Assembly: GCA_030609965.1 (NCBI GenBank)
Contig: JAUWSQ010000005.1
Span: forward strand, 1 to 64,000
Origin: Candidatus Fermentibacterota bacterium
GTDB taxonomy: Bacteria > Fermentibacterota > Fermentibacteria > Fermentibacterales > JCC-6
Reading direction: 5' to 3'
Length of the DNA: 64,000 bases
Positions 1 to 64,000 of the stretch are shown one piece after another. Positions within the stretch are counted from its first letter, which is position 1. Every line of letters begins with the position of its first letter. Below the pieces are notes generated by a model, which searched no databases, was not told the DNA's origin, and worked only from the letters and a program-made list of their open reading frames with translations. The position numbers and the translations under genes were made by a program.

Positions 1-180
1 GTCTTTAGTATCCTGCAGCAGTTCCAGTCCCTGTTTTCCGAATTCTATTACTCTTTCCGGATTGATTTCCCTGAAGGCAACAGTCAGATCAGCTAGAACG
101 CTGGCTTTATCCAGTCCTTCAGTTTCATGGAGCTTATTCAGGAGGATATCAGGATCATATTTTTCTGAGTTTTCAGTCAA
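1..180 (-). CDS. TPR signalling protein, N-terminal part of a tandem paralogue (truncated by window edge)
   Basis: Only the first 60 codons lie in the window. The gene starts at a TTG codon (complement of 178-180) preceded by GGAGG with a 5-base spacer. The reading frame is colinear with the N-terminus of the complete TPR gene at 598-1926, with nine base differences over 180 positions and no gaps, so this is a recent tandem copy. The visible part is the first helical pairs of a tetratricopeptide region. Whether the rest of this copy is intact cannot be seen. Function is inferred only by similarity to its neighbour. Confidence 0.85.
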   Translation of the reverse strand, partial: MTENSEKYDPDILLNKLHETEGLDKASVLADLTVAFREINPERVIEFGKQGLELLQDTKD

Positions 181-244
181 TTGAACCTCCGGACATGATT
201 CTTATAATCTGGATACTGAACAACACTATATGTTCCGTTAGTTT

Positions 245-273
245 ATTCTAACTTCAGAGAGTTCGAATGACAA
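245..273 (-). promoter_or_regulatory. Sigma-70-type promoter of truncated TPR copy
   Basis: Read on the minus strand there is TTGTCA (complement of 268-273), a 17-base spacer and TAGAAT (complement of 245-250), about 65 bases before the TTG start. The same elements are retained in the second copy at 1991-2019. Both hexamers match the consensus at 5 of 6 positions. Confidence 0.6.
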
Positions 274-305
274 TATTCAGAATCGATATGGTAAGCGGAT
301 ACTGA

Positions 306-560
306 GATTATGTCCTTATTTATCTGTGAATTCATTGCGGTCGTTTAGGAGCGGCCATCATTCCCTCGATTGGGTGAGGAAGAGTACGAAGTGCACATGG
401 GGCGTAAGCCCATACGCCCCAGAGAAGGGCTGCGAGCAGACTGCATAGAACCGGTTTGCCGGACAGAATGTCCATCAGCTGGATTCATACGGGACTGGAA
501 TAGCCTCCCGGAATCAGGCAGATGGATTATAACCTGAATGGATTATCAGAACCATAAATG
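306..560. other. Non-coding spacer between the two TPR copies
   Basis: No supported gene is visible in this spacer. It holds one clear hairpin at 399-420 (GGGGCGTA, six-base loop, TACGCCCC) without a following T-run, so it is not a standard terminator. It does not resemble RNase P, SRP RNA, tmRNA or a riboswitch core that I can recognise. It could be leftover sequence from the duplication event or a small structured RNA. Confidence 0.4.
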
Positions 561-592
561 TTAAGCCCCCTGAAAAGGGTATTTCAGTGGCT
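561..592 (-). terminator. Probable terminator of the TPR gene
   Basis: Just past the TAA of the minus-strand TPR gene, an imperfect hairpin pairs AGCC and CTGAAA with TTTCAG and GGCT. The T-run after it is weak, so this may be a stabilising stem rather than an efficient intrinsic terminator. Confidence 0.4.
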
Positions 593-597
593 GCGGT

Positions 598-1926
598 TTA
601 CTTATACTCAGGATAGAGTTTTTTCATGCATTCAGGACAGATTCCGTGACTGAACTGAGCGTTCGAACGCTCGGATACATATTCCTCTATCTGTTCCCAG
701 TACCCGGAATCATCACGGATCTTTTTGCAGGAAGCACAGATTGGAAGCAATCCGCTGAGTGTTTTTACTTCTGCAAGAGCCTTCGTCAGTTTTTCATTAG
801 CCTTCACAAGCTCAATATTCCTGAGCCGGTATATCTCACTTTCCTTTTCCTTTTTCTCTGTTTCGTAGCTTACCTGCAATTCGTAGTACTTCTTACTGCT
901 ATCCTCCGTAAATATTTTATCACTAAGTTCTTTGAACTGCTTCTGGTATTCCAGTGCTTCCCTGAAATCACCCTTCTGTTCAAGGATGGTTGACATTACA
1001 TCGCAGCATTCACTCTTAAGAGCAGGTGCATCGATCTCGTTTGCGATATTGAGCCCTTTCGTGACGTATTCCTGAGCTTCATCGAAATGGTTTATTAATA
1101 TAGAGATTTCACCTAAACTGATGAGTATAGTCGCAATCACAGGTCTGTTTCCGATTTCCTCAGCGATTGTAAGTGATCTGAAGAAGTACTCAAAGGATCT
1201 GTCGTAGTCTTTCATATCCTTTAATACTGCGCCGATATTGCTCAGAGAGTGAGGTATTCTCCATTTCTTTCCGAGTTCATCTCTTATTTCAAGCGCTTTT
1301 GTATGATATTCAAGAGCCTTATCGAGTTCTCCAAGCTCCCGATAAATAACCCCTGCATTGTTATATACGGTGTCAAGATGATTTCTATTATCAATTTCCT
1401 CAAATATCTGGATAGACTGGTTGTAGTAATCCAGAGCCTTTTTATAGTCACCTATTCTATAGCAGATGATTCCTATATTTATATACAATCCTGCAATACC
1501 CTGTTTGTTACCGATGTTTTCTTGAATCCTGAGGGATTTCATGAAATACTCAAGGGCTTTATCGTATTTTGCCATTCTAAAGTACGCCCCACCGATTTGG
1601 TTCAATGCGTCTGGCTTACTCTGGTCATCATTAGTTTCATTTGCGAGATTTAATGCTTTAAAGCCGTATTCCAGTGAAATATGATACTCGCCAATGCACT
1701 GATTAGCCCAGGAGAGTTGTAGCAGTATAGCTGATTCCAGTTTTTTGTCTTCAGTATCCTGCAGTAGTTCCAGCCCCTGTTTCCCGAATTCAATTACTTT
1801 TTCCGGATTGATTGCCCTGAAGGCAACAGTCAGATCAGCTAGAACGCTGGCTTTATCCAGTCCTTCAGTTTCATTGAGCTTATTCAGGAGGATATCAGGA
1901 TTATATTTTTCTGAGTTTTCAGTCAA
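598..1926 (-). CDS. TPR repeat protein with coiled coil and C-terminal cysteine-pair domain
   Basis: The 442-residue protein starts at TTG with GGAGG five bases upstream. Residues about 30-340 form TPR repeats, recognisable by repeated GxxYxxxGDYxKALEYYxxSLxI patterns. Residues about 345-390 are a charged coiled coil. The last 50 residues hold the motif LPICASCKKIRDD, then GYW, then SHGICPEC and KLYP. This C-terminal cassette with two CxxC pairs is known at the ends of PAS, response-regulator and GGDEF proteins in several bacteria; its role is not established. The TPR-coil arrangement is usual for signalling proteins that end in a kinase or cyclase, but here the output is only the Cys cassette. 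No signal peptide is seen, so it is probably cytoplasmic. A second copy lies at 1-180. Confidence 0.85.
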   Translation of the reverse strand: MTENSEKYNPDILLNKLNETEGLDKASVLADLTVAFRAINPEKVIEFGKQGLELLQDTEDKKLESAILLQLSWANQCIGEYHISLEYGFKALNLANETNDDQSKPDALNQIGGAYFRMAKYDKALEYFMKSLRIQENIGNKQGIAGLYINIGIICYRIGDYKKALDYYNQSIQIFEEIDNRNHLDTVYNNAGVIYRELGELDKALEYHTKALEIRDELGKKWRIPHSLSNIGAVLKDMKDYDRSFEYFFRSLTIAEEIGNRPVIATILISLGEISILINHFDEAQEYVTKGLNIANEIDAPALKSECCDVMSTILEQKGDFREALEYQKQFKELSDKIFTEDSSKKYYELQVSYETEKKEKESEIYRLRNIELVKANEKLTKALAEVKTLSGLLPICASCKKIRDDSGYWEQIEEYVSERSNAQFSHGICPECMKKLYPEYK

Positions 1927-2051
1927 TTGAACCTCCGGACATGATTCTCATAATCTGGATACTGAACAACAATACATGTTCCATTAATTTATTCTAACTT
2001 CAGAGAGTTCGAATGACAATATTCAGAATTGACATGGTCAGCGGATACTGA
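1747..2051. repeat. Direct duplication, copy 2 (gene start plus promoter)
   Basis: This is the partner of 1-305, with the same gene start, SD site and promoter and about 95 percent identity in the coding part by eye. The match ends at 2051, after which the two sequences are unrelated. Confidence 0.85.
1991..2019 (-). promoter_or_regulatory. Sigma-70-type promoter of TPR gene
   Basis: On the minus strand TTGTCA (complement of 2014-2019) is separated by 17 bases from TAGAAT (complement of 1991-1996). The arrangement is identical to that in the duplicated copy at 245-273 and lies about 65 bases before the TTG start. Confidence 0.65.
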
Positions 2052-2190
2052 TTGTTCTGAAGGACATCATTACTGCTTTGTATGGACTTCAGCGAGGAGG
2101 AGTGGTTATTATCAATAAGTTAGATGATGCTTATGAATGAGTTATTGTCCGTATTCACCCTGGTACCTCAACAATTGGAGGGTGCAGAAA

Positions 2191-2982
2191 ATGCCTGCTG
2201 ACTGGATGGATGTGTCATTACTCCCCTTTAATACCCTTCTGCTCCTTGAGAGTGTTCAGTTAAGCTGGTTTCCCGGATGGGTGCCGGAAGCACAACTGGC
2301 GATCTCTCTGAGAGCGAATCCGAATGTGGAATGGTACCTCCGTCACAAATGCCCGCAGTTGAATGAATGGCTGGATGACGTGATGATAAATGGGGAAGGG
2401 GATCAGCCTTTGAACTCCCAGGAGATCCGTCAGGCTGAAACAGATATCCTGAAGTCTATTAATGACCTGATCGTATATGTAGTGTCTCCGGAAGTTTACG
2501 ATTCTCAGCCTTTTCTGAAGTGGAACCCGGATGAACTGACCTCTCTGATTGATTTTTCGGGCAGGAGGGTGGTTGATATCGGCAGCGGTACGGGAAAGAT
2601 TACATTGATCGCTGCTGCGCAAGCGAAAGAAGTGTACGCAGTGGAACCGGTCGCTAACCTGCGAGTATACTTGAAGGAGAAAGCTGTTAGTCTGGGATTG
2701 AAGAACATCTTTGTTATGGATGGCCTTATTACCGACATACCTTTTGAGGATAAGTTCGCAAATATTACGATTTGTGGTTATGTCTTCGGTGATGATCCGA
2801 ATGAAGAATTGCAGGAGTTGTTGCGAATAACAAAGCCGGGCGGTATGGTGATACTCTGTCCGGGGAATGATGACCAGGACAATGACAGACATGGCTTTCT
2901 TGTAAAGAATAGATTTAAGTGGTCGAGATTTGAGGAACCAGGAGTGAGATTTGTACGCAAGTACTGGAAGAAAGTGTTTTAA
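2191..2982 (+). CDS. Class I SAM-dependent methyltransferase
   Basis: The core fold is shown by the glycine-rich SAM-binding motif VVDIGSGTGK near the middle of the protein, followed by an acidic strand end (AVEP) and a late KPGG turn. The N-terminal third is helical and unlike the core, and may give substrate specificity; the substrate is unknown. I chose ATG 2191 because GGAGGG lies eight bases upstream. The frame is also open to ATG 2137, directly after an in-frame TGA, and that longer form would add 18 residues but has no SD site. The gene stands alone, with a lipoprotein gene 31 bases downstream. Confidence 0.75.
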   Translation: MPADWMDVSLLPFNTLLLLESVQLSWFPGWVPEAQLAISLRANPNVEWYLRHKCPQLNEWLDDVMINGEGDQPLNSQEIRQAETDILKSINDLIVYVVSPEVYDSQPFLKWNPDELTSLIDFSGRRVVDIGSGTGKITLIAAAQAKEVYAVEPVANLRVYLKEKAVSLGLKNIFVMDGLITDIPFEDKFANITICGYVFGDDPNEELQELLRITKPGGMVILCPGNDDQDNDRHGFLVKNRFKWSRFEEPGVRFVRKYWKKVF

Positions 2983-3013
2983 TGTGAGAAAGAGTTCGCG
3001 AAAGGAGCTGTTT

Positions 3014-3652
3014 ATGATAAAGTCGATTATTGTATCAGGATCATTGCTTGCAGTTGCATTCCTTATGGCGTGCAGCCCCACAGATCCTCTGACTCTTCTC
3101 AGGTGCCAGTTCAGGATAGAGAATACGGATGATTTCTTGCTGACCGGAATACAGCTTGACAGCCTTGAGAGCCTTTCCGTTGTCCAGATTGCAGAAGTGG
3201 CAGCAATATGGGCTTCGGGCAGCTGCCCGGTGGATTTCACGCTGAATATCGGCATTCATAACCCGAACAATGGCTCCACGGGACCGGATATTATTCCGGT
3301 CACATTGACCTCACTCGTATGGGACCTTTACCTTGACGGGGACTCCGGGGTTGCCTTCGATACAACCTGGGTAGCCTCCGGAACGATGAGTACACCCCTT
3401 GAAGTTCCCGGATCGAACGAGACGGTAATACTGCCGCTTGATATAAGCTTCGATGCTTTCGCACTGATGGGTGAAGTCGGTGTTCTTAATCTCATCGATC
3501 TTGCTCTGGCAATCGGCGGCATTAATTCAAGCCTCAGAACAAGCGATCATATTGGAAGAATGCTGGTTACAGCTGTGCCTACTATTTCAACACCTCTCGG
3601 TGATATGACATATTCAGGTTCACTTAACATAAGCCTGGATTGGATCGATTAA
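3014..3652 (+). CDS. Lipoprotein, possible LEA14/WHy-type domain
   Basis: The 212-residue protein begins at ATG 3014 with AAAGGAG upstream. A hydrophobic signal ending in the lipobox LMAC marks a lipid-anchored, exported protein. The mature part carries a single beta-rich domain with an FRIENTDD strand and a pattern of NPN followed by alternating hydrophobic strands. That is reminiscent of late-embryogenesis-abundant type 2 (WHy) domains, which occur in bacterial lipoproteins; this assignment is tentative. The upstream in-frame ATG at 2951 overlaps the methyltransferase and has no SD site, so it was not used. Confidence 0.7.
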   Translation: MIKSIIVSGSLLAVAFLMACSPTDPLTLLRCQFRIENTDDFLLTGIQLDSLESLSVVQIAEVAAIWASGSCPVDFTLNIGIHNPNNGSTGPDIIPVTLTSLVWDLYLDGDSGVAFDTTWVASGTMSTPLEVPGSNETVILPLDISFDAFALMGEVGVLNLIDLALAIGGINSSLRTSDHIGRMLVTAVPTISTPLGDMTYSGSLNISLDWID

Positions 3653-3706
3653 TCGTTTAAGTCTTGCCCGGTCAGCCATGAATATGTATGATTGACCCCC
3701 AACTGG

Positions 3707-3781
3707 GGCGGCGTAGCCAAGTGGTAAGGCAGTGGACTGCAAATCCACCATGCATCGGTTCAAATCCGATCGCCGCCTCCA
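3707..3781 (+). tRNA. tRNA-Cys (anticodon GCA)
   Basis: A full cloverleaf is readable. The acceptor arms GGCGGCG (3707-3713) and CGCCGCC (3771-3777) pair. The anticodon stem GTGGA/TCCAC encloses loop CTGCAAA with GCA at 3739-3741, and a T-loop GTTCAAATC is present. The discriminator is T, as usual for cysteine tRNA, and CCA is encoded at 3779-3781. Confidence 0.95.
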
Positions 3782-3803
3782 GAACTACTATCGATTGGTG
3801 AAT

Positions 3804-3947
3804 ATGAGAAATATCCATCTATCAATCAGATTATCACTAATGATTATTGCAGTTCTTATGATGATTTCAGGTTACGTATGGGGTGACCCCGCAGTGATAT
3901 GGCAGAAGGCAGCGAATATCTGCCTTGAATGTATAGGCGTAGGTTAG
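3804..3947 (+). CDS. CXXC micro-protein resembling the CD1871A family
   Basis: This gene encodes 47 residues with an N-terminal transmembrane or signal segment and the C-terminal motif KAANICLECIGVG. That matches the small CD1871A-type CXXC membrane proteins, recognised from memory rather than by search. It begins 22 bases after tRNA-Cys and ends three bases before the membrane 4Fe-4S gene, so it is probably the first gene of a redox trio. No strong SD site is visible; GTG 3798 and TTG 3795 are alternative in-frame starts. A longer reading frame from 3732 runs into the tRNA and was not accepted. The two cysteines may be a redox or metal site at the membrane; this is inference. Confidence 0.7.
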   Translation: MRNIHLSIRLSLMIIAVLMMISGYVWGDPAVIWQKAANICLECIGVG

Positions 3948-3950
3948 GCA

Positions 3951-4823
3951 TTGGTCAGAGAAACAGCCCGTCGCCTTGTTCAATTCTCATCACTTGTACT
4001 TACAAATCTTTACGTTCAGGGATTGATTCAGGGAGCGATCTTTACAGGTAAATCCAAAATGTTCTGTGTACCCGGACTGCACTGTTACTCGTGCCCCTCA
4101 AGCGTTCTGGCGTGCCCGGTGGGAACGATTCAGAATATACTCTCATCGCAGGGGTTTCTGGGCGGCATCGCAACCGTTCGGCCTGATGCTGTCATATTTC
4201 TTGGCGTTATCGGCTTCCTGCTGATTTTCGGGTTCATAGCCGGCCGGTTCGCATGTGGATGGATATGCCCCTTCGGGCTGCTGCAGGGCCTTCTCTATAA
4301 GATTCCATTACCGAAGATCAGAATTCCAGCTTCCTGGAGAGATGCAAAGTACGCTGTCCTTCTTATTTTTGTTTTCCTTCTGCCGCTTACTCTCAGAACC
4401 GTACCGGGCGCAGGAGGAGATCCCTGGTTCTGTAAGGCTATCTGTCCTTCCGGAACTCTTACAGCGGGAATACCTCTTGTACTTCATGATTCCGGTGAGA
4501 CCTTTCAGACGGGTTTCCTTTTCTCCTGGAAAATTGTTTTGCTCATTCTCGTTCTTATGTGGTCGGTTACATCAAAGCGGCCTTTCTGCCGTGTTCTATG
4601 TCCGCTGGGTGCTTTCTGGGGGCTGGCCGGCAAGGCATCGGTCTTCAGGATGAGGGTAGATCAGTCGTGTATTAAATGTGATAAATGCAGATCTGTCTGC
4701 CCTGTGGACATCGCCGTATACCAGGAACCCAACTCCGCAGAATGCATAAGGTGCGGCAGATGTATTGACGTCTGTCCGGTGTCTGCTGTACACCATGACA
4801 CACGGAAGCGGGACGGTAACTGA
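3951..4823 (+). CDS. NapH/CcoG-like polytopic 4Fe-4S membrane protein
   Basis: The 290-residue protein has several hydrophobic segments and repeated cysteine motifs of the NapH type: CYSCPSS, CGWICPFG, ICPSG and CRVLCPLG. Two C-terminal 4Fe-4S ferredoxin motifs follow, CIKCDKCRSVCP and CIRCGRCIDVCP. It likely passes electrons across the inner membrane to periplasmic partners. The start is TTG 3951, three bases after the CXXC micro-protein stop. The stop overlaps the start of the thioredoxin gene (TGATG), which supports co-translation and a shared function in thiol redox chemistry. The final acceptor is unknown. Confidence 0.85.
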   Translation: MVRETARRLVQFSSLVLTNLYVQGLIQGAIFTGKSKMFCVPGLHCYSCPSSVLACPVGTIQNILSSQGFLGGIATVRPDAVIFLGVIGFLLIFGFIAGRFACGWICPFGLLQGLLYKIPLPKIRIPASWRDAKYAVLLIFVFLLPLTLRTVPGAGGDPWFCKAICPSGTLTAGIPLVLHDSGETFQTGFLFSWKIVLLILVLMWSVTSKRPFCRVLCPLGAFWGLAGKASVFRMRVDQSCIKCDKCRSVCPVDIAVYQEPNSAECIRCGRCIDVCPVSAVHHDTRKRDGN

Positions 4824-5641
4824 TGACCGCGTACTTGAAATTCACCGATTATCTCTGGATTCCCATAGTCCTGATTTTCCTGTTCCCGGTTATCAGGTAT
4901 AGCGGCAGTCATACAACGATTGATGATGATCTGGTCGTACAGGGACCGCTCATGTCAGGCAGGGAAGAGCTTGACAGCTTTCTTTCTGATAACCTCGGAA
5001 AACCGATTATCGTTAACTTCTGGGCAACCTGGTGTACACCATGTGTTGGAGAACTGCCCGTGATCGATGAGGTTTTCAGATCAATGGAAGGACGTATTGC
5101 GGTAGTCGCCGTAGACCTTGGTGATCTGGAACTTGAGACCTTGCTGAAGTTCCGGGAGGAGATCAATCTCTCAATGCCTGTTATCTGGCTCAACGAGAAT
5201 GATGCTGCGAAACTGAAGGATGATTGGGGCCTTTCGGATGTACTTCCCATAACTGTTGTATTTGACTCAGGAGGGAATGAAACCGCAAGGGTTGCAGGTA
5301 CCAGAGATTCCAGTTTTTTCAGGAATGCGGTCGAAGAAGGTTCAGTTCCTGATACGGCATCGGAACATCAATCTCAAGAATTGGAGCTGCACATAAATGT
5401 TGTCGGTATCGAAGCGGACAGTCTGACACAGATACTGTTTGCCTCGGCTGTTGAACTGGCGGGAGAGGAGGGGGTGGATTTCTACGATCCCTCCATACCT
5501 GTGGACAGCCTTTCAATGGAAGCCCTTTTCCTTCCCAATCCCGGATATTCGTATGCGCAGCCTTGTGTAGGCGACGCATGCGGCCGTTTGCTCAGAACCC
5601 CCGAGGAACTGCGCCAGGCGGTTCTGAATCTCTCGCATTGA
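4823..5641 (+). CDS. Membrane-anchored TlpA-like thioredoxin with extra C-terminal domain
   Basis: Residues about 10-28 form a single membrane anchor, and a TlpA-type thioredoxin fold follows with active site WCTPC in the context NFWATWCTPCVGELP. This implies a periplasmic thiol-disulfide oxidoreductase. The fold ends near residue 175. About 95 further residues make an additional domain ending with QPCVGDAC and PEELRQA, a second cysteine pair that resembles the C-terminal Cys signature of some other thioredoxin-fold proteins. The gene overlaps the 4Fe-4S gene upstream by one base and the glycosyltransferase downstream by four. The likely electron donor is the neighbouring 4Fe-4S protein, which is inference from context. 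Confidence 0.85.
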   Translation: MTAYLKFTDYLWIPIVLIFLFPVIRYSGSHTTIDDDLVVQGPLMSGREELDSFLSDNLGKPIIVNFWATWCTPCVGELPVIDEVFRSMEGRIAVVAVDLGDLELETLLKFREEINLSMPVIWLNENDAAKLKDDWGLSDVLPITVVFDSGGNETARVAGTRDSSFFRNAVEEGSVPDTASEHQSQELELHINVVGIEADSLTQILFASAVELAGEEGVDFYDPSIPVDSLSMEALFLPNPGYSYAQPCVGDACGRLLRTPEELRQAVLNLSH

Positions 5642-6648
5642 CCGTTCCTGCCGTATCGGTACTTCTGCCGTTCCGGAATGCTGAACAGTACTTCAATGAT
5701 GCGCTTGAATCAATTGCAGAACAGACATTCACGGATATAGAAACAGTGCTGATAAATGACGGTTCGGAAGATTCGTCAGTCATGCTTGCGGAAGACTGGT
5801 GCTCGAAGGATTCCAGATTCACGCTTGTCGATAACGCAGGGCTGGGATTGGTTGACGCTCTGAACACAGGGCTTGCGGAGTGCAGCGGCACCTGGATAGC
5901 AAGAATGGATGCGGACGATATCTCATTGCCTGATCGAATAGAGAAGCAGCACGGGCTTGCAGTATCCAACGGACCCATGACAGTGGTATCCTGCCGGGTA
6001 CGGAGTTTCCCCCTGGAGAACATCACCCGCGGCTTCAAGTTGTATGAGCAGTGGCTTAACGGCCTGATTGAACCCAGAGAGATAGAGAAGAACCTGTTCA
6101 TTGAAAGCCCGATACCGCATCCCACTGCCTTTTTCCACCGGCAGAATATCCTCGCGGAAGGCGGGTACATGGAAAGGGAACTGCCGGAGGATTACGAATT
6201 ATGGCTGAGACTCTGGAGCAGGGGTTACACATTCGCACGGGTTCCGGAGGTTCTACTAAGATGGAGGGATCATCCGGACAGGCTTTCTCGAACCAGCAGT
6301 GTTTACTCACTTACTGGTTTTTATAAGCTTAAGGCGAAGTATCTTGAACATGTTCCCTGCATGTCGGGAAAAATTGTTTACATAGCCGGGAGCGGGCAGA
6401 CGGCGCGAAGGCTGGGAAAATGTCTGCAGGATAATGATTATCATATTGAAGCCTTTATTGATCCCTCTCTGAACAGGCAGGGAACGATGTTAAGAGGAAG
6501 ACCTGTAAAGGGGCCGGGTGAATTGTCGAGGCGGTCTGACATACCTGTGGTGATAGCTTCCAGACTTCCCGGAGCGAGGAAAACCATAATGGAATTTCTT
6601 GACAGACTGGGTTTTATCGAGTGGGAGAACTATGTTGCCTGCTCATGA
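5638..6648 (+). CDS. Family 2 glycosyltransferase with C-terminal Rossmann-like segment
   Basis: The GT-A fold is shown by SVLLPFRNAEQY at the N-terminus, NDGSEDSS and ARMDADDISLP, the usual DxD-type metal site, followed by an ED-YELWLRL motif. The last 90 residues read as a nucleotide-binding-like segment starting YIAGSGQTARRLG and containing AFIDPSLNRQG. Such segments occur in GT2 proteins and in sugar acyltransferase partners. The start TTG 5638 overlaps the preceding stop (TTGA), suggesting translational coupling; a longer frame back to 5563 is inside the upstream gene. Substrate and acceptor are unknown. Confidence 0.8.
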   Translation: MTVPAVSVLLPFRNAEQYFNDALESIAEQTFTDIETVLINDGSEDSSVMLAEDWCSKDSRFTLVDNAGLGLVDALNTGLAECSGTWIARMDADDISLPDRIEKQHGLAVSNGPMTVVSCRVRSFPLENITRGFKLYEQWLNGLIEPREIEKNLFIESPIPHPTAFFHRQNILAEGGYMERELPEDYELWLRLWSRGYTFARVPEVLLRWRDHPDRLSRTSSVYSLTGFYKLKAKYLEHVPCMSGKIVYIAGSGQTARRLGKCLQDNDYHIEAFIDPSLNRQGTMLRGRPVKGPGELSRRSDIPVVIASRLPGARKTIMEFLDRLGFIEWENYVACS

Positions 6649-6662
6649 ATGCTCTGCGGGAA

Positions 6663-6690
6663 TTGTCAATCAGGATTTTGAGGCTATATT
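6663..6690 (+). promoter_or_regulatory. Promoter of the partner-switching operon
   Basis: TTGTCA (6663-6668), a 16-base spacer and TATATT (6685-6690) lie about 50 bases before the STAS gene start. Just after it a small inverted repeat (CGAAA, five bases, TTTCG at 6695-6709) sits where transcription would begin and could be an operator. Confidence 0.5.
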
Positions 6691-6742
6691 AAACCGAAAT
6701 CGATTTTCGTTTATGAAGAACTTAATTATCGGGAGGTAGAAA

Positions 6743-7084
6743 TTGAATATCAAACAGCAAATGAAGGGCGATGTACTTGTTGTTGCTCTATCCGGTAAAG
6801 TTATTGGCGGCCCCGAGCTTATGGAAGTAAAAGATGTATTCCAGAAAGCCGTTGATCAGGATAAGAAAAAAGTTCTGCTTGACCTCGGAAGAGTCAACTG
6901 GATGGATAGTTCAGGTCTGGGTGTAATTGTATCAGGCCATACTACCCTTTCAAGAGCAGGCGGATCCCTTAGAATTCTGAATGCCACGAAGAAAATTCAC
7001 GAATTGTTTATCATTACGAAGCTGATAACCATCTTCGAGACGTATACTGATGAGCAGGAAGCGTTGAATAGTTTCGGAGATTGA
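6743..7084 (+). CDS. STAS-domain anti-sigma factor antagonist (RsbV/SpoIIAA type)
   Basis: The 113-residue protein is a complete STAS domain. The phospho-acceptor loop reads MDSSGLGVIV (serines 56 and 57), as in RsbV and SpoIIAA. Such proteins bind a kinase or anti-sigma factor when unphosphorylated. The start TTG 6743 has GGGAGG six bases upstream. It overlaps the following RsbW-like kinase gene, and the PP2C-bearing giant is third in the run, so all three parts of a partner switch are adjacent. It may equally act in the RsbT/stressosome or surface-sugar style of regulation rather than on a sigma factor. Confidence 0.9.
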   Translation: MNIKQQMKGDVLVVALSGKVIGGPELMEVKDVFQKAVDQDKKKVLLDLGRVNWMDSSGLGVIVSGHTTLSRAGGSLRILNATKKIHELFIITKLITIFETYTDEQEALNSFGD

Positions 7085-7500
7085 TTGTGCACCCCATAGA
7101 AATACGTTTGCCAAGTGATACTTCCGTACTCGAGCCACTTCAGCTGATAATTGAAGCTGTTGGGAAATCGGCGAAAGTTGAGGTTGATGATCTATCCTTG
7201 CTGTCGGTTTCGGTTGTTGAACTTGCAAAGAACGCCATGGAGCACGGAAACAAGAATGACCCCGAAAAGACTGTTACTGTTAGTTTTAACATTTTTCCAA
7301 ACAGGATACGGTTCATGATTGACGATGAAGGATCCTGGGAACCTGAGAAAGCCCTCGGCTTCAACCCCGGAGAGGGGGAAGAGCTTCTGTTAACCAGGGG
7401 CAGAGGAGTTCTTATCGCCCGTAATCTTGCCAAATGGGTTGAATTCGGTCTTACTCCGGAAGGAAAAACAAGGGTTACTCTTATCTGGCCTCTGAACTGA
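7081..7500 (+). CDS. RsbW/SpoIIAB-like serine kinase (HATPase)
   Basis: The 139-residue protein has a GHKL ATPase fold with N box ELAKNAMEHGNK, G1 region IDDEGSW and G2 region RGRGVLIARN. It should phosphorylate the STAS protein next door and bind a target when that protein is phosphorylated. The start TTG 7081 overlaps the STAS stop (TTGA); GTG 7087 is an alternative. No sigma gene lies directly beside it, so the target may be either of the sigma factors at 29892 or 59189, or a non-sigma protein. That link is speculation. Confidence 0.88.
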   Translation: MIVHPIEIRLPSDTSVLEPLQLIIEAVGKSAKVEVDDLSLLSVSVVELAKNAMEHGNKNDPEKTVTVSFNIFPNRIRFMIDDEGSWEPEKALGFNPGEGEELLLTRGRGVLIARNLAKWVEFGLTPEGKTRVTLIWPLN

Positions 7501-7516
7501 AAGCGATTCCCATCCC

Positions 7517-10500
7517 GTGAACAGCTTCACTCTTTCAGTAGTATTTGAAAGCAGAGAACTGCCCGGGGGCATCCGGGATATTCTTAAAACAGACGCTGAG
7601 CTTCTCATACCTCCAGGATGGGCCGATGAAATTCAGATATCCAGATCGGATATCCCGATTCCTGACGCTTTGCTGCTTGTAATCAACGGACCGCTTTCTC
7701 CAGAACTGAGACATATTTATTTCAACTGCTTCCGGCATGCTGTCCCGATCGCAGGGATATGTATCATGGATGAGCCAGAGGATGATGACGCAGTTCAGGA
7801 TCTTCTGAACAACGCTCTCTGCTGGACATTTTCCTCGGCCAATGAAGGCAGAGAGCTGATTCGGAATGAAGTTCAGGGCTGGCTTCGGAGCCTGAACCGG
7901 GAATTCCTTCCATACCCTCAGGGTGATGAGCTGCTTCAATCCTATGGCGATATTGATGTGCTTGCAGTAGATCTGGATTCACTTGAGAGGGCCAGGGAAG
8001 TTATTACCAGGCGTGGATTCGTCTGCCTCAGCGGTTCCATGGGTGCTGGAAAAACCACCATTGCGAGAAAACTGCTTGTGGAAGCCTCTCTGGATAACCT
8101 GAACCCCATAGAAATAATAACACGGGATCTGAACTCCAGGGAAGTATTACAGCTTCTTACCGGTTCTGAGGATTGTGCTGTTTTCCTTGATCTTGATACA
8201 CTCAGGAGATTGGTGGATATCTATCCCTCCCGTCTTTGGTCATCGGTTATCTCACTTATGACAAGAGCTACAGAATCAAGACACAGACTGATACTTGCAA
8301 CATCCTCCACCGAGATCGCCAGAGTGTTCGATTCATACACCGATGCACATGTCAGGCTGCCTGAACCATCAACCTATCGGAAATGGAGACTGGATCAGGG
8401 CAGGGAGGCTTTGAAGTGGTTCCGCAGACTTTCTATTCTTGAGAAGGCTGAACTGCTTCTGCTGGCAGCCTTCGATCCTGTTGTTGCTGAAGCGGTATTT
8501 AAACGGGTACTCTTCAGGCTTCTCGACAGGCTTATTGTTCAGGAGAACAAGAGATTTCCATCCAATGAAGAACTGGAGGAACTTTACAGCAAATCACTTG
8601 CAGCTGGAGGTGCTGCTCCATTCCGAAGGATCTACGGAAGCGGCGAAGTGTATATCTCTGTCAGCGACTCCGTCCGGATGTGGGCCATAGATAAAGGTAT
8701 CCAAGAATTGCTTGAAAAGGATGCTCCGGTCATCAGGGCATTTGCAGATACACTTATCGGGAGTGAGGAACTGGGTGTAAGACGGGCCGGGTACTTCCTC
8801 GCTGGCTTCTACAAAAGCCTCTCAGATGAAGTAAGGGCAAAGTTTCTTCTTCATGTAGCATCCGAGAGATCTGGAACGGTTCTGACTGACGTTCTTAACA
8901 TGCTGCTGAGCTCCGCAGATCATTCGGATAAGTCGATAATAAGCATGTACAGGATAATGATGTCGAAGGGTGATACGGAAGTAAGAGCGGCGGTTGCGGA
9001 AACTCTCGGAAGGCAGTGGGTCATCGAGCTGCCCGCGTTTGAAAACCTGGTGCGTGCTGCTGTGACTGACCCTGAACCAAGGGTGAGAGGGCGATTTATT
9101 CAGAATCTGACCATGTGGGGAATGACTGAGAAATGCGAAAAAATATACAGAGATTTTCTGGAAGATGATTCGTACGAAGTCCGCCAGGGTCTTATGCTGT
9201 ACATAGGCAGTAAGTTTCCTTCTCTGGAACCCAGGGAGTTCGATGTATTGAATGAGGTCCTCGAAGAGGGTGACCCCGGGTTGCTGTCTACCGTTATTAT
9301 GGGGCTTCTGGATAGAAAGCTTGAGGAGTTCAACCCCGAATTCAACGATCTGCTGTGGGTGCTGATGGACAGACTTCCTCCGGGAGGAAAGGGAAGACTG
9401 GCATGGAGGATAGGAGCGAGACTCAGGTTCTTCAGCAGTGAAGTCAGGAAATCCATCAGGACCGATCTTACAGAGGAGGACATCCTTCAGGTTTCGCGCT
9501 GTATGCTGATGAACTACTCCTCCCTGGATAATGCAGAAAAGGGGAACCTCTGGGAGCTGATCCACGAACGAATCGCTTTCAGCAGGGCATTCGCCGGCAT
9601 GGCGCTGGGATACTACAGTATCATGGACAATGAAATTAGAAGAAATTTTCTAACTGAAGTACTGTCAGCGGATCACTACGAAGGAAGGGAAGCTCTCAGC
9701 CAGCTTGTCTGCCTTGGCAGGACAGATCTGAGGGAAGCATCTCTTGAGCTGATTGCAGATATTATCAAGACAGGGGAATTCAAGGAGAGAGCTGCTCTTC
9801 CATTCTTCGTACTCTGGAACGGGAGTGACTTCGGTGATTCGGTTTCTGATTTTATCAGTGAATTCACTCAGGATTCCTCTTCATACGTTCGAAAATCACT
9901 TGTGAACGCGATCAGGGGCCTTGGAAAACGAACCGACGCAACCCTGGATGTACTCCGGCAACTGGCATATGATGAGAAAAGGGCTGTGAGAGCTGCAGCC
10001 GCGGTGACACTTGGAGAGTTTGAAAGTGATAAACCGCAGGACCTTGATCCTGTTCTGAAGAAATTGCTTGCAGATGAAGATCCATATGTGCGCCTTGGCG
10101 CTCTTTCGGGTCTGCTGAATAATGTCGCCATTTCCGATGTTAAACTTCTTCCAGTGGTCATGAGCGCTTTTGATGATTCTGCATCGGATGTGCGGCTGGA
10201 GATCGTTTCCGGCCTTAGAATCCATCCAGAGCTCTATTCAATACCAGATATAGATGTTAAACTGGCGGATATGTTCACTGATCCCGATAGAAATGTACGA
10301 ATGGAAGTGATAAGACTTGTCACCGAAACTCCGGAGCTGCTCGCTTCGGATATTATCAGGATCAGGATGCCTGATATTCTTCTTAACAGGTTCTCAGCCG
10401 GACATGCCATATCGGAAGAACTTAACATGGCGAGGAAGATACAGCTTGACCTGCTCCCCGACAGTCCTCCCAGTCTTGAGAGTTACGATATCGAGATTTT

Positions 10501-11131
10501 CTACAGACCTGCCAGTGAAGTAGGGGGGGATTATTATGATTTCTTCCATCTTCCAGATCGTAATCTTGGACTGGCAGTGGCCGATGTAGCCGGAAAAGGG
10601 ATCCCGGCGGCACTTACGATGGCCGGACTTAAGGGCAATCTGGTTGCTTACGTACAGAGTATTTATTCCATCAGCAAGATAATTCAGAAGGTTAACGAAT
10701 CCTCCGTTCTCGGCGAGGGGGATCCCATAATGACCGGTCTGTTCTACGGTGTGCTGGATCTTGACTCAGGTAAGCTTACTTATGTTAACGCAGGGCATAA
10801 TCCTCCACTTCTTGTGAAGAGGGAGGGGGAATCCTGCTGGCTTGAGAAGGGCGGGCTCATAATGGGTCTGTCGGCCGAGGCGAAGTATGAGCACGGAACC
10901 GTGGAGCTTGAATCGGGCGATGTGCTTGTCCTCTATACAGATGGGTTAACGGAGGCAATGGATTCATCAGACTTCGAATTCGGTACAGAGAGACTGTGCA
11001 ATGTTGTTCTGGAAAACCGTGACCTCTCAGCGCATCAGATCTCAGGCGGGATACTCGATGCTGTTAACTCCTACTCAAAGGGTTCTCCACAGGGGGATGA
11101 TCAGACCCTTGTTGTTTTGAAATACAGGTGA
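7517..11131 (+). CDS. Giant P-loop NTPase / HEAT repeat / PP2C (SpoIIE-type) phosphatase
   Basis: The 1204-residue protein has four parts. Residues 1-140 are an unrecognised alpha/beta region. Residues about 165-400 form a P-loop NTPase with Walker A GSMGAGKT (173-180) and an acidic Walker B-like strand VFLDLD, resembling STAND-type signalling ATPases. Residues about 400-960 are a long array of HEAT-like helical repeats (patterns such as DPEPRVRGRFIQNL, DEDPYVRLGALSGL and DPDRNVRMEVIRLV). Residues about 970-1204 are an RsbU/SpoIIE PP2C phosphatase with metal-binding segments GGDYYDF, VADVAGKG, YTDGLTEA and GDDQT, all intact. It is expected to dephosphorylate the STAS protein encoded two genes upstream, with the NTPase and HEAT parts as sensor. 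The start is GTG 7517, with no evident SD site. Confidence 0.85.
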   Translation: MNSFTLSVVFESRELPGGIRDILKTDAELLIPPGWADEIQISRSDIPIPDALLLVINGPLSPELRHIYFNCFRHAVPIAGICIMDEPEDDDAVQDLLNNALCWTFSSANEGRELIRNEVQGWLRSLNREFLPYPQGDELLQSYGDIDVLAVDLDSLERAREVITRRGFVCLSGSMGAGKTTIARKLLVEASLDNLNPIEIITRDLNSREVLQLLTGSEDCAVFLDLDTLRRLVDIYPSRLWSSVISLMTRATESRHRLILATSSTEIARVFDSYTDAHVRLPEPSTYRKWRLDQGREALKWFRRLSILEKAELLLLAAFDPVVAEAVFKRVLFRLLDRLIVQENKRFPSNEELEELYSKSLAAGGAAPFRRIYGSGEVYISVSDSVRMWAIDKGIQELLEKDAPVIRAFADTLIGSEELGVRRAGYFLAGFYKSLSDEVRAKFLLHVASERSGTVLTDVLNMLLSSADHSDKSIISMYRIMMSKGDTEVRAAVAETLGRQWVIELPAFENLVRAAVTDPEPRVRGRFIQNLTMWGMTEKCEKIYRDFLEDDSYEVRQGLMLYIGSKFPSLEPREFDVLNEVLEEGDPGLLSTVIMGLLDRKLEEFNPEFNDLLWVLMDRLPPGGKGRLAWRIGARLRFFSSEVRKSIRTDLTEEDILQVSRCMLMNYSSLDNAEKGNLWELIHERIAFSRAFAGMALGYYSIMDNEIRRNFLTEVLSADHYEGREALSQLVCLGRTDLREASLELIADIIKTGEFKERAALPFFVLWNGSDFGDSVSDFISEFTQDSSSYVRKSLVNAIRGLGKRTDATLDVLRQLAYDEKRAVRAAAAVTLGEFESDKPQDLDPVLKKLLADEDPYVRLGALSGLLNNVAISDVKLLPVVMSAFDDSASDVRLEIVSGLRIHPELYSIPDIDVKLADMFTDPDRNVRMEVIRLVTETPELLASDIIRIRMPDILLNRFSAGHAISEELNMARKIQLDLLPDSPPSLESYDIEIFYRPASEVGGDYYDFFHLPDRNLGLAVADVAGKGIPAALTMAGLKGNLVAYVQSIYSISKIIQKVNESSVLGEGDPIMTGLFYGVLDLDSGKLTYVNAGHNPPLLVKREGESCWLEKGGLIMGLSAEAKYEHGTVELESGDVLVLYTDGLTEAMDSSDFEFGTERLCNVVLENRDLSAHQISGGILDAVNSYSKGSPQGDDQTLVVLKYR

Positions 11132-11904
11132 TTCGGATTAATACCCTGTTTCTGCTCTCCGATTTCGGAACATCCGATACCTATGTCGCCCAGATGAAAG
11201 CGGTGATACTCTCTGCGTGCTCCCGCTCAGTTGTGATTGTCGATCTGACGCATGATGTTAAAGCGGGTTCCATCAGGGAAGGTGCTTTCCATCTTTCCGT
11301 TTCCCGAAAATATGTTCCGGCTGGTTCTGTAGTGGTTGCCGTTGTCGATCCCGGCGTGGGAACTGCCCGAAGGGGAGTGGTCTGCGAAGTAGAAGGTACT
11401 TTTTACATCGGACCGGATAACGGTATTTTTGGACTTATGCCCGTAGCCAGAGCCTGGAAACTTCCAGATCCGCAGGAGGGAGCCAGCCGTACATTTCACG
11501 GAAGGGACGTTTTCGCCTCCGCAGGAGCAAGACTTCTGCTCGATCCCGGGTGGGTAAAATTCCTGGAACCGGTTGAAATGGAAGACCTTGTTCCATCAGA
11601 GATTGAAAACCCGAGACTCGAGGACAGCGGACTGAAAGTCACGGTCGCCCATATAGATATATTCGGTAATATTGTTCTCTGGTTACCCTCATCCTGTACA
11701 TTTCATCCCGCCTTTCTGAAACTCCCAGGCGGCAGGATCGAACCTGTCAAAGAGGTTAAAACTTACGGCTCCCATCCCGGTATTCTCTTTCTTCAGGGCA
11801 GCCAGGGCTTAATGGAAATCGCTGTCAGCTGCGGATGCGCATCCGAACTTCTCGGAATAAACTCCGGTGACAGTATTCTGCTGATCAAGGAACTTAACAG
11901 ATGA
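11128..11904 (+). CDS. SAM hydroxide adenosyltransferase (DUF62/chlorinase-fluorinase family)
   Basis: The protein begins LLSDFGTSDTYVAQMKAV, the family signature, and contains VVDPGVGTARRG, GPDNG, FHGRDVFA and HIDIFGN. Biochemically studied members without halide specificity hydrolyse S-adenosylmethionine to adenosine and methionine; the Asp, Arg and His residues used there fall in the first and third motifs here. GTG 11128 overlaps the stop of the PP2C giant and the end overlaps the GH57 start (ATGA), so it is embedded in the operon. How SAM turnover relates to the partner switch is unknown. Confidence 0.88.
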   Translation: MIRINTLFLLSDFGTSDTYVAQMKAVILSACSRSVVIVDLTHDVKAGSIREGAFHLSVSRKYVPAGSVVVAVVDPGVGTARRGVVCEVEGTFYIGPDNGIFGLMPVARAWKLPDPQEGASRTFHGRDVFASAGARLLLDPGWVKFLEPVEMEDLVPSEIENPRLEDSGLKVTVAHIDIFGNIVLWLPSSCTFHPAFLKLPGGRIEPVKEVKTYGSHPGILFLQGSQGLMEIAVSCGCASELLGINSGDSILLIKELNR

Positions 11905-13046
11905 AATATGTCAGTCTGCTGCTTCACATGTATCAGCCACCAACTCAGGATATCTCTCTGGTGGCGAAAATCGACGCTGAATGCTACTCACCTCTTGCCG
12001 GATTGCTAAGCAGATCGGAAGCCAGGGTAGCGGTGAATATCAACTATTCCCTGACAGAACAGCTGGAAAGGCTGGGATCAGAATCTCTTGAACACCTGGC
12101 GAATGCACCGAATCTGGAATTCACCGACTCCGGAGCCTACCATCCCATATTTCCTCTTATCAGCGAGGATGATGTGAGACGGCAATTGAAGATCAACTCT
12201 GATGGTAATCGCCGGCTTTTCGGAAAGAACTACGATCCGTCAGGTGTTTTCCCTCCTGAGATGGCTTACTCTCCTGTACTTCCTAGTATATTCAGCAGTA
12301 TGGGCTATACCTGGACGGTGACAGATGACATTCCATTTGCCTGGACAGGCAGAAACGTCCCCTTTAACACCATTCCCGAGGTGGATGGTGTGGCTGTGCT
12401 GCTCAGGAGCAATTTCTGGAGCAACAGGATATCTTTTCACGGAGAAAATGGATTTGAAATGGCCGAGGAGATAATTGCAGGTATGCTCAGCTGGACAGGC
12501 TCCGAAGATGCCTATATTCTCATAGCAATGGATGGTGAAACCTACGGCCATCACAGAAAGGGAACTATCGAGACATTTCTAACTCCTTTCCTCAAAGCCT
12601 TTCAAAGCAGCAAGGATGCCGTAATGGTAACCCCGGGTAATCTGCTTGAGATTTTCCCATCTGTCCGGGCCTCTGTTCCATCGGGCAGCTGGTCAACAAC
12701 TCCGGGCGATCTAGATGCGGGTAAACCGTGGCCTTTATGGGATGATCCCGATAACCGGATTCATGTTCATATGAGGAAGTTATTACGCGATGTCAGGGAT
12801 ATTGCCAGACTGTGCGACTCTGACAGAGTTGCCTCTCTGGCCGATAAAATGTTATACTCGTGCCCGTTTTGGTGGGCTTCTGAAGGTAGATTCGATGCCG
12901 TGCAGGTCCGCCGTGGTTTGCTTATAATTCTGGAGACAGCTCAGGCGATATATACCGAGACCGGTGATCGCTCCATGATGGACAGGATCATGACATATGC
13001 CTGCAGTATCCCGGTAATAACCGGAGAGGATGCATTTAATGCCTAA
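11901..13046 (+). CDS. Glycoside hydrolase family 57-like enzyme
   Basis: The 381-residue protein shows the ordered GH57 motifs: LLHMYQP at the N-terminus, FTDSGAYHPI, VFPPEMAYSP containing the expected nucleophile glutamate, and MDGETYGHHR containing the expected acid/base aspartate. Family members are alpha-amylases, glucanotransferases and branching enzymes acting on alpha-glucans. It is a single catalytic module without signal peptide, so it is probably cytoplasmic and acts on glycogen-like polymer. It overlaps the SAM enzyme gene by four bases and the next small gene by eight. Confidence 0.85.
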   Translation: MKYVSLLLHMYQPPTQDISLVAKIDAECYSPLAGLLSRSEARVAVNINYSLTEQLERLGSESLEHLANAPNLEFTDSGAYHPIFPLISEDDVRRQLKINSDGNRRLFGKNYDPSGVFPPEMAYSPVLPSIFSSMGYTWTVTDDIPFAWTGRNVPFNTIPEVDGVAVLLRSNFWSNRISFHGENGFEMAEEIIAGMLSWTGSEDAYILIAMDGETYGHHRKGTIETFLTPFLKAFQSSKDAVMVTPGNLLEIFPSVRASVPSGSWSTTPGDLDAGKPWPLWDDPDNRIHVHMRKLLRDVRDIARLCDSDRVASLADKMLYSCPFWWASEGRFDAVQVRRGLLIILETAQAIYTETGDRSMMDRIMTYACSIPVITGEDAFNA

Positions 13047-13239
13047 GAAAGAAAGAACTTTTGCAGCCAAGCTGGCACACGAAGCCAGGACACTTCACAA
13101 GGATGACTGCCCTGTATGCGGCAAGGAACGGGTACCGGTGATACTCTATGCCGCCAGATACAATGACAGTGGAGACTGGCGCCCTCAGAGACGCAGGGTC
13201 AGACTCTGTGACTGCAACAGGAAAGAAATTTACGGGTAA
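13039..13239 (+). CDS. Small zinc-ribbon-like protein of unknown function
   Basis: This 66-residue basic protein carries CPVCGKE in the middle and CDC near the C-terminus, consistent with a single zinc site. I chose ATG 13039 because GGAGAGG lies nine bases upstream; ATG 13030 is the alternative. It fills exactly the gap between the GH57 gene, which it overlaps, and the nucleotidyltransferase gene, which starts 11 bases later. That supports a real gene rather than chance. I do not recognise the family. Confidence 0.65.
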   Translation: MPKKERTFAAKLAHEARTLHKDDCPVCGKERVPVILYAARYNDSGDWRPQRRRVRLCDCNRKEIYG

Positions 13240-13249
13240 ACAGACCCCG

Positions 13250-14137
13250 ATGGAGATTGAAGGGGTTCTTTTCCTTGCGGCCGGTTACGGCAGGAGGGAT
13301 GAACCCCTTACTCTTATCCGTCCAAAAGCTCTGTTGCCGTTTGGCGGCACATCGATTCTTGGAAGACTGGCTGTCCAGATAAGCTCTGCTTGTCCTCGGA
13401 GAATTAGAATAAATGCCTCAAGGTGTCCCGAAGCACTGCTGAATGAGATAGGATCGGTCTGGCCTTCTGAGATGTGTGAACTATATTTTGAAGAGAGACC
13501 ACTGGGTGCCTGTGCAACCCTGGCCAGACATGCGAATATCATGGACACGGGGACCTGGATGGTCGTGAACACGGATATGATTATTGAGGATTTTGATGCA
13601 CTCGGGTTGATTGAGCATCACAGGACAACCGGATCGACCTGGACTGTTCTAACAGGAGACTTCCCGCCCGAGGGCGCTTATTCTCCGTTATTGTTAGATG
13701 AAGATATGAAATTCGGATGCGGCGGTATCCAGAAGACGCATTACTGGGGGATTAGCCTAATGGAACCATCGATTTCGGCTGCTGCTGCAAGGATACAGGC
13801 TTCCGGAGGCTTATTCTCAGAACTAGCTTCCAGGGTAACTGCAGACTGCGGCAGGCTCACAGCCTGCAGAGGGATTGGCAGGTGGCTGGACATGGGCAGA
13901 ATAGATTCTCTTCGAAGGAATATTCTATCCGGCGGTTCTTTCATTCACCCCACAGCGTGCATTTCCAGTGATATTTCTCTCAGTGGAGTATGGAATATCG
14001 GCAGAGGTTGTATTCTCGGAAGCGGTACCGAACTGCGGGACAGTGTCATGCTTGAGGGATCATCCCTCGAAAGCGGTACGCTTCACGAATCCATACTGCC
14101 CTGGTTCTGCAGCAGCCGTGACGGTAGATCAGTATGA
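13250..14137 (+). CDS. Sugar-1-phosphate nucleotidyltransferase, MurU-like
   Basis: The N-terminal domain is a nucleotidyltransferase: LFLAAGYGRR, then PKALLPFGG, then VVNTDMI with the metal-binding aspartate. The C-terminal 60 residues contain short hexapeptide-like turns (HPTACISSDISLSG, GRGCILGSG), a left-handed helix tail. Its four-base overlap with an AmgK-like sugar kinase matches the known MurU/AmgK pairing in anomeric cell-wall sugar recycling, which makes UDP-MurNAc. The start at ATG 13250 was chosen because longer frames run through the upstream zinc-protein gene. Another sugar-1-phosphate nucleotide transferase is possible. Confidence 0.75.
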   Translation: MEIEGVLFLAAGYGRRDEPLTLIRPKALLPFGGTSILGRLAVQISSACPRRIRINASRCPEALLNEIGSVWPSEMCELYFEERPLGACATLARHANIMDTGTWMVVNTDMIIEDFDALGLIEHHRTTGSTWTVLTGDFPPEGAYSPLLLDEDMKFGCGGIQKTHYWGISLMEPSISAAAARIQASGGLFSELASRVTADCGRLTACRGIGRWLDMGRIDSLRRNILSGGSFIHPTACISSDISLSGVWNIGRGCILGSGTELRDSVMLEGSSLESGTLHESILPWFCSSRDGRSV

Positions 14138-15138
14138 GAACCATGTCTCCCGAACTTGCCGCATGGCTCAGAAGCAGAACCGATAACAGCGTAACAGCAA
14201 GAAGGCTTCTCGGCGATGTGTCGGGAAGGCGTTTCTGGCGCGTTTCCAACGGCGGGGAAACTCTCATTCTGATGGACAGCAGGAAGATTCCCATATGGCC
14301 ATGGCTGGATATTCATGAACTCCTTTCCGATCATGGATTCAGTGTTTCTTCGATCATGGAATGCGACACCAGGAATGGATGGGTTCTTCAGGAGGATCTG
14401 GGTACCTGCAGATTGCTTGATGTGGATGATGATCTGTATTTGAAATATCTCGATGAGGCAATTGAAATGATCATTGTCATGCAGAAAAAACTTGACAGCA
14501 CAGCCTGTTCCAATTCAATAGCCGGCAGAAGGAGCTTTACTCCCGCATTCTTCATGGCGGAACTCGAGAATACTCTTGAAACACTTTTCTTCCGACTTCT
14601 CGGTGTACCAATGGAAGAACTTCTCGTTCTTCAGGATCATATGCGGAAGCTCTGCGGATTGATATCGGATTCAACAGTTTTTGTTCACAGAGATTTTCAC
14701 AGTGCGAATCTCATGGTTCACAATGACAGGTTAACCATGCTTGACTGGCAGGATGCCCGGTTCGGTCCACCCTCGTACGATGTAGTGAGCCTTATAAGGG
14801 ACAGTTACCGGGATCCCGGAGCTTCATGGGAGGATAGAGCCAAGAAATTCATTATGGCTAAGGGCGATATGAACATGTTCCAGATCGCCCTGACTGCATG
14901 TCAGCGGAGTCTGAAGGCCATTGGTACTTTCTCGATGCAGTACAGGAAAACAGGTGATTCCAAGTTTCTGGGCCACGTACCCAGAACTTTCAGGTACCTT
15001 GTAGATTATTCCAGGATCTGCCCGCAGCTTGATGAACTTGTTGAGAAAACATATAACATTCTGGATGAGTATTCCGGTGAGATCGATCTGAGAGATTTCA
15101 GATACTCCAATATCCCCGGTGTACGGGAGAAGCAGTGA
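14134..15138 (+). CDS. Aminoglycoside phosphotransferase-fold kinase, AmgK-like
   Basis: The 334-residue protein has the APH/choline-kinase fold, with catalytic segment VHRDFHSANLM and metal-binding MLDWQDARFGPPSYD, the form typical of AmgK (N-acetylmuramate/N-acetylglucosamine anomeric kinase). WVLQEDLG upstream is also seen in that family. Its ATG overlaps the nucleotidyltransferase stop (ATGA), so the pair probably acts in sequence on a peptidoglycan sugar. The assignment rests on motif style and pairing. Confidence 0.75.
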   Translation: MRTMSPELAAWLRSRTDNSVTARRLLGDVSGRRFWRVSNGGETLILMDSRKIPIWPWLDIHELLSDHGFSVSSIMECDTRNGWVLQEDLGTCRLLDVDDDLYLKYLDEAIEMIIVMQKKLDSTACSNSIAGRRSFTPAFFMAELENTLETLFFRLLGVPMEELLVLQDHMRKLCGLISDSTVFVHRDFHSANLMVHNDRLTMLDWQDARFGPPSYDVVSLIRDSYRDPGASWEDRAKKFIMAKGDMNMFQIALTACQRSLKAIGTFSMQYRKTGDSKFLGHVPRTFRYLVDYSRICPQLDELVEKTYNILDEYSGEIDLRDFRYSNIPGVREKQ

Positions 15139-15139
15139 T

Positions 15140-16147
15140 ATGAACTCAGGTCGCAGCAGAAGAAAGCGTATCTTAACCGGAGACAGACCGACAGGTCCGT
15201 TGCATCTCGGGCACTATGTCGGATCTCTGCAAAACAGAGTAAAACTCCAGAAGGAGTACGAGACATTCATAATCGTAGCCGATGTACAGACATTGTCCAC
15301 GAATTTTGATCACCCGGAGCACCTTCCAGCGGATGTGAGACAGGTTACGCTTGATAATCTCTCTGCAGGCCTTGATCCGGATATTGTTAGCATCTTCATT
15401 CAGAGTATGGTCCCGCAGATCGCTGAACTTACGGTTTTCTTCTCGATGTTCATTACCGTGAACCGGCTCAGACACAACCCTACCATCAAAACCGAAGCCG
15501 GTCAGCATGGTTTTGAAGAGAACATGACCTATGGATTTCTTGGGTATCCGGTGAGTCAGGCCGCGGATATTCTTTTCTGCAGAGCCGATCTGGTTCCGGT
15601 TGGTGAGGATCAGCTTCCTGTTGTGGAAGTTTCCCGTTTTACAGCCAGGCGATTCAATGAGCTTTACGGTAACGTCTTCCCGGAACCAGCGGGGCTCCGG
15701 AGTGAGACGGCGAGGCTGGTGGGACTGGATGGCCGGGCCAAGATGTCCAAATCCCTTGGCAACTGTATCTATCTCCGCGACAGCACCGAAGAGGTCAGAA
15801 AGAAACTGATGTCCGCTGTTACTGACCCGGCCAGAATCCACAAGGATGATCCGGGGCATCCGGAAATATGCACGATATTCTCGTACCACCAGGCTTTCAA
15901 CAGGGAAGAGTCCCATGACATTGAAGAGCGGTGCCGGAAGGGAACTATCGGGTGCGTTGCATGCAAGATGAAAATGCTGCAGGTGATCGAAGAGATTCTG
16001 GAACCCATCCGTGAACGGAGAGTGCAATTCGAAAAGCCCGGCCGGATCGAAGAGATACTTAAAAAGGGAACCGAAGCTGCATGTCTTGAGGGAAGCAGAA
16101 CCATAGATCTCGTCCGCGAAGCCATGCACATCAACTATTTTGACTAA
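15140..16147 (+). CDS. trpS: Tryptophanyl-tRNA synthetase
   Basis: The enzyme charges tRNA-Trp. Class I signatures are present: GPLHLGHYVG as the HIGH element near the N-terminus and AKMSKSLGN as the KMSKS loop. GDRPTG precedes HIGH as usual in TrpRS, and the length of 335 residues is normal. I chose ATG 15140, one base after the kinase stop, with GGGAG ten bases upstream; a longer frame from 15119 overlaps the kinase gene. Confidence 0.95.
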   Translation: MNSGRSRRKRILTGDRPTGPLHLGHYVGSLQNRVKLQKEYETFIIVADVQTLSTNFDHPEHLPADVRQVTLDNLSAGLDPDIVSIFIQSMVPQIAELTVFFSMFITVNRLRHNPTIKTEAGQHGFEENMTYGFLGYPVSQAADILFCRADLVPVGEDQLPVVEVSRFTARRFNELYGNVFPEPAGLRSETARLVGLDGRAKMSKSLGNCIYLRDSTEEVRKKLMSAVTDPARIHKDDPGHPEICTIFSYHQAFNREESHDIEERCRKGTIGCVACKMKMLQVIEEILEPIRERRVQFEKPGRIEEILKKGTEAACLEGSRTIDLVREAMHINYFD

Positions 16148-16158
16148 AGGAATATGTG

Positions 16159-17592
16159 ATGAAACTATATAACAGCTTAACCCGCCAGAAGGAGGAATTT
16201 GAACCTCTCTCCCCGCCGTTTGTGGGGGTGTATGTCTGCGGACCAACGGTTTACAGCCACAGCCATCTGGGTCACGGGAAAAGCTACGTTTCTTTCGATG
16301 TTCTTATCCGATACCTGCGCCACCTGGAATACAACGTGAGGTACATACAGAATATCACAGATGTGGGGCATCTCACCGATAATGCCGACGCAGGTGAGGA
16401 TAAGATAGAGAAGCAGGCAAGGCTTGAGAAAATGGAACCCATGCAGATATCCGAGAAATACACCAAATCCTACTTTGATGATATGGACGCCCTCGGTATT
16501 CTGCGTCCCGATGTTTCTCCGCGGGCATCCGGTCATATTCCCGAGCAGATCGAACTTATAAAGGTACTTATCGAGAAAGGTCATGCCTACGAAGTTAACG
16601 GTTACGTTTACTTTTCGGTATCCAGTTTCCCAGGATACGGTAAGCTGTCCGGAAGAAAGCTTGATGAACTTGTGGCGGGAGCAAGAGTTTCAATCGATCA
16701 GGGGAAACGGGACCCTAAAGATTTTGCCCTCTGGAAAAAAGCCGGTGACGATCATATTCTGAAATGGAATTCCCCCTGGGGCTGGGGATACCCGGGCTGG
16801 CACCTGGAATGCTCAGCGATGTCAATGAGATACATAGGCGAGACACTGGATATCCACGGGGGCGGGCTGGAAAACATATTTCCGCATCACGAATCTGAAA
16901 TAGCTCAGAGCGAAGGAGCGACCGGAAAACAGTTCGCGAGGTTCTGGCTTCACAACAACATGGTTACCGTTGATGGCCAGAAGATGGGTAAGAGCCTCGG
17001 TAATTTCACTCTATTGAGAGATATTTTCGAAAAATATCACCCCATGGTAGTCAGGCTCTATATACTCAGAAGCCATTACCGGAGTCCGCTTGATTTCTCC
17101 GATATGGGTCTCGATTCAGCAAAGAGTGGCCTTGGAAGGCTACTTGCCTTCCGCTTGAGGCTTGGTCATAAGCCTTCAGAAGATACTGTAGTACCTTCCG
17201 CTGTGATTACTGCTCTTATAGAATCAGCCAGGGCGGCATTCCATGAATCCATGAACGATGATCTTAACACTCCCGCTGCGCTTGCTTCGATCTTTGAACT
17301 TGTCCGGGCCGGCAACAGTGCCCTTGACAATAATGATACCCCACAGGACAGAGTTGCTCTTGCTGCTGTACTGGATGAACTTGCTGGAGAAATTCTCGGT
17401 CTTGATCTGACCGGCAGTGATTCTTCATCTGCTGACATCGGGGAATTGTGCGAGGTACTGGTTGAGACAAGGGGGGTTCTCAGAAAGAACAAACTGTTCA
17501 AAGCTGCTGATCATATGCGAGAAAAACTTGAAACTATCGGTTATACAGCCAGAGACCTGCCCGGCGGGAAAAGTGAAATAATCAAGAAGTAA
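16159..17592 (+). CDS. cysS: Cysteinyl-tRNA synthetase
   Basis: The enzyme charges tRNA-Cys. It shows [19 protein letters not shown] (zinc cysteine and HIGH element), [22 protein letters not shown] (zinc ligands) and KMGKSLGN. The glycine in KMGKS replaces the first serine of KMSKS; this form is familiar from Bacteroidetes-type CysRS and is a weak taxonomic hint. The length of 477 residues is usual. ATG 16159 has AAAGG eight bases upstream; GTG 16156 is an in-frame alternative. It is the last gene of the run that begins at 6743. Confidence 0.95.
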
Positions 17593-17913
17593 TTCATTAA
17601 TCCTGCAGAGTACCAGAGGGCGCAATTCATGAAAACATCTATAAACTAGAAGCATAGCCTCTTTCGGGATCACTGAACCATCTGAGAATGAATTAAGGCA
17701 ATGGAGAGAATTTGAATACTTCAGGTTCACTCCCCATTTGACTCCGGATAACTGTATTGTCTCTGAGATTCGAACCTATACTTTGTTAACCTCTGCAGTG
17801 TTCCAGAATTGGATCACTTCGCAGATATCCGGGCATCGGAGATTTATTCAGGTTGATCTTAAAGTATGGTGTTAAGTGCGTGTCAACAGATAAGACTGCA
17901 AAGGGATATGCAG
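17593..17913. other. Non-coding interval between cysS and a convergent minus-strand gene
   Basis: I see no gene, RNA or clear intrinsic terminator here. A small inverted repeat ACTGCA/TGCAGT (17895-17914) overlaps the stop of the minus-strand gene and may help end its transcript. Short frames on both strands lack SD sites. Confidence 0.4.
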
Positions 17914-18213
17914 TTAATTCTCCAGCAGATCGAGAACCCTCCGGAGCAGAATCTTCTCATCATTGATATTATCTATGTCCAACGGAAGTGTTGACAGAGC
18001 ATCAATATACGCTCGTATAATAGTTGCCTTGGTTATTCTCTGAGACCTGTGCTGTCTGTCTCTGTTCTGAGTTATGGTTCGAACGATTCTTGTTAAAAGT
18101 TCTTCCTGGTCGGGTCTCACTGGAACGGTCAGTCTGACACTTGGGCTGCAATGATTCTGTATATCAGAAATCTTTGAAATGAGACTCGGTGATTTTGCAG
18201 TATCAGTTTTCAT
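17914..18213 (-). CDS. Small protein, possible ribbon-helix-helix regulator
   Basis: The 99-residue protein starts at ATG (complement of 18211-18213) with GGAGG five bases upstream. Residues about 27-75 contain a strand (VRLTVPV) and the segment QRITKATIIRAYIDAL, resembling the helix turn of ribbon-helix-helix DNA-binding proteins. The rest is charged. It lies divergently beside the pilus operon, which could be its target. The family assignment is tentative. Confidence 0.6.
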   Translation of the reverse strand: MKTDTAKSPSLISKISDIQNHCSPSVRLTVPVRPDQEELLTRIVRTITQNRDRQHRSQRITKATIIRAYIDALSTLPLDIDNINDEKILLRRVLDLLEN

Positions 18214-18230
18214 ATCAACCTCCGGAGGGG

Positions 18231-18259
18231 AAGATATGCTCTTTGATATCCGGAGTCAA
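18231..18259 (-). promoter_or_regulatory. Promoter of the small RHH-like gene
   Basis: On the minus strand TTGACT (complement of 18254-18259), a 17-base spacer and TATCTT (complement of 18231-18236) precede the SD site, implying a very short leader. Confidence 0.45.
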
Positions 18260-18470
18260 GTGAAGTATGAAATTCCATAGTTATGAAATTAGGGTATTGA
18301 CGCAGGGTTTGAAACGTTGTAAGGTTCTTGTAATAAAGAATAGGCAGGACTTGATAAAGGATTATACTGATGGGAATCATTAAAATACATTGTTGTTGTT
18401 TTGTTATTATCACCACTATGGTGAGGAAATATCTAATGCAGGCGAACGGCAACCTGAGGAAAGGAAGATA

Positions 18471-20288
18471 ATGTTCATCTTCGGAAGATCAGGCGGGGGA
18501 ACTGTTGGTCTTGATATCGGCAGCCATTCAATCAAAGTTGTTCAGCTAACGGGATCGGGCAAATCTCTGACACTATCCAGCTACGCCATACAGGAGTTGT
18601 CTCCTGGTACCATAGTGGACGGGGAAGTTGTTAACCGTGAGCACTTGATTGACACTGTTCATGATGTAGTCCGGCAGGCAGGCGTTAAAACAGGTAGCAA
18701 GAATATCAACAGTGCTGTTTCAGGAAGAAGCGTCATTGTTCGAAGGATCCCAATGGAGAAGATGTCGGAGCAGGATGCCCGTCAAGCTATTCAGTGGGAA
18801 GCCGAGACGCATATTCCCTTCAGGATAGATGAGGTCAGTCTTGATTTCAAGATCATCAATCCTGAAATTTCTCCAGGACAGATGGAAGTTCTTCTGGTTG
18901 CAGCCAAAAAGGAAGTGGTCGATCTTCACAGGGGAATTCTGCAGGGAGCAGGCCTCAAACCTTCTACCATCGAGCTTGAGCAGTTCTCGCTTCAAAGGGC
19001 ATACCAGCATGCGTACAAACCCAGCGGTGATGAATGTGTAACAATACTCAACATAGGTGCCGAAGTTACGAACATGGTTGTTGTTAGAAATGGTCTTCCA
19101 AGCTTCAACCGTGATCTTTCCATTGGCGGCTCAAGATTCGTTGAAGCCCTTCAGAGAACTCTGGGGCTTGACTATGAAGTTGCATTGGGAGTACTCAAAG
19201 GCAACGTTCCGGATGGTATATCATCTGATGAAGTTCATACTGCAATCGGCAGAGTGATTGAAGAGCTGTCAACCAGTATAAGAAGATCATTCATCACCTA
19301 TCAGGCATCCGGTGAAAATGCCAGAATAGATAAGATGTACATAAGCGGAGGGTGTTCTCTGATGCCGGGTCTGGCCTCAATACTGAGCGAACAGCATGGC
19401 CTTCCGGTAGAGCACTTCCAGCCCTTCAGAAATATCACAATACCTGAAGATGTCATCAGTGATAGTGAAGTGGACTCGATGAGCGCTATTCTTGCAGTAT
19501 GTGTCGGCCTTGCGCTGAGAGGTTATGAACCCAGCATGTTTGACATCAACATTCTTGAAGAGCCCGAAGGCAAGAAAAGAAAAGCTTCGGGCGCTCCAAA
19601 AGAAGTCAAATCAACAGCACTCCTGACAATTCTGTGTATTATTCCATACCTTGCTCTCATTGCAGGCGGGATAATCGCATACAAGGACTATCAGGATCTC
19701 AAGGAGTATGAAATAGAGGTAAACGAAGAGATCCAGGAGGTCCAGGATCAGATTTTGCAGCTGGGTATTCAGATGGACCAGCAGGCAGAAGCAAACAGAC
19801 TGAGCGCAGCTGTGGACAGGAAGCTTCAGCAGATCCTCGATCTATCTCTGAGTCAGAAATACTCAGTTTATGTTATTGAGTATCTCTGCAGAGCAGTCTA
19901 TCCCGAAGCAATCACTCCGGGCACCCGGATTGAAAAGGGGATTTACCTGACCAGTCTTATGCTTCTTCCGACAGAAGTGTACATTACAGGTGTAGCAAAA
20001 ACCTGGGGTGACATAATCGAATTCCAGCGTGATGTAGCGGAGATCATGCCTGATGGACGGACACCGTTGTTCACTCTTGATGATTATGGACAAACTTATA
20101 CACTTGCTTCGGAGGCAAGCAGAACTGGAAGCAGAAGATATAATTTCGAAATGATGATAGGAGTGAACCCCTTCGCGCTGTCATCGCTGGTGGGAGAGTT
20201 TGCCAGTGATTCCGGGGTTCTGATGGAAGCTGTTGAAGAATCAGAAAACACTGAGGAAAGTCCTGATAATGCAGGGGAGGAATCATGA
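18471..20288 (+). CDS. pilM: Type IV pilus assembly protein, PilM-PilN fusion
   Basis: Residues 1 to about 370 are an actin-like PilM: VGLDIGSHSIKVVQ, RRIPMEKMSEQDARQAIQWE, LNIGAEVTNMVVV and YISGGCSLMPGL. A linker and a transmembrane helix (about 383-405) follow, then a coiled coil and a periplasmic PilN-like domain to residue 605. Usually PilM is a soluble protein of about 350 residues and PilN is separate; PilM binds the PilN tail, so the fusion joins natural partners. ATG 18471 has an AGGAAAGG-type SD site. Upstream frames to 18390 lack one. The pilus genes to 24511 follow in the same direction. Confidence 0.85.
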   Translation: MFIFGRSGGGTVGLDIGSHSIKVVQLTGSGKSLTLSSYAIQELSPGTIVDGEVVNREHLIDTVHDVVRQAGVKTGSKNINSAVSGRSVIVRRIPMEKMSEQDARQAIQWEAETHIPFRIDEVSLDFKIINPEISPGQMEVLLVAAKKEVVDLHRGILQGAGLKPSTIELEQFSLQRAYQHAYKPSGDECVTILNIGAEVTNMVVVRNGLPSFNRDLSIGGSRFVEALQRTLGLDYEVALGVLKGNVPDGISSDEVHTAIGRVIEELSTSIRRSFITYQASGENARIDKMYISGGCSLMPGLASILSEQHGLPVEHFQPFRNITIPEDVISDSEVDSMSAILAVCVGLALRGYEPSMFDINILEEPEGKKRKASGAPKEVKSTALLTILCIIPYLALIAGGIIAYKDYQDLKEYEIEVNEEIQEVQDQILQLGIQMDQQAEANRLSAAVDRKLQQILDLSLSQKYSVYVIEYLCRAVYPEAITPGTRIEKGIYLTSLMLLPTEVYITGVAKTWGDIIEFQRDVAEIMPDGRTPLFTLDDYGQTYTLASEASRTGSRRYNFEMMIGVNPFALSSLVGEFASDSGVLMEAVEESENTEESPDNAGEES

Positions 20289-20722
20289 AAATAGTTGCGA
20301 TTTCAGTTATAAGTCTGCTGATTATACTTGCAGTCGCGGGATGTAATCCAGTAGGGATGGACAAAACTCGGGTTTACGTAACAGGGTTTGTTTATACAGA
20401 TATCACAGAAACAATCGGAGCTGAAGGCATTGGTCTAATAACTACAGGAACTCAGGAAACGTATCTAGTCGAGACAGATGCCAATGGCCGCTTCTGGATT
20501 GAGATTCAGTTATATCCTGAAACTCAATATTTCGAGGGTAGCATAGTACCCAGCGGCATTACGGGAAGTGTTACTTTCGGACTTACTGCCATTAATGAAT
20601 TTGCAGGCGAGTACGTTTACGGTGCATCTGCTTCGAGTTCTTTCACAGTTTTCGGTGGTGATACACTGACTATGTACTCAATCAACCTGGCTATGTTCTC
20701 AGCAAAAAACGGCAGCAGGTAA
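20285..20722 (+). CDS. Lipoprotein inserted in the pilus operon
   Basis: This 145-residue protein has a signal ending in lipobox VAGC and a mature beta-rich domain. A segment near residues 50-75 (LVETDANGRFWIEI) looks like a transthyretin/CNA-B-type strand pair. It overlaps the PilM-PilN gene by four bases and precedes pilO, where no lipoprotein is standard. It may be an added part of the pilus alignment complex. No family was recognised. Confidence 0.7.
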   Translation: MKIVAISVISLLIILAVAGCNPVGMDKTRVYVTGFVYTDITETIGAEGIGLITTGTQETYLVETDANGRFWIEIQLYPETQYFEGSIVPSGITGSVTFGLTAINEFAGEYVYGASASSSFTVFGGDTLTMYSINLAMFSAKNGSR

Positions 20723-20776
20723 ACAAATGGAATACTCGCTGAATATTAAACAACCAGAAGAAATGAGGGGGTTGGT

Positions 20777-21334
20777 ATGAATGCCTATCTCAGAGACCCC
20801 AGATTTTACATACTGATAGTCGGTATTCTTCTTGTCGTAGCATTGATATACGTATATCCAAGACAGTTTTCTTCTGAAGTGAAGGACAGGATCGAACAGG
20901 CCGAACAGAATCTGGATATGAAAAGGGCCGAACTTATGTCACTTCAGTCGGGAACAGCATCGGATATGGCAATAACCGAGCAGGAGATCAACCGCCTGAC
21001 CCAGCAGCTTGCGGAACTTGATAGGTATCTTCCAAGAAGCTACGATCAGGATGAAATAATGGATATGCTGACCGAGAATGCTGAGAACAGCGGTCTGCAG
21101 ATTTATTCTCTCACTCCGCTGCCGCCAACTACTCAGGGGGATTTCCTTGTTTACGGATGGCAGATGCAGCTGACAGGACGTTTTCACAGACTTGGTGTCT
21201 TTCTTGATCAGCTGACTCAGCAGATGATGCTGACCGCAGTCACCGATCTGACTATAGTTCAGAAAAAGGCTTCCGACGGAAGTTATGACAATATGGAGGC
21301 TAATTTCACGATTTCAGCCTTTGTGCAGCCTTAA
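20777..21334 (+). CDS. pilO: Type IV pilus inner-membrane protein PilO
   Basis: The 185-residue protein has one N-terminal membrane helix (YILIVGILLVVALIYVYP), a coiled coil and a periplasmic ferredoxin-like domain with FHRLGVFLDQL, the standard PilO layout and length. It forms the alignment complex with PilN and PilP. GAGGGG lies six bases before the ATG. It is placed between the inserted lipoprotein and the PilP-like gene. Confidence 0.85.
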   Translation: MNAYLRDPRFYILIVGILLVVALIYVYPRQFSSEVKDRIEQAEQNLDMKRAELMSLQSGTASDMAITEQEINRLTQQLAELDRYLPRSYDQDEIMDMLTENAENSGLQIYSLTPLPPTTQGDFLVYGWQMQLTGRFHRLGVFLDQLTQQMMLTAVTDLTIVQKKASDGSYDNMEANFTISAFVQP

Positions 21335-21350
21335 GGAGGGAGGATAAGAC

Positions 21351-22760
21351 ATGGGTATCTCAAAGTTAACTTATACAGCCCTTCTCGCTACTGTAACATT
21401 CCTGTTTTTCGGCTGTGGAGAGAGTACGGATGAGACAGCTGAAACGGCTGATGATCCAGGTGTATCCATAACCGTGATATCCAGCTCCGATGTTTACGGC
21501 TGGATAGAAATGACCCTATCACAGGCTCCTCCCAGGATGGCCGAAGCAGGCTCCGATAATACATGGCTGCTTTTCGAAGGGGGCACCCTCCTGCGGTTCA
21601 GCAGATTGGATGGAAAATGGAAGGCCTACTCTCTTGAAGATGTCAGCAATGTCATCGATTTCGATCTGAATGGTGAAACTCCTGCATTCATCACCGAGAG
21701 CGATTATCTCGTTTTCAACCAGAACAGCTGTGATGCTGTTTCCGAACCGCTTCCTGATGGTTTCTCTCCTCTGGAGCTTGAAATAAGTAATGATGATATT
21801 GCAGTTCTTGGTACTGATGGAGATCTTGCGATCTGGGAAGAAGATGGTTTCACCGTATATACTGCTTCTGAAGAACTGAATCCCAATGGTGATCTTCAGC
21901 GGATTGGACCGGACTGGATATTCAGACTTGAAGGAGGAGGCCTGGCACTGTTCGATCCCTCGGTTGCCCTGTGGCAGTTCGAGGATTCCCCGGATGGGGA
22001 TATTCTGGCTTCATCCGACAATATTCTCTTCATAGGCTTAAACGATACTATTTATGTTAGAAGCTTACCGGGGGAATGGAATTATCATTCTGATGGCCGT
22101 TTGTTTGATGGAGGTCTTGTTCTGGCAGAGAACGGTATCTCAACAGTCATGTCACCAGGAGAGATAATCGCTGAAGCCCCATCTTTTGAACCATCAAGAT
22201 TATTTGCGATGTCAAGTTTCCGGCAGCCTGTATGGGCTATTGACGATCTTGGAATAGCTGTTTACACCGATCTGGGAACGGTAGAAACTAACCTTCCCTA
22301 TTACGAAACCCAGCGTGTATCCTGTTCCATGGCCGGACAGAGCTCAACTGGAATGCAGGGCTCAGCAGAGTCTGTGAATGACATAATACAGGCAGGCAGC
22401 GCTACATTCAGAATATACGAGTCAGTTTCCATCCGGCCTGATCCCTTCACCGAATTCTCATCTGAGGGAATGGACGCGAGAAGGACTCTTGATGTCATAT
22501 CGGTCGAGGAATTCAGATTGGTTGGAATAACGCTTGATCCTGTCGGTGGAGATCTGGCCATGGTTGAGGATGGAATTGGTGTGCCATACATCCTCTACGA
22601 AGGAACTATTCTTGCCAATAATTCCCACGTTGCCGAGATTACGAGTAATGAAGTTATTGTAATTCAGGATGTTGTTGTTGATTACAGCGCAAGAGGTGGA
22701 GGGGAGACGACGATCCCCACCATCTATTCTTTGCGTTTACATGAAGAAGGTGGTTTGTGA
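21351..22760 (+). CDS. pilP: PilP-like lipoprotein with large beta-propeller-like N-terminal part
   Basis: The 469-residue protein has a signal with lipobox FFGC. Only the last 85 residues match PilP: FRLVGITLDPVGGDLAMVEDG, then a conserved NN and an EITSNEVIVIQ strand. PilP is normally about 170 residues. The 340-residue remainder is beta-rich with repeats around aspartate-glycine turns (LAIWEEDGF, LALFDPSVALWQF), suggesting a propeller. The position between pilO and pilQ supports a PilP role linking the inner-membrane complex to the secretin. The strong SD site is GGAGGGAGG. Confidence 0.75.
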   Translation: MGISKLTYTALLATVTFLFFGCGESTDETAETADDPGVSITVISSSDVYGWIEMTLSQAPPRMAEAGSDNTWLLFEGGTLLRFSRLDGKWKAYSLEDVSNVIDFDLNGETPAFITESDYLVFNQNSCDAVSEPLPDGFSPLELEISNDDIAVLGTDGDLAIWEEDGFTVYTASEELNPNGDLQRIGPDWIFRLEGGGLALFDPSVALWQFEDSPDGDILASSDNILFIGLNDTIYVRSLPGEWNYHSDGRLFDGGLVLAENGISTVMSPGEIIAEAPSFEPSRLFAMSSFRQPVWAIDDLGIAVYTDLGTVETNLPYYETQRVSCSMAGQSSTGMQGSAESVNDIIQAGSATFRIYESVSIRPDPFTEFSSEGMDARRTLDVISVEEFRLVGITLDPVGGDLAMVEDGIGVPYILYEGTILANNSHVAEITSNEVIVIQDVVVDYSARGGGETTIPTIYSLRLHEEGGL

Positions 22761-24511
22761 TGCGTCTCTTAACCGTTTGTAGTCTACTGCTGTTGCTGGC
22801 TGTACCGGCGGCGGCGTACAGGGTTACCGATATTTCGGTAGTACCCAGCGGCGACGTGACCCTGGTCACATTAACCGCTGATGATGCTATTTCGTACGAA
22901 AGGTTTCTCCTGACCGATCCAATGAGGATCGTTCTGGACATTGGCGATGCGGTACATTCGCTGCCGTCGATGGATTTCTCGGTGAACCGGGGAGGGATTC
23001 TTTCCATAAGAACAAGTCAGTACAAAGCTCCGCCGGACGGGATCGTCAGAATAATCATCGACGTCAGCGGTGAACTTCTCAACTACAGCGCAACACTTGA
23101 CGGGAACCAGCTCGTTCTGGAGATGCAGACAGACCCGACAGGTATACCATTTGCAGCATGGTCTGCAACTTCTGAATACGTTCAGCCTGTAATGACGAGC
23201 GGAGATGTAGCACCACTATCATCACCTGACTACACGGCCCTTTCCGGACAGTCTATCGCAACATCAACAAGGGGTATCCGCATAAGTGAGATAAATCGCC
23301 AGATAGAGGACGGCTTCCCTGTGGAGTGGTCTGGAACCGGCGGAAGAAGCATAACTATCGATGTTGTTGACGCAAGCATCAGAACCGTTATGAGGGCTAT
23401 TTCGGATGTAAGCGGAATGAACATCATGCTTCCGGAGAATTACACTGCCTCGGTTACAGCCCGTTTGCAGAATGTTGGTTGGAGGGATGCACTTACAGCT
23501 ATTTTAAGCTCCCAGGGACTGATTGCCAGCATGGATGGTAATGTTCTCAGGGTTATGCCCAGGGATCAGTTCTACTCTGAGATAAGCCAGATGGCGCTGA
23601 CCCGTCATGACAGAGAGAACCTTCAGGAACTCCAGACTGAGATATACGTAATAAGATATGCTACGGCTCAAAGCCTCAACAATGCACTCTCAACTGCTCT
23701 TTCAGATAGAGGTCAGATATCTGTTGATGACAGGACAAACTCTCTTATCATCACGGATATACCTTACAAACTGGAGGAGGTAGGCAGGCTGCTTCCTATA
23801 CTTGACAGCCCGACTGCACAGGTAATGATAGAAGCGAAATTGGTGGAAATCGATGCCAGTTATGCAAACGAAATGGGTATTGACTGGTCTCTTGGGAATC
23901 TTTCCAGGACGAACGAACTGGTATATGGCGGTGCAGCCGCCACCGGTCTGGCAGTTGGAGACCCCACCGGTAGTATCTCATTCGGTACCATTACCAGTAT
24001 GTTCGATGTAACAGCTGTCCTTACGCTTCTTGAATCCCAGAATCATGCGCATATCCTTTCCGAACCGAGAATAGCGATAATTGATAACATGACCGGTACA
24101 GTCATGTCCGGAAAGGAAATACCGCTGACTCTTCTGGATCCCAGCGGAAATATCTACATACAGATGTATTCGGTTGGTGTTGAACTGACCGTTACACCTC
24201 ATATTAATGCTGATAACAACGTAACCCTCGAGCTGTACCCGGTTGTAAGTGAGCTTTCCGGGGAAGCAACTTCTTCGAATCAGCCCATCATCCTGACGCA
24301 GAGCGCCAACACAACCCTCATGATAGACGATGGAGCTACAGCTGTTATTGGTGGAATTATGAGGAGCAAGCAAACAACTGTCAGAAGAGCCATCCCGATA
24401 CTGGGAAGTATTCCACTGCTCGGTGATCTGCTTTTCTCCTACAATTCCGAACGTGAAGAAAGTACAGAGCTTGTAATATTCGTTACTCCACACATTATCA
24501 GGCCTTACTAA
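22760..24511 (+). CDS. pilQ: Type IV pilus secretin PilQ
   Basis: This protein forms the outer-membrane channel. A signal peptide is followed by an AMIN domain (about 20-115), an STN/N0-type domain (VVDASIRTVMRAISDVSGMNIM), an N1 domain (YVIRYATAQSLNNAL ... DDRTNSLIITD) and a C-terminal secretin domain (ILSEPRIAIIDNMTG, IPILGSIPLLGDLLF, ELVIFVTPHII). The length of 583 residues is typical of forms with a single AMIN domain. The start overlaps the pilP stop; GTG 22757 is an alternative. Confidence 0.93.
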   Translation: MRLLTVCSLLLLLAVPAAAYRVTDISVVPSGDVTLVTLTADDAISYERFLLTDPMRIVLDIGDAVHSLPSMDFSVNRGGILSIRTSQYKAPPDGIVRIIIDVSGELLNYSATLDGNQLVLEMQTDPTGIPFAAWSATSEYVQPVMTSGDVAPLSSPDYTALSGQSIATSTRGIRISEINRQIEDGFPVEWSGTGGRSITIDVVDASIRTVMRAISDVSGMNIMLPENYTASVTARLQNVGWRDALTAILSSQGLIASMDGNVLRVMPRDQFYSEISQMALTRHDRENLQELQTEIYVIRYATAQSLNNALSTALSDRGQISVDDRTNSLIITDIPYKLEEVGRLLPILDSPTAQVMIEAKLVEIDASYANEMGIDWSLGNLSRTNELVYGGAAATGLAVGDPTGSISFGTITSMFDVTAVLTLLESQNHAHILSEPRIAIIDNMTGTVMSGKEIPLTLLDPSGNIYIQMYSVGVELTVTPHINADNNVTLELYPVVSELSGEATSSNQPIILTQSANTTLMIDDGATAVIGGIMRSKQTTVRRAIPILGSIPLLGDLLFSYNSEREESTELVIFVTPHIIRPY

Positions 24512-24523
24512 AACAAGGTCGGC

Positions 24524-25060
24524 GTGATCAGACTGGGGCGGGGAAAGTGGAAAGGACACATTCTCCGCCCTTCGTCTAAGCTGTGCAGACCAACATCCTC
24601 CCTTTTAAGGGGCGCCTTTCTTGATATTGCCAGCAGGGCTCTTATCGATTCCGCCCTTGTATGGGACCTCTGCGCAGGAACAGGGGCAGTCGGTCTTGAA
24701 ACTTTAAGCTGGGGGGCATCCTATTGTGTATTCGTTGATAGAAATCCCCGATCAACATCCTTCATCAGATCTTTCCTGAGAGAGCATAACGCAATGGATG
24801 ATGCAGCAGTTATTACCGGCAGCATAAGAGAGTATATTAAAAGAACAGATTCCATTCCTGATATTGTATACATCGATCCGCCATACAGGTACAGCAGACT
24901 CTACGAATGGACAGACAGTGTTGAATGGAATGGTATTGTATCAACGAATGGAGCAGTTTTCGTTGAATGTGGAGATGAGAGTATAATGAAGAATGACTGG
25001 AATAAGAGGAAGTACGGAGACAGTTACCTTTTCTGGAAGATGATGAAGGAAGTACGATGA
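24524..25060 (+). CDS. rsmD: 16S rRNA (guanine-N2) methyltransferase RsmD
   Basis: The enzyme methylates a guanine of 16S rRNA (G966 in E. coli). Signatures are LRPSSKLCRPTSSLLRGAFLDI at the N-terminus, the SAM site DLCAGTGAVGLE and the catalytic IDPPYRY. The length of 178 residues is normal. GTG 24524 has AAGG upstream. It overlaps coaD by four bases, a pairing common in many bacteria. Confidence 0.92.
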   Translation: MIRLGRGKWKGHILRPSSKLCRPTSSLLRGAFLDIASRALIDSALVWDLCAGTGAVGLETLSWGASYCVFVDRNPRSTSFIRSFLREHNAMDDAAVITGSIREYIKRTDSIPDIVYIDPPYRYSRLYEWTDSVEWNGIVSTNGAVFVECGDESIMKNDWNKRKYGDSYLFWKMMKEVR

Positions 25061-25554
25061 GAATAATCTATCCTGGTACATTTGATCCTCTGACACTCGG
25101 ACACCTTGACATAATAAGAAGGGCAGTCAACATTTTCAGTGAAATTGAAGTGGCCGTGGTGAAACGATCTTTCAAATCTCTCTGTTTTTCGGTTGAAGAG
25201 AGGGTAGGACTCCTCAGGGAATCTCTGTCTGAGACGGGTCTCTCGCGAATTGAAGTATCGCAATTCGATTCTCTGCTGGTTGAATATATGAACAAGAAGA
25301 ATTATCATACTTTCATAAGAGGACTTCGAGCCAACTCCGATTTTGAATACGAGTTTCAGATGCAGCTTATGAATAGAAGACTGGCACCCGGGATAACAGG
25401 GCTTTATCTTATGCCGTCGGAGGACAAAATGTATCTGTCTTCCACACTCGTGAAAGAGATCGCAAAGTATGGCGGAGACATCTCCACTATGGTTACAACA
25501 TGCGTTAGGAAATCACTTGAGGAACAATTTGGATCTGCTGAAGGAAACGGATGA
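25057..25554 (+). CDS. coaD: Phosphopantetheine adenylyltransferase
   Basis: The enzyme catalyses the fourth step of CoA synthesis. The protein begins with YPGTFDPLTLGHLDII, containing the TxGH nucleotidyltransferase motif, and has FIRGLRANSDFEYEFQM and YLSSTLVKEIA typical of CoaD. The length of 165 residues is usual. coaX and coaC lie at 49486-50788, so CoA genes are scattered in two places. Confidence 0.95.
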   Translation: MRIIYPGTFDPLTLGHLDIIRRAVNIFSEIEVAVVKRSFKSLCFSVEERVGLLRESLSETGLSRIEVSQFDSLLVEYMNKKNYHTFIRGLRANSDFEYEFQMQLMNRRLAPGITGLYLMPSEDKMYLSSTLVKEIAKYGGDISTMVTTCVRKSLEEQFGSAEGNG

Positions 25555-25557
25555 CTT

Positions 25558-26712
25558 ATGAAATACTCCAGAACTATTCTGTCACTATCACCTTCTGCAA
25601 CACTGCAGTTAAGCGCAAAAGCAAAGGAATTGAAGAAATCGGGAAGGGATATTGTATCACTGACCGCGGGTCAACCGGACTTTCCTACACCTGTTCCGAT
25701 AGCTGAAGCCGGAATAAAGGCGATACTGGAGGGAAAAACCTGTTACACCCCGAGTACCGGTATACTCGAGTTGAGGGAAGCTGTAGCGGGAAGCTATTCC
25801 ATCAGAAGAAGCATAGAATGGACCCCAGCGAACGTAGTTGTAAGCTGCGGCGCAAAGCACAATCTGGCAAATCTCATTAGAGCTGCGGTAAACCCAGGAG
25901 ACAAAGTTCTTCTTCCCAGACCATACTGGGTCAGTTATCCCGAAATGGTCAAGGCTTCGGGAGGAGTACCCGTTTTCCCGGAGATATGCATTGATCCTGA
26001 AGAAATACACAAAGCAGCAGAGCAGGGTGCAGTCGGTCTACTCCTTAACTACCCCTCCAACCCATCCGGATACGTTCCATCCGCTGATGAGATAAAAAAC
26101 ATAGCAGATGCCATTGCTGATACGGATATGTGGGTTATCTCAGATGATATCTATGAAGATCTCGTTTACGTTGAAGGTGCCGCCCCCCACATTCTTGATT
26201 TCAGACCGGAACTAAGCTCGAGAACTGCTGTTGTTTCAGGTGTATCGAAAACCTATGCCATGACAGGATGGAGGATCGGCTACTCACTTGCAAACACTGA
26301 ATGGTCAAAACTCACCGGTATATTTCAGGCACATTCCACCTCAACCCCCTGTTCTATATCTCAGTGGGCAGCCCTCGCAGCTATCGAAGGAAAGGCTGAC
26401 AAAGATAAAAATGAAATGTACAGCTCCTTCAGAAATAGAAGGGATCTGATATGCTCGATACTTTCGGAAGTAGAAGGCATACAATTCGAGAGACCGGAGG
26501 GAGCATTCTATGTATTTCCCCGATTGCCTGCTGAAAAGGACACTGCGGCATTCTGCAGTGAACTTCTGGAAGAAGAGGGACTGGCAGTGATACCTGGTTC
26601 TGCATTTGGAGCTGAAGGATTTATCAGGCTATCTTTTGCAGCGTCAGATGATGATATTCGGGAAGGTGTGAACAGATTGAATAGATTCCTGCGCAGGAGG
26701 TACACCATATGA
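25558..26712 (+). CDS. Class I pyridoxal-phosphate aminotransferase (AspC subgroup 1-beta)
   Basis: The 384-residue enzyme has N-terminal SLTAGQPDFPTP, LNYPSNPSG, SDDIYEDLVY and the PLP lysine in SGVSKTYAMTGWRIGY, with a late FYVFPRLP. This fits bacterial aspartate/prephenate-type aminotransferases. The exact amino donor cannot be told from motifs. It starts three bases after coaD and overlaps the next gene by four. Confidence 0.9.
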   Translation: MKYSRTILSLSPSATLQLSAKAKELKKSGRDIVSLTAGQPDFPTPVPIAEAGIKAILEGKTCYTPSTGILELREAVAGSYSIRRSIEWTPANVVVSCGAKHNLANLIRAAVNPGDKVLLPRPYWVSYPEMVKASGGVPVFPEICIDPEEIHKAAEQGAVGLLLNYPSNPSGYVPSADEIKNIADAIADTDMWVISDDIYEDLVYVEGAAPHILDFRPELSSRTAVVSGVSKTYAMTGWRIGYSLANTEWSKLTGIFQAHSTSTPCSISQWAALAAIEGKADKDKNEMYSSFRNRRDLICSILSEVEGIQFERPEGAFYVFPRLPAEKDTAAFCSELLEEEGLAVIPGSAFGAEGFIRLSFAASDDDIREGVNRLNRFLRRRYTI

Positions 26713-27131
26713 TTGTCAACTGTCCTAATTGTGATAGTAAGTATAATATTCCTGAGAATAAGATAGGAAACTCACCTAAACGATTTCGATGCAGGAAGTG
26801 TTCCGAGATTTTCATTATTAATCCACCCAGGGATAGAGAAACCGGCACATCTGATGTTTCCATTGATGAAGACAGCGAAGAGCAGAGGGCTTCGAGATTT
26901 GCGCGGGTGCTGGCAAGTGACATTCTAATCTACAACAGGGAGTTGATAGATGAAGCCCTGAAAGAAGGCAATCTTCCCGAAGTAATGAGCGGGGAAATTC
27001 AGAAATCCTGGGATCTGTGGAAAAGCAGATTTCCCGAAGAATGCGAAGCAGATCCTGAAATATTCAGCGATGCATTGAACCAGTTTCTTGCAGATGGAGA
27101 AAAGATATTCAGAAGTCAGGACTACTCATGA
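26709..27131 (+). CDS. MJ0042-type zinc-finger protein
   Basis: The first 40 residues form a zinc ribbon: CPNCDSKYNIPENKIG, then FRCRKCSEIF, the MJ0042 finger seen at the front of many bacterial proteins of unknown role. The remaining 100 residues are helical with no recognised domain and no membrane segment. It overlaps the aminotransferase gene (ATGA) and ends 11 bases from the convergent gmhA gene. Confidence 0.75.
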   Translation: MIVNCPNCDSKYNIPENKIGNSPKRFRCRKCSEIFIINPPRDRETGTSDVSIDEDSEEQRASRFARVLASDILIYNRELIDEALKEGNLPEVMSGEIQKSWDLWKSRFPEECEADPEIFSDALNQFLADGEKIFRSQDYS

Positions 27132-27142
27132 TACTCTTTATT

Positions 27143-27712
27143 TTATAAATCTCCCCTTATTCTGCTGCGGACCATCCTGAATACTATATGACATAGCATA
27201 AGATGAATATCTTCGATTTGCTGCATATCCTCACTTGGGACTACTATTGATAACATCGCCTCGTTCACAGCATCTCCACCGCTGTAGCCCGAAAGCAATA
27301 CTGAAATCGCACCGATTTCGTTGGCTACCCTGAAAGCATTTATAACATTGGGACTCATTCCGCTTCCTGAAAGACCGATAACTACATCTCTTTCTTCAAC
27401 AAGGTTTTTCAGCTGTTCACCGAAGGTATTCGTATAATCTGTATCGTTTGCCCATGCAGTTATCAGCGGTACGTTGTCGGAGAGACTTACAGCTTTCAAT
27501 CTGGGTTTCCCGGGAGTTGCAGTACCCTTTGCCAGGTCACAGACGAAATGACTGGAAGTGGCAGATCCTCCTCCATTACCGAAAATGAAAATTCTCCTGC
27601 CATTATTGTACGCTTCGAAGATGATCCTGATCAGTTCTTCTATGTTCTCAGATGGAATCCTGTGAACGAGAGTGCTTATCTGATCAAAATATCTGTTAAT
27701 TTCTTTCTGCAT
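27143..27712 (-). CDS. gmhA: Phosphoheptose isomerase (SIS domain)
   Basis: The 189-residue SIS protein has FIFGNGGGSATSSHFVCDLAKG, IGLSGSGMSPNVINAF and a late IEDIHLMLCHIV, all typical of GmhA, which converts sedoheptulose 7-phosphate to D-glycero-manno-heptose 7-phosphate. It follows a sugar nucleotidyltransferase by 11 bases in a minus-strand operon. A related SIS isomerase of another sugar is possible. Confidence 0.85.
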   Translation of the reverse strand: MQKEINRYFDQISTLVHRIPSENIEELIRIIFEAYNNGRRIFIFGNGGGSATSSHFVCDLAKGTATPGKPRLKAVSLSDNVPLITAWANDTDYTNTFGEQLKNLVEERDVVIGLSGSGMSPNVINAFRVANEIGAISVLLSGYSGGDAVNEAMLSIVVPSEDMQQIEDIHLMLCHIVFRMVRSRIRGDL

Positions 27713-27723
27713 GTTTTCTCCTA

Positions 27724-28689
27724 TCAGAACACTTTCAGGTATTTATCATCGGCGATGGTTCGCTTCGGTATTTTCGATTGGGGCATGACAAGTGTATTCT
27801 TTAATGCGCAGTCAGTTCCGATGACTGCGCCGGATAGTACAACACAATTCTCAAGAGAGCAGCCTTTCGAGATACTGGCTCCCTTCTCAGCCCAGAATGT
27901 TCCTTTGAGTTCAATATCATCGTAGGATTGAGTATTTTCTATCAGAATACCGTCCTTGATGTTGCTGTTGGTTGCGTAAGGGGTCAGCCTGCCGGAAAGG
28001 ATATCGTGACAGGCTATCAGATAACTTTTTCCTGTGCCGATATCCATTGTGTACCCGCCGGGGGTATCTGCTGCCAGAACCCTCCCTTCCTTCAGGAGCA
28101 TCGGAAATACGTCTATCCCGAAATCCGAGAACTCTCCTTTACGCAGATGCTCAACTGCTGAATTTCTGCAGATATACAGGCCGGAGTTGGCAAGGTTTGA
28201 TTCAGCGACTTCATCGGGAGGTTTCTCGCGAAAATGTGAAACTCTTCCATCCGGTTCGGTAAGGACTATACCCTTACTTGACGGTTCCCCGGTCGGAGCG
28301 AGTGCAATAGTCACCTCTGAATTCAGTCTACGGTGAAGTTCCATAAGAGGGGCTAAAGGCTGCCTGGTGAGATTGTCGCCATAAACAACAAGGAATTCCT
28401 CCCCAAGGAAGGGAAGAGCTTCACGGACTGCTCCAGCTGTTCCCAGTGGTTCTTTTTCCTTCTGGAAGAGTGTTTTCAGAGGCAGATCAGTATTTTCAAG
28501 ATAATCCTCGATCATATCTGCCATCCAGGAACCGTTTACTACAGCTGTATCAACCCCCAGTGAATGAAGATGAAAGAGTGTATCATGGATAAGAGTAGAA
28601 CCTGCTATTCTGACCAGAGGTTTAGGAACCGAATCTGTCAGTGGTTTCAGTCTGGTTCCGTACCCTGCGCAAAGGAGCATGGCTTTCAT
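27724..28689 (-). CDS. Sugar-1-phosphate nucleotidyltransferase with left-handed helix tail
   Basis: The N-terminal domain has MLLCAGYGTRLKPLTDSVPKPL, PLGTAGAV and VVYGDNL, classic nucleotidyltransferase motifs. Residues about 235-310 show hexapeptide repeats. Next to gmhA it could act like HddC on heptose-1-phosphate, giving the activated heptose for lipopolysaccharide or S-layer glycan; another sugar is possible. It overlaps the upstream methyltransferase gene by four bases. Confidence 0.82.
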   Translation of the reverse strand: MKAMLLCAGYGTRLKPLTDSVPKPLVRIAGSTLIHDTLFHLHSLGVDTAVVNGSWMADMIEDYLENTDLPLKTLFQKEKEPLGTAGAVREALPFLGEEFLVVYGDNLTRQPLAPLMELHRRLNSEVTIALAPTGEPSSKGIVLTEPDGRVSHFREKPPDEVAESNLANSGLYICRNSAVEHLRKGEFSDFGIDVFPMLLKEGRVLAADTPGGYTMDIGTGKSYLIACHDILSGRLTPYATNSNIKDGILIENTQSYDDIELKGTFWAEKGASISKGCSLENCVVLSGAVIGTDCALKNTLVMPQSKIPKRTIADDKYLKVF

Positions 28690-29630
28690 TGCTGTTCATC
28701 TTCTTCTGGTACTGCGTATCTTATAATGCCGTTGCCAAGATGAACCAGCCTGGCTGCATAGTAAAGAAACCGCCGCAGGCCAAGACGAAAGTAAATGAAG
28801 CGGCCAAAACGCTCAATCGGATTTCCCCTGTTTATTTCAGGTGGTCTAACCAGCCTTCTAATCGAACCGTAATTACCCGATTGCCTGGCATATATCCTGA
28901 ATCCGCCTTTATTGAGAACTGCTTCAAGGGTACCGGGTTGAAAGAAGTAAAGGTGGGCAGGAACGGAATCGGGCTCGATGGTGCCTGGCCTTTTGCCTCT
29001 GAAAACAGCTTCAGCGATCTCCTCCCAGTGGTACAGTTCCCATGGGCATTGAACTATCAGTATACCGCCAGGGGAGAGTAGTCCGCGGATATGTCTGAGT
29101 GTATCATAGGGTCTGTGAAGATGCTCAAGTACATCCAGAAGCAGGATCACATCGAAGGAATGTTCCTCGAGATCAGCTGACTCAAGGCTTCCTGTATGCA
29201 CAGTAAGCCCAAGTTCATTCCGTGCGAATTCAGAAGAGAGGGGGCTTATTTCGACGCCCTGCACTTCCCATCCTCTCTGGCCAAGATAATCCAGCAGGAA
29301 GCCGTAAGCACAGCCGATCTCAAGAAGCCGTCTACCCCTGGCATGATGAAGAAGGTCTCTATGACGCCTGCTGAAGATATTCATGAAAATATCATGGTAT
29401 TTTTCAAACGTCTGCAGATAGCCCGTGTACCCAACTTTTCCATCTTCGTAATAGGCTTTGCTGTACATATCGGTAAGTGCCTTTTCAGCGGGTCTCTCGG
29501 ACAGATATACGAGACCGCATTCGGTACATCGCACAACCGGCCATGTCTTCTGTGTGCTGAGCAGACGCTTCGAACTGGATCCGCACAGGATGCAGTCAGT
29601 CTTCTCTCTCGGAAAGCTGCTCCAGTCCAT
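28686..29630 (-). CDS. Zinc-ribbon SAM methyltransferase
   Basis: An N-terminal ribbon (CILCGSS, then VVRCTECGLVYL) precedes a Methyltransf_23-like domain with LLEIGCAYGFLLDYL, VLEHLHRP and LSPGG. Such proteins occur in surface-polysaccharide clusters, in line with the following nucleotidyltransferase and gmhA. The start at ATG 29630 has AAAGG six bases upstream; a longer GTG frame to 29678 is less well supported. It is the first gene of the minus-strand operon, divergent from the sigma gene. Confidence 0.82.
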   Translation of the reverse strand: MDWSSFPREKTDCILCGSSSKRLLSTQKTWPVVRCTECGLVYLSERPAEKALTDMYSKAYYEDGKVGYTGYLQTFEKYHDIFMNIFSRRHRDLLHHARGRRLLEIGCAYGFLLDYLGQRGWEVQGVEISPLSSEFARNELGLTVHTGSLESADLEEHSFDVILLLDVLEHLHRPYDTLRHIRGLLSPGGILIVQCPWELYHWEEIAEAVFRGKRPGTIEPDSVPAHLYFFQPGTLEAVLNKGGFRIYARQSGNYGSIRRLVRPPEINRGNPIERFGRFIYFRLGLRRFLYYAARLVHLGNGIIRYAVPEEDEQQ

Positions 29631-29762
29631 ATCACACCTTTCCCTTGATACGTCAACCGCAATGGACTTGACGTACACTTGACAGATTTTTCAATTCATA
29701 TGAGCGAATTCCGCTGGCGTACTAGTGTAAAAGAATTAGTATCAATACCATGCAATACCAAG

Positions 29763-29780
29763 GGTTGACAATTGTCAACC
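29763..29780. promoter_or_regulatory. Perfect 18-base palindrome between divergent operons
   Basis: GGTTGACAATTGTCAACC is a perfect inverted repeat containing TTGACA on both strands, so it may combine an operator with divergent -35 elements. It sits between the minus-strand sugar operon and the sigma factor gene. A further TTGACA lies at 29783-29788. Confidence 0.5.
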
Positions 29781-29848
29781 CCTTGACAGATTAGGCATCT
29801 ACGCGTTAATCTGAATTAATGCAGGAACCATCTAACATCTTTTTGAAT

Positions 29849-29854
29849 TATAAT
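29849..29854 (+). promoter_or_regulatory. Consensus -10 hexamer before the sigma gene
   Basis: TATAAT lies 37 bases before the TTG start of the sigma factor gene. No good -35 hexamer is found 16-18 bases upstream. An alternative weak promoter is TTGACA at 29783 with GTTAAT at 29805 (16-base spacer). Confidence 0.4.
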
Positions 29855-29891
29855 ATGTGAGGCTATGCATAGCACATGAAAGGCGGCTCTT

Positions 29892-30734
29892 TTGGCGACA
29901 AAGCGTACAGAAGGCAGATCACTGGAACTGTACCTAAGAGAAATCGGTAGTAAGGAGACTCTTTCATCTGCGGAGGAGGCTTCACTCGCAAAACGTATCC
30001 GTGCTGGAGAACAGGAAGCTCTGAATGAACTTACAGAAGCAAATCTTAGATTCGTTGTAAGTATTGCGAAACAGTACGCGAATCAGGGTGTTGCGCTGGA
30101 AGACCTTATTAACGAAGGGAATGTAGGACTTATAAGAGCTGCAAAAGGATTCGATGAAAGCAAGGGATGCCGCTTCATTACGTATGCCGTATGGTGGATA
30201 AGGCAGGCTATCCTTCAAGCCCTTGCGGAGCAGTCAAGAATTGTGCGTCTTCCCTTGAATCGTGTTGGGGAGCTTTATAAAATGGGTCGTGCCGCAAGAG
30301 AGCTTGGTCATTCTCTGGGCCGAAATCCATCGACAAATGAAATTGCCGATGAACTGGATGTATCCAGGGGTGATGTTGAAGGAATGATGTCGATCCACAG
30401 TACACACCTTTCACTTGACAGCCCTGTTTACGAAGGCAGTGATAAGACTTTCCAGGAGATGATCTCCGATGATGATGACGTACCACCGGATGAAGCAGTA
30501 GTTCAGACGGCAATGAAGAGAAGTGTCGCGGGAATGCTGGATATTCTTGACCAGCGCGAAAGAACTATAATCCAGCTCTTCTTCGGAATAAACACAGATA
30601 GAAGGCATACCCTCGCGGAAATTGGAAGAACAATGGGTATAAGCCGCGAACGGGTACGTCAGTTGAAGAACAGAGCTATTTCCAAACTCAACGACAAAAC
30701 CGACAGCAAGAATCTTCTGCTTTACCTGAAATAA
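29892..30734 (+). CDS. rpoD: RNA polymerase sigma-70 factor, primary type without region 1.1
   Basis: The 280-residue factor begins directly with region 1.2 (LELYLREIGSKETLSSAEEASLAKRI), followed by region 2 (NLRFVVSIAKQYANQGVALEDLINEGN, ITYAVWWIRQAI), region 3 (RIVRLPLNRVGELYK) and region 4 (ERTIIQLFFGI ... ISRERVRQLKNRAISKL). The short form and sequence style match primary sigma factors of Bacteroidetes and Chlorobi, so this may be the housekeeping factor even though another sigma gene follows dnaG. The start TTG 29892 has AAAGG eight bases upstream. A palindrome and a TATAAT lie upstream. Confidence 0.88.
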   Translation: MATKRTEGRSLELYLREIGSKETLSSAEEASLAKRIRAGEQEALNELTEANLRFVVSIAKQYANQGVALEDLINEGNVGLIRAAKGFDESKGCRFITYAVWWIRQAILQALAEQSRIVRLPLNRVGELYKMGRAARELGHSLGRNPSTNEIADELDVSRGDVEGMMSIHSTHLSLDSPVYEGSDKTFQEMISDDDDVPPDEAVVQTAMKRSVAGMLDILDQRERTIIQLFFGINTDRRHTLAEIGRTMGISRERVRQLKNRAISKLNDKTDSKNLLLYLK

Positions 30735-30749
30735 GAGACGGGTTCTTCT

Positions 30750-31658
30750 ATGCCGATAGGTACAATCCAATGGTTCCCGCACGGATCAAGCAAGACCGGC
30801 AGGAGGTTTATACTTACTGCAGGTCGCTTAAGACTGATGATCCTCGGTTCAGCGCTGTTCCTCACCGGTATAGCTGCCCTCTTCTTCCATATCGGTGAAA
30901 TAAACAAGAGGGATCAGCTCACAGATAGCAGGCAGAACGAACTGATTATTTATCAAGGAGAGCTGTATCAGTTGTCGGAGCGCGTAATGAACCTCCGTCT
31001 GCAGCTTGAAGAGATCAGTACCAGAGAGAAACAGGTTCTTGTTGCAGGTGCCGGGTTGAATCTGGATTTTTCACAGCTTATTCCGCAGACTGATCCGATG
31101 AACGAGCCTCCAGGAAATAACATGTTCAGGTACATAGATGACCTGGAAATGGAGATCATGCTCATGGAGAGGCTGGCCGGTGCCGAACTGTTAGCCTACG
31201 ATTCCCTTGCCTCTTATTTAATGGGGAAGGATAGTGAACTGGCGAGAATTCCTTCAATCTGGCCTGTTGACGGTATTTTTGTCAGTAATTTCGGCCCCCG
31301 GATAGATCCGTTCACCGGTGCCGTCAGGATTCATAAAGGGATCGATCTTGCCTGCATTTCAGGAACACCCATATATGCTCCAGCTGATGGTGTAATTACC
31401 TTCGTGGGCTGGACTGGTGGCTGGGGTTTGAATATCGTTGTCAGGCACTCGGATAGAATTTCAACGAGGTATGCGCATTGTTCAGCAGCCTGCACCGTTA
31501 TAGGGCAGGAGGTTAACAGGGGAGACCTGATAGCGAGGGTAGGTTCAACTGGAAGATCGGTAGCTCCCCATCTTCATTACGAGGTTCTGATTAATGGTGT
31601 GCAGGTCGATCCGGAGGATTATATACTCAGGGAGGGGTCGGATTCCGCAATATTCTAA
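30750..31658 (+). CDS. M23 (LytM) family cell-wall endopeptidase, membrane anchored
   Basis: The 302-residue protein has an N-terminal transmembrane helix (about 28-48), a coiled coil, and a C-terminal M23 domain with zinc motifs HKGID and HLH plus the RYAHC strand. Both metal motifs are intact, so it is probably an active peptidoglycan endopeptidase. It begins 15 bases after the sigma gene stop and may be co-transcribed with it. Confidence 0.9.
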   Translation: MPIGTIQWFPHGSSKTGRRFILTAGRLRLMILGSALFLTGIAALFFHIGEINKRDQLTDSRQNELIIYQGELYQLSERVMNLRLQLEEISTREKQVLVAGAGLNLDFSQLIPQTDPMNEPPGNNMFRYIDDLEMEIMLMERLAGAELLAYDSLASYLMGKDSELARIPSIWPVDGIFVSNFGPRIDPFTGAVRIHKGIDLACISGTPIYAPADGVITFVGWTGGWGLNIVVRHSDRISTRYAHCSAACTVIGQEVNRGDLIARVGSTGRSVAPHLHYEVLINGVQVDPEDYILREGSDSAIF

Positions 31659-32847
31659 TCTTAAACGTCTGTGGAAATGGCTGATATTCCCTCTGGCTCT
31701 TGTTCTCCTGATTATTACTTTCGTTGTACTGACAGATCTGGATTACCCTTTCAGAGGTGATGAAGAACATTTTATCTCCTCGGTAGAGCTTTTCGGAGAT
31801 AACTATCATCCTGGAACCGCCCTTGATTATCCTGAGGTGACGGGACCTCTTTTTTATTACATGTACGCCGGGTGGGGAAGGATGATTGGTTTCGGTCCTG
31901 AAAATCTGAGGATTTTCAACCTGCTCCTCTCTGCCATTACTTTCATTCTTTTATACCTTCTATATGGAAAAGTACTGCAGGATCTGAAGATTGTTCTTCC
32001 AGGCCTGCTTCTGCTTCTCTTGAATCCCTACTTCCCGGGGCTCAGCATGCATGTATTCACAGACATTCCATCCCTTTTATTCATCATCCTGACAGCATTC
32101 GCAGTATACTTTGGAAATCCTTTGCTCCTTTTATTTTCCACAGCCTGTGCTCTCTTGATCAGACAGTATTCTGTTTTCGTGGTCATCTCAGCTGCAGTAT
32201 ACTTTTTCTTTCTATACCGGATCCGCGGCAGGTTCAGGACAGGTTCGTTTCTCGCTCTCATCTTTGGCGCTGTTCCACTGCTGGTGATGATGTTCCTCTG
32301 GAGGGGTACGGCACCACCCTCGGGGATTGTCAGATGGGTGATGGATGATGGTTCTGTGTACAGGTTAAGGTATATTTATATTTACATTATCTTCATTGCT
32401 GTCTCGCTATTTCCTCTTCTGATATATGCACACAGGATATTGCTGAAGAATAGAATGGTTATCCTGTCCGCTTTTCTGCTTTCACTGACGTACTTTTTCT
32501 TTCCACTTCATTCTTCCTTTGTTACTCTGGAGCAGACAGATATTGCCACAGTGGGATTGATGCACAGTTTCATCCGCGGATTACTCGGGAGTTATCACCT
32601 GGAACAGTTTGTCCTGTGGATTTTCTGCTGGGCGGGGTTTACCACTCTATTACACATCATCACAACAGACATCACGAGAATGAAAACGGGAGAATGGGAT
32701 TTTGGTCATTTCCTGACCCTGAGTGTCATCGTCTTTCTACTCATCATGCCGTTCTCCTATCAGGTCTGGGAGAAGTATCTTGTTGTTGTGCTTCCATTCA
32801 TTCTCCTCCGCCTCCTGATGATGGTAGGAACCAGGAGGCTCTCTTAA
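31594..32847 (+). CDS. Polytopic membrane protein, PMT/ArnT-like glycosyltransferase
   Basis: About ten hydrophobic segments follow a short basic N-terminus. The first periplasmic loop contains YPFRGDEEHF, with the acidic pair expected for GT-C enzymes that use polyprenyl-linked sugars, and FTDIPSLLF fits the same class. ATG 31594 has GAGG nine bases upstream but overlaps the M23 gene by 65 bases. A non-standard ATT at 31642 with GGAGG six bases upstream would nearly remove the overlap. The substrate is unknown. Confidence 0.75.
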   Translation: MVCRSIRRIIYSGRGRIPQYSNLKRLWKWLIFPLALVLLIITFVVLTDLDYPFRGDEEHFISSVELFGDNYHPGTALDYPEVTGPLFYYMYAGWGRMIGFGPENLRIFNLLLSAITFILLYLLYGKVLQDLKIVLPGLLLLLLNPYFPGLSMHVFTDIPSLLFIILTAFAVYFGNPLLLLFSTACALLIRQYSVFVVISAAVYFFFLYRIRGRFRTGSFLALIFGAVPLLVMMFLWRGTAPPSGIVRWVMDDGSVYRLRYIYIYIIFIAVSLFPLLIYAHRILLKNRMVILSAFLLSLTYFFFPLHSSFVTLEQTDIATVGLMHSFIRGLLGSYHLEQFVLWIFCWAGFTTLLHIITTDITRMKTGEWDFGHFLTLSVIVFLLIMPFSYQVWEKYLVVVLPFILLRLLMMVGTRRLS

Positions 32848-32962
32848 CAGAAAATCCTGCCGATCAGGATAAAATTGATATATTCAATACTTACTCCCTG
32901 ACCCCCCCCAGAACGGACAAGGGATATCTTACAGTGTGTTAGAATGTACAAAGGATTATTTC

Positions 32963-33385
32963 ATGGCCGGTATCAACCTTGTAAGTGCTTGTCTGTGCGG
33001 CATCCCCTGCAGATACGACGGCAGATCAAAACCTGTTGAAAGGTTCGTTGAAATGCTCCGCTGCGGCTCCTGCGTGCCCTTCTGCCCGGAAAGACTGGGC
33101 GGGCTCACCACTCCGAGAGAACCGGCTGTTCTATCGGGTGGAGACGGTTTTTCCGTCCTTGAGGGTACAGCAAAAGTAATCCTCAGTGACGCTGATGGAG
33201 ATGTGACCGCTGAATTCATAAGAGGTGCTGAGCTTTCGGTATTATACGCATCTTCATTCAACCCGGAGTCCATTTATCTGAAGGAGAAAAGTCCTTCGTG
33301 CGGTGTCAGATGCGGGGTTAACATGCCTGGAGTTACCGCGGCTGCACTGATCAGATCAGGCTTCAGAGTGGAGGCGGTTGATTGA
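32963..33385 (+). CDS. DUF523 family protein
   Basis: The 140-residue protein shows the DUF523 pattern: LVSACLCGIPCRYDG, FCPERLGGLTTPREPA and KEKSPSCGV. The conserved cysteines suggest metal or thiol chemistry, but the role is unknown. ATG 32963 has AAAGG eight bases upstream; a GTG 36 codon-bases-equivalent region upstream at 32936 was not used. The stop overlaps the next gene start (TTGA). Confidence 0.88.
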   Translation: MAGINLVSACLCGIPCRYDGRSKPVERFVEMLRCGSCVPFCPERLGGLTTPREPAVLSGGDGFSVLEGTAKVILSDADGDVTAEFIRGAELSVLYASSFNPESIYLKEKSPSCGVRCGVNMPGVTAAALIRSGFRVEAVD

Positions 33386-34140
33386 AAACAGAAATACATC
33401 TCTGGGAACGTTATGGCCCTCTCTTCACAATGGAGGAGAGAGACGTTTATTCAGTTGATATGAAAGAAATCCAGTTCTACCTTGACCTTCGAAAAAAATA
33501 CCCCGGGAAATGCATGGAATTGGGGGCGGGTGACGGCAGGCTGACAGAGCATTTTCCTGACGGCTCGCTGGTCGTTGCTCTTGAACCTTCAGCCTCTATG
33601 CTGAGTTCCTGGTCCGCCGAGCTGCAGATAGGAATCTCCCGCGTCAGGGGTATTGCGCAGCAGCTTCCGCTAAGAGATTCATCCCTGGATATTGTTCTGT
33701 TCCCGTACAACGGTATCCATTGCATTCTGCAGCGGAACTCCAGAAAGCAGGTACTCAGGGAGATAGCCGCAGTACTGAAACCGGGAGGAAAATTCTTCGC
33801 TGAAGCGTGTCCTGGATTCGATAAACGTCAGGATGAGAACAGAAAAGAGAGATACGATTATAAAGGGGATGACACTTCACTGAAACTTGTGGAGTCGGTC
33901 CGACATGATTTCAAAAGAGGTTTGATTGTCTTCGATATGGAGTACTCGGGTTCTGCAGTTGCGGATGGCCCGGTCGATATCACTCTTGAGCTGGCTCTCA
34001 TATCCGCGGGAGAACTGCTCACTGATATCAGGAATGCGGGCATGAACGTTGCTGCAGTCTGGGGCGATTATGACCTTTCCCCCTGGGCTTCGGATGATTC
34101 ACCAAGGCTCCTTGTACTGGCCGAGAGGAATGAAAAATGA
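33382..34140 (+). CDS. Class I SAM-dependent methyltransferase
   Basis: The 252-residue protein has the SAM-binding motif CMELGAGDGRLTEHF, the acidic strand end ALEPS and the late LKPGGKFF turn. The N-terminal LWERYGPLF is shared by many small-molecule methyltransferases. Start TTG 33382 overlaps the DUF523 stop, and the end overlaps the protease gene (ATGA). The substrate is unknown. Confidence 0.82.
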   Translation: MKTEIHLWERYGPLFTMEERDVYSVDMKEIQFYLDLRKKYPGKCMELGAGDGRLTEHFPDGSLVVALEPSASMLSSWSAELQIGISRVRGIAQQLPLRDSSLDIVLFPYNGIHCILQRNSRKQVLREIAAVLKPGGKFFAEACPGFDKRQDENRKERYDYKGDDTSLKLVESVRHDFKRGLIVFDMEYSGSAVADGPVDITLELALISAGELLTDIRNAGMNVAAVWGDYDLSPWASDDSPRLLVLAERNEK

Positions 34141-37100
34141 TTGTTTTGATCAAAATGCTGGTTGTCGGTTTGATTTCTATAGGAATGTCCGATATCAGGG
34201 AACCCTCTCCGTCCCCTGACGGCATGACAGTGGTATTCTGTTTCAGGGGAGATCTCTGGGAGGCACCTGTTTCAGGGGGTATCATGAGATGCCTTGTCCC
34301 CGGAGAAAGTACAGAAACATCACCCTGCTATTCTCCCGATGGCCGCTTCATTGCCTTCACCAGCAGCAGAACCGGTGGCGAAGACGTTTATATCATGGAT
34401 GCTTCAGGCGGCAACTCAACCCGCCTTACATATCATGCGGGGTCCGACAGAGTACTCTGCTGGGGCGCTGCTTCCGAAAGCGTCTATTTTCAGTCATCAA
34501 GGGAGGGAGGAAGCTCATGGGTTTATTCCGTTCCCATAACCGGTGGAACTCCATCTCCTGTTGTCAGAGTTGAAACCGGGAATATCTGCCTGCTGCCGGA
34601 TGGTATGGCGATCGAGAGAGGGTTTACCAGCTGGTGGCGGAAGCACTACAGCGGTTCCGCCTCCAGAAAGATATGGACGGGTTCCGGAACCGACTGGGAA
34701 CTGCTGGATGCTTCGGAGCTTGATTCCAGGTGGCCGATGTATTCGGCAGTGACAGATGAAATACTCTTTGTCCGGGAGGATTCGGAGGGGCATGCGGCAA
34801 TATGGAGCATGCAGGCGGGAGGAGAGCCCCTGCAGAGAACATTTCTTACCGACGGGGATATTACATTCCCTGCTATCAACTCTACCGGGAGGATCGTCGC
34901 CTTTGAATTCAACGGCGGGCTCTATTCCCTTAACGTTCCTGACTGGTCTGTAACCGAAGTTCCGCTGTTCCCGGGATCTGATTTTCCATTTTCCCTTGAA
35001 TATGGAGAGTCGGTTGGCTTCTCCACGGATTGTTTCGACATAGATTCCTCGGGTACACAGATCGCTATGGTGGGAACCGGCGACCTTTTCGTGGGGACTA
35101 TCGAGGATGGCAGCATAGAGAATATCGTGCAGGTCTACTCTGGTGCCCCGAGAGCCAGAGACCCTGTCTGGAGCCCTGACGGCATGACAATTGTCTTTAG
35201 CCTTGAACATGACGGGGAAATTCAACTGGCTCGAAGTTTTTCCGAACATCAGGATTCGCTGCTTGCGAATTCCACTTTTCCGGAAATTGATATCCTTTCT
35301 ACCGGTTCTGATGTAGCATACAAACCCGAATGGGCACCAGATGGAGAACGGCTATCCTACCTGGACAGGAACTCCAGACTGCACGTTTTTAATGTAATAA
35401 CAGGACAGGATATCACAGTCTGTGACACTCCGGACATCATCCACCATTCCTGGTCCCCCGACAGCAGGTGGCTTGCGTTCAGTGTGCCTGTCCTGGCAGA
35501 CAAGGAAGAGATCTTTGTTGTACCTTCACAGGGTGGGGAGCCGCGCAACATAAGCAGGCATCCCAACGATGATTTTCAGCCCTTCTGGCCTGATGACGGC
35601 CGCAGAATACTGTACGCGAGCAGGACGGATGACGGCGATTATTCCATTAAGCAGGTCTGGTTTTCAAGGGAAGCATGGGACAGCGATAATGACGAACGAG
35701 AGGAACTCCTGGATCAACCGCTTGAAACGATTGATATTGAATGGGAAGGCCTGCAGCGGAGAACTGAAACGCTCTGCACGGTTGAAGGTTATTACGATTT
35801 CTATGGTGCTTCTCCTGACGGTAGGACAATTGCCCTGCCGGGTTGGGATGACCAGGGCAGAATGGACCTCTGGACCGTTGACTGGAAGGGTGAATCTCTC
35901 CAGAGGGTAACCCATTCAGGGGAGTACCCCGAGGATATCCTCGTAAACAACGAAGGTGATATCTATTACATATCCCTCAGCGGTTCCATCCGGAGCGCGT
36001 CCACCGGTTCTGGTATCAGCGGTACACTCGGGTGGTACATGCCTGTATGGCGTTCCATAACGGAGATACAGGCCCAGAAGTTCGATGAGGCCTGGAGACT
36101 CCTCCGAGATAATTTCTACGACCCGGATATGCATGAAGTGAACTGGGACTCAATAAGAGTTATCTACCGCGAAAGAGCTGTTTCAAGCGTTATCAATGAA
36201 GATTTCAACGATGTTGTCAGGAGAATGCTCGGAGAACTGTCCGCTTCGCATCTGGGTATTTACGGGCCCTGGGATTTCGATTCCACTCCTGCATGCGGTT
36301 CAATAGGTATCATTCCCGATTGCAGCTGGGCCGGACCCGGGATTCTTGTAGACAGTGTGATCCCCTATTCTCCCGCGGACCTTGAAGATTCGCGTCTTTT
36401 TCCCGGTGACATCATCATTACCGTTCACGGCATGGATGTCGGGCCTGAGGATAACCTTTACAGGGCTCTTCTTCAGAGAAATAACCGTGTAACGAGATTA
36501 CGAGTCAACCGTTCCGGGGATCTTTTTGATATAGACATTGAGCCCGTTTCCATCTGGTCTATCCAGAGGCTTGTCTATGACGAATGGATCGAAAGGAACA
36601 GGAGAGAAGTCGCCAGACTGACAGGCGGAACGGTCGGGTACCTTCATATACCCTCCATGAGCAACAGGAGCGTTGCAAATTTTCTGGTTGATCTCTTTGC
36701 GGAGGGTCTCGGAAGTGACGGAATGATAATCGATGTCCGCAATAACAGTGGCGGAAGCACTCACGATGACATAATCCGCGAACTGGGGCGTCCTGTATAC
36801 ATGTTTTCAACAGACAGGTATGGGAATATTACGTTTGAACCCCTTGGAGTCTGGCAGAAACCCCTCGTACTGCTCGTAAACGAAAGGTGTCGCTCTGACG
36901 CTGAGATATTCCCCGGAGGATGGAAACAGCTGGACCTTGGCCCTGTCGTGGGTGAGGCTACCTATGGTGCGGTGATCGGTACATCCGATGTAACTCTTGT
37001 AGATGGTACTGGATTCAGGATACCTGCAACCGGGTGGTATACGCTTACGGGAGATAATCTTGAGAACAGCGGTGTACAGCCCGATATTCACGTGCCTGAA

Positions 37101-37175
37101 CTTCCGGCCGATGCCGGGCAGAACATCGACAGACAACTGGAGGCCGCCGCCGCAGCTATCATGGATCTTATCTGA
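34137..37175 (+). CDS. Tricorn-type S41 protease
   Basis: The 1012-residue protein begins with a hydrophobic signal-like segment. Residues about 20-600 are TolB/WD40-like propeller repeats (SPDGMTVVF, SPDGRFIAF, APDGERLSY, SPDSRWLAF). A C1 region with DNFYDPDMHEVNW (candidate catalytic His near 664) follows, then a PDZ domain (about 725-800) and the S41 core (GTVGYLHIP, IIDVRNNSGGS, and RSDAEIF with the candidate Ser near 919). The order matches archaeal tricorn and its bacterial homologues, which trim peptides. The signal suggests export here. It overlaps the methyltransferase by four bases. Confidence 0.88.
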   Translation: MIVLIKMLVVGLISIGMSDIREPSPSPDGMTVVFCFRGDLWEAPVSGGIMRCLVPGESTETSPCYSPDGRFIAFTSSRTGGEDVYIMDASGGNSTRLTYHAGSDRVLCWGAASESVYFQSSREGGSSWVYSVPITGGTPSPVVRVETGNICLLPDGMAIERGFTSWWRKHYSGSASRKIWTGSGTDWELLDASELDSRWPMYSAVTDEILFVREDSEGHAAIWSMQAGGEPLQRTFLTDGDITFPAINSTGRIVAFEFNGGLYSLNVPDWSVTEVPLFPGSDFPFSLEYGESVGFSTDCFDIDSSGTQIAMVGTGDLFVGTIEDGSIENIVQVYSGAPRARDPVWSPDGMTIVFSLEHDGEIQLARSFSEHQDSLLANSTFPEIDILSTGSDVAYKPEWAPDGERLSYLDRNSRLHVFNVITGQDITVCDTPDIIHHSWSPDSRWLAFSVPVLADKEEIFVVPSQGGEPRNISRHPNDDFQPFWPDDGRRILYASRTDDGDYSIKQVWFSREAWDSDNDEREELLDQPLETIDIEWEGLQRRTETLCTVEGYYDFYGASPDGRTIALPGWDDQGRMDLWTVDWKGESLQRVTHSGEYPEDILVNNEGDIYYISLSGSIRSASTGSGISGTLGWYMPVWRSITEIQAQKFDEAWRLLRDNFYDPDMHEVNWDSIRVIYRERAVSSVINEDFNDVVRRMLGELSASHLGIYGPWDFDSTPACGSIGIIPDCSWAGPGILVDSVIPYSPADLEDSRLFPGDIIITVHGMDVGPEDNLYRALLQRNNRVTRLRVNRSGDLFDIDIEPVSIWSIQRLVYDEWIERNRREVARLTGGTVGYLHIPSMSNRSVANFLVDLFAEGLGSDGMIIDVRNNSGGSTHDDIIRELGRPVYMFSTDRYGNITFEPLGVWQKPLVLLVNERCRSDAEIFPGGWKQLDLGPVVGEATYGAVIGTSDVTLVDGTGFRIPATGWYTLTGDNLENSGVQPDIHVPELPADAGQNIDRQLEAAAAAIMDLI

Positions 37176-37179
37176 TACT

Positions 37180-37341
37180 AGTGTCATATCAAGCATCAAA
37201 TGATGTATCCTGCTCGTTCTTTGACGTTACTGCGGCGTTGCGGATTCAGTTACATAGCCCTGCTATGCGCCATCATCAGCGCCTTGCAGGAACGCCAAAT
37301 AATTTCGCAATCTTACATCATCTGACACTTGACATGACACT
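37180..37341. mobile_element. MITE-like palindromic element
   Basis: The 162-base element is bounded by inverted ends AGTGTCATATCAAG and CTTGACATGACACT (one mismatch), extended with ATGATGTA on both sides. The interior is an imperfect palindrome centred on CATAGC-CCT-GCTATG near 37260. It has no coding capacity. This is the structure of a miniature inverted-repeat element mobilised in trans. It begins five bases after the tricorn gene stop and could fold into a long hairpin that ends transcription. No clear target-site duplication was seen. Confidence 0.7.
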
Positions 37342-37424
37342 CAGGGGTTTTCTCCGATTAATAGAGTAAGTATCTTTGCCGGGCTAATGGTGCTTGTGGA
37401 AAATGTAACCGAAGGGAGCTGCTG

Positions 37425-38612
37425 ATGAAAAGGACTGTTGTGACAATGCCAGGAGATGGTATTGGAGGCGCAGTACTTGATGAAACTCTGAGAGTTCTGG
37501 AAGCTGTGGGATTCGAGGCCGATTACGTTCACGCGGACATCGGGTGGGAATTCTGGAAGAAGGAGGGAAATCCCCTGCCGGACAGGACGATAGACCTGCT
37601 TGAAAAGTACAAGATTGCACTGTTTGGGGCTATTACATCCAAGCCGAAGGATAAGACTCTTGCCGAACTTGACCCCTCATTGCAGGATAAAGGTCTCGTT
37701 TATTACAGCCCCATTGTAGCGATGCGGCAGCATTTCAACCTTGATGTATGCATGAGACCCTGCAAAGCCTTTACAGGCAACCCCCTCAATTTCATCCGCA
37801 GAGGACCTGCCGATACGATAGAAGAACCACCTGTGGACGTGGTGATATTCAGGCAGAACACGGAAGGACTGTACGGAGGTGTGGAATGGACCGACCCTCC
37901 GGACAACGTGTACGATGCCCTTATGAGCCATCCGAAATTCGAGAAGAACTTCGCCGATGTTCCCAGGAAAGATCTTGCCGTTTCCACCAGGATATTCTCC
38001 AGAAATGCCTGCAGAAGGATTCTTACGGCGGCATTTGAATATGCGGATAAATTCGGCTACAAAAGTGTTACGATCTGCGAGAAACCCAACGTTATCCGCG
38101 AGACAAGCGGTATGCTGAGGGAAGAGGGAAGAAAAATTTCAGAGAAGTATCCCAATATCGACCTATGGGAAACGAATATAGATGCTCAGATGATGTGGCT
38201 TACGAAGAATCCCGAGGATTACGGAGTGATAATCTCGAGCAACATGTTCGGTGACATCGTATCAGACGGGTTCGCAGGGCTTGTAGGAGGCCTCGGGTTT
38301 GCCTGCAGCGCCAATATAGGCGAGGAAGTCGCTGTATTCGAGCCTACTCACGGTTCGGCTCCGAAGTATGCGGATTACGAGGTGCCTATCGTCAACCCTA
38401 TGGCGATGATACTCTCCGCCTGCATGATGCTTGATCACATCGGTGAGACGGAAAAGGCTGTAAGGATAAGGAAAGCCATCGAAACCGTTATAGCCGAAGG
38501 TAAAATTCGCAGCTACGACATGCTGAAGCTGAAGGGTTCGCAGGATGTTCTGGAAAAGGGAGCCGCAAGCACAACCGAAATGACCGATGCTATTATCAGT
38601 GCTTTGAACTGA
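37425..38612 (+). CDS. Isocitrate/isopropylmalate dehydrogenase family enzyme
   Basis: The 395-residue beta-decarboxylating dehydrogenase has MPGDGIG, FRQNTEGLYGGVE, NMFGDIVSDGFAGLVGGLG and FEPTHGSAPKYA. The last motif and the general style favour an NAD-dependent isocitrate dehydrogenase, but 3-isopropylmalate or another 2-hydroxyacid cannot be excluded. No leucine genes are adjacent. A GGGAGC SD-like site precedes the ATG. Confidence 0.82.
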   Translation: MKRTVVTMPGDGIGGAVLDETLRVLEAVGFEADYVHADIGWEFWKKEGNPLPDRTIDLLEKYKIALFGAITSKPKDKTLAELDPSLQDKGLVYYSPIVAMRQHFNLDVCMRPCKAFTGNPLNFIRRGPADTIEEPPVDVVIFRQNTEGLYGGVEWTDPPDNVYDALMSHPKFEKNFADVPRKDLAVSTRIFSRNACRRILTAAFEYADKFGYKSVTICEKPNVIRETSGMLREEGRKISEKYPNIDLWETNIDAQMMWLTKNPEDYGVIISSNMFGDIVSDGFAGLVGGLGFACSANIGEEVAVFEPTHGSAPKYADYEVPIVNPMAMILSACMMLDHIGETEKAVRIRKAIETVIAEGKIRSYDMLKLKGSQDVLEKGAASTTEMTDAIISALN

Positions 38613-38623
38613 CCGGAAAGGAA

Positions 38624-38674
38624 AGGGACGTACCACAAATGTGGTACGTCCCTAACTCCACGTCCCTAACTCCA
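38624..38674. repeat. AGGGACG-family hairpin repeat, copy 1
   Basis: AGGGACGTACCACA (38624-38637) and its exact complement (38640-38653) form a near-perfect hairpin. CGTCCCTAACTCCA then occurs twice in tandem (38647-38660 and 38661-38674). The same AGGGACG core recurs at 39801 and 41084. It resembles REP-like elements associated with small transposases in other genomes; no transposase is nearby. Confidence 0.7.
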
Positions 38675-38748
38675 CCTCAGGAACTGCTGACCGCATGTCG
38701 GCTATATATGGCAGATTAACCTCCCGAACTCATGCGAAGGGAAACACA

Positions 38749-39225
38749 TTGAAAAAGTTCTTAATTCTGCTGCTTGCCGTTCTTGCCGGTGCAGCCCTGT
38801 CAAATGAACCAGGTGAAGCACTCGAAAATCTGGTAGATGCATTCTATGAAGGTGATGCCTGCAGTGTTGAAGAAGGCCTTTCCTCGAATTCGATCAATAT
38901 GCTCAACATGATGCTGATGATGGTTAAAATGCAGCCGGATCAGGCTGCAGCTGAGATCTCAGCGGAACTTCAGATAGCTCTGACCGGCAACGAACTCCTT
39001 TCCTGGACAACCACTGATTTTATCTACGTTCTCATCAGCGCTCCCGGAATTACGGATAAGCTTCCACTAAGAGAGGATATAGAGGTTTCCAGCTTTGAAA
39101 TACAGGGAGACAGCAGCACCGTATTCCTGAATATCCCTGACTATCCAGCAGATATTCCAATAGCCATGGTTCTTGAAGGGGATGACTGGAAGCTCGGCGA
39201 AAGCTTCCTGCAGTCGGAACTCTAA
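38749..39225 (+). CDS. Secreted protein of unknown function
   Basis: The 158-residue protein has a signal peptide (KKFLILLLAVLAGAALS) and a mature acidic, helical-then-beta domain. It is related in style to the minus-strand protein at 45649-46128, with ALENLVDAFYEGD, a middle helix and a final strand near LEGDDWKLGESF. This recalls DUF4878/NTF2-like lipoproteins that start with a short helix and end with a VxEGDxWKL strand. Start TTG 38749 has GAAGGG seven bases upstream; a longer frame from 38695 was not used. Confidence 0.65.
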   Translation: MKKFLILLLAVLAGAALSNEPGEALENLVDAFYEGDACSVEEGLSSNSINMLNMMLMMVKMQPDQAAAEISAELQIALTGNELLSWTTTDFIYVLISAPGITDKLPLREDIEVSSFEIQGDSSTVFLNIPDYPADIPIAMVLEGDDWKLGESFLQSEL

Positions 39226-39241
39226 ATGAGAAGGGTTATCC

Positions 39242-39802
39242 ATGAAAGACAAAATTGAGGTACTTTTCAAAGAGCAGCTTGATAAGATCAGTGACCCTGA
39301 GCTAAGACGGAAGACTGTTGAAATATGGACCACCGCTGCAGAAGAGGGTGGATGGGAACCGGACGATCTGGAGAAGATCCCGTTCACGCTGCTTACCGAT
39401 ACTCATGGGATCAACCTGATCCAGCACACTATCGCCGTTACCGAAGGCGCTCTGGGGCTTGCCCTTGCGATACAGTCAAACTGCAGTCTGCCGTTTGAGA
39501 TCGACCATGATGTTCTTATTGCCGGAGGACTTCTTCACGATGTGGGAAAACTTCTGGAGATCGAGCGTACCGGGGATGGTTACGTGAAGAGCCTTCATGG
39601 CAAACACGCAAGACATCCCATTTCCGGGGCAATACTGGCCGCAAGGTTTGATATGCCGATGGCTATTATCAATATGATAGGGTGCCATGCGAAGGAGGGG
39701 GAGGGAAGACCTCAGAGGGTGGAAACTGTGCTTGTTCATCAGGCTGATTTCGCCACTTTCAACCCCATGGTCATGCTCAAGAAAGGCCTGCTGATAACTT
39801 AG
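39242..39802 (+). CDS. HD-domain phosphohydrolase
   Basis: The 186-residue protein carries an HD domain with HTIAV as an early histidine, GGLLHDVGKLLE as the HD pair, HARHP and a later QADF aspartate, consistent with a metal-dependent phosphohydrolase. The substrate is unknown. It starts 16 bases after the secreted protein gene with AAGGG upstream. Its stop codon falls within the AGGGACG repeat copy at 39801. Confidence 0.8.
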   Translation: MKDKIEVLFKEQLDKISDPELRRKTVEIWTTAAEEGGWEPDDLEKIPFTLLTDTHGINLIQHTIAVTEGALGLALAIQSNCSLPFEIDHDVLIAGGLLHDVGKLLEIERTGDGYVKSLHGKHARHPISGAILAARFDMPMAIINMIGCHAKEGEGRPQRVETVLVHQADFATFNPMVMLKKGLLIT

Positions 39803-39833
39803 GGACGTTTTCTATTTAGTAAGTCCGACCTTG
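39801..39833. repeat. AGGGACG-family repeat, copy 2 (compact form)
   Basis: AGGGACGT at 39801-39808 is followed after 12 bases by AAGTCCGACCTTG (39821-39833). The same two motifs in the same order bound the interval 41084-41303. The gene 39857-41080 therefore lies between direct repeats. Confidence 0.6.
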
Positions 39834-39856
39834 ATTGTGCAGAGTGAAGGGGAAAC

Positions 39857-41080
39857 ATGATCACCTGTATCATAAGCTTAGTATTGCTTGTTATTCCACC
39901 AGCAATAACATCCGAATCAAGCTGGACCTCACCTGATATCCGCATAGTTGAAGAATGGAGCCTGGATGTCCTGAACAGGATTGAACCTGCATACACACAC
40001 CTGGGTACAGTGTATGGTGTTGAATCAGAGAATGGATTTGAATGGCACACTATTCTAGTTGACAAGGATTACGTTCTTCATTTTGAGGGAAATGCCCTGA
40101 TAGATAGCATTCCATATTCCGGCGATATCTGGAGAATGACATTTTCTCCGGACTGTCGGTACCTGCTGGGATACTGTTATAACGATGAGAAGCTTATTCT
40201 CTTCGATCTTGCTGAAAGAACAGTAATTTCAAATCCCTTTTTCTCAGAGTCTCCAGAACTTCCCGGTAACCCTCTCATCCGTGTGACTAATGATGGAACA
40301 GTACTGGTTAAGCATTCCACTTATCTCAGGATGTATGATTCTCATTTTAACAATATTCTATCGCGCGACAACTTCAGCTGGGGAGGTAGTTTCATAAGTC
40401 TATCAAACTCTGGTGATCGCTTCTATATAGAAGACAACTACAACATCTATGCATACGATATACAGGCCAATCTCTTATGGAGTATTGCCCTGCCTGAAAC
40501 AACTGAACAGTATCCATCAAGAATTTACTCATTATCCAATACTGGAGCAATGCTGGCTGTTACAGATTTTAGTTCCACAGATTTTAACAAGTTATATGTA
40601 TACAGCACTACTTCTGGTGACATGATGGTTGAGCTTCGGTTTGAAGATAGTATGGGTGGACCTGAGTTCAGTGAATCCGATTCCCTTCTAATAGTGCAGT
40701 GTTATACTCATCCTGAAGTTACTCCACGTAGACCAATTAACAGCTATGGATTGAGATCTTTCGCATTACAGAATAATTCGATTGAAATTAACAGTGAGTT
40801 TCACGCACCAAATATTGCCGCTGAATCAACAATGTCATATTGTTTTTCGACTTATATGATATCTAATAACGGATTCATTCTAGGTTTTCTATACTACAAT
40901 CCAAGCTTTGCAAAAATAGCACTGCTATCTCCAGATATGGACTTTATATGGCTATCAGAGAATCTATTCTGGAATCGAAGCTGGAATTTCAGTTTTCCCT
41001 CAAATCAAAATATTCGCAACGATAATTCCGGATTCTGGTATTATGACGGTGAAAGCATTCATTCTTGCCTGATTGAGTAG
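39857..41080 (+). CDS. Secreted beta-propeller-like protein, AT-rich
   Basis: The 407-residue protein has a signal peptide and repeated WD/TolB-like strand sets (FSPDCRYLLGY, LSNSGDRFYI, LSNTGAMLAV). This suggests a propeller, but no family was recognised. Codon and base use look clearly more AT-rich than in the flanking genes. It is bracketed by copies of the AGGGACG and AAGTCCGACC motifs, which points to acquisition as a cassette. GAAGGGG precedes ATG 39857. Confidence 0.65.
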   Translation: MITCIISLVLLVIPPAITSESSWTSPDIRIVEEWSLDVLNRIEPAYTHLGTVYGVESENGFEWHTILVDKDYVLHFEGNALIDSIPYSGDIWRMTFSPDCRYLLGYCYNDEKLILFDLAERTVISNPFFSESPELPGNPLIRVTNDGTVLVKHSTYLRMYDSHFNNILSRDNFSWGGSFISLSNSGDRFYIEDNYNIYAYDIQANLLWSIALPETTEQYPSRIYSLSNTGAMLAVTDFSSTDFNKLYVYSTTSGDMMVELRFEDSMGGPEFSESDSLLIVQCYTHPEVTPRRPINSYGLRSFALQNNSIEINSEFHAPNIAAESTMSYCFSTYMISNNGFILGFLYYNPSFAKIALLSPDMDFIWLSENLFWNRSWNFSFPSNQNIRNDNSGFWYYDGESIHSCLIE

Positions 41081-41083
41081 CTA

Positions 41084-41303
41084 AGGGACGTACCACATTT
41101 CTTCAACTAATTTGACGTGATACAATCTGAATATGTAAGTAATTACAAGATTAGCGCAAATTATTATAGAATATATCAATAAGCATCTTATGAATATCTA
41201 CAGTATGATACTACGTATATCACAAATCATACCTATTCTAATTTATTCCATAATATCGAATATAGAATGGGTCGTATAGCTAAGAAATGTAAGTCCGACC
41301 TTG
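41084..41303. repeat. AGGGACG-family repeat, copy 3 (long form) with AT-rich interior
   Basis: The interval begins AGGGACGTACCACATTT and ends AAGTCCGACCTTG (41291-41303), like the compact copy at 39801 but with about 190 bases of very AT-rich sequence inside. The interior has no supported gene. It makes up most of the gene-free stretch 41081-41433. Confidence 0.6.
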
Positions 41304-41306
41304 CGC

Positions 41307-41335
41307 TTGACTTGTTCCTGTGCGGGAACTATTTA
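41307..41335 (+). promoter_or_regulatory. Probable promoter of the C25 protease gene
   Basis: TTGACT (41307-41312), a 17-base spacer and TATTTA (41330-41335) lie about 100 bases before the start. The spacer holds an inverted repeat GTTCC/GGAAC (41314-41329), a possible operator. Confidence 0.4.
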
Positions 41336-41433
41336 TGAATATTCAAGTTTATACTTACTGAGATTCTGGATCGTTGTAACTCAGATCATTCATACATTTC
41401 ATAAATGATGCCCCTAGCTTCTGGAGGTAGAAA

Positions 41434-43677
41434 ATGTTGCGAGTGCTTATCATTCCATTACTGCTAATAGCAGTAGCAGCAAGTGCCGAAGTAGTTTATC
41501 GCGCCGAGGAATCTGCAGAAACTGCCTTGTACCTTGGCACGGACGCCGAAGGTATTCTGGTTGAATTCAACCTTCCAGCACTTACTGTGGAAGATGAAAT
41601 AGTGGGAGATTTCGGTTCTGGAAACGTTCTGAGAATTCCTGGAGAGGGAATGGGCATGCCTGTTGGTAGTCCCGACCTCCCGGTTATCAGAAGAATGGTT
41701 CTTATTCCCAATACGGGTGCTGTGAATGTGGAGATCGTTTCATCTGAATCATCGCCCCTCGGAATCTACAATATTCCTCCATTCCAGCAGTATCCTACCA
41801 GGAGCGGAGGACCCGCACCTTACAGAATTAATGAAGATCTCTATTCCACTTCTGAATTCTATCCCGCGCAGCCTGTATATGTTGAGAGGATAAGCATCCT
41901 CCGGGACATCAGGGTTGCATGGGTAGTATTCTCACCTGTTCAGTACAATCCTGTTACCGGTGAGACAACAATCAACACGAATATCACTGTTCGCCTTACA
42001 ACTGAAGATACAGGCGAGAACGAGCTTTTTAAAACTTTCTATGGATATACGCGAAGTTACCTGCCGATCTATCAGAAGGTTCTTGGATTCGAAGAGGGTG
42101 GAACAGATGTAATTGACGGTTCCTACCTCGTTATAGGATCCGATGAAAGCATCGCCTACGCTCAGGATCTCATCGACTGGAAAAGGCAGACAGGCCTTGA
42201 TGTCCAGTACGGTGTTATTCCGGGTATCGGCAGCACCGCCAGTGCGATAGATGCTTGGATCGAAGATGCTTACAACAACTGGCCCAATCCGCCGGAATGG
42301 ATTCTTATCGTTGGCGACGAGAACGTTGTGCCACCTCCATATTATGGTGGAGAGGAAGCTGATAACCTGTACGGTGTTATTGGTTCAGGTGTTGATCCAA
42401 GTATACATGTCGGCAGGATATGTGGAGATACAGGTACACTGGCGTACCAGAGCTGGAAGATAGAGAGCTACGAGAACGATCCGTATGAGCCAGCCTCAAC
42501 CTGGTTTCAGCATTCCATCAGCATCGGCTCGACCGATTTCCAGGATCCCCTGATGTCTTACAGGTATGCCCAGGTATTTTTGGCAGATGGTATGACCAAT
42601 ACACTCTACTGCAATTCCAGCGCCTTTGGCGGTATTCCGCCCACGATCTCGAACATATCAGCCGAGGTTAACAGCGGACTGTCCCTCCTGAGTTACATAG
42701 GGCATGGAAGCCTGACATCCTGGGGAACTACCGGTTTCAGCAACAGTAATGTTGCGGCATTATCCAACGGCCGCAGGCTTCCCTGGGTCAGTTCCATTGC
42801 CTGCCAGAACAGTTCATTCGACAATTCAACAATGTGTTTCAGTGAAGCATGGATGACCTCCGGTTCTGTAGCAGACCCCAAGGGTGCTGTCGGATTCATG
42901 GGCGCAACCATGAACAGCCCTGTCGGCCCAACTGATTCATTGGCCATGTATCAGTTCAGGGGGTATTTCGAAGAGGAAATGTACCACATGGGAGCGGCCT
43001 TCGATTACGGCAAGATAATGGCATATTTATATACGGGAAGCGCAAGTAATAGTAATATGCACATGATAATGGGCTGTCCCGAATTCGATATTTTTACAGA
43101 CACATCGCCAATTGTGCATATGACCTGCGATCATCCCACAACAATCGCCGCAGGCAACTGGAATGTAACGGTAACCGCAGGCGGATCACCAGTTGAAGGT
43201 GCGCTTGTAGGTGTTGTTCAGGACACAACCCTGCTTCAGAGCGGTTACACCAACGCTTCCGGCCTGGTAACCCTTGCTATTCCGTCAATTCCCGGTACAG
43301 GTGATGTTACGGTTACGGGTACATATCATAATCTGTATCCCTACGTGGGCTCGGCAACCGTGTCCGGAACCGGTACTGCCGGTGATGAGACAGGCGTACT
43401 GAGCTTTAATCTTTCCGCTCCGGCACCAAACCCGTTCGCGGGTTCCACTGCAATAGCCTTTACTCTTCCTGCGGCCGGAAACATGTCCCTGGATGTTTAC
43501 GATGTATCCGGCAGACTCGTGACCACTGTCACATCCGGTGAGAGGCTTGCTGGAAGTCATTCGGTGCTCTGGTCGGGAACCGATTCTGAGGGTGCACCTG
43601 CACCCGGCGGTATCTACCTGCTGAGACTCACTGCCGGCGGTGACACCATGACAAGGTCCTGCGTGATCATCAGATAA
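41434..43677 (+). CDS. Gingipain-like C25 cysteine peptidase with C-terminal sorting domain
   Basis: The 747-residue exported protein has a signal peptide, a propeptide region to about 220, and a C25 catalytic domain with YIGHGS (His near 422) and SIACQNSSFD (Cys near 455). An Ig-like domain follows, then a C-terminal 85-residue FlgD-Ig/type IX sorting region: PAPNPFAGSTAIAFTLP, LDVYDVSGRLV, GGIYLLRL. This implies type IX-style secretion, as in Porphyromonas, and supports FCB affinity. GGAGG lies six bases before ATG 41434. An intrinsic terminator follows. Confidence 0.92.
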   Translation: MLRVLIIPLLLIAVAASAEVVYRAEESAETALYLGTDAEGILVEFNLPALTVEDEIVGDFGSGNVLRIPGEGMGMPVGSPDLPVIRRMVLIPNTGAVNVEIVSSESSPLGIYNIPPFQQYPTRSGGPAPYRINEDLYSTSEFYPAQPVYVERISILRDIRVAWVVFSPVQYNPVTGETTINTNITVRLTTEDTGENELFKTFYGYTRSYLPIYQKVLGFEEGGTDVIDGSYLVIGSDESIAYAQDLIDWKRQTGLDVQYGVIPGIGSTASAIDAWIEDAYNNWPNPPEWILIVGDENVVPPPYYGGEEADNLYGVIGSGVDPSIHVGRICGDTGTLAYQSWKIESYENDPYEPASTWFQHSISIGSTDFQDPLMSYRYAQVFLADGMTNTLYCNSSAFGGIPPTISNISAEVNSGLSLLSYIGHGSLTSWGTTGFSNSNVAALSNGRRLPWVSSIACQNSSFDNSTMCFSEAWMTSGSVADPKGAVGFMGATMNSPVGPTDSLAMYQFRGYFEEEMYHMGAAFDYGKIMAYLYTGSASNSNMHMIMGCPEFDIFTDTSPIVHMTCDHPTTIAAGNWNVTVTAGGSPVEGALVGVVQDTTLLQSGYTNASGLVTLAIPSIPGTGDVTVTGTYHNLYPYVGSATVSGTGTAGDETGVLSFNLSAPAPNPFAGSTAIAFTLPAAGNMSLDVYDVSGRLVTTVTSGERLAGSHSVLWSGTDSEGAPAPGGIYLLRLTAGGDTMTRSCVIIR

Positions 43678-43698
43678 ATTTCAGATTATCCTGATTCG

Positions 43699-43735
43699 GG
43701 GGGCATGCTTCTACGGCGTGCCCCTCCTGATTTTC
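43699..43735 (+). terminator. Intrinsic terminator after the C25 protease gene
   Basis: GGGGCATGC and GCGTGCCCC (43700-43708 and 43716-43724) form a strong stem with a seven-base loop and one wobble pair, followed by a short T-rich stretch. Confidence 0.75.
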
Positions 43736-43740
43736 CTGCA

Positions 43741-43883
43741 GGTTGCGGTTCCTGCCTTCAATCACTAGATTTCAGCGTTATTAAATTGTGCCGAAGCATG
43801 GAGATGGCTGTCCGAGAACAGTTCGCCGGCGGGTGTCCGGTGTTATCGCCTTGCCACGATAGATTCGTGAGGCACAGAAAAAC
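43741..43883 (+). promoter_or_regulatory. Leader region of rpsD
   Basis: About 140 non-coding bases lie between the upstream terminator and the SD site. A weak promoter TTGCGG/TAGATT (43743-43771, 17-base spacer) is possible. Single-gene rpsD units in other bacteria carry a leader bound by S4; whether this leader folds in that way was not tested. A 63-codon frame here has no SD site and was rejected. Confidence 0.4.
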
Positions 43884-43895
43884 GGAGGTTGCTTA

Positions 43896-44504
43896 ATGTC
43901 AAGATATCGTGGCCCTAAATTTCGTAAGATCAGGTCTTTAGGACCGCTTCCCGGCCTGACAAGAAAAGATCCTGCCAACCCGAATCCACCCGGAGAGCAT
44001 GGCGGGAGATGGCGCAGGAAAAGAGCTTCAACTTACAGGCTTCAGCTCATAGAGAAACAGAAGATCAGATTCAATTACGGTCTCTCGGAGAAACAGCTTC
44101 GCAAGTATTACAGAAAAGCCACATCGATGAAGGGTGAAACCGGCCATAACCTCCTGCAGCAGATCGAGCGAAGGCTGGACAATGTTGTAGCGAGGTCTGG
44201 TTTTGCCATATCCATACCTGCTGCACGTCAGCTTGTCTGCCACGGTCATGTAACAGTTAACGGCAGAAAACTGGATATTCCATCCTATCTGGTAAGGGTC
44301 GGTGATGTTGTATCGCTGAAGGAGAAGAGTAAGAAACTTAAAGTTGTTGAGGCTAACATTACAGAGGGCTCCGGTATTGGTGTACCGGCATTTCTTGATG
44401 TTGATCCCGCCGCAAGGAAGATAATTATGAAAGTTCTTCCTTCCAGGGAGGATGTTCCTCTTGAAGTAGACGAACGTATGGTTGTCGAGTTCTATTCCAA
44501 ATAG
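43896..44504 (+). CDS. rpsD: Small ribosomal subunit protein uS4
   Basis: The 202-residue protein has SRYRGPKFRKIRSLG at the N-terminus and the S4 RNA-binding domain (RLDNVVARSGFA, ARQLVCHGHVTVNGRKLDIPSYLVRVGD). The N-terminal zinc cysteines of some S4 proteins are absent, so it is the zinc-free form. It stands alone, not in the S13-S11-S4-rpoA operon. GGAGG lies seven bases before ATG 43896, and a perfect terminator follows. Confidence 0.97.
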   Translation: MSRYRGPKFRKIRSLGPLPGLTRKDPANPNPPGEHGGRWRRKRASTYRLQLIEKQKIRFNYGLSEKQLRKYYRKATSMKGETGHNLLQQIERRLDNVVARSGFAISIPAARQLVCHGHVTVNGRKLDIPSYLVRVGDVVSLKEKSKKLKVVEANITEGSGIGVPAFLDVDPAARKIIMKVLPSREDVPLEVDERMVVEFYSK

Positions 44505-44520
44505 CAGTTTTGAATTAGAG

Positions 44521-44555
44521 AAAACCCGTGGAAAGCTCTGCAATCCACGGGTTTT
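44521..44555. terminator. Bidirectional terminator between rpsD and a convergent lipoprotein gene
   Basis: AAAACCCGTGGA (44521-44532) and TCCACGGGTTTT (44544-44555) pair perfectly around an 11-base loop. The A-run and T-run allow termination on both strands, serving rpsD and the minus-strand gene ending at 44587. Confidence 0.9.
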
Positions 44556-44586
44556 CCTGTCTGTTGAGAATTATCTGTAGTTTAGC

Positions 44587-45588
44587 TTAATCCATATCCT
44601 CAAGGGTGACTGCCCATGCGTAGCCGTTCTCGTCAACTTCAATTCCCCAGAGGGTGTAAGTGTCGCCGTCTACATCCTCTACTTTCATGTCATAGGTTCC
44701 GGGGTCAACCCAGATTGTTATGTCACTTGCTTCTGTAAGAATTTCGCTTCCAAGGCGATCATCACCCCAGGGACCATCCGAAGGATCAACGTATACGTAG
44801 TAAATGTCCCAGCCGCCCAGAGTGTTCACGATAGTGACAGGTGCAATTCCGTCACCTGTATCAAGAGAAACGCCTACATATTCGACATCATCCATCATGG
44901 AATCAAGATCATCGAGTGTTACGTACCAGTCGAAACCGGCAGCATCAACTTCAACTCCCCAGAGTGTATAGGTGTCGCCGTCTTCGTCCTCGACCATTAT
45001 GTCATATGCTCCGGGGTCTACCCATACGATAAGCTCGTCATCCTGGTAAAGCAGTTCCGAACCCAGGCGGTCTTCACCCCAGGGTTCATCGGCAGCATCA
45101 ACATATACGTAGAAAATGTCCCATCCCTGAAGATCATTGACGATGGTGATGAATGTGCTTCCTTCGCCAGTCTCGATAATCTTGGGTTCGATTAATTCAT
45201 CTTCTTCCCATCCCGAATCGAGATCGTCGAGCGTAACATTCCACTCGTAACCTTCAGCACCTATCTCAACCTGCCAGAGTGTATAAGTGTCACCGTCTTC
45301 GTCCGTAACCATCATGTCCCAGGTACCTTCTTCGATTTCAAGAGTGAAGGATTCCCCCGGAGCCAGGATATCGGTTCCAAGACGATCTTCGCCCCACGCT
45401 GCGTCGGACGGATCAATGAGTATGAAGTATATTTCCCACATCTCGAGACCGTTTGTAATGGTGACTTCAACCATTGCTGCTTCATCAGTGTCTTCTATCG
45501 GAGTTGGTGTACCCTCATCCGCCTGTTCACCGCAGGCGGCAAACATTGCGATAGCAAGTATACTGAGAAGTAATGCTAATCTCTTCAT
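44587..45588 (-). CDS. Lipoprotein with three tandem acidic beta domains
   Basis: The 333-residue protein has a lipobox (FAAC, Cys 19) and three repeats of about 100 residues. Each contains a tryptophan-led strand (WDIYYVYVDPSD), WGEDRLGSEIL, WVDPGxYDMxVED, DGDTYTLWGVEV and a closing VTLDDLD. The repeats are also visible at DNA level. The domain is strongly acidic and may bind cations or ligand; I do not recognise the family. GAGAGG precedes ATG 45588, and longer frames to 45630 have no SD site. Confidence 0.75.
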   Translation of the reverse strand: MKRLALLLSILAIAMFAACGEQADEGTPTPIEDTDEAAMVEVTITNGLEMWEIYFILIDPSDAAWGEDRLGTDILAPGESFTLEIEEGTWDMMVTDEDGDTYTLWQVEIGAEGYEWNVTLDDLDSGWEEDELIEPKIIETGEGSTFITIVNDLQGWDIFYVYVDAADEPWGEDRLGSELLYQDDELIVWVDPGAYDIMVEDEDGDTYTLWGVEVDAAGFDWYVTLDDLDSMMDDVEYVGVSLDTGDGIAPVTIVNTLGGWDIYYVYVDPSDGPWGDDRLGSEILTEASDITIWVDPGTYDMKVEDVDGDTYTLWGIEVDENGYAWAVTLEDMD

Positions 45589-45648
45589 CAAATTTCCTCT
45601 CTCTCCATTTCCGGTTTTCCGAACCGGCACGGTGCAAATGTTAATAAA

Positions 45649-46128
45649 TCAGAAACTACCCGTAACATATAATGACTTAACGTACGAACCCATAAGGGCT
45701 GTATCGATACAGTTTATGAATAATTCTTCAAGATCGAGTTTCCAGTACCCACCCTCAAGAATCATTGAATATTGCCGAGATTCGGTAGAAGAAATAGTGA
45801 TTTCCGCCCGATCTCCCTGTACGAAAATCATAGTTACATCTCCACTGAAGTCAATGTACTCCCGGTATAGTATCGGAAGAAGGTCCAGGCCTGATTCGTA
45901 TCCATACAGTCCACTGGTCTTCAGATCCGAAGCCAGCGAATCAAGCAGAAACATCGTAGAGGCACTCATTGAACCGGCAGCTGCTTCCCATTGGTTCCTG
46001 TTGATGTATTCTGCTGTTTCGTTGTAGCGTTCAAGGATTTCCTGCTGTGTTGCGGACCAGGAGCATGATATCATGATCGAAAGCACTGCGAGCAGTAACG
46101 TTGATAATAATTCTCGAATTCGAAACAT
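45649..46128 (-). CDS. Small lipoprotein, DUF4878/NTF2-like style
   Basis: The 159-residue protein has a signal with lipobox IMISC, a helical segment (ERYNETAEYINRNQWEAAAGSM) and a closing strand pair (SMILEGGYWKLDLEE). This layout matches the secreted protein at 38749-39225. It precedes the three-repeat lipoprotein by 60 bases on the same strand, so the two may share a transcript. GGGAG lies seven bases before the ATG. Confidence 0.65.
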   Translation of the reverse strand: MFRIRELLSTLLLAVLSIMISCSWSATQQEILERYNETAEYINRNQWEAAAGSMSASTMFLLDSLASDLKTSGLYGYESGLDLLPILYREYIDFSGDVTMIFVQGDRAEITISSTESRQYSMILEGGYWKLDLEELFINCIDTALMGSYVKSLYVTGSF

Positions 46129-46254
46129 GGTTTTCTCCCACTGATAATAACAAGTTCAATATAGTCTGTTCCTTTCTTGCAGCCTCGTCAATATCAGGGT
46201 GGTTTACTTATTCGATATCCTGTTATTATTCATGCAACCAGGGGAGGTTTTGAT

Positions 46255-47142
46255 TTGTCATTCATGGGCAGTGGTGAGTTTCAGTTTGAATTTCCCTGGG
46301 CGGGAGAACTGGACGCGGTAACAGGAATACCACCGCGAAAAGCTCTTGATAGCAGCCTGCCATTGCTTCTTCGGATCATGGGAGAGGAAGATCTTCCCCT
46401 CTCAGTAATCATGATCGATATAGATAATTTCAAGAAATTCAATGACAAATGGGGTCATGATACCGGGGATGCGGTGCTGCGGCATGTAAGCTGCATAATT
46501 CGAAAAGCTGTAAAGTACCGTGGTGAAGCTTACAGATATGGCGGTGAGGAGATCACACTGCTTCTTCCAAATACTTCCTCGAACGAGGCTTTCCTGACAG
46601 CAGAGAGAATACGCCTGAGCATCTACAATTCCCCCCTTGAAAGACAATCCGGAGAAGATGATGAAACTTCACAGATTCCGCTCTCCGTGACCATATCTCT
46701 GGGTGTAAGCACTTTTCCCTCAGTTGCCGGCAGTAAGCTGCTTGTCGCTGCCGACCAGGCTCTCTACGATGCAAAGAAGGGTGGCAGAAACAGGGTTGCC
46801 GTATACAGTTCCATAAAGAAGGATGAGAGCCTGCCGGTTGTTCTCGATGTCAGGTTTCCAGGTACTTCCTCCATCAGTGAAGGCAGCTATGTAATCCTTA
46901 CACGCTGGTTTCGGCACAGGGGTGAACTCACCGAGATCGAAGCAAGAGAAATTTCCGATCCAGGCAGGGGTGTCAGGGAGCTTGCCGAAGGATATGTCCC
47001 TCGTGGTGGGCCAATAACCGCTGAGATCAGAGGCCGGGTCATGGCCGTTGAGAGGCGTGGCAAGTCCACTTTCTTCAGTTTTGAAGTTGAAGCCGAAGTT
47101 CTTGATCTTATGTTTCATCACCTGAAGGATCGTGATTTGTGA
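46255..47142 (+). CDS. GGDEF diguanylate cyclase with unknown C-terminal domain
   Basis: The GGDEF domain covers residues about 15-190: DAVTGIPPRKALDSSL, IMIDIDNFKKFNDKWGHDTGD and YRYGGEEI as the active-site signature, so it is probably active in c-di-GMP synthesis. The last 100 residues form an unrecognised beta-rich domain. No sensor precedes the cyclase. Start TTG 46255 has GGGGAGG seven bases upstream; a longer frame to 46177 lacks one. The stop overlaps the amidohydrolase start. Confidence 0.85.
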   Translation: MSFMGSGEFQFEFPWAGELDAVTGIPPRKALDSSLPLLLRIMGEEDLPLSVIMIDIDNFKKFNDKWGHDTGDAVLRHVSCIIRKAVKYRGEAYRYGGEEITLLLPNTSSNEAFLTAERIRLSIYNSPLERQSGEDDETSQIPLSVTISLGVSTFPSVAGSKLLVAADQALYDAKKGGRNRVAVYSSIKKDESLPVVLDVRFPGTSSISEGSYVILTRWFRHRGELTEIEAREISDPGRGVRELAEGYVPRGGPITAEIRGRVMAVERRGKSTFFSFEVEAEVLDLMFHHLKDRDL

Positions 47143-48611
47143 AATCCTTTCTCTGCGGAGGGCTATGGGCAGGACCTGCAAACGGTGTTCATCCTCCGTC
47201 GAGAATATCCATCTGCGGGGATAGGATAGAAGATATTTCCCCATCTGCTGATACCCGTTCTGATCTATTTGTAATACCTGGTTTTGTAGATGCACACTGC
47301 CATTTCATCTGGAGCGGACTTGAAAGCCTGTACCTTGACCTTTCCGGAACTGTATCCGCAGGGGATCTCCTTGATCTCGTTTCCTCGGAGATCGATTCGG
47401 AGGGAACGGGGCGAATTCTCCGCGGGTTTGGATTTGATGAGAGCATCTGGAATATTCCTCTGCTTCCCTCACTTACGGAACTGGACGGAGCAACAGGAAG
47501 CCGTCCTGTTTTTTTCAGAAGGGTCTGCTGCCATAAAGCCCTGGTGAATTCAGCGATGCTTGAATTGCTCCCCCGGAAATGTCCGGGAGTGGATTACTCA
47601 ACTGGTATCATCAGGGAAGGGGTTGTTCTTGATTTTGAAAGCCTGTTTCCTCCCGAACCGTATATTCTGGATCAGGCATGCTCTATGGCGGCTGAACTGG
47701 CATTTTCCTCAGGCATCACCGCATTATGTACTTTCGAACCCCTTGTAACCACTGAAGTACTTTTTAAAAACAACCCTCCAATAAGAATGTCCATCTGTCT
47801 TTTCGGGAAGGATGCCGGGTTTCCAGGAGAAGTACTCAGCTTCCCAGAAGGGGTACTTCCCGGCATTGATGGTTTAAAATTTTTCCTTGATGGATCCCTC
47901 GGGGCATCTACTGCGGCTGTTTCTGGAACCTACGCGGACGGTACGGTTACCGAACCCCTGCTCTCCGATGAACAGGTTCTGCGCAGTCTGGAGTTTGCGG
48001 CCGATCTTGGTCTGATGCCTGTTTACCATGCTATAGGAGGCAAAGCTCTGGCGCAGATAGACCGTGTAAGTCATGATTTCCATATGAAGCATAAAAGGGG
48101 AAATTCTGCAGCCATCAGGATAGAGCATGCTGAAGAACTACTCGCAGACTGGCCCGGTCACTGGGATACTTCGATTCACACCTTTGTCATGCAGCCTAAT
48201 TTTGTAAACAGGTGGCAGATCGAAGGGGGTCTGTATGAAGGAAAACTCGGAAAAGAGAGAGCGTTGGCTCTCAACCCATTCAGACTGGTTGCAGATGCGG
48301 GTTTTTCTCTTGGTTTCGGTAGCGATGGCATGCCATCTAGCCCCCTGCGGGGACTCAGCGGTGCTACGGACCATCCATTGGATAGATTCGGGATCGATAC
48401 AGCGCAAGCCCTTAACGCATACACACTGAAGGCTGCAGCGATCTGTGGTTTTCAGGATCTTTCCGGAGACCTTAAGGCGGGAAGGGTTGCGGATATGACT
48501 GTGCTTTCCGCTGATCCCTTTCATACCTCCTGGGATGATATCGAAGTTGTTGCGACTATCGTCGGCGGGAAAACTGTGTTCGGACCGGAAACGCTTCTGG
48601 AGGAGGTCTGA
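47139..48611 (+). CDS. Amidohydrolase family protein (YtcJ-like)
   Basis: The 490-residue protein has the metal-dependent hydrolase pattern FVIPGFVDAHCHFIWSG, a middle FLDGSLGASTAAV, RIEHAE and a late GFGSDGMPSSPLRGL. That is the order seen in YtcJ-type amidohydrolases of uncertain substrate. GTG 47139 overlaps the GGDEF stop and the end overlaps nadC. Confidence 0.85.
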   Translation: MKSFLCGGLWAGPANGVHPPSRISICGDRIEDISPSADTRSDLFVIPGFVDAHCHFIWSGLESLYLDLSGTVSAGDLLDLVSSEIDSEGTGRILRGFGFDESIWNIPLLPSLTELDGATGSRPVFFRRVCCHKALVNSAMLELLPRKCPGVDYSTGIIREGVVLDFESLFPPEPYILDQACSMAAELAFSSGITALCTFEPLVTTEVLFKNNPPIRMSICLFGKDAGFPGEVLSFPEGVLPGIDGLKFFLDGSLGASTAAVSGTYADGTVTEPLLSDEQVLRSLEFAADLGLMPVYHAIGGKALAQIDRVSHDFHMKHKRGNSAAIRIEHAEELLADWPGHWDTSIHTFVMQPNFVNRWQIEGGLYEGKLGKERALALNPFRLVADAGFSLGFGSDGMPSSPLRGLSGATDHPLDRFGIDTAQALNAYTLKAAAICGFQDLSGDLKAGRVADMTVLSADPFHTSWDDIEVVATIVGGKTVFGPETLLEEV

Positions 48612-49489
48612 TGGAAAGAATCGACTGGTCGGATCCCGTATCAGCTGGAAGGTTCATTGTGCGTAATGCTCTTGCTGAAGACAGAGTGATGGAGGACATT
48701 ACAACCTCATCTCTTGGAGTGCTTTTGGGTGAAGAGAGTACATGTTTCGCGGCGGCCAGGGAAGAACTGATCACAGCTGGATGGTTTCTTGTTGAACAGG
48801 TATTCTCCGAATTATCCATTCTGGCGGGGAGTAGTATTCCAAGGATTCAGAATATCATTCCTGATGGATCCACTGCCTCCGAAGGAGACAGGATCGGCTG
48901 CCTGCAGGGTTCCGCCGACCTGCTTCTCAGAGGGGAGAGAGTTGCCCTTAACCTCCTCTGTCACCTCTCCGGTATCGCGACGCTGACATCGAAGTACGTT
49001 GAGGTCGTTAAGGGAACGGGAGTGGAAATCCTTGATACCAGAAAAACAACTCCCTGTCTGCGTGCCCTGGAGAAATATGCAGTGAGGGCAGGAGGAGGGG
49101 TGAATCACCGTTTCAATCTGGCAGAACTTGCCATGGTGAAGGACAATCATACTGCCGTTGCGGGGGGATCAGGAAAATTGCACAGCGTAATACTCCGTAT
49201 AAAGGAGAAGGGAATCCCCGTTGAAATCGAGGTGGATTCCATTGAACAGTTGAAAGAAGTACTTGATGAAAACCCCGACCGAATTCTGCTTGACAATATG
49301 AATCCCGATACACTGGCAGAAGCTGTTCGGGTAGCATCCGGCAGCGGTATTTACCTTGAGGCTTCCGGGGGGATAACACTGAAAAATCTAAGGGAAGTGG
49401 CAGGTACCGGAATTGACGGAATATCCTCAGGTGCCCTTACACATTCTGCTCCATCAGCGGATATAGGATTTGACTGGGGGATTACATGA
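48611..49489 (+). CDS. nadC: Nicotinate-nucleotide pyrophosphorylase
   Basis: The enzyme makes nicotinate mononucleotide from quinolinate in NAD synthesis. Signatures are AEDRVMEDITTSSL, LLCHLSGIATLT, DTRKTTPCLRALEKYAVRAGGG, HRFNLAELAMVKDNH and LEASGGITL. The length of 292 residues is normal. It overlaps both neighbours. nadA and nadB are not in the window. Confidence 0.95.
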   Translation: MERIDWSDPVSAGRFIVRNALAEDRVMEDITTSSLGVLLGEESTCFAAAREELITAGWFLVEQVFSELSILAGSSIPRIQNIIPDGSTASEGDRIGCLQGSADLLLRGERVALNLLCHLSGIATLTSKYVEVVKGTGVEILDTRKTTPCLRALEKYAVRAGGGVNHRFNLAELAMVKDNHTAVAGGSGKLHSVILRIKEKGIPVEIEVDSIEQLKEVLDENPDRILLDNMNPDTLAEAVRVASGSGIYLEASGGITLKNLREVAGTGIDGISSGALTHSAPSADIGFDWGIT

Positions 49490-50250
49490 AAAGGCTTGTA
49501 CTTGATATAGGCAATACCAGGACATCGGCGGGTGTCTTCGTAGACGGAAGGCTTGATGTTCAATGGAGGATAACTACGAGACACTGGACAGCCGATGATC
49601 TCTGGGTTATCCTGAATTCGCTTCTGAAGGCGGACGATTGTGATCTCCCTGAAGGTGTCGCATACGCCTGCGTTGTTCCGCAGGTCCGCCATGCTCTCCT
49701 GAATCTCTCCAGAAGGTATATCAGCGTGGATCCGGTCGAAGTAAATGTAGAGACAGCGGGGATTGCAATCGATTACGACTTTCCCCACGAACTGGGTGCC
49801 GATCGACTTGCGAATACAGCAGCTGTTCTGAGCCTTGGGTCATGTCCGGCAATTGTTGTTGATTTTGGAACGGCAACAACTTTCGATGTTATAAGCAGCA
49901 AAGGGACTTACCTTGGCGGCGCAATAACTCCCGGAGTAGGCACCGCTGCGGGGGAACTGTTCAAGAAGGCGGAAAAACTCAATCCGGTAGACCTTGAGTT
50001 TCCAGCTTCTCCCCTTGGAAAGAGTACTGCTGAAGCTGTATGCTCAGGTGTACTTCTCGGGGCTGTTGGAGCAGCTGACCACATAATCGACGAACTCGTG
50101 AAAGTTATTGAAGGAGTTCCCGAAATATGGGCAACTGGAGGCTGGGCACCAGGTATTGCTGGGAAATGCAGAAATTTGATGAAGGTATGTCCCGAACTGA
50201 CACTTGTAGGAATAGACCGTATTGCTGAAAGGTATTCCAATGGAAACTAA
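49486..50250 (+). CDS. coaX: Type III pantothenate kinase
   Basis: The enzyme catalyses the first step of CoA synthesis. It shows DIGNTRTSAGVF, DFGTATTFDVI and GGAITPGVGTAAGELFKKAEKL, all typical of CoaX. It overlaps nadC by four bases and coaC by eleven. Confidence 0.95.
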   Translation: MKRLVLDIGNTRTSAGVFVDGRLDVQWRITTRHWTADDLWVILNSLLKADDCDLPEGVAYACVVPQVRHALLNLSRRYISVDPVEVNVETAGIAIDYDFPHELGADRLANTAAVLSLGSCPAIVVDFGTATTFDVISSKGTYLGGAITPGVGTAAGELFKKAEKLNPVDLEFPASPLGKSTAEAVCSGVLLGAVGAADHIIDELVKVIEGVPEIWATGGWAPGIAGKCRNLMKVCPELTLVGIDRIAERYSNGN

Positions 50251-50788
50251 AAAGATACTGCTGGGAATTACCGGCAGCGCGGCAGCCTTCAAGGGAGTTA
50301 TGCTTGCCTCCCTGCTGCGAAAGGAAGGCTTTGAAATAGACGGTGTAATTACTCCGGCAGCACTGCGGTTCATTTCCGAAACTCAGCTGGCATGTGTAAC
50401 AGGAAGACCAGTTTACAGCTCGCTTTTCACTACGCAGCCCGGTGATCCTGTTCCCCATATTACACTGACCGACAGTATAGATCTCTTTGCCGTTGTTCCT
50501 GCTACAGCGGATTTCATAGGCAAGTCCGCCAACGGACTGGCTGACGATCTGCTCTCTTCCGCTTTTCTTGCATGCGAAGCACCTGTTATCATGGCTCCTT
50601 CGATGAATACCAGAATGTGGAAAAACAGTGCTACAGCAGCCAATTTAGAGACACTTGCATGCCGTGGGGTGATGTTTGCAGGTCCCGTGATGGGACCTCT
50701 TGCCTGCGGCTCGGAAGGTATGGGCAGACTGATGGAACCCGTGGGTATTCTCAAACTGTGCCTGGATGTCCTGTCAGGCAGAAACTGA
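50240..50788 (+). CDS. coaC: Phosphopantothenoylcysteine decarboxylase, stand-alone CoaC
   Basis: This 182-residue flavoprotein has GITGSAAAFKG, VVPATADFIGKSANGLADDLLS, APSMNTRMW and GPLACGSEGMGRL, the decarboxylase half of CoaBC. The CoaB ligase half is missing and is not encoded next door. Placement after coaX favours CoaC over flavin prenyltransferase. Start ATG 50240 has AAAGG seven bases upstream. Confidence 0.88.
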   Translation: METKKILLGITGSAAAFKGVMLASLLRKEGFEIDGVITPAALRFISETQLACVTGRPVYSSLFTTQPGDPVPHITLTDSIDLFAVVPATADFIGKSANGLADDLLSSAFLACEAPVIMAPSMNTRMWKNSATAANLETLACRGVMFAGPVMGPLACGSEGMGRLMEPVGILKLCLDVLSGRN

Positions 50789-50789
50789 T

Positions 50790-51836
50790 ATGGTCCCTCT
50801 TCCAACAATGCAATGGATGGATGGTTTCCTGCGGCTGCTTGACCAGAGACAACTTCCATCCGAAGAAACTTATATCGATTGCAGGGATATCGATTCCCTG
50901 GCGGAAGCCATCAGGACCCTTGCCGTAAGAGGCGCGCCGGCAATAGGGATCGCAGCAGCATTTGGTGCTGTAATTGCTGCTTTAACCTCCGGTCCCGGTG
51001 AAGAATTTAATGAAGCCTTTCATTCGAAGATCGAGACACTTGAGGGAACAAGACCTACAGCTGTCAATCTTTTTCATTGCCTTTTGATCCAGAAAGAGAT
51101 CTTCCGCCGGAATCCAGGCCGGGAAAATGCCGTCCGGGCTCTTCTTAAATCCGCTCATGAAATGATGCAATCCGATCTGCAAGCCAGCAGACGGATGGGC
51201 CGTTTCGGTGCAGATCTTCTGCAAAGCGGTTCGATAGTCCTGACCCATTGCAATGCAGGAGGATTGGCAACCGCAGGTCTGGGGACAGCCCTTGCAGTGA
51301 TATACGAAGCGTGGGACCGTAATATTCTGACAAAGGTGTATGCCGATGAAACCCGCCCGCTTCTTCAGGGTGCAAGGCTGACAGCCTGGGAGCTTTCCAG
51401 AGCGGGTATCCCGGTGGATGTTCTTCCCGATTCCGCAGCGGCTTCGCTTCTGAGAAACGGTGAGGTCAATGCTGTTATAGTCGGCAGCGACAGGATAGCA
51501 GCCAATGGAGACGCTGCAAACAAGATAGGGACATATCAGCTCGCGCTTGCGGCAAAAGCCCATGGAGTCCCCTTTTACGTTGTTGCTCCTCTTTCCACTT
51601 TTGATGTTTCCACTTCACGGGGAAGCGAAATTGAGATTGAACAGAGGAGCAGGGATGAACTGGCCTGCTTTGAAGGCAGGAAGCTGCTTCCAGAAGCAGC
51701 CGGGGTATGGAATCCGGCATTCGATGTTACACCGGCTCTGCTTATTACTGCAATTATCTGTGAGGAGGGAGTACTCTTTTCACCAGACGCAGAATCGATA
51801 AAATCGGTACTCGGGAAGAGTAGTAATTCGAGATGA
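50790..51836 (+). CDS. mtnA: Methylthioribose-1-phosphate isomerase
   Basis: The 348-residue enzyme acts in methionine salvage. It has VRGAPAIGIAAAFG, LTHCNAGGLATAG with the catalytic cysteine, and VGSDRIAANGDAANKIGT with the catalytic aspartate. ATG 50790 is one base after the coaC stop. It ends the operon that begins with the GGDEF gene. A related sugar-phosphate isomerase activity is possible, but the motifs fit MtnA. Confidence 0.93.
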   Translation: MVPLPTMQWMDGFLRLLDQRQLPSEETYIDCRDIDSLAEAIRTLAVRGAPAIGIAAAFGAVIAALTSGPGEEFNEAFHSKIETLEGTRPTAVNLFHCLLIQKEIFRRNPGRENAVRALLKSAHEMMQSDLQASRRMGRFGADLLQSGSIVLTHCNAGGLATAGLGTALAVIYEAWDRNILTKVYADETRPLLQGARLTAWELSRAGIPVDVLPDSAAASLLRNGEVNAVIVGSDRIAANGDAANKIGTYQLALAAKAHGVPFYVVAPLSTFDVSTSRGSEIEIEQRSRDELACFEGRKLLPEAAGVWNPAFDVTPALLITAIICEEGVLFSPDAESIKSVLGKSSNSR

Positions 51837-51922
51837 GTTTTAATGACCAAAGCTTCTGAGGATATGATATTCTATTGCTGACTGCATACGGTTAATCTGA
51901 TTGTTTTTCCGGAGGTTGGAGT

Positions 51923-52009
51923 TTGAAGCGACTTGCATTATTCTACGGAGTATTCAGTTATCCTGTTCAGGTAATTCTGACTATGATGCAGCACTTCAAA
52001 ATAGGATAA
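51923..52009 (+). pseudogene. Short ORF or lipoprotein remnant before dnaK
   Basis: A 28-codon frame starts at TTG 51923 with GGAGG seven bases upstream and ends at 52009. In the next frame the same DNA reads as a hydrophobic stretch, then LSCSGNSDYDAALQNR, which looks like a lipobox and mature start. This suggests a frameshifted, shortened lipoprotein gene. A real micro-peptide is the alternative. Confidence 0.4.
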
Positions 52010-52029
52010 AGTACATTTAAGGAGGGATT

Positions 52030-53892
52030 TTGGGCTGTACAATTGGTATTGACCTGGGAACAACAAATTCTTGCATGTCGATAAGCGAAGGTGGAAACGC
52101 CATCGTCATTCAAACCGGAGAAGGCCCAAGGGTCATGCCTTCCGTTGTTGCGTTTACACCTGCGGGAGACAGGCTTGTAGGCATTGTTGCTAAAAGACAG
52201 GCGATAACTAATCCCAAAGAGACAATAACAAGCGTTAAAAGGCTTATGGGGAGAAAATACGAGGAACTCAACAAGGGTATTTTCAATGTATGCTACGAAA
52301 TCATTCCTAATGATAAAGGGGATGCTGTTGTCAGAATAGGAGACGGCAGAACATTCACTCCGCAGGAAATTTCCTCGATGATCCTTCAGAAAATGAAATA
52401 CAGGGCCGAGGAGTATCTCGGGGAGGAAGTCACCGATGTCGTTGTTACTGTACCAGCCCATTTCAATGAGGTACAGCGAAAGGCAACTAAGGACGCATGC
52501 ACCATTGCCGGTCTGAATGTAAAGCGTGTACTTAATGAGCCTACCGCTGCTGCGCTTGCTTTTACCGACGCGGTTGAACGGCGAAAGATAGCCGTATTCG
52601 ATTTTGGTGGTGGTACATTCGACATCAGCGTTCTTCAGGTGGTGAATGGCATATTTGAAGTCAAAGCCACAACCGGAAATACTCAGCTCGGTGGAGACGA
52701 TTTTGACGCATTGCTGGTCGATTGGATCATGAAAGAGTTCCAGCGGGAAAAGGGGATTGATCTCAGAGAAGATCCCGTAGCACCTCAGAGGGTTCGTGAA
52801 GCAGCTGAAAGAGCTAAGTGTGAACTCTCTGTAGCCCTTGAAACTTCAATTAATCTTCCCTTTATTGCCTCGGGCGATCAGGGACCTCTTCATCTTGAAA
52901 TGTTGATTACACGAGCCCTGTTTGAAGGGCTTATAAAGGATCTTGTTGAAAGTACTCGGCCTCTATGCGAACAGGTATTAAAAGATGCCGGTCTTACACA
53001 TGAAGACCTCGAGACGGTCGTTCTTGTCGGCGGATCCACCAGGATCCCCATGCTCAGGACACTTGTTGAGGAAGCTTTTCATCAGGAACCTGTTCACAGC
53101 GTGAATCCCGATGAAGTAGTTGCCATGGGTGCTGCAATAGCCGGATCCGTGGTCTCAGGCCAGAGGAAGGATCTTGTGCTTCTTGATGTAACTTCGCTTA
53201 CACTGGGTGTTGAGACTCTTGGCGGTGTTATGGCTCCCATAATCGTCAAGAACAGCCCTCTTCCAATCAAGAGAAGCAAGATGTTCACCACCGCGGTTGA
53301 TAATCAGCAGATCGTAGGAATTCATGTTCTTCAGGGTGAACGGGAACTCACAGAGGATAACAGGAGCCTTGCAAGATTCGAACTTGTAGGCATCAGACCC
53401 GCACCAAGGGGTATTCCCAGAATAGAAGTGGCATTCTCAATCGATGCCAATGGAATACTGTTTGTCAACGCTAAGGATGCGGTTACAGGCAAGCATCAGG
53501 AACTGAAGATTAATCCCAGCGGCGGGCTTTCAGATGATGATGTCCGGGAGCTTATCCGGGATGCACGGAATTACAGAGAAGAAGACCGTGACAGAACCAA
53601 ACTGATCGAGGAGCGGAATTTAGCCGATCAGTTAATATACGAAGCATCAAAGCTGCTTAATACAAGCAAGGACAGGCTTGATGCGGATTCGCAGGCAGAG
53701 CTTAAAAGCGCCCTCGATGAACTTAGAGATGCCCGTGACAGCTCCGACATAGCTTCTATAGAACGTGCAAAGAAGGATCTTACCATGGTTCTGCACACCT
53801 CGCGGAATATACTGAATATGCTGGATACCCTTGATGATAAAGATGACTCGGATGGTACCGAATCGCTGAGTCAGAAAGAGGGCATGGACTGA
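52030..53892 (+). CDS. dnaK: Hsp70 chaperone DnaK
   Basis: The 620-residue chaperone has GIDLGTTNSCMSI, VFDFGGGTFDISVL, VVLVGGSTRIPML and a substrate-binding domain from about 385, followed by a helical lid. The C-terminus is short. Start TTG 52030 has GGAGG four bases upstream. dnaJ follows after 126 bases, and grpE is not in the window. No CIRCE element (the HrcA operator) was seen. Confidence 0.97.
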   Translation: MGCTIGIDLGTTNSCMSISEGGNAIVIQTGEGPRVMPSVVAFTPAGDRLVGIVAKRQAITNPKETITSVKRLMGRKYEELNKGIFNVCYEIIPNDKGDAVVRIGDGRTFTPQEISSMILQKMKYRAEEYLGEEVTDVVVTVPAHFNEVQRKATKDACTIAGLNVKRVLNEPTAAALAFTDAVERRKIAVFDFGGGTFDISVLQVVNGIFEVKATTGNTQLGGDDFDALLVDWIMKEFQREKGIDLREDPVAPQRVREAAERAKCELSVALETSINLPFIASGDQGPLHLEMLITRALFEGLIKDLVESTRPLCEQVLKDAGLTHEDLETVVLVGGSTRIPMLRTLVEEAFHQEPVHSVNPDEVVAMGAAIAGSVVSGQRKDLVLLDVTSLTLGVETLGGVMAPIIVKNSPLPIKRSKMFTTAVDNQQIVGIHVLQGERELTEDNRSLARFELVGIRPAPRGIPRIEVAFSIDANGILFVNAKDAVTGKHQELKINPSGGLSDDDVRELIRDARNYREEDRDRTKLIEERNLADQLIYEASKLLNTSKDRLDADSQAELKSALDELRDARDSSDIASIERAKKDLTMVLHTSRNILNMLDTLDDKDDSDGTESLSQKEGMD

Positions 53893-54018
53893 CCGCACCG
53901 CTTCCTGAGAATTGTAACAGCTATAAATGCTGTTTTCCATCAAAAGTATTTCCTCACTATATTTCTGTTTCGGAAAATAGATGAATTAAAAGTATGAACC
54001 TTATTACGGATGTGATTC

Positions 54019-55080
54019 ATGAGCAGTAATCCATACGGTGTTCTTGGAGTTGAGCGGGACGCCGACCATGCTACGATCAAAAGCGCTTACAGGAAGCTCG
54101 CACTGAAATATCACCCTGACAGAAATCCAGGTGACAGGGCTGCCGAGGAGAAATTCAAGGAGATCACTCAGGCCTACGAAATTTTAAGTAATCCTGGGAC
54201 GAAGGATAGATTCGACAGAACAGGTTCAGCGGATGGAATGCCGGACATGTCGGATTTCTTCGGCGGATTTGGAATGGATGATGCCCTTCGGGCTTTTCAG
54301 GATATTTTCGGGTTCGGCCGTCCAAGAGAGGCTTCCGCTGGTGAGGATGCAGTCATTGATATTGAACTGAGCCTTGAAGAAGTTGCTATGGGCTGTTCCC
54401 GGGAGATAACGGTCGAAAGAAACGAACATTGCAGTATTTGCGATGGAACCGGAGCTGATCCTAAAGAAGGAATGAAACAGTGTGAGAGGTGCGGTGGACA
54501 GGGGAGGATCAGAACTGTAAGAAGAACTCTGCTCGGAGCAATGCAATCGGTTTCGATCTGCCCTGACTGTAGAGGCAGGGGCAGCCTGCCCGTTAAAGTA
54601 TGTTCCGGCTGCATGGGATCAAGGCTTGAATCCAGAGAAAGAACGATCTCGGTAGATCTTCCTGCTGGTGTTTCCGAGGGACACTTCGTAAGGCTCAGGG
54701 GGCAGGGGCATTTCCCCGGAAATGATGGCCACCCCGGTGATCTTATTTTAAGAATAGTGAACATCGATTATGGGCAATATCTGCGTGAGGATTTCGACCT
54801 TATCTTCAGAACAAGAATATCTTTTCCCGATGCGGCGCTTGGCACTGAGATCGTTATCCCGGCTGTTGAGGAAGGAACTATGAATATTACTGTTCCACCG
54901 GGAGTGCAGCCGGGGGAGAGGCTTGTTCTTAAAAGAAAAGGCATCAGGAAACTGAAGGGTTTCGGCAGAGGAAATATTGTAGTGATTCCCGATGTTTACG
55001 TCCCGGAAAGTCTTTCAAGGAAGGAGAAAAAAGTACTGAAGGAGCTTGGTGAATCAGATCATTTTGTACCCTCATCATAG
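54019..55080 (+). CDS. dnaJ: Co-chaperone DnaJ
   Basis: The 353-residue protein has a J domain with HPDRNPGD, a Gly/Phe-rich linker (FFGGFGMDD), a zinc region with CSICDGTG, CERCGGQG, CPDCRGRG and CSGCMGSR, and the C-terminal client domains. The fourth zinc repeat has lost its final glycine pattern but keeps both cysteines. It is placed after dnaK as usual. Confidence 0.95.
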   Translation: MSSNPYGVLGVERDADHATIKSAYRKLALKYHPDRNPGDRAAEEKFKEITQAYEILSNPGTKDRFDRTGSADGMPDMSDFFGGFGMDDALRAFQDIFGFGRPREASAGEDAVIDIELSLEEVAMGCSREITVERNEHCSICDGTGADPKEGMKQCERCGGQGRIRTVRRTLLGAMQSVSICPDCRGRGSLPVKVCSGCMGSRLESRERTISVDLPAGVSEGHFVRLRGQGHFPGNDGHPGDLILRIVNIDYGQYLREDFDLIFRTRISFPDAALGTEIVIPAVEEGTMNITVPPGVQPGERLVLKRKGIRKLKGFGRGNIVVIPDVYVPESLSRKEKKVLKELGESDHFVPSS

Positions 55081-55100
55081 TTGCTGCAGGAATTAATGCC

Positions 55101-57440
55101 ATGACCAGTTCCCATGCACGATTGGAATTTCGGAGGATACTGGAGGATATTGCCGCCAGAACCGGGAGCCGGATGGGAAGCGGGAAGGTCATGTCTCTTA
55201 CTCCGGGCTGGAAGCGGGAAGAGGCCATTGAGCGCAGGCGTGAGACCGAAGCTGCATCGGCGCTTCTAGATAACGACATAAGGATTCGGGCGGGCGGTAA
55301 CGACGATCTCCATGATGTATGCTGCCTTCTTGATGATGGCGTAATAGTACTTGATCCGCGGCAATTGAGGACTGTCGGTTCAATACTGGCCGGAATGGAT
55401 CGATTCATCGAGTCTGTAGACTCCTCCAGAAATGAAACAGTCGATTATTCAGCTCTGGACAAGCATCTTGAACGTATACCAAGGCTTGCGAATCTTGCTG
55501 ACAGACTCATATCAATAACTACTCCTGATGGGGAACTCTCCCCGGACGCATCCAGTGAACTCTCCCGGTTGTTCAAACAGGTGGACAGGCTCAAGAGAAA
55601 ACTATCAAAGAGGATAGCTAAAATTTCAACTGCACTTTCGGGTAGAAATCTACTCAGAGATATCCCACCTACATTAAGAGATGGAAGGTATGTTCTGCCC
55701 GTTATCTCTTCCCGGAAGAGCGATGTTCGCGGAATCGTTCATGACCGGTCCGAAAGCGGTGAGACAATTTTCATTGAACCCTCGGAACTTGTCGAAGACG
55801 GTAATGCCATGCGAGAAGCCTCCCTTGATCTTGATTTTGAGAAGAGGAGGATATTAAAGGAAGCTTCGCTTGAGGTAAGGGAGAATCTGAACAGCCTCAA
55901 AGATTGTCTTGAAGCATCAGCTTCCCTTGACGCTGTTTTCGCCAGAACTTCCTATCATCGAGAACACAGAACATTCTTTCCCCCCGAAGGCAGCCTGTCT
56001 CTCCGGAACCTCAGACATCCTCTGATACCAGAGAAAGAAGTTGTCGGTAACAATGTTGAACTCCCTCCAGACTGGAGGGTACTTATCGTGAGCGGACCGA
56101 ATGCCGGTGGGAAGAGTGTACTTCTCAAGGCGGTGGGGCTGGCCGTTATCATGGCTCAATCCGGTATAGGTTCTTGCGTTGACGTTGATTCAAGCATCCC
56201 GTTCTTCGGCAGAGTGTTTGTCTCAATTGGGGACCAGCAGTCGATAATCCATCACCAGAGTACTTATTCCGCCCGCCTGCTTGAACAGCTTGAAATGCTC
56301 CATACGCCTTCCTTGAACTCACTGGCCCTTATTGATGAACCCGCTGCCGGGACAGACCCTCTTACGGGAGCTGCTCTGGCTGCCTCTGTCCTTGAGCATC
56401 TAGCCTTCTCAGGCTGCAGGGTTATTGTTACAACACACCAGGGGCAGCTCAAGAGCTTCGCTCATGGGAAAACAGGCTTTTTCAATGGATGCATGAATTT
56501 TCGAAAAGATTCGCTGGTACCGGATTACACTTTTGTTGCGGGAATTCCCGGCTCTTCCTTCACCCTTGAAATAGCAAGAAGAATGAAATTCCCGGACTCC
56601 GTTCTTTCAAGAGCCCAGGAGTTATCAGGTGATTCTTTCCGGCTGGATAGAATGCTTGAGGAGGTTACTTCCGCTAGAAAGGAGGCTCGGCTCCAGCTTG
56701 AGGAACTGAGCAGGGAACGGGAGGATGGCAGGAAATCACTTGAGCGGAATGAAGCTGAACTTGACAGGGCCAGAACCGATCTGCTGATTCAGAAGGGGAA
56801 GATCGAGAAGGATTACCTTGATTTAGAGCGCAGTGTGAATTCGAGAGCTGATTCACTTCTGGCCAGACTTGCCAGATCCGAATCCCCCGAAGAGCGCAGG
56901 GAGCTCAGATCCAGGATCAGGGAAGTATCCGCAGTATCCCATGATCACAAGTTGAAAACCTCTGCTGGCAGGGAACAGGCCCTCGGGGATATAGAACCTG
57001 GAGACTGGGTTAATGTGAAGGGATGGAGCGGGTGCGGAAAGGTTGAGGATATTGGCAAGGATCAGGCTACAGTCATACTTGGTAATCTCAAACTAAGAAA
57101 AGCACTTGGCGACCTTGAGAAGATACAGCCGCCGGAAGAGAAACCTTCTTCCGCAGGATGGAGCATTCCCGTCACCGCTGAAACTGAGCTGAACCTCAGA
57201 GGAATGTCCGCTGACGAGGCTCTTGCTGAGCTTGATCGTGCTGTTGATGATGGGATCGTCGCAGGTATTCCCTTTATAAATATCATACACGGCAAGGGAA
57301 AAGGTATATTGATGAAGGCGGTTGTCGATACTGTAAGGGTAGATAGAAGGATAGCCTCCTTCAGGCAGGGGAAACCATCCGAAGGAGGGACAGGAGTAAC
57401 GATAGTATTTCTGAACACAGCTGAGAAGTCATCCAGATGA
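55101..57440 (+). CDS. mutS2: MutS2 family ATPase with Smr domain
   Basis: The 779-residue protein has a MutS-like ATPase with Walker A SGPNAGGKSVLLK, ALIDEPAAGTDP and VIVTTHQGQLKSFA. A long coiled coil (about 510-600) follows, then a C-terminal Smr domain with NLRGMSADEAL and IIHGKGKGIL. MutS2 acts on recombination intermediates or stalled ribosomes rather than mismatch repair. It overlaps dnaG by four bases. Confidence 0.95.
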   Translation: MTSSHARLEFRRILEDIAARTGSRMGSGKVMSLTPGWKREEAIERRRETEAASALLDNDIRIRAGGNDDLHDVCCLLDDGVIVLDPRQLRTVGSILAGMDRFIESVDSSRNETVDYSALDKHLERIPRLANLADRLISITTPDGELSPDASSELSRLFKQVDRLKRKLSKRIAKISTALSGRNLLRDIPPTLRDGRYVLPVISSRKSDVRGIVHDRSESGETIFIEPSELVEDGNAMREASLDLDFEKRRILKEASLEVRENLNSLKDCLEASASLDAVFARTSYHREHRTFFPPEGSLSLRNLRHPLIPEKEVVGNNVELPPDWRVLIVSGPNAGGKSVLLKAVGLAVIMAQSGIGSCVDVDSSIPFFGRVFVSIGDQQSIIHHQSTYSARLLEQLEMLHTPSLNSLALIDEPAAGTDPLTGAALAASVLEHLAFSGCRVIVTTHQGQLKSFAHGKTGFFNGCMNFRKDSLVPDYTFVAGIPGSSFTLEIARRMKFPDSVLSRAQELSGDSFRLDRMLEEVTSARKEARLQLEELSREREDGRKSLERNEAELDRARTDLLIQKGKIEKDYLDLERSVNSRADSLLARLARSESPEERRELRSRIREVSAVSHDHKLKTSAGREQALGDIEPGDWVNVKGWSGCGKVEDIGKDQATVILGNLKLRKALGDLEKIQPPEEKPSSAGWSIPVTAETELNLRGMSADEALAELDRAVDDGIVAGIPFINIIHGKGKGILMKAVVDTVRVDRRIASFRQGKPSEGGTGVTIVFLNTAEKSSR

Positions 57441-59179
57441 GCGGAAAAAGCGGTTATTTCTCAAACGAATCCGTCGAACGTGTCAGGACATCGAGTGATA
57501 TAGTCACAGTAATCGGCAGGTATGTCAGCCTGAAGAGATCAGGGAGAAGCATAAAGGGTTTGTGTCCCTTCCACCGGGAGAAGACACCATCATTCTTCGT
57601 CTCCCCGGAAAGGCAGATGTACCACTGTTTCGGGTGCGGGGCAGGAGGAGACATATTCTCATTTCTTATGAACTATCTCAGCTTCTCATTCACAGAAGCA
57701 GTGGAGGAACTGGCAACCGAAGCCGGAATCAAACTGGAAAGAACCGGAAGAGACACAACCAGAACGGATATATTCAGGGAGATACTTGCCGAGGCACAGA
57801 AATATTACAGGAAGCAGTTTTCGGGGAAAACTGGAACCCCTGCGCGGGAGTATCTTGAGGGACGAGAACTATCTGAAGTGATCATCGAAAAGCTCGGTAT
57901 CGGCTGGGCTCCGGATAAAGGCGGGCTTTCCACCCACCTCCGCGAGAGGGGATACTCCGAAAGTCAGCTTATCGAATCGGGCCTGGCTCTGCAATCCACC
58001 AGGGGTAGCGGTATATACGATAAATTCAGGGGCAGAATACTGTTTCCGATTTCCGACAGACGGGGCAGAATAATCAGTTTCGGCGGGAGATTGATCAAAG
58101 AATCCTCATCCGGAGCTCCGAAGTACATGAACGGCCCCGATTCACCCATTTATAGAAAGGGTGATTACCTTTACGGCTACAGAGATGCCGCACGAGCATC
58201 ACGGGACCTGGATATGATCATTCTCGTCGAAGGTTATTTCGATCATGCCCGGTTTGTGGACGCTGGATTTGAGTGCGTCGTCGCAACCTGTGGAACAGCT
58301 CTGACATCACCCCAGGCCCGTCAGATGGGAGCTCTTGCGTCTGTTTACATCTGCTACGATGGTGACAGATCCGGACAGAGGGCATCTGTAAGAGCAGCTG
58401 AAATCATTCTTGAGCAGGGATATCTCCCCGGGATAATCGCTATTCCCGGAGGACAGGACCCGGATGATTACATACTCGAGATGGGCAGGGAATCGATCCT
58501 TGAATTGATTGGAAGAGCTGATGACCCCATCAGATACGCCCTTGGGCTTCTTGGCGGCTGGTCCTCGGTGAAGGGGGCGGAGAAAAAGGTCAAGGTTGTG
58601 AAAAGACTTGTCGAAATCGCTTCGAGTGCCACCGAACCTGTTATAAGGGAGACGATGCTTAAAGTTATGTCGGAGGAAACCGGTTACTCAATGAAGACAC
58701 TTGAGCTTGAGATCAGTGAAGAGGACGGTAAGATCAGAAAACCTGCCTATAGAAAACTGAAAGAGACAGAGCTTAACAAGTGGGACAGCAGAATACTGGG
58801 TTATATCCTTCTTTCCCCTGAGGGATTATCGAACCCGCTGGTTGATTTCATTATGGAAGATGATTTTCAAAGTAAATCGGGATCCAGAATATTCAGTGAA
58901 ATAAAAAGACAGGCAGATTCCGGAATGGTGCTCTTTCAGCTTTCGCGTCTTGAGGATAATGACAGTTCCATATGCGCTGGATTCTTAACGGTATATCCGG
59001 AACAGACTGAACCCCAGGACATTGAAAGACTGAGAAAAGCAGTAAAGAAGAACAGACTTAAGGAGGAGCGTAAACAGCTGAAATCGCAACTGGATTCGGC
59101 TGAAAGTGATGATGATATCCAGGAGCTGCGGCGCAGGATTGCAGAGATAAAAGACATAGAAAAAAAATACTACAAGTAA
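57437..59179 (+). CDS. dnaG: DNA primase
   Basis: The 580-residue primase has an N-terminal CHC2 zinc finger (CPFHREKTPSFFVSPERQ, then HCFGCGAGG), the central catalytic domain with SFGGRLI, and the TOPRIM motif VEGYFDHARF with the acidic YDGDRSG. The C-terminal helicase-binding part is helical and less conserved. Its TAA stop is followed in the same frame by the sigma gene, as discussed there. Confidence 0.95.
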   Translation: MSGKSGYFSNESVERVRTSSDIVTVIGRYVSLKRSGRSIKGLCPFHREKTPSFFVSPERQMYHCFGCGAGGDIFSFLMNYLSFSFTEAVEELATEAGIKLERTGRDTTRTDIFREILAEAQKYYRKQFSGKTGTPAREYLEGRELSEVIIEKLGIGWAPDKGGLSTHLRERGYSESQLIESGLALQSTRGSGIYDKFRGRILFPISDRRGRIISFGGRLIKESSSGAPKYMNGPDSPIYRKGDYLYGYRDAARASRDLDMIILVEGYFDHARFVDAGFECVVATCGTALTSPQARQMGALASVYICYDGDRSGQRASVRAAEIILEQGYLPGIIAIPGGQDPDDYILEMGRESILELIGRADDPIRYALGLLGGWSSVKGAEKKVKVVKRLVEIASSATEPVIRETMLKVMSEETGYSMKTLELEISEEDGKIRKPAYRKLKETELNKWDSRILGYILLSPEGLSNPLVDFIMEDDFQSKSGSRIFSEIKRQADSGMVLFQLSRLEDNDSSICAGFLTVYPEQTEPQDIERLRKAVKKNRLKEERKQLKSQLDSAESDDDIQELRRRIAEIKDIEKKYYK

Positions 59180-59188
59180 GGAGTTCCT

Positions 59189-60577
59189 ATTCCCGGCTTC
59201 CGCAGAAATCGTGATTGCTCGTCAAGTACCGTATTCTTCCGGGAGCTTGACGTTGTATCTCCAATGTCAGCGGAGGAGGAAAAGGATCTGATCACAGAGC
59301 AGGAAAAAGTAAGATGCAATATGCTTGAATCCATACTTTCCATAAAGCTTGGTAGAGATCAGTTCTTCGAGCCCCTGCGGATGCTGCTGAATGGAGATAT
59401 TTCCGCAAAGAGAATGATCGACGAGTCCTTCTGGGCTATTGTTAACGGACGTCTGCCTGATTCGGGAAAAAACAAACTGAGGAAAATCATCGGTAACATG
59501 AAAAGCCGTTACCTGAATCGCGATTCAGTACGTGATCTTCATCTTCTGTGGCATACCGTGGAGAACATCGGCAGCGAACTGTTTGAAGGGATCGAGATCT
59601 GCAGAGAACTGCTTACCCGGCGTATGAGCCTGATGGACCTTCTGGCAGATGATACGATTCCCGTCACTGTGAAGGCTCTTAATCATGAATCACTCCTGGA
59701 ACCTGCCATAGAGAACAGCTGTCGGTCATGGGAACTCCATCCTCTCTTTTCATCCATCCAGAATGAACTGGATCTTATGGAGGTGGAAAGAGGTTCTTGT
59801 ATTCACGAATATTCTGCTGCTGCTAATCGTTTTCGGGAAGCATTTCTGAAAAACGCTGATATTCTCGAACGTTTCGTTGAGGCGAATCTCAAACTTGTGG
59901 TTTCCATGGTACGGAAGTACTATCCATGCAGTATAATGGAAGAGATGGATCTCGTTCAGGAAGGATGCCAGGGCCTTATGGAGGCTGTCAGGCGTTTCGA
60001 TTACAGCCGGTCCTGCAAACTGTCCACCTTCGCTGTGTGGTGGATAAGACAGTACATCATAAAAGCCATTCTTCACCACTCAAGGCTGGTCAGACTCCCG
60101 GTATCTCTGCAGAAAGAAGATTCTTCAATAAACAGGGCAATTGACGATTTTACATTGGAGACCGGTCGTAAGCCAACCCTGGATGAACTTTCAGAATACA
60201 CCGGAAGAAACCGGAACGAAATAGAACAGATATACATTTCTACCGCACCCTTGCTGTCACTGGATCATACCGATGGAGAGCATGATGCAACGATCGCCGA
60301 TTTTCTGGAGAGCCGTCTTCAGCAGCCTGATGAAGAGGCTGTACATACCGATACCAGGGATAGGATCAATGCGGCGCTTGCTTCACTCTCTGACAGGGAG
60401 AAGACTATAATTACACTGCGCTTCGGGCTTCTGGACGATGAGCCATGTACTCTGCAGGAACTCGGCAGGATATTCGGTATAAGCAGGGAAAGGGTCAGGC
60501 AGCTGGAATCCAGAGCTCTGAGTAAGCTCAAGGGGCACGGGCGGCTTTCGACACTTTCGGAAAACGGATCGCTGTGA
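59189..60577 (+). CDS. Sigma-70 factor with large region 1.2-2 insert; apparent ATT start
   Basis: Regions 2 to 4 are clear: NLKLVVSMVRKYY, LSTFAVWWIRQYIIKAI, RLVRLPVSLQKE, EKTIITLRFGLLDDEPCTLQEL and ISRERVRQLESRALSKL. About 170 residues between regions 1.2 and 2 form a helical insert like the non-conserved region of proteobacterial RpoD. Conserved region 1.2 (TVFFRELDVVSPMSAEEEKDL) extends upstream of the first ATG (59264). No ATG, GTG or TTG lies between that ATG and the dnaG stop, but ATT 59189 has AAGGAG five bases upstream. I therefore place the start there (462 residues). Its position after dnaG matches the usual dnaG-rpoD order. Readthrough of the dnaG TAA, in the same frame, is another way to include region 1.2. 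Confidence 0.75.
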   Translation: MPGFRRNRDCSSSTVFFRELDVVSPMSAEEEKDLITEQEKVRCNMLESILSIKLGRDQFFEPLRMLLNGDISAKRMIDESFWAIVNGRLPDSGKNKLRKIIGNMKSRYLNRDSVRDLHLLWHTVENIGSELFEGIEICRELLTRRMSLMDLLADDTIPVTVKALNHESLLEPAIENSCRSWELHPLFSSIQNELDLMEVERGSCIHEYSAAANRFREAFLKNADILERFVEANLKLVVSMVRKYYPCSIMEEMDLVQEGCQGLMEAVRRFDYSRSCKLSTFAVWWIRQYIIKAILHHSRLVRLPVSLQKEDSSINRAIDDFTLETGRKPTLDELSEYTGRNRNEIEQIYISTAPLLSLDHTDGEHDATIADFLESRLQQPDEEAVHTDTRDRINAALASLSDREKTIITLRFGLLDDEPCTLQELGRIFGISRERVRQLESRALSKLKGHGRLSTLSENGSL

Positions 60578-61401
60578 AAACCTTGCTCTTCATCGTTCTG
60601 TCGGCAATTCTGTTCTGTTCCTGCTCGGGCATTAATAACGACAGCCTGGAGGATAACAGATTTGTCGTTCTGGGCCCGTCTCTTGTTGAGCTGATGTACG
60701 CTTCCGGTCTTGGCTCTCGAATAGTGGGTGTAGACCGCTACTCTGATTGGCCGGAGGAGACCGGGAACCTGCCGCAGGTTGGAGGTTACATTGACCCATC
60801 ATTGGAACAGATAGCCTCACTTGTTCCGACTTCAATTCATATTTCAGGCGAGAGTCCGGTGCTCAGGGAACTTGCAGCAACCCTTTCCATACCCTTCTAT
60901 AGCTACCGGTTCGATACGCTGGCTGATATTTTCAGCTCCCTTGATTCCCTTGATGCCAGATACGGTGCACAGGCGGCTGATTTCAGGGAGGAGCTGCATG
61001 AAAAACTGGACTCCCTTGCAATTGAAATGGAGAGCACAGCTCCCATTTCGGTAATGATAGTGATATACCATGAAAGAGGTTCATCCAGCATGACCGTTGC
61101 CGGAATGAGCACATTTTTCGCTGATCTTCTTTCCTCTGTCAACTGTGAGATATCCGCTCCGGGAACCGGCAGCTGGCCCCTGATATCCGCTGAAGGTGTC
61201 ATTGACCTCTCTCCGGATCATATTATCTGTCTTTACCCCGGAAAAACGGATACGACGGAGATTACGGCCTCCGAAAAGGACTACTGGATGGAGCTTGGAT
61301 TTGAATCCGACAGAGTACACTGTCTCTTTGAGCCGTACATTATGATCCCCGGTGGAAGGATCGGCCTGATAGCTGAAAGGATATGTTCGTGTCTGCTCTG
61401 A
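60574..61401 (+). CDS. btuF: Periplasmic substrate-binding lipoprotein of ABC importer, BtuF-like
   Basis: The 275-residue lipoprotein (lipobox FCSC) has VVLGPSLVELMYASGLGSRIVGVD and GGYIDPSLEQIASLVPT, typical of the cobalamin/iron-siderophore (cluster A) binding family. GTG 60574 overlaps the sigma gene stop (GTGA), and its own end overlaps the ATPase gene. The ligand could be cobalamin, a siderophore or haem; no B12 riboswitch is present. Confidence 0.85.
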   Translation: MKTLLFIVLSAILFCSCSGINNDSLEDNRFVVLGPSLVELMYASGLGSRIVGVDRYSDWPEETGNLPQVGGYIDPSLEQIASLVPTSIHISGESPVLRELAATLSIPFYSYRFDTLADIFSSLDSLDARYGAQAADFREELHEKLDSLAIEMESTAPISVMIVIYHERGSSSMTVAGMSTFFADLLSSVNCEISAPGTGSWPLISAEGVIDLSPDHIICLYPGKTDTTEITASEKDYWMELGFESDRVHCLFEPYIMIPGGRIGLIAERICSCLL

Positions 61402-62168
61402 GCATCAGGAATCTGAACGCTGGTTATGGAAGTAACCTGGTTCTTTCGGATATCAGCCTTTCGATCGCAGCTGGTGAGATATGCGGACTGATCGGCCCGA
61501 ACGGCGTCGGGAAAAGCACGCTTCTGCGGAGCATACTCCAGATCGGGGTTGATTATTCCGGGGAGATTCTCATATGCGGCAACAGGCTGTCTTCCCTCTC
61601 CAGTAATCAGCAGGCTAGAATGGTATCTTACCTTCCACAGAACTTCAATCCTCAATCCCGGTTGACCGTTGCGCAAACCGTTCTTCTCGGCAGACATCCA
61701 TACAGAAGCGGCTGGGCTCTGGATTCCGGTGATGACCTGGAGACCGCTGAGAAATGCATGCATGAAACTGATACATGGGATTTGCGTAACAGAGTGTTCT
61801 CAAACCTTTCCGGCGGGGAAAAACGGCTGGTTCTACTCGCATCGGCACTTGCACAGGAACCCGAGCTTCTCCTTCTGGATGAACCGGGCTCATCCCTGGA
61901 TTTCAGGCATCAACTTAATATGTGGCTCCTGCTGAAAAAACTCTCCAGCAGAGGAATTGCGGTTCTTTTAAGCACGCACGAAGTCGCCCTCTCCGGAAGG
62001 TACCTTGATTCAGTGCTTGTTCTGGCAGATGGAAGATCCAGAGCATTCGGCAGCCCCGCCGATGTTTTCACAACCGAGATACTGTCGGAGGTATTCGATG
62101 TCAATCTTCTTGTATCGAAGGATAGAGCGACCCGTTCCTGGGTTATCGTTCCTGAAATGAAACAATGA
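61383..62168 (+). CDS. btuD: ABC importer ATPase, BtuD/FecE-like
   Basis: The 261-residue ATPase has Walker A GPNGVGKST, signature LSGGEKRL, Walker B LLLDEPGSSLD and the H-loop STHE. ATG 61383 overlaps btuF by 19 bases; GTG 61389 fits the AAAGG site better. It powers uptake with the adjacent permease. Confidence 0.93.
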   Translation: MFVSALSIRNLNAGYGSNLVLSDISLSIAAGEICGLIGPNGVGKSTLLRSILQIGVDYSGEILICGNRLSSLSSNQQARMVSYLPQNFNPQSRLTVAQTVLLGRHPYRSGWALDSGDDLETAEKCMHETDTWDLRNRVFSNLSGGEKRLVLLASALAQEPELLLLDEPGSSLDFRHQLNMWLLLKKLSSRGIAVLLSTHEVALSGRYLDSVLVLADGRSRAFGSPADVFTTEILSEVFDVNLLVSKDRATRSWVIVPEMKQ

Positions 62169-63130
62169 AAAACGGAATCGTATCAAAACCATCATCCGGA
62201 TTCTGGATACTTCTTGTATTGTCCGTACTCCTGGCCGGCGCTCTTTCACTTCTTGCAGGTCCAATGGATCACCCTCCGGAATGGGTTATCATGAGGCTCA
62301 GACTGCCGAGATTAATACTTGCTCTGCTTACCGGAAGCGCCCTGTCCATTTCGGGCTGTGTTCTTCAGTCCCTCCTCAGGAATGACCTGGCAACACCCTT
62401 TACACTCGGTATATCCGCGGGAGCCGGGCTGGTTGCCGGTTCAGTAATAGTCTCCGGGCTGATCATACCTGTTATGGGCCTTGTTGCCGCCGGAACAGCA
62501 GGAGCTCTGCTTGCGGTTGTTCTGGTGTACGCTCTTGCTTACCGCAGCAGGAGAGGTGATTACGGTTCCACACTCCTTCTGGCCGGGATAACCATGAATC
62601 TCGTAGGCGCATCGATACTTCTTCTGTTCGAGTATTTCAGTGATGCCTCAAGGATTATGGAGATAGTACGATGGATGATGGGTGATATGGCGGTTATCGG
62701 ATGGGGCAAACCTGTATTCCTCCTGCCGCCGGTGATCCTGGGAACAGCTTTAGTGCTTACCAGAACGGGGGTTCTGAACCAGATTTCACAGGGTGATGAT
62801 ATCGCCCATACTAGAGGCGTATCGGTAAACCTGGAACGGAACCTGATGCTTGCGGTCGCAGCCCTTCTTGCAGGATCAACCGTCGGCGTTGTGGGTCCCG
62901 TCGGATTTGTGGGACTGATGGTGCCCCATATTATGAGGAGATTCGTCGGAGCTGATTACAGATACCTTGTTCCGGCATCAGCACTTGGAGGTATGCTGCT
63001 TGTCACTCTTGCAGATTCACTTTCAAGGGTGGTTATCAGCCCTGCCGAGCTTCCAATCGGAATTGTGATGTCCCTTATTGGTGGCCCTTTCTTCCTGGTT
63101 CTTCTCCTGAGAGGGGGAAGTAGAAAATAA
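62165..63130 (+). CDS. btuC: FecCD-type ABC importer permease, BtuC-like
   Basis: The 321-residue polytopic protein has about nine to ten membrane helices and family motifs RLPRLILALLTGSALSISGCVLQ, NDLATPFTLGISAGAGL and VGFVGLMVPHIMR. It completes the BtuFDC set and overlaps the ATPase gene by four bases. No TonB-dependent receptor is in the window. Confidence 0.93.
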   Translation: MKNGIVSKPSSGFWILLVLSVLLAGALSLLAGPMDHPPEWVIMRLRLPRLILALLTGSALSISGCVLQSLLRNDLATPFTLGISAGAGLVAGSVIVSGLIIPVMGLVAAGTAGALLAVVLVYALAYRSRRGDYGSTLLLAGITMNLVGASILLLFEYFSDASRIMEIVRWMMGDMAVIGWGKPVFLLPPVILGTALVLTRTGVLNQISQGDDIAHTRGVSVNLERNLMLAVAALLAGSTVGVVGPVGFVGLMVPHIMRRFVGADYRYLVPASALGGMLLVTLADSLSRVVISPAELPIGIVMSLIGGPFFLVLLLRGGSRK

Positions 63131-63217
63131 CCTGGACACAGTATGCATTGAGGGATTGGATACAGGGAATATTGTTAAGAAAGTAATCATACTGAATGAT
63201 TAGGGGAGGTAACAGAG

Positions 63218-64000
63218 ATGTGTAATTACCTTGTTATCATATTTATGATCGCAATAACCACTTCAGCCCAGGCTGATTACATCTTCAAGCTGGCATCTGA
63301 ATATGAAGTTGAGGATGAACCCTGGCAAGCAATCTGTTTAGACGCTGGATACTTCAACGATGATGCATACCCTGATTTTGCAGTTGCCTATTACGATCTA
63401 AGCGGAGAAGACCGATATCTATACACATTCCTTGGAAATGGTGACTGTACGTTCGATGTGTTTACCACGGATATGTTTGATTACCCGCTGGGATCAATCA
63501 CGGTTAATGATTTCGACAATGATGGATACGATGATCTTCTCATAGGAGAAGGATTTACAGATGGTGCAGGAAGCATATTTGAAGGAGATCTAATTCACTT
63601 ATTCAAAGGTAATGGGGATTGTACTTTTACAGAACTGGACACGTTACATGTTATGAATGTCTGGGTAACCTCCGGGGACCTGAACGACGATGGAAACAAT
63701 GATCTGGTTGTTTCAGGCATAGAAAGTGGTAATTCCGCGATTTCCATAAAGCTTGGTAATGGTGATTTCACTTTTCAGGACACAGAAAGCTATGAAATCC
63801 TTGCTTCTTTTTTCCAAACAGTTCAAATCCTTGGTGATATGAACCTGGATGGCAATGTCGATATTGGTGTACTTTGTCTTGATGGCCGTATCCAATTTCT
63901 CTACGGAAATGGTGATGGAACTTTTCAGCCACCGGTAAAAGTAGTGAATTATTTTCCTTGCGGACCAAACTACTGTTTTCTGGATTCCGGGGATTTTGAC
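63218..64000 (+). CDS. Secreted FG-GAP/VCBS repeat protein (3' end beyond window)
   Basis: The open frame begins at ATG 63218 with GGGGAGG eight bases upstream and runs to the window edge (261 codons). A signal peptide ends near AQA. Repeats with calcium-loop motifs follow: NDFDNDGYDDLLI, GDLNDDGNNDLVV and GDMNLDGNVDIGV, alternating with LGNGDFTF segments. This is the integrin-like FG-GAP propeller of extracellular proteins. A C-terminal sorting domain may lie beyond the edge. Confidence 0.85.
   Translation, partial: MCNYLVIIFMIAITTSAQADYIFKLASEYEVEDEPWQAICLDAGYFNDDAYPDFAVAYYDLSGEDRYLYTFLGNGDCTFDVFTTDMFDYPLGSITVNDFDNDGYDDLLIGEGFTDGAGSIFEGDLIHLFKGNGDCTFTELDTLHVMNVWVTSGDLNDDGNNDLVVSGIESGNSAISIKLGNGDFTFQDTESYEILASFFQTVQILGDMNLDGNVDIGVLCLDGRIQFLYGNGDGTFQPPVKVVNYFPCGPNYCFLDSGDFD

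Follow-up and report, generated by a model that had tools for sequence, protein, structure and literature searches.

A partner-switch locus conserved across Fermentibacterota whose phosphatase carries a STAND-type NTPase and HEAT repeats

The window analysed here, a whole stretch of 64,000 nucleotides from a Candidatus Fermentibacterota assembly, carries at positions 6743-11131 a three-gene operon encoding a STAS protein, an RsbW-like kinase and a protein of 1204 amino acids (hereafter the giant), with every open reading frame at the coordinates listed in Table 1. The kinase start shares 4 bases with the end of the STAS gene, the giant starts 16 bases past the kinase end, and the downstream neighbour, a SAM hydroxide adenosyltransferase (SAM hydrolase) gene, begins at 11128 and overlaps the stop of the giant. 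Upstream lies a putative sigma70-like promoter, of which the pattern TTTTGTCAAT...TATATT is retained 5' of the STAS gene in many copies within the genus, as read from the sequence. Candidatus Aegiribacteria / Fermentibacteria MAGs are its nearest named relatives (86-88% identity). A first-pass annotation had proposed a three-gene partner-switch operon at this place, which the ORF coordinates, the Pfam domains and the phylum-wide synteny described below confirm.

Table 1. Features of the locus and of the dnaG-linked sigma gene (positions in the window; residue numbers are those of the giant)
Feature	Position	Strand	Basis
Putative operon promoter, sigma70-like, TTGTCA-16-TATATT	6663..6690	+	Consensus match alone
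STAS anti-anti-sigma-like protein (RsbV/SpoIIAA type), 113 aa	6743..7084	+	TTG start; Pfam and TIGR00377
RsbW/SpoIIAB-like HATPase_c_2 serine kinase / anti-sigma-like protein, 139 aa	7081..7500	+	TTG start; Pfam
Giant PP2C phosphatase, 1204 aa: alpha/beta N-domain, nSTAND3, helical/HEAT scaffold, linker helix, SpoIIE-type PP2C	7517..11131	+	GTG start
Alpha/beta N-domain, residues 1-140, alternating strands and helices in low-confidence secondary structure	7517..7936	+	No Pfam or PDB relative
nSTAND3 P-loop NTPase, residues 153-280	7973..8356	+	Pfam; Walker motifs invariant
Helices and beta-hairpin with conserved PFRR motif, residues 300-400	8414..8716	+	Low-confidence model; conservation
HEAT-like repeats, residues about 480-590	8954..9286	+	HEAT_2 1.3e-8 for residues 401-770
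HEAT repeats, residues about 779-945	9851..10351	+	Pfam, profile search, AF2 model
Linker helix (EELxxARxIQxxLLP), residues 953-979, low-confidence hinge at 957-963	10373..10453	+	AF2, single helix
SpoIIE/RsbU-type PP2C, residues 986-1204, metal site intact (D1005, D1023, D1142, D1195)	10472..11128	+	Pfam, alignment, Foldseek
dnaG-linked long sigma70-family protein, proposed switch output	59189..60577	+	Sigma r2/r3/r4; adjacent dnaG; co-lost in G014

The 113-aa protein matched the STAS family in Pfam (5.7e-13) and also TIGR00377 above its cut-off. Its phosphosite motif MDSSGLG offers S56 and S57 as candidate serines, and D55-S56-S57-G58-L59-G60 is invariant in an alignment of 33 copies. The kinase matched HATPase_c_2 (Pfam, 1e-17) and possesses N, G1 and G2 boxes, with E47, N51, H55-G56-N57, D82xG84 and R106-G-R-G109 likewise invariant across 33 copies. 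Mean identity reaches 74% for the STAS protein, the highest of the three proteins, and 64% for the kinase. Partner-switch chemistry of the predicted STAS/kinase/PP2C module is well supported. We found one stand-alone STAS protein, one stand-alone HATPase_c_2 kinase of the RsbW type and three SpoIIE proteins, the giant included, in the genome of the window; because the source assembly (2.6 Mb, 81 contigs) is 80.7% complete, the counts of one for STAS and kinase are lower bounds. The two further SpoIIE phosphatases, encoded elsewhere, bear GAF domains and hydrophobic N-terminal segments, and probably feed the same STAS protein.

Profile searches of the N-terminal third of the giant were run as the first-pass annotation had proposed. 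For the NTPase region Pfam returned nSTAND3, at residues 153-279 (1.5e-10, 41.4 bits, and 41-44 bits overall, against a curated cut-off of 27.2); for residues 1-140 both Pfam and PDB returned noise only. All of 20 diverse family members matched the nSTAND3 profile, so that the P-loop assignment does not hang on a single sequence, and Walker A (G173/G178/K179/T180) and Walker B (D225/D227) do not vary among 29 copies with identities as low as about 40%. The earlier reading of a STAND-like NTPase, put at risk by a profile search for the P-loop, is therefore borne out. A STAND sensor-1 Arg is not evident, the strand 257-261 terminating in a Ser that is invariant. Built from six close homologues, the AF2 model of residues 1-420 reached a pLDDT of 38 and serves as a hint of secondary structure only; it places helices and a hairpin at 307-382, and residues 300-400 may perhaps correspond to the winged helix of a STAND core. 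For residues 1-140 we considered a CheY-like receiver, a reading drawn from the resemblance of PDALLLVI to receiver strand 3, and found no support for it beyond chance: the hhalign probability was 0.7%, with column-shuffled controls reaching 3.9%, and position 55, where the strand-3 register would put the phospho-accepting Asp, is V/L/I/F/A in 29 copies.

Behind the NTPase, HEAT_2 was detected in four stretches of the giant (Pfam, 1.6e-24). The first-pass annotation had assigned about 550 residues to HEAT repeats; the repeats are real and significant at about 480-590 and 779-945, and the figure is generous, as about 590-770 goes unrecognised by Pfam. That stretch (9284-9826), for which no Pfam family match was obtained, is conserved, contains invariant glycines (RLPxGGKG) and splits the recognisable repeats; it is probably helical. 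In the AF2 model covering residues 760-1204 (mean pLDDT 85), helices are paired up to about 950 and are followed by the linker helix, which bridges the last HEAT helices and the PP2C domain and whose motif is common to other bacterial PP2Cs with different sensors. The SpoIIE domain was delimited by Pfam at residues 1013-1203 (3.1e-43), and its four acidic residues are invariant in 29 copies; by alignment they correspond to the metal ligands of SpoIIE. The phosphatase is thus complete, as had been noted from the sequence at the outset, with all metal Asp present. The linker and PP2C together find their best matches in P. aeruginosa RssB and the RsbU domain of Rv1364c, both by fold (Foldseek against PDB) and by sequence profile.

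To assess how widely the module occurs, we carried out the genome survey for the three-gene set that the first-pass annotation had called for, and found it in 39 of the 42 genomes of Fermentibacterota, counting three copies cut by contig ends. The N-terminal third of the giant was matched in 36/42 genomes, and G002, G006 and G040 were added after inspection of contig ends: their apparent absence was rejected since the locus is present there, although only the C-terminal end of the giant can be read. For G040 this comprises only the last 45 residues of the giant (E-value 3e-4), adjoining the conserved SAM hydrolase and GH57 genes. Two assemblies (G018 and G020) were too incomplete for a presence/absence call. 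The order Trx-GT2-STAS-kinase-giant-SAM hydrolase-GH57 is mostly retained between genera and between families wherever a contig covers it, one or another flanking gene being absent from some genomes, and the STAS-kinase-giant order is kept in every spanning contig, with intergenic distances from about -5 to +90 bases. For the phylum as a whole, the module is a syntenic core locus. Complete giants (n=29) measure 1203-1205 aa, align nearly without gaps and share about 40-88% identity with the window protein; their NTPase region is better conserved than the HEAT region. Values of dN/dS were 0.04-0.16 for each segment, the N-domain included, which together with conservation over all segments indicates that every part is under selection and not the phosphatase alone. 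In a sample of about 343 genomes outside the phylum, residues 1-420 had no relative beyond P-loop patches (best E-value 2.9e-6 over 44 residues), and extra-phylum relatives of the full giant shared the linker and PP2C only, their recognised sensors being GAF, PAS, HAMP or propeller domains. No relatives of residues 1-420 were found in the viral contigs and plasmids searched.

These features set the locus beside several known systems. Like the general stress switch RsbU-RsbV-RsbW of Bacillus (PMC12143880), it combines a STAS protein with a phosphosite, a HATPase_c_2 kinase and a PP2C behind an alpha-helical linker; unlike there, the sensor of the giant consists of the N-domain, nSTAND3 and HEAT repeats and not of the RsbU N-terminal domain, PAS, GAF or a receiver. 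The sensors named for phosphatases of partner switches are PAS, GAF, HAMP, receiver or RsbT-binding domains (PMC12143880). P. aeruginosa RssB and M. tuberculosis Rv1364c, the top matches of the linker and PP2C, carry a receiver and a PAS domain with fused RsbW/RsbV parts respectively, whereas NTPase and HEAT repeats occur in neither. The Rsb switch of Chlamydia (PMC11619594) resembles this one as a phylum-wide core switch whose kinase holds a sigma70-family factor other than SigB, as we propose here, but chlamydial RsbU has a periplasmic sensor domain and the giant is without a recognised membrane or periplasmic part. With STAND NTPases (nSTAND3; NLR-like receptors) the giant shares a P-loop NTPase over the Pfam cut-off followed by superstructure-forming repeats; it differs in that the effector is a signalling phosphatase (PP2C) C-terminal to the repeats, and in being a conserved core gene instead of a patchy defence gene. 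The statement that no system with this order had been described is consistent with the open-access literature searched on PP2C architectures, partner switching and STAND conflict systems. The core switch is classical, and the STAND/HEAT input to the phosphatase is not.

One genome of the same genus, G014, provides a natural deletion. In this reduced genome (1.9 Mb, 98% complete), STAS, kinase and giant are exactly absent between intact GT2 and SAM hydrolase genes; since a tree of the flanking genes places G014 as sister of the module-bearing G007 with a support of 0.99, the absence represents a loss. No SpoIIE-family proteins were found in the G014 genome, nor any HATPase_c_2 protein over cut-off. 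At its dnaG locus (dnaJ-mutS2-dnaG-btuF-ABC-permease), the sigma gene is cleanly gone between dnaG and btuF, while a long sigma sits downstream of dnaG in all other well-sampled genomes; genera g3 and g4 have a shorter, much diverged dnaG-linked sigma together with the module. Altogether 17 of the 21 window genes in the two blocks are kept in G014, and the four lost are STAS, kinase, giant and the dnaG-linked sigma. The two loci lie some 48 kb apart in the window. A sigma-factor profile search showed that the primary sigma is retained. The clean joint loss of three genes strengthens the view that the PP2C would act on the neighbouring STAS protein. As the joint loss amounts to one evolutionary event in a reduced genome, the link to the sigma is suggestive and no proof.

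The usual target of RsbW is a SigB/SigF-like sigma. In a further difference from the Bacillus system, none of this type was found in the genome of the window, which encodes one primary-type, one dnaG-linked and five ECF-type sigmas. This is no bar to a sigma output given the precedent of Chlamydia, in which RsbW binds a sigma70-family housekeeping factor (PMC11619594). From the one co-loss, the dnaG-linked sigma is the likely output.

We infer a cytoplasmic partner switch in which the activating phosphatase is gated by the STAND-type NTPase and the HEAT scaffold, with the dnaG-linked sigma as its most likely target, and give this reading as a whole about an even chance of being right. At rest, the kinase would phosphorylate STAS on its conserved serine and remain bound to the target. 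Binding of a partner by the HEAT/N-terminal region of the giant would change the nucleotide state of nSTAND3, a mode of gating suggested by the fold family, and the giant would then self-associate. For RsbU, partner binding was shown to stiffen the linkers so that they form a coiled coil and the phosphatase dimerises; similar linkers have been suggested to relay signals from diverse sensors (PMC12143880). By analogy, self-association of the giant may pair two linker helices and switch on the PP2C, which would dephosphorylate the STAS protein of the operon; STAS would in turn capture the kinase and free the target. Several points speak against this explanation: the sigma link comes from one co-loss in a reduced genome, g3 and g4 retain the module alongside a shortened and much diverged dnaG-linked sigma, the usual SigB/SigF-like target was not found in the genome of the window, the position of the effector behind the repeats is unusual, and no sensor-1 Arg is evident. 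More tentatively, as a possibility we would rate below the switch itself, the STAND ATPase and HEAT scaffold might form a cytoplasmic NLR-like receptor that clusters PP2C domains to release the dnaG-linked sigma, and so provide the core input to a stress or growth-state response shared by the phylum, as the stressosome/RsbT does for RsbU in Bacillus.

The same switch could operate with a structural or slowly switching P-loop domain, a protein partner sensed by the HEAT repeats packing the linker helices directly as RsbT does for RsbU; the linker/PP2C part alone suffices for such a mechanism and the HEAT region is long, conserved and almost indel-free. Yet invariant Walker A and B residues in 29 proteins, together with the higher conservation of the NTPase than of the HEAT region, suggest that nucleotide binding is used, and we hold a nucleotide-independent mechanism to be unlikely. 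A different output of the same switch seems to us unlikely too. Other partner switches with non-sigma outputs exist, and the kinase could hold a non-sigma protein, the primary sigma (29892-30734) or an ECF sigma, both types being encoded in the genome; the dnaG-linked sigma is backed by a single co-loss, and chlamydial RsbW binds the housekeeping sigma (PMC11619594). Against such an output, G014 keeps its primary sigma and has lost the dnaG-linked one by clean deletion along with the whole switch.

Two readings that leave partner switching aside fare much worse. Defence genes are usually patchy and variable, whereas this is a phylum-wide syntenic core locus with a giant of constant length under dN/dS as low as 0.04-0.16, not found on the searched plasmids or viral contigs and devoid of nuclease or toxin domains; constant length and core status thus argue against a conflict or anti-phage system built of a STAND-type receptor and a phosphatase effector, which we consider highly improbable even though such systems commonly employ repeat-bearing STAND NTPases (PMC7159879) and PADLOC, which called no defence system at the locus, gave a weak match to a HEAT-ARM model (5e-7). 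We give equally little credence to a PP2C that targets another phosphoprotein, with STAS and kinase merely co-located in the operon. The sequence does not show the substrate of this PP2C, but the operon order is kept across families, the three genes were lost jointly in G014, and the domain is of the SpoIIE/RsbU type in a genome where only one stand-alone STAS was found.

Bacterial partner switches vary chiefly in the input to the phosphatase, and an input made of a STAND NTPase and HEAT repeats would tie the control of sigma factors in an uncultured phylum to NLR-like switching. Should the dnaG-linked sigma prove to be the output, sequence alone would suffice to test a regulatory circuit of the whole phylum, via recombinant proteins in E. 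coli, with G014 as a natural deletion usable for comparison.

Some further observations concern the sigma genes and other arrangements of the same domains. The primary-type sigma (280 aa, 29892-30734) is not beside dnaG, and the long divergent one (59264-60577 from its first ATG) occupies the usual place of rpoD after dnaG; the sigma in that place is the dispensable one, lost in G014. Its gene seems to start with ATT (window 59178-59264): TTCCT-ATT comes directly after a Shine-Dalgarno sequence AAGGAG, no in-frame ATG, GTG or TTG occurs in the conserved region that precedes the first ATG at 59264, and about ten genomes of the genus share the ATT. AUU starts are rare, as in infC. G007 has more SpoIIE and HATPase_c_2 proteins than the genome of the window, and encodes a 440-aa fusion of HTH_3, SpoIIE PP2C and HATPase_c_2 (L182:5457-6776), apparently a regulator that unites phosphatase and anti-sigma-kinase parts in one protein. 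SpoIIE and HATPase_c_2 matches also lie close together at a contig end in G003 (L183), and contigs of Calditrichota/KSB1 (L041, L042, L043) carry three or four consecutive SpoIIE PP2C genes.

Follow-up and report, generated by a model that had tools for sequence, protein, structure and literature searches.

Terminal repeats of two Y1 transposase families on either side of a beta-propeller gene in Candidatus Fermentibacterota

The stretch of DNA analysed here (the window, 64,000 nucleotides) comes from a Candidatus Fermentibacterota bacterium (contig JAUWSQ010000005.1 of GCA_030609965.1), whose 2.62-Mb draft genome (G000) comprises 81 contigs and is 80.7% complete. The locus starts with a gene for an isocitrate/isopropylmalate dehydrogenase (IDH; 37425-38612, +; Pfam Iso_dh, E 1.1e-78), which provides the left context and is syntenic in relatives. 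Two conserved anchors lie downstream: an HD-domain gene on the left (39242-39802, +; Pfam HD, E 1.6e-11), present in 13 of 19 genus genomes, and a syntenic gene for a C25 (gingipain-type) peptidase on the right (41434-43677, +; Pfam Peptidase_C25, E 8e-44). The junction between them holds a gene for a WD40-like beta-propeller protein of 407 amino acids (39857-41080, +), which, judging from its orientation, probably forms an operon with the HD gene, and two repeat copies on the forward strand. The preliminary description had placed these copies correctly as AGGGACG...AAGTCCGACC, in compact form at 39801-39833, where the repeat overlaps the stop codon of HD, with the long form at 41084-41303. 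Neither copy contains a transposase frame, which led us to reject a composite transposon. Before the C25 gene there is a conserved element (TTGACTTGTTCCTGTGCGGGAACTATTTATG; 41307-41337, +), a possible promoter or hairpin that is kept in relatives; the pattern TTGACTTG...GGAACTATT precedes the C25 gene in 7 of the 12 other junction loci, and a scan of the element listed a hairpin and no promoter.

Taken as short motifs, the two halves of the repeat do not exceed chance in the window (AGGGACG, 7 seen vs 6.6 expected; AAGTCCGACC with at most one mismatch, 3 vs 3.3). Unlike the short motifs alone, their long forms are real repeats: TIR-A (AGGGACGTACCACATTTCTTCAACTT) and TIR-B (AAGTCCGACCTT) are the terminal repeats of two Y1/HuH families. 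The copies could be mapped in the genome, a check that the preliminary description had proposed, and across the genus. The TIR-A 25-mer GGGACGTACCACATTTCTTCAACTT (up to 3 mismatches) has 19 copies in G000 and is present in 16 of the 19 genus genomes, with no copy of the reversed 25-mer in any genome searched; the TIR-B 23-mer GTMAGAWARKTAAGTCCGACCTT was found at 52 places in 13 of the 19, against one for the control pattern. All ten inverted TIR-A pairs that were fetched (L176-L185; about 1.24 kb apart, ten genomes) enclose a Y1-type frame of 346-364 codons from stop to stop with Y1 transposase motifs, and both ORFs adjoining the element are the same in 8 of the 10 genomes, one of the two in the other 2. 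The TIR-A protein of G000, the only one covered by the Pfam scan for this family, matches Y1_Tnp (E 1.2e-13), is 56-78% identical to the proteins of L176, L179 and L183, and shows a weak match to Bac_DnaA_C (E 7.1e-5; 23.2 bits, below the cut-off of 31.5). TIR-B pairs about 1.1 kb apart in three genomes (G018, G017 and G012; L226-L228) each enclose a Y1-type frame as well, split in G018; the G017 protein matches Y1_Tnp (E 7.4e-9), and no match to Bac_DnaA_C was obtained for the TIR-B protein at E 0.001. Since each end bounds a different Y1 element, and the two transposases share 35.8% identity, a single repeat with the ends AGGGACG and AAGTCCGACC was rejected: what had been taken for one motif pair are two unrelated repeats, the ends of different transposon families, lying side by side.

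Four Y1 genes were found in G000 (L036-L039), one of which encodes the TIR-A enzyme; the others have different flanking repeats, as seen by eye, and none of the four is close to the TIR-B-type transposase (26-37% identity) in this assembly, which lacks about 19% of the genome. Tyrosine recombinases are also present in this genome. Judged by their sequence, the repeats stem from two TIRtron families, whose transposases are IS200-like Y1/HuH enzymes of the REP-associated class, and represent their terminal inverted repeats in solo, paired and hybrid form; transposition by the TIR-A and TIR-B enzymes is putative, read from genes and ends. The host lineage of both families appears to be Candidatus Aegiribacteria, going by relatives of the same genus, which would place two TIRtron families in an uncultured lineage, with their ends scattered as in REP systems.

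The two copies in the window differ in form. The long copy is a hybrid TIR-A...TIR-B block, with 73% identity to the one block of G008 across 256 of the 261 query bases, in which a TIR-A end in left-end orientation (41084-41109, +; one mismatch to the 25-mer) and a TIR-B end in right-end orientation (41280-41302, +; two mismatches to the 23-mer) face each other; the same ends bound the TIR-A elements L176-L185 and the TIR-B elements L226-L228, respectively. The compact copy, by its match to the empty site of G011, is best described as a decayed resident block consisting mainly of the TIR-B end GTAAGTCCGACCTTG; the next bases are ATTG, which G002 and G011 also have there. Its AGGGACG may be a chance occurrence, as three sister genomes read TTAGGGTCA, TTAGGGGTT and ATAGGGGCA at this position. 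A folded REP was rejected for the compact copy, which folds no better than its shuffles (z +0.84).

A third hairpin copy had been reported at 38624, and a perfect hairpin does occupy 38624-38653 (RNA fold of 38615-38665, -29.3 kcal/mol, z -7.2). It is a separate head-to-head dimer of TIR-A, without strand, followed by a further copy of ACGTCCCTAACTCC at 38660-38673, and it sits in another junction, the IDH-P176 gap, for which reason it was rejected as a third cassette boundary. A TIR-A tip occurs in this gap in 3 of 10 genomes (G000, G010 and G011), and in G002 and G009 a different inverted repeat was seen there by eye. Across 80 regions and 10 further sequences, 92% of which is ORF, 86 of 125 TIR copies are intergenic, 24 lie across an ORF edge and 15 inside an ORF. 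With a called gene on either side (117 copies), 47 are in convergent, 9 in divergent and 61 in co-directional gaps, as compared with 70, 88 and 222 among 380 gaps of at least 60 bp. The dispersed copies are found in single, paired and clustered forms, and their placement is REP-like. Known RNA families and tRNAs were considered for the side finding (3 and 6 loci) and rejected, with none at threshold.

The gene between the two blocks had been called a propeller gene, rightly so. Its profile matches the WD40 domain of ATG16L1 (E 2.5e-6), and the AlphaFold model, of moderate confidence (mean pLDDT 62; residues 1-66 below 50), yields 1280 matches in the PDB (E 0.001 or lower), with TM-scores by query length of at most 0.44 among the 50 of these 1280 matches listed; profile and predicted fold confirm a propeller and nothing further. 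An apparent signal peptide was noted by eye. Members of the propeller family occur in 11 genomes among 60 relatives, eight of the same genus and three, with weak matches, from another genus of the family; of the six named loci that encode it, five come from Candidatus Aegiribacteria MAGs and one from a Fermentibacteraceae MAG. The gene is indeed lower in GC than its surroundings, as had been observed (GC 0.396 and GC3 0.366, against means of 0.487 and 0.487 for 37 non-overlapping ORFs of at least 250 amino acids in the window, propeller gene included). Low GC is, however, common to all ten copies of the family that were examined (0.395-0.453; some copies partial), and therefore gives no sign of recent arrival; as a mark of recent transfer it was rejected. 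At the edges of eight propeller homologues elsewhere no TIR was found, the best match having at least 9 mismatches, within 350 bases upstream and 400 bases downstream (contig ends removed one flank upstream and one downstream, and another downstream flank measured 104 bases). These eight homologues hence do not belong to a standing cassette. In L097 the TIR-A-like GGGACGTAGTCAACTTCGTCAACTT lies downstream of the propeller copy at a distance of about 1.9 kb, too great for it to form the edge.

All 13 junctions with an HD gene were read (12 fetched and the window), and they reveal a presence/absence polymorphism, including the empty-site alleles for which the preliminary description had suggested a search. 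Nine of the 13 have no gene between HD and C25 (G001, G002, G008, G009, G011, G012, G013, G017 and G018). In G010 the gap is about 1 kb, some 0.8 kb beyond most empty sites, and contains a gene for an antitoxin (Unstab_antitox, E 8.5e-16), flanked by what appear by eye to be remnants of TIR-A and TIR-B ends; G006 has a divergent propeller homologue and another ORF, and G005 has other sequence, with no C25 match in the fetched 6.8 kb. Seven of the nine empty alleles carry a TIR block or its remnant: G008 has the full block, G018 and G012 a more diverged form led by TIR-A, G009 a short one, and G002, G011 and G013 only the TIR-B end. No TIR was seen in the other two, G001 and G017, the latter having a different inverted repeat.

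Both copies of the window were aligned with these empty sites. The left copy shares 10 and 19 identical bases, in two blocks, with that of G011 (score 45; null maximum 27; 0 of 200 shuffles) and matches that of G009 with a score of 40 (0 of 200), followed by G002 and G013 (1 of 200 each); against G008, G012 and G018 it is not clearly above chance (12, 85 and 13 of 200 shuffles). The right copy finds its best match in G008 (score 285, shuffle maximum 76), then in G002 and G011 (244 each), and beats the shuffles in all seven TIR-bearing empty alleles (0 of 200). The propeller gene therefore lies between two differently decayed copies of a block that is single elsewhere, which suggests, as far as sequence can tell, that recombination took place at the block. 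The longest identical run shared by left and right copy is 15 bases, which offers little for RecA-type recombination.

A propeller homologue at the same junction in G006, on another branch, might indicate that the gene is ancestral there, deletions between the repeats having removed it from most lineages. The two junction copies are, however, only 41-42% identical, although the HD genes of G006 and the window share 85%, and the window copy is far more similar (59-64%) to copies from other loci in G005, G014 and G011. A small tree, rooted on the most divergent copy, likewise places it nearer to these than to the G006 copy, with low support (0.27) next to G006. Tree placement and identities together favour separate arrivals at the junction and, as many losses would be required in addition, we consider an ancestral gene extremely improbable.

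The preliminary description had further implied that the repeats should be enriched around variable genes, and across the genus this proved not to be the case once short, operon-like gaps were set aside. The 193 junctions compared derive from nine junction loci, the window and 80 regions (5.7-19.5 kb, 7 genomes) that were selected for their TIR copies and not at random; some rows represent the same event twice, ORFs of at least 100 amino acids were called with a simple picker, and 4 mismatches were allowed in a TIR. Gene gain was recorded in 7 of 23 junctions with a TIR in the empty allele and in 18 of 170 without (p = 0.016), or in 8 of 24 vs 17 of 169 if a TIR in any allele was counted (p = 0.005). 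Restricted to gaps of at least 60 bp, the numbers are 6 of 21 vs 11 of 54 (p = 0.54), with no TIR excess, and for gaps of at least 100 bp they are 3 of 15 vs 8 of 41 (p = 1). With the HD-C25 junction left out, the test gave 6 of 22 vs 18 of 170 (p = 0.038) and, for gaps of at least 60 bp, 5 of 20 vs 11 of 54 (p = 0.75). The value of 0.54 after gap control means that most of the link between TIRs and gene gain may reflect the avoidance of operons by TIRs and insertions alike.

This outcome bears on two other explanations. The repeats could be bystanders, with TIR ends present only through their accumulation in non-operonic gaps; ordinary illegitimate or flank-homology recombination would then have brought the gene into such a gap, and local duplication would account for the second block; the loss of a TIR-specific insertion excess when gaps below 60 bp are excluded, the TIR-free edges of the eight homologues and the preference of TIRs for intergenic gaps are all in line with this. 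A plain insertion, on the other hand, would not yield two differently decayed copies that each retain the outer junction of relatives, and we regard the bystander explanation as possible but rather unlikely. Conversely, in a genuine cassette system TIR ends could mobilise promoterless genes between blocks, with the Y1 transposases perhaps cutting these ends in single-stranded form. Some features fit: the insert spans nearly the ribosome-binding site to the stop codon (by eye), and same-direction TIR-A copies also enclose an HTH_ParB-like gene (G000, C14), a Fic gene (G010, C35) and, in G005 (C10), an SLFN_AlbA and a CarboxypepD_reg gene. These few genes are not enough to claim a cassette system, the genus-wide test is negative after gap control, and TIR-A and TIR-B belong to different transposases, with the Y1 genes of G000 only distantly similar to the TIR-B enzyme; a cassette system is accordingly quite improbable.

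The reading we prefer, and hold to be likely as a whole, combines the TIRtron ends, a resident block and the addition of the propeller gene there by recombination. In the ancestor of G000 and its nearer relatives, the HD-C25 junction would already have held one TIR-A...TIR-B block. In the G000 lineage, a propeller gene from the genus-wide family would then have been added at the junction, as in a minimal mobile element, presumably by homologous recombination at the block, so that the gene and a full block arrived beside the decayed resident one. The action of a transposase was probably not needed, since neither block has a transposase gene. Counting against this account are the TIR-free alleles of G001 and G017, the 15-base shared run, the weaker or chance-level matches of the left copy to G002, G013, G008, G012 and G018, the genus test, null after gap control, the draft state of the assembly, and the absence among the eight homologues of a donor with both propeller gene and TIR block. 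The initial proposal of a cassette inserted or exchanged by recombination between repeats is therefore partly supported, at the HD-C25 locus only: empty sites and a repeat block on each side speak for it, low GC in all family copies examined, homologues without TIRs and the genus test against it. What we see is mostly an ordinary gene insertion near repeats of a known type, with a hint of repeat involvement, and the locus illustrates that a repeat-rich gap can give rise to a 'cassette bracketed by repeats'. A broader idea, which we consider quite improbable, is that across Aegiribacteria TIR-A/TIR-B blocks serve as docking sites where recombination adds, swaps and removes promoterless genes, with domesticated Y1 transposases maintaining a chromosomal grid for gene exchange and not themselves moving the genes. 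If true, gene exchange would be among the roles of REP-like repeats, for which the genus-wide test lends no support.

The repeats resemble REPINs and the RAYT-REP system, in which short, dispersed, palindrome-forming repeats accompany a Y1 transposase gene. They differ from GTAG REPs and REPINs, whose hairpins bear a GTAG tag at their base, in that by our reading no such tag is present (the tips are AGGGACGTACC in TIR-A and AAGGTCGGACTTA in TIR-B), and in that the ends are terminal inverted repeats. Among the literature listed on REPINs and hotspots, and on REPs and gene cassettes, nothing was on point. The TIRtrons (TIRYT) described in the accessible text of Di Nocera et al. (2013; PMC3733652) have a Y1 transposase gene between inverted terminal repeats, likewise the case for TIR-A and TIR-B, and occur in moderately abundant single, paired and clustered copies, as here; the placement of TIRs is also similar to that of REPs, which that text locates mostly 3' of genes. 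Some TIRtrons carry the motif GGGGWSAS, to which TIR-A is close but different (GGGGACGT at best), although that motif is not universal among them according to the same text. The hybrid TIR-A/TIR-B block departs from the TIRtrons presented there, and the host lineage is not mentioned in that portion of PMC3733652. With regard to the enzymes, the TIR elements probably match TnpAY1 subclass 2.1, to judge from their sequence and from what is available of Quentin et al. (2018; PMC6006769): a long protein with NHxH, FQ and YIHxNP motifs (here by eye) agrees with it. For the C-terminal Bac_DnaA_C or HTH domain of that subclass, the TIR-A protein shows the weak Bac_DnaA_C match below the cut-off, and the TIR-B protein none at E 0.001. 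For the junction itself, the minimal mobile elements of Neisseria offer a parallel, since in the accessible parts of PMC3082526 and PMC1538595 different whole genes lie between two conserved genes. The contents of HD-C25, a propeller gene in G000, an antitoxin gene in G010, a divergent propeller gene plus ORF in G006 and none in nine genomes, fit this feature. As in the window, no mobility gene lies between the conserved genes (PMC3082526), and strains were compared in Neisseria whereas here the comparison is among species of one genus. By analogy with that system, as far as the text at hand describes it, a minimal mobile element would be the closest frame for the HD-C25 junction (PMC3082526).

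Propeller paralogues (loci L096-L102) have sequence in common that begins around the ribosome-binding site and runs as far as ...CTGATTGAG; beyond CTGATTGAG most of them diverge at once, as judged by eye, and the pattern is as if the propeller gene were a compact moving unit. The junction between the HD-domain and C25 peptidase genes, which holds the propeller gene in the window, is occupied in the relative G010 by an antitoxin gene (L087, ~4850-5780), flanked by what appear by eye to be remnants of TIR-A and TIR-B ends (the terminal repeats of two TIRtron families); the frame adjoining this antitoxin gene had no Pfam match. In the window, the C25 gene is preceded by a conserved element, TTGACTTGTTCCTGTGCGGGAACTATTTATG (41307-41337), whose form TTGACTTG...GGAACTATT is present in seven of the 12 other junction loci. 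The element contains a 6-bp hairpin, terminator-like according to the scan, and by eye its sequence also looks like a promoter.

An orphan HTH_ParB-like gene of ~100 aa is repeated in same-direction arrays with interspersed accessory genes, namely a PQQ propeller, Gp49/HTH pairs, Fic/HTH pairs and a histidine kinase, and together the repeated genes and the intervening accessory genes look like a cassette array. A single 16.4-kb contig holds eight copies, ~1.3-2.8 kb apart; one array lies at L363 (G011, contig C18) 1754-16407, further loci are L246, L193 and L364-L381, and a copy is found immediately beyond the window end (source genome, contig C13, 64639-64800). The gene was matched in 16 of the 19 genus genomes (E 0.001 or better), with stops in some of the matches. 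Many copies are preceded by a conserved stretch of the types GGCGCCTCGACAGTGTCTCCCAGCGAACC and GGTACACCGGACTTGTGTCCAGTCGAACTC (e.g., L363 3970, 6163, 11166 and 12458, where the HTH copies are on the minus strand), and 38 of 55 copies have GGCGCCT or GGTACAC in the ~260 bases ahead of them, two of the 55 being cut by contig ends. The scanned loci gave neither an Rfam nor a tRNA match for this stretch, which might serve as a site of recombination or else encode a conserved N-terminus. On contig C14 of the source genome, an HTH_ParB-like gene is bracketed by two same-direction TIR-A copies (L187/L246 2371 and 2972), and the ~85 bp that come after one copy resemble those after the other.

Three consecutive tyrosine recombinase genes, all on one strand, are located in G010 (contig C8, 552-2904). 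By eye, different repeats, of the TAGGGACGGAGG, CCTGACCCC, GGGGCCGGGCG and GGGGACATGCA types, adjoin other Y1 genes and junctions (source genome C51:67536, C38:21829 and C16:8792; L093 and L094), and several repeat families therefore coexist.
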